From assembly GCA_025356715.1 (NCBI GenBank), contig JANXRU010000426.1, positions 1 to 5,680 on the forward strand: DNA of 5,680 bases, given 5' to 3'. This DNA is from Bacteroidota bacterium (GTDB taxonomy: Bacteria; Bacteroidota; Bacteroidia; B-17B0; B-17BO). Below the pieces are notes generated by a model. The model searched no databases. It had not been told where the DNA came from and worked only from the letters and a program-made list of their open reading frames with translations. The translations under genes and the position numbers were made by a program. Shown here piece by piece: positions 1 to 5,680 of this stretch (position 1 is its first letter; each line of letters begins with the position of its first letter).

Positions 1-184
1 GGCGTTTGTTTTTGATGTCAATATATATGCTGGCTTAAATGTGCGTTAACATATTTCCCCTGTTTCTTATTTCGTCAAGGAAAAAAGAAAATAATAAAAA
101 AGAATTTTTTGAGTAAATTCTAATTATCTTTTATCGGTAGGCACGAAAGCTGGGTTTAAACTAAATGAAAAGTAAAGCTAAGAA
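1..184. other. Non-coding left edge, no gene recognised
   Basis: I see no convincing gene here. A + strand frame is open from the window edge to a TAA at 36-38 and would encode only about 11 residues, so it may be the tail of a gene outside the window or chance. A tiny ATG frame at 165-191 (8 codons) ends in a TAA inside the left box of the first palindromic site; it is too short to call. The stretch is very A/T-rich around 80-120, with A6 (96-101) facing T6 (105-110), which is too weak to call a terminator. Confidence 0.5.
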
Positions 185-311
185 GCCATAACAGCAAATT
201 TTCCTAATGCGGGCGGACATCAAAGCTTTTACAAACAAAGCCCCCCCCCTTCGGGAAAGTCATTTATTTTCGCTTTGCAAAAGTCCACGAACTTAGTATC
301 TTCGTTAGTAG
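185..311 (+). repeat. Palindromic attC-like site A
   Basis: The left box GCCATAAC (185-192) and right box GTTAGTAG (304-311) are complementary over TAAC/GTTA, and the sequence between them folds back on itself: GGACATCAAAGCTTTTACAAA (217-237) opposes CGCTTTGCAAAAGTCC (271-286). This matches the general plan of an integron attC site, in which a RYYYAAC box and a GTTRRRY box flank an imperfect palindrome, and the 127-bp length is within the usual range. Recombination would fall after G304. The loop contains nine C residues at 241-249. A diverged copy lies at 1085-1200. The match to the attC consensus is imperfect, so a MITE-like intergenic palindrome is the alternative. Confidence 0.5.
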
Positions 312-343
312 TTTTTCGGCAAGACACAGTTTCAAATCAAACC
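212..343 (+). repeat. Direct repeat copy A
   Basis: This segment aligns almost end to end with 1107-1232. Shared blocks in order are GGC.G.CATCAAAGC, a variable loop, CATT.ATTTTCGCTTTGCAAA.GTCC, TATCTT.GTTAGTAG, TTTCGG..AGACA and AGTTTCAAA followed by CAAACC or CAACC. The homology runs about 30 bases past the GTTAGTAG box, so the repeated unit is longer than the attC-like site alone. The copies are clearly related but diverged, which argues for old duplication or independent acquisition rather than a recent event. Confidence 0.8.
274..304 (+). promoter_or_regulatory. Promoter-like element in repeat A
   Basis: TTTG (274-277) and TATCTTCG (297-304) are separated by 19 bases, close to the Bacteroidota primary sigma consensus TTTG-N19/21-TAnnTTTG with one mismatch in the -7 box. 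It points rightward to the toxin-antitoxin genes and would start transcription near 311, leaving a leader of about 170 bases. The same element with a perfect -7 box is at the matching place in the second repeat. Whether it is active is an inference. Confidence 0.4.
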
Positions 344-430
344 GTTGCTTAGCCCGAAAACGTTCGCACTAATAGCTAGAGACAGTAACTTCCAAGAAAT
401 ATTTTTCATGTAAAACAAATTACTGACAAA

Positions 431-462
431 TTTGGACACCAAATTATTATTTTTTATCTTTA
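431..462 (+). promoter_or_regulatory. Likely promoter of the toxin-antitoxin operon
   Basis: TTTG (431-434) and TATCTTTA (455-462) are 20 bases apart and fit the Bacteroidota pattern TTTG-N19/21-TAnnTTTG except for the last base. Transcription would begin near 469, giving a short leader of about 15 bases before the antitoxin ATG. Antitoxins often repress their own promoter, but I do not see a clear operator palindrome here. Confidence 0.45.
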
Positions 463-483
463 AGCAACAATTCAGAATATAGT

Positions 484-720
484 ATGACAACAACAGCCAT
501 TCGGACTAAAGTCCATAAATATATCGACGAGGCAGACAACAACGTATTGGAAGTTATTTATAAATTACTAGAAGTTTATCGTCAAGGCAATGCAAGTTTA
601 TTGACAAATGAACAGCAAAAAGAGGTCCTTAAAAGATTGGCACAATACAAAGCAGGTAAAATGAAAGGATATTCTTTAGCGGAAGTGCGAAAAAGAATAA
701 AGAATAAATTATCTGAATAA
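484..720 (+). CDS. Antitoxin, addiction-module component (Unstab_antitox-like)
   Basis: This 78-residue, charged protein is the likely antitoxin of the toxin encoded one base downstream. The C-terminal half resembles the short 'putative addiction module component' antitoxins common in Bacteroidota: L-T-x-E-Q-Q at 40-45, then RLAQYKAGKMKGYSLAEVRKR (51-71), with the typical Y-x-x-G-K-x-x-G-Y-(S/T)-x-x-E-V pattern. The N-terminus (MTTTAIRTKVHKYIDEAD, then V-x-x-I-Y-K-L-L-E-V) is predicted helical and is a common opening for these proteins. In such systems the C-terminal segment wraps the toxin and blocks it, while proteolysis of the antitoxin frees it. The ATG at 484 is the only sensible start. 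No Shine-Dalgarno sequence is visible, as is usual in this phylum. Family placement is by motif recall; pairing with the toxin is strongly supported by the 1-base spacing. Confidence 0.8.
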   Translation: MTTTAIRTKVHKYIDEADNNVLEVIYKLLEVYRQGNASLLTNEQQKEVLKRLAQYKAGKMKGYSLAEVRKRIKNKLSE

Positions 721-721
721 A

Positions 722-1027
722 ATGGCTTCAAATAAATTAATTATTCTTGAACGAGCTGTATCCGAGCTTGAAGATGCTTGTTTATTCTATAACGAAAAAG
801 TTTCTGGTTTAGGTTTTGAATTCGAAGAGGAAGTCGTTAACTTACTTGAATTGATAAAAGACAATCCATTAATCTTTCCTATCAAATTTGCACATATTCA
901 TGAAGCTGTTATGAAGCGTTTTCCATTCGTTATTAATTATGAGGTTTTTGGAAAGCAAATTATTATTTCGGCAATTTTTCACGTCAAACAAAACCCTGCA
1001 AAAAAAATTACGAGAAAACGAAAATAG
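722..1027 (+). CDS. ParE/RelE-family toxin
   Basis: A 101-residue basic protein with the pattern of the ParE/RelE toxin superfamily. An N-terminal strand and helix (IILERAVSELEDACLFYNEK, 7-26) are followed by G-L-G-x-x-F-x-x-E-V (29-38), then a second helix ending I-x-x-N-P-x-x-F-P (45-53). Next come the strands R-F-P-F-V-I-N-Y (66-73), I-I-I-S-A-I-F-H (80-87) and a basic tail, N-P-A-K-K-I-T-R-K-R-K. The order A-x-x-E-L, G-L-G-x-x-F, N-P-x-x-F-P, F-P-F-x-I-x-Y, A-I-x-H is typical of ParE-like toxins of Bacteroidota. RelE members cut mRNA on the ribosome and ParE members poison gyrase; the sequence alone does not settle which applies. The start ATG follows the antitoxin stop by one base, so translation is probably coupled. 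Length is normal and no damage is seen. Confidence 0.85.
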   Translation: MASNKLIILERAVSELEDACLFYNEKVSGLGFEFEEEVVNLLELIKDNPLIFPIKFAHIHEAVMKRFPFVINYEVFGKQIIISAIFHVKQNPAKKITRKRK

Positions 1028-1084
1028 TATTACCTTATAGTCTTACAAAACTGGTTTGACTATAAAACAGTGAAGAAGCTACAA

Positions 1085-1200
1085 GTGCTAACACACGCAA
1101 CAGTTTGGCAGGCATCAAAGCATTTGCAATAAATGCCGCTTCGCGAAAGACATTATTTTCGCTTTGCAAATGTCCAATAAGCAGTTATCTTTGTTAGTAG
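1085..1200 (+). repeat. Palindromic attC-like site B
   Basis: The left box GTGCTAAC (1085-1092) and right box GTTAGTAG (1193-1200) share complementary TAAC/GTTA cores. Inside, GCATTTGCAA (1120-1129) pairs with TTGCAAATGT (1164-1173) over nine consecutive bases, and AATG (1132-1135) faces CATT (1151-1154) around a CTTCGCGAAAG loop. The 116-bp length and box order fit an integron attC site, with recombination after G1193. It begins 58 bases after the toxin stop, as expected for the 3' recombination site of a cassette. An unrelated mobile palindrome remains possible because the outer boxes match the attC consensus only partly. Confidence 0.5.
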
Positions 1201-1232
1201 CATTTCGGTAGACAAAGTTTCAAAACCCAACC
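1107..1232 (+). repeat. Direct repeat copy B
   Basis: This is the second copy of the unit at 212-343. The stem halves, the promoter-like boxes, GTTAGTAG and the block TTTCGG..AGACA.AGTTTCAAA are conserved. The central loop differs in sequence: CCGCTTCGCGAAAG here against the C9-TTCGGGAAAG version in copy A. Differences therefore concentrate in the loop while the stem is kept, which suggests the fold or the promoter is what matters. Confidence 0.8.
1163..1193 (+). promoter_or_regulatory. Consensus Bacteroidota promoter in repeat B
   Basis: TTTG (1163-1166), exactly 19 bases, then TATCTTTG (1186-1193) is a perfect match to TTTG-N19-TAnnTTTG. The last G of the -7 box is also the first G of the GTTAGTAG recombination-type box. 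Transcription would start around 1200 and run into the acetyltransferase gene with a leader of about 140 bases. I see no other good promoter between here and 1343, so this is the best candidate for that gene. Confidence 0.55.
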
Positions 1233-1864
1233 TGAAATAAAGCGCGAAGCCTTTAGTGGTAAGACTATAGCGACACAACGACAACAAACTATGACAATTT
1301 AAGAATAACCCATTGCCAGAAAAAAATAGAACGAAATGAAATATGATTATTAGAGAAGCTAAAATTGACGACATAAAACAAATTCAAATAGTAAGAAATT
1401 CCGTAACCGAAAACACTTTATCAAATCCAAATTTGGTGACAGACGAAGATTGCGAAAACTTTATTACAATGAGAGGAAAAGGTTGGGTGTGTGAAATTGA
1501 CAAACAAATTGTAGGTTTTGCAATTACTGATTTGAAAGAAAATAACATTTGGGCGTTATTTTTAGACCCTAAATTTGAAAGAAGAGGTATTGGACAGCTA
1601 TTACACAACACAATGTTGGACTGGTATTTTACACAAACAAAAGAAAAAGTTTGGTTAGGAACTGCCTTTAATACACGAGCCGAACAGTTTTACAAAAAAG
1701 CAGGATGGACAGAGGTTGGAAAACACGGAACAAAGGAAATTAAATTTGAAATGACATACAATGACTGGATAACAAGCCAGAACCGCTAACATCGGTTTGA
1801 CAAAAGCGGTTTGTCAACACACACTGCAACTGCACAATAGCCACCTTCTCCAAACCGCAAATCG
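1194..1864 (+). mobile_element. Predicted gene cassette 2 (GNAT acetyltransferase)
   Basis: Bounded by predicted cleavage after G1193 and after G1864, this unit holds one forward gene whose stop codon lies inside the left box of its own attC-like site. That tight gene-to-attC packing is typical of integron cassettes, and GNAT acetyltransferases are frequent cassette cargo. Mobility is inferred; no integrase is seen. Confidence 0.45.
1343..1789 (+). CDS. GNAT-family N-acetyltransferase
   Basis: A complete 148-residue GNAT protein, predicted to move an acetyl group from acetyl-CoA to an amine; the substrate is unknown. The N-terminal strand and helix I-I-R-E-A-K-x-D-D-I-x-x-I (2-14) open the fold. 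A central strand, G-W-V-C-E-I-D-K-Q-I-V-G-F-A (47-60), leads to motif A, WALFLDPKFERRGIGQLL (70-87), whose R-R-G-I-G-Q loop binds the acetyl-CoA pyrophosphate. Motif B is N-T-R-A-E-Q-F-Y-K-K-A-G-W-T-E-V-G (110-126), with the conserved tyrosine and A-G-W. The ATG at 1343 puts the first strand at the N-terminus as usual; an ATG at 1336 is out of frame and stops at once. The stop codon overlaps the attC-like site C. The gene may modify a small molecule, a peptide or an antibiotic, but nothing in the sequence favours one of these. Confidence 0.9.
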   Translation: MIIREAKIDDIKQIQIVRNSVTENTLSNPNLVTDEDCENFITMRGKGWVCEIDKQIVGFAITDLKENNIWALFLDPKFERRGIGQLLHNTMLDWYFTQTKEKVWLGTAFNTRAEQFYKKAGWTEVGKHGTKEIKFEMTYNDWITSQNR

Positions 1865-1871
1865 TTATGTG
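1784..1871 (+). repeat. Palindromic attC-like site C
   Basis: The left box CGCTAAC (1784-1790), which contains the acetyltransferase stop codon, pairs with the right box GTTATGTG (1864-1871). Inner boxes CGGTTTG (1793-1799) and CAAACCG (1851-1857) are perfectly complementary, and a second GCGGTTTG (1806-1813) also pairs with CAAACCGC (1851-1858). The spacers are unequal, AT on the left and CAAATC on the right, like the asymmetry that orients attC sites. A separate 8-bp hairpin, TTGACAAA/TTTGTCAA (1797-1804 and 1810-1817), lies in the left arm. This 88-bp site is not a copy of sites A and B and carries no promoter boxes. It is the best structural match to attC in the window. Confidence 0.6.
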
Positions 1872-1966
1872 TAACTTCAAGCTTATCTAATCTTGGGCCA
1901 ATTTAAAAAATAAAATTATTAACTTTAAAATTGCGAAAGATGAAAACAACAAATTTTACAATAAGA
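1872..1966. other. Convergent intergenic gap
   Basis: This gap separates the last attC-like site from the 3' end of the export operon, which is read towards it. It is AT-rich with no strong hairpin followed by a T-run in either direction. The array appears to end here, because no further palindromic site or forward gene follows before the - strand operon. Confidence 0.5.
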
Positions 1967-3361
1967 TCATAACTTATAATTTAGGTTTCCACTTAAATAA
2001 ATGATATGTAACACAGATTTAATAAACTTTAATTTATACTCTGCTAATTTTAATTCCGACTCCAATAATTTATTTTCGCGCGTATTAATCATAAACACAG
2101 AGCTTTCGCCATTATCAAATTTCAATTTTTCGGCTTCCACTAATTGTTTACCGTAACTTACCGAACGCTCCGCATTTAAAAGCTGTTGTGCCAAAATGGA
2201 TATGGTTTTTTGAAGTGCATTTACCTTAAAGCTTAGTTCATTCGTTTTATTTAATAACTCCAAATTATTGTTTTGAGATACTAACTGAGCCATTTTATAT
2301 TCGTTCCTTGGATTTCTTAACAATAAAGGAAAGGCCATGTTAAGTCCCCATTTGTAATTATTACTTGAAAACACCGCGCTATTAGTCACATTACTATTTG
2401 TTAGGAAATTGTATTTCACATTGAGTACTGGCTTAATCATTTCTTTTTTTAATCTGACATCAACATCCAATACATTTTGCAAGGCCGTATATTTAGATAA
2501 TATAGGATTTTGTATACTTAACAAATTAAGATTCTCCGTTAATACCGATTTTGCCTTGCTATAATATGTATCTAAACTATCGGTTGCCATAAAAGAACTG
2601 GTTAAAGATGCAGGAGTATTGTTTTGCCAAATAAAAGTAGATAGTTCATTGGTGCTTTTTAAATTATCCATCTGCGAATTCTGTAAATCCAATAAACGGG
2701 TTTGATAAAAAATAGCCGCTTCTACCGTATCCACAGATGCTCTTTCGCCAATGTTTGAAAGAGCTTCAATGCCTTGTAAGCGTTTACGAGCAGCATCCAT
2801 AAAATAATTATTAAGAGCTATTTGTTTTGCACTAAATAACCATTCGAAATAACGTTGCGACGATTCAAACAATAAATTATTAAGCTGTATTTGTTGCTCA
2901 GCTGTATAATAATTAACGTACTCTCTTGACTTTAAAATTTCTGCTCGGCGTTTATCAATCATAAGGCCTTGCAAAACACCCACCTCAATACCCATATAAG
3001 GTAAGCCTTGCGAAGAGGTACTTAACTCAGGGCTCACATAGTTTCCAATGCCATAGTCGTAACCTAATTTCAAGTATTGCGATGTAAAAATAGGTTGTTT
3101 AATTTCGCTATTAAGGGTTGTATAATAATTCTTCCCATCAAACTGTTTTTGATCATAGCTTCCACTTATCACTGGATCATAATTTCCACGAGCTGCTTTT
3201 AATTGCAAATCAGCATATTTTTTTTCGTTACCTGCCCGTTTACTTAAAGGATTATTTTGTAAAACATTCGATATAAATTCGTTATAACTAGGTAATAATG
3301 CATTTTGAGAATCAACTACAAAAGCAACCATCAGGAAATAACATACAAAAAGGTTTTTCAT
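1967..3361 (-). CDS. TolC-family outer membrane efflux protein
   Basis: Predicted outer membrane channel of a type I-style export machine, 464 residues, second gene of the operon. I place the start at the ATG at 3361. It gives the hydrophobic signal peptide MKNLFVCYFLMVAFVVDSQN and begins one base after the stop of the upstream gene; the longer in-frame reading up to 3463 would overlap that gene and bury the signal peptide. The mature part shows the TolC double-repeat plan. The first half has long helices with L-K-A-A-R-G-N-Y-D-P-V-I-S (54-66) leading to a strand segment. The second half has M-I-K-P-V-L-N-V-K-Y-N-F (308-319), W-G-L-N-M-A-F-P-L-L-L-R-N-P (338-351) and K-L-K-F-D-N-G-E-S-S-V-F-M-I-N-T-R-E-N (412-430), the usual turn-and-helix signature of the family. 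It probably trimerises and docks on the adaptor encoded upstream. The C-terminus ends in Leu, not the common terminal aromatic residue. Codon spacing suggests co-translation with the upstream gene. Confidence 0.88.
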   Translation of the reverse strand: MKNLFVCYFLMVAFVVDSQNALLPSYNEFISNVLQNNPLSKRAGNEKKYADLQLKAARGNYDPVISGSYDQKQFDGKNYYTTLNSEIKQPIFTSQYLKLGYDYGIGNYVSPELSTSSQGLPYMGIEVGVLQGLMIDKRRAEILKSREYVNYYTAEQQIQLNNLLFESSQRYFEWLFSAKQIALNNYFMDAARKRLQGIEALSNIGERASVDTVEAAIFYQTRLLDLQNSQMDNLKSTNELSTFIWQNNTPASLTSSFMATDSLDTYYSKAKSVLTENLNLLSIQNPILSKYTALQNVLDVDVRLKKEMIKPVLNVKYNFLTNSNVTNSAVFSSNNYKWGLNMAFPLLLRNPRNEYKMAQLVSQNNNLELLNKTNELSFKVNALQKTISILAQQLLNAERSVSYGKQLVEAEKLKFDNGESSVFMINTRENKLLESELKLAEYKLKFIKSVLHIIYLSGNLNYKL

Positions 3362-3362
3362 A

Positions 3363-5621
3363 TTATTTCTTTTTACTAGTTGTTTTAGCATTGCTGGTTG
3401 TTTCATAAAATTCGGGAGGAAAGCCGTTAACAATTCGCCACAGTTCATAAAAGAGTGGTACATTTTTTAACAAAGCAAATCCTTTAACGCCTCCACCAAT
3501 TTGAATGGCATCAGGCCATTTCTGCCCAACATTTTTTGCTAATACTCTAAACTTTCCGTTATCGGAAAGGACTTTATCATAGGCTACAATTTCTGCAGTA
3601 TAAGTTCCATAACTAACGCCTGGCCAACCAGAAAAAACAAAAGCCGGCCAACCATCAAACTGCAATTGTACTTTTTGTCCTTTCTGTATCAACGGCAAAT
3701 CAACGGGTGCTATATATAACTCTACGGCTTGCTCATTTTGCTTAGGCACTATATTACATAAAGCAGCGCCTTCTTTTATAATCTCACCAATACCTTGCAC
3801 ATCTGTTTTAGCAATATAACCGTCCTGAGGCGCCAATACATAATAAAACCCCTGGCGCATGGTATAATTTGCTAATTGATTTTGCAATTTGGTAAGCGAC
3901 CCTTCACCATCATACAACAATGAAAGTGCAGAAAATTTATCAGATTCCGTTTTCATTAACTTCTCTTGATAATCTTGTTTAATAGAATTCAATTCTATTT
4001 CAGCATTTAAAAAATCATTTTTAGTTGATATGAATTTATTATCGGCTGATGTTTTCTTAGATAAGGCATCTTGCACCTTCACGCGCCTATTCTCCAAATC
4101 CGTTTTCGAAATTACTCCTTTGCTCATTAATTCTTCATAACGTTTCAATTGTTCTTCAGCTACTTTGTAATTAACGTTGGAAGAACTTGCTTCCATACTA
4201 TCGGTTGCTATTTTTATTTTAGCCTGAATAATTTTATTACGCCCTTGTTCCATCTTCAAAAGCAACGATTTATTTAAAGCATCTATTTGAGAATCTACAG
4301 CTGTTATTTTATCCTCGTAAGATTTAATGGTTGTTTCTTTTGCTTTAATAATAGATTCTGATCGGCCTATTAATTGTGGGTCAACGTACTCTTCTTTAAT
4401 TTCTGAAATAAAAGCGATGGTATCATTCTTATTCACATAATCGCCTTCACGGATATACCATTTTTCTACCCGACCTGCAATACGTGATGTAATGGTTTGA
4501 GGCCTGTTTTCAGGATTAAGAGTCGTTACCTTCCCATTCGAGTCCACACTTTGAGTCCATGGCATCAGTAATATAACAAAGCCCGTGAAAAACATCGTGA
4601 AAATGGCATATTTTACTACTTTGGAATAAGGCCTAGAATAGATGTTCTTTGTGCTATCAAGATTTTTTGTTTTTTCAGCAAGCATCGAAAAATCGGTTTG
4701 CTCACCAAATATTCCTTCAATCTTATACAGCGCGGTTACAATATCATACCAAGTATTTAAACTATCAACCAATTTTTCAACTGAATTAATCACTAAAAAA
4801 ATAATGATTTCAGAGGCTACAAACTGCCCAATGTTCAATTCGCCTATCTGCACAAGATAAGCCCCAAAAAAAAGTAATATCCCTACAAATAAAATTTTAA
4901 AAATAATAATGCCTTTAAATTGTGATTCGAGCACATGAAAATGCTTACTACGATTCGTAAAAAAATGATGGAGATTAATTTCCGTTCCTGCTGTTATCCC
5001 TTGATTTTGCTTTTCAAAAGAACTCTTTTGCAAATAATCAAATAAGGCATATTTTTTATTAGACGCTTCTATATTTGTTTCTATCCCTTTCTTACCATAA
5101 TACCGAATAATAAAATAAAATACCGAGCCTAATAATATGGTAAAAATTAAAAACCAAGAGCTATATATAGGTAGTATTAACAAACCAAACACGAGGCTTA
5201 TAATGGAAAAAGAAAAATCCAATAAAATTTTACTAATCCCTTTCTGAAGCGTAATTACTTCAAAAAACTTATTTAAACTATAAATAGTTTCAGAAGAAGG
5301 TTCTTTTTTCTCTAAGAAATTATTCACTCTTGATACCATATCACCAAATACCTTTTGGTTAAGTGTTTCATTAATACGCATCTGCCACAATTGAAAAAAA
5401 CCAATAAAAGCAGTAACAATAATAGTAATGGCTATCAATACTATTAAAGAAGCGGAAAAACTGCCTGCCATAATATAAGTAATGATTCCTTGTATTCCCA
5501 AAGGAATAGCCAAATACATCAAGCCCTGTAAAATTGATAAAAAATATATTTTATAAATGATTGTCCGTTCTTTGATTAACCATTTAAAAAGCAAACTAGA
5601 CTTATTGATGTTTTTATCCAT
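3363..5621 (-). CDS. Fused ABC-exporter membrane domain and HlyD-type adaptor, no ATPase domain
   Basis: A 752-residue two-part protein. Residues 1 to about 305 form an ABC type-1 exporter membrane domain: hydrophobic helices near 23-45, 55-79, 133-150, 153-173, 237-257 and 262-282, and the typical sixth-helix segment G-E-L-N-I-G-Q-F-V-A-S-E-I-I-I (260-274). Where the nucleotide-binding domain should begin there is only a short linker (306-333). Then a seventh helix (335-354) is followed by a HlyD/membrane-fusion protein. The first lipoyl half is I-T-S-R-I-A-G-R-V-E-K-W-Y-I-R-E-G-D-Y-V (377-396), a long coiled-coil hairpin spans about 420-590, and the second lipoyl half is Y-V-L-A-P-Q-D-G-Y-I-A-K (594-605). 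A beta-barrel with L-Q-F-D-G-W-P-A-F-V-F-S-G-W-P (653-667) and a Lys-rich tail complete it. No Walker A, ABC signature or Walker B is present. Seven helices put the N-terminus in the cytoplasm and the adaptor in the periplasm, so the topology is coherent. The ATG at 5621 has an A-rich leader. TolC-family gene follows after one base. It may pair with a separate ABC protein; substrate unknown. A natural in-frame deletion is the main alternative origin. Confidence 0.85.
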   Translation of the reverse strand: MDKNINKSSLLFKWLIKERTIIYKIYFLSILQGLMYLAIPLGIQGIITYIMAGSFSASLIVLIAITIIVTAFIGFFQLWQMRINETLNQKVFGDMVSRVNNFLEKKEPSSETIYSLNKFFEVITLQKGISKILLDFSFSIISLVFGLLILPIYSSWFLIFTILLGSVFYFIIRYYGKKGIETNIEASNKKYALFDYLQKSSFEKQNQGITAGTEINLHHFFTNRSKHFHVLESQFKGIIIFKILFVGILLFFGAYLVQIGELNIGQFVASEIIIFLVINSVEKLVDSLNTWYDIVTALYKIEGIFGEQTDFSMLAEKTKNLDSTKNIYSRPYSKVVKYAIFTMFFTGFVILLMPWTQSVDSNGKVTTLNPENRPQTITSRIAGRVEKWYIREGDYVNKNDTIAFISEIKEEYVDPQLIGRSESIIKAKETTIKSYEDKITAVDSQIDALNKSLLLKMEQGRNKIIQAKIKIATDSMEASSSNVNYKVAEEQLKRYEELMSKGVISKTDLENRRVKVQDALSKKTSADNKFISTKNDFLNAEIELNSIKQDYQEKLMKTESDKFSALSLLYDGEGSLTKLQNQLANYTMRQGFYYVLAPQDGYIAKTDVQGIGEIIKEGAALCNIVPKQNEQAVELYIAPVDLPLIQKGQKVQLQFDGWPAFVFSGWPGVSYGTYTAEIVAYDKVLSDNGKFRVLAKNVGQKWPDAIQIGGGVKGFALLKNVPLFYELWRIVNGFPPEFYETTSNAKTTSKKK

Positions 5622-5635
5622 ATTGTATTATTTTA

Positions 5636-5680
5636 TTAATTACCATCCATATAATTTTTTGCCCCTACCCTTCCTAATAG
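5636..5680 (-). other. Possible 3' end of an upstream gene at the window edge
   Basis: Reading leftward from the edge, one frame stays open for 14 codons (LLGRVGAKNYMDGN) to a TAA at 5636-5638, 14 bases before the fusion gene's ATG. A second frame is also open over this short span, so the reading is uncertain. If real, the upstream gene would be close enough to belong to the same operon, and it is where a missing ATPase could be encoded. No recognisable domain is visible in so few residues, and no TTTG/TAnnTTTG promoter is seen at 5622-5680. Confidence 0.2.

Follow-up and report, generated by a model that had tools for sequence, protein, structure and literature searches.

Related transport systems

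ABC transporters are defined by their ATPase, and in canonical exporters the nucleotide-binding domain (NBD) docks on the tips of two intracellular loops of the membrane domain (TMD). The fold is also found in CFTR, an example of an ABC-fold channel, and in SUR1, which is a channel-regulating ABC protein. Protons are used by the tripartite EmrAB-TolC pump. For the NBD-less domain LmrA-MD, Glu314 in TM6 is reported to be needed for pH-gradient-driven transport (PMC2704374, PMC6155054), and ATP-free transport by the NBD-less domain of MsbA (MsbA-MD) is also reported (PMC4979069). SbmA is a natural proton-driven importer which is said to descend from full ABC transporters, to have lost its NBD and coupling helices and to use a glutamate ladder (PMC13316013). 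In the HlyB-HlyD system, three HlyB dimers are reported for six HlyD chains (PMC11026475).

The locus described here lies in a window of 5,680 nucleotides (the whole stretch of DNA analysed) from a Bacteroidota bacterium, and encodes a 752 aa protein (3363..5621, minus strand) in which an ABC-exporter TMD is fused to a periplasmic adaptor. Like the HlyB-HlyD-TolC system, it combines an ABC-exporter TMD, a HlyD-type adaptor and TolC, whereas HlyB is ATP-driven and a chain separate from HlyD (PMC11026475, PMC8277102). In terms of the parts that make up type I secretion systems and ABC tripartite exporters, the TMD, the HlyD-type adaptor and TolC are present and the NBD motifs are absent. The adaptor is most like EmrA, part of an ATP-free tripartite MFS-type pump; however, the inner-membrane part of EmrAB-TolC is an MFS protein and that of the fusion an ABC-type TMD. 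LmrA-MD and MsbA-MD are likewise NBD-less ABC exporter TMDs, homodimeric as the fusion would be, and proton- or ion-coupled transport is reported for them, but they are engineered and have no adaptor.

The nearest precedent is SbmA. SbmA/BacA proteins (SLiPT) share with the fusion a type IV ABC membrane fold without an NBD and conserved acidic residues, some of which are, in both cases, already there in NBD-bearing relatives (PMC13316013). They differ in being importers with an extra TM0 domain and neither adaptor nor TolC, and SbmA is described as having lost its coupling helices (PMC13316013). The loops of the fusion are shortened by about 4 and 5-7 residues and are variable, and its conserved acidic residues are invariant E85 and E271, near-invariant E282 and D/E135. 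The fusion family resembles SbmA in its route, has no Pfam membership in that family and sits on the export side, with an adaptor and TolC.

Architecture of the fusion gene

The fusion protein consists, in order, of the TMD, a linker, a seventh membrane helix and a complete HlyD/EmrA-type adaptor. The TMD (residues 1-305; 4707..5621, minus strand) has six helices and was recognised by Pfam, the structure model and fold match. ABC_membrane was the sole Pfam family among its matches up to E 10, SbmA_BacA not being matched within that limit, and ABC_tran was absent from the fusion protein in the Pfam scan. Fold match and Pfam identify it as a type IV ABC exporter membrane fold; SUR1 was the top fold match, with many exporters within a few Z units. 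The tips of intracellular loop 1 (residues 96-117; 5271..5336, minus strand) and loop 2 (residues 196-213; 4983..5036, minus strand) are shortened and variable in fusions. The linker (residues 306-333; 4623..4706, minus strand) occupies the site of the lost NBD, as judged from the structure model and from alignment against NBD-bearing relatives, and leads into the seventh helix (residues 334-352; 4566..4622, minus strand), which the structure model gives as the anchor of the adaptor. The adaptor itself (residues 353-752; 3363..4565, minus strand) was identified by Pfam and by fold match, the closest being EmrA, and carries a modelled alpha-hairpin (residues 415-584; 3870..4379, minus strand). 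The structure model is of a single chain and was built from 120 sequences, replacing a 26-sequence model (pLDDT 61.8). Among PDB sequences, phmmer detected nothing significant (best E 0.033), and a profile made from seven TMDs likewise had no match at 1e-10, which left Glu271 and Glu282 without an alignment to MsbA or LmrA.

Walker A was found in none of 145 non-redundant fusions, and the NBD is missing in all 145. The initial annotation of this locus, which reported a membrane domain fused to an adaptor with the ATPase domain missing, is confirmed on both points, full-length fusions being carried by 34 of the 87 genomes examined from a single order.

Genomic context

A TolC-family outer membrane protein (1967..3361, minus strand; OEP domain 86.6 bits, cut-off 22) is encoded directly downstream of the fusion, as it is in all 42 distinct loci. 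A divergent TetR-family gene lies no more than 700 bases away in 29 of the 35 fusion loci with at least 600 upstream bases, and TetR_N was confirmed for the neighbour gene of the close homologue L001. As the window reaches no more than 59 bases beyond the start of the fusion, such a gene there would be out of view. The operon is probably under the control of its TetR-family neighbour. Control by TetR-family proteins is common in pumps for toxic small molecules, and this neighbour may indicate that the substrates are small toxic compounds or resemble lipids.

A near-palindrome, TAGTA-N-TACTA (variants allowed), was seen in 16 of 17 upstream regions between the TetR and fusion genes (loci L002-L034 and L040) and is a likely operator of the TetR protein. 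L001 had no strict match, and the window stops before that region.

Elsewhere in the window, two adjacent small genes (484-1027, plus strand) resemble a RelB/ParE-type toxin-antitoxin pair; the antitoxin matched Unstab_antitox at 23.8 bits (cut-off 23.3) and the toxin ParE_toxin at 17.4 bits, under the cut-off of 23. Imperfect direct repeats at 212-336 and 1107-1224, which match at 77-93% in stretches of 15-56 bases and are spaced by about 890 bases, flank this pair, as mobile cassettes might be flanked. A GNAT-family acetyltransferase gene (1343-1789, plus strand; Acetyltransf_1, 50.5 bits) follows. Positions 1782-1872 were assessed as a possible cassette recombination site, an idea rejected because their single-strand fold is no better than shuffles (z -0.31). 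Rfam gave no match anywhere in the window.

Distribution and selection

When about 5.8 billion proteins were searched with the fusion, 7994 candidates were scored and 606 of them were homologues at E <= 1e-3; the best 120 are 700-756 aa long and cover 93-100% of it. With the divergent member L082 as query, 941 homologues were found at E <= 1e-20, and the best 120 of these are 717-781 aa long. Matches occurred in 48 of the 87 genomes of the order, of which 34 have, by reading of the match table, a full-length fusion; the rest comprise nine with separate genes, two with fusions cut by contig ends (G041, G045) and three that are ambiguous (G034, G042, G050). Among 395 sampled genomes of the class the adaptor family is present in 194, with 11 fusions among the matches listed, and among 395 genomes of the phylum 97 match, the centre genome holding the sole fusion among the matches listed. 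Wherever the title or organism name of a fused record was examined, the record was a metagenome-assembled genome (MAG).

Between the window and L001 (87% identical), dN/dS by the Nei-Gojobori method is 0.056 overall, 0.048 for the TMD core, 0.040 for the adaptor, 0.139 for the linker and 0.111 for the loop tips, all of these values being approximate with dS above 1. The fusion is thus under purifying selection, which agrees, together with the intact frame of TolC, with the earlier view that the gene is not decaying. The initial annotation had also raised the questions of whether the fusion is unique to one assembly and whether close relatives all have two full-length genes; it recurs at full length in 34 of 87 genomes and over 93-100% of the sequence in the best 120 homologues, and the close relatives are fused. 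An assembly or frame artefact, or a gene in decay, could at most appeal to the stop inside the aligned stretch of one of the 34 full-length fusions (G046). It is set against the occurrence in 34 of 87 genomes and in the best 120 homologues of both searches, the purifying selection and the downstream TolC in 42 of 42 loci; its probability is negligible and it was ruled out. The stop in G046 is a TAA at G046:C6:19045-21279 (L024) and may be a sequencing error, an alignment overrun or a broken copy.

Two-gene relatives and degeneration of the NBD

Across the class, the split arrangement is ABC protein, adaptor and TolC, often with a TetR gene in front. Split relatives were traced from the nine separate-gene genomes and 120 further loci, and 135 loci were sorted into six fusions, six that were dropped (L123, L203, L212 and L236 with an ABC frame under 480 aa; L167 and L178 with no adaptor frame) and 123 complete ABC proteins, all distinct though some are close kin. 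A TolC-like frame accompanies 120 of the 123 and a TetR-like frame 75. Controls were 29 of 30 exporters from eight fusion genomes, L049 being dropped as too short.

At the aligned positions, Walker A is present in 96/123 split proteins and 29/29 controls, whereas the remaining motifs are largely gone from the split proteins: the Q-loop is found in 7/123 (controls 29/29), a canonical signature motif in 0/123 (23/29), the Walker B Asp in 29/123 (29/29), the catalytic Glu in 19/123 (22/29) and the H-loop in 8/123 (29/29). The full set of motifs occurs in none of the 123, while 16 of the 29 controls pass every strict pattern. When 8000 relatives of the split protein L131 were scored and the best 120 examined for NBD motifs, 118 had Walker A and none the signature. 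From these motif counts, the split family appears mostly to retain the phosphate-binding loop without what hydrolysis needs. A distant group in the phylum, with adaptors 31-37% identical to that of the window, has Walker A in 16/16, the Walker B Asp-Glu in 14/16, the H-loop His in 13/16 and the near-signature LSTG[QE] in 5/16. By these motifs its NBD is nearer canonical than that of the split family. The fusion has the appearance of a last stage in NBD decay.

The split relatives resemble TmrAB-type exporters with one degenerate site, in which degenerate NBD motifs occur in working complexes (PMC8277102). They are unlike TmrAB in that nearly all catalytic motifs are lost in one chain, and the fusion has no NBD; unlike TmrAB-type pairs, too, 119 of the 123 split loci show no second ABC gene in the fetched flank. 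In the other four (L205, L207, L222 and L234), the degenerate gene is closely preceded by one for a canonical ABC exporter, which has LSGGQ, measures about 600 aa in the complete cases and might be a partner in those genomes. Some split loci (L074-L077, L079, L081 and others) have ABC frames of about 670-770 aa with an extra N-terminal stretch of about 150 residues, which had no Pfam match in the three scanned (L074, L079, L217) and may be what is left of a C39-like peptidase domain.

In an adaptor tree of 164 rows (quick search, SH-aLRT support only), 41 fusions form one side of a branch with support 100, and the Walker-A-less label changes 11 times, at least six of these being forced. In a TMD tree made with the loop tips left out and with the controls as root, the family holds together as a single group (support 100) and the fused label requires two changes, one forced. 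We read these trees as suggesting that the fusion arose once, because of the adaptor tree, the stronger witness of the two, and that Walker A was lost repeatedly.

NBD-docking loops

The docking loops are among the least conserved parts of the TMD in fusions. Mean within-group variability rank at the tips is 0.82 in fusions (n=145), 0.53 in splits (n=123) and 0.43 in controls (n=29); splits that have Walker A stand at 0.49 and those lacking it at 0.62. When the tip mask was moved round the domain, the fused-minus-split difference was reached in 1/309 shifts, fused-minus-control in 2/309 and split-without minus split-with Walker A in 2/309, while the split-minus-control difference was not unusual (57/309); the tip ranges were chosen after the block table had been seen, and the shift test is therefore not blind. 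Length follows the same pattern: loop 1 has 30 residues in 127/145 fusions, 34 in 117/123 splits and 35 in 29/29 controls, and loop 2 has 35 or 37 in 117/145 fusions and 42 in 119/123 splits and 29/29 controls. Two other inter-helix spacings are constant across the groups (38 and 46), and the distant group has loop lengths of 34 and 42 in 16/16.

These loops bear on the suggestion that the TMD is powered in trans, by the docking of either a separate NBD or a complete ABC exporter made elsewhere. Candidates are plentiful, as each of eight fusion genomes has 4-8 ABC_membrane matches, mostly full exporters (the fusion itself is among them in six of the eight), and 12-27 NBD matches, and a canonical ABC gene stands just upstream in 4 of 123 split loci. 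However, a separate working ATPase should keep the docking tips conserved, and their erosion to short and variable loops in fusions argues against one. With the split-family NBD as query, no family-like NBD was found among the matches listed in the eight draft genomes; the best matches were ordinary exporters at about 30% identity, and the best stand-alone NBD listed was 27% identical (61 bits). Of seven fusion loci with 3 kb on both sides, only that of L082 has an ABC ATPase, a 611 aa protein with two Walker A motifs that is unlike the ABC proteins of the split family. An ATPase in trans is accordingly improbable. Heterodimerisation with an adjacent canonical ABC protein was rejected as a rule, just 4 of the 123 split loci having one in the fetched flank, as was a displaced NBD gene, none of the family type being among the matches listed in the eight draft genomes. 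As the genomes are mostly drafts, the state of the docking loops is stronger evidence than the absence of a partner. While the initial annotation stood as to the fusion, the absent ATPase, the lack of decay and the intact TolC, its proposal of pairing with a full exporter or a separate ATPase is not borne out by these loops and genomes.

Conserved charged residues

Residues E85, K127, K190, E271 and K283 are invariant in the 145 fusions and the 123 splits, E282 is invariant in the fusions and present in 120/123 splits, and position 135 is D/E. None of the first six is the common residue in controls. E271 sits in a hydrophobic stretch of TM6 according to hydropathy and the model helix. Since most proteins of the distant group, whose NBD is near-canonical, carry these glutamates (E271 in 15/16, E282 in 14/16), the conserved acidic residues are older than the NBD decay and no new gain.

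The main rival to the reading that we favour, an ATP-independent exporter, is that the TMD no longer transports and forms a dimeric membrane base which assembles and spaces adaptors under TolC. Substrate would then be supplied by way of the periplasm or the outer leaflet, or by a different pump of the inner membrane, and the fold would have been kept for a structural or sensory role like that of SUR1. That SUR1 is the top fold match speaks for this, though it leads many exporters by no more than a few Z units; loss of the NBD would then require no new energy source, and the adaptor is conserved like the TMD core (dN/dS 0.040 and 0.048). On the other hand, charges that are buried and invariant over 145 fusions and 123 splits would be superfluous in a mere anchor, and ordinary adaptors are anchored by one helix, which the fusion has too. 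Such a scaffold is a serious possibility, though an unlikely one. Conserved buried charges could, for their part, serve assembly instead of transport, a point that, like the presence of the glutamates in the distant group, counts against an ATP-independent, ion-driven exporter.

A passive or gated channel, with the NBD-less TMD as a pore into the adaptor-TolC duct and without coupled transport, would fit the ion conductance reported for LmrA-MD in bilayers. An open duct through both membranes would, however, be costly, and we regard a channel as very improbable.

A proposed ATP-independent tripartite exporter

The best reading, to which we give an even chance, is that of an ATP-independent, ABC-derived tripartite exporter, probably ion-driven; it is favoured by the loss of the NBD in all 145 fusions under purifying selection, the degenerate NBD of the two-gene relatives, the eroded docking loops, the invariant charges and the precedents for transport by NBD-less ABC TMDs in LmrA-MD, MsbA-MD and SbmA. 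We infer strongly that no ATP is hydrolysed at the fusion TMD, and infer with moderate confidence that this TMD still transports and is ion-driven. In the proposed scheme, an ABC exporter would have lost its ATPase stepwise and merged with its own adaptor. The TMDs would pair two fused chains into a dimer, and three dimers, by analogy with HlyB-HlyD, would form a ring of six adaptors beneath TolC, with the tether fixing the ratio at 1:1. No NBD would dock on the TMD; instead an ion gradient, in all likelihood one of protons, would power the cycle that moves the substrate, acting through the buried acidic residues Glu271 and Glu282 (TM6) and Asp/Glu135 (TM3). The substrate would leave through the adaptor and then TolC. 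As HlyB and HlyD occur in a 1:1 ratio, a 1:1 fusion would keep that ratio, and the tethering at fixed stoichiometry suggested in the initial annotation fits, by this analogy, with three HlyB dimers and six HlyD (PMC11026475).

Implications

A natural ABC exporter turned into a secondary, ion-driven exporter, tethered to its adaptor and feeding TolC, would represent a new power class; we put this forward tentatively, at somewhat under an even chance. Searches of open-licence literature for ABC exporters that lack an NBD or are inactive and go with an adaptor, whether from Bacteroidetes or in fused form, returned no paper on this system, the sole hit being a genome annotation paper; this is weak evidence of absence. 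If the proposal is true, the NBD-less tripartite exporter would be the export-side counterpart of SbmA, and living relatives would preserve the route to it, from a near-canonical NBD through a dead NBD and loss of Walker A to deletion of the NBD with fusion of the genes. A system made by evolution would also make the debate on NBD-independent transport by LmrA and MsbA testable. Many exporters named in databases as ATP-binding have dead-looking ATPase sites, and since the adaptor family is present in 194 of 395 class genomes and none of 123 split proteins has a canonical signature, the annotation as ATP-driven is, on sequence grounds, probably wrong for many adaptor-associated ABC proteins.
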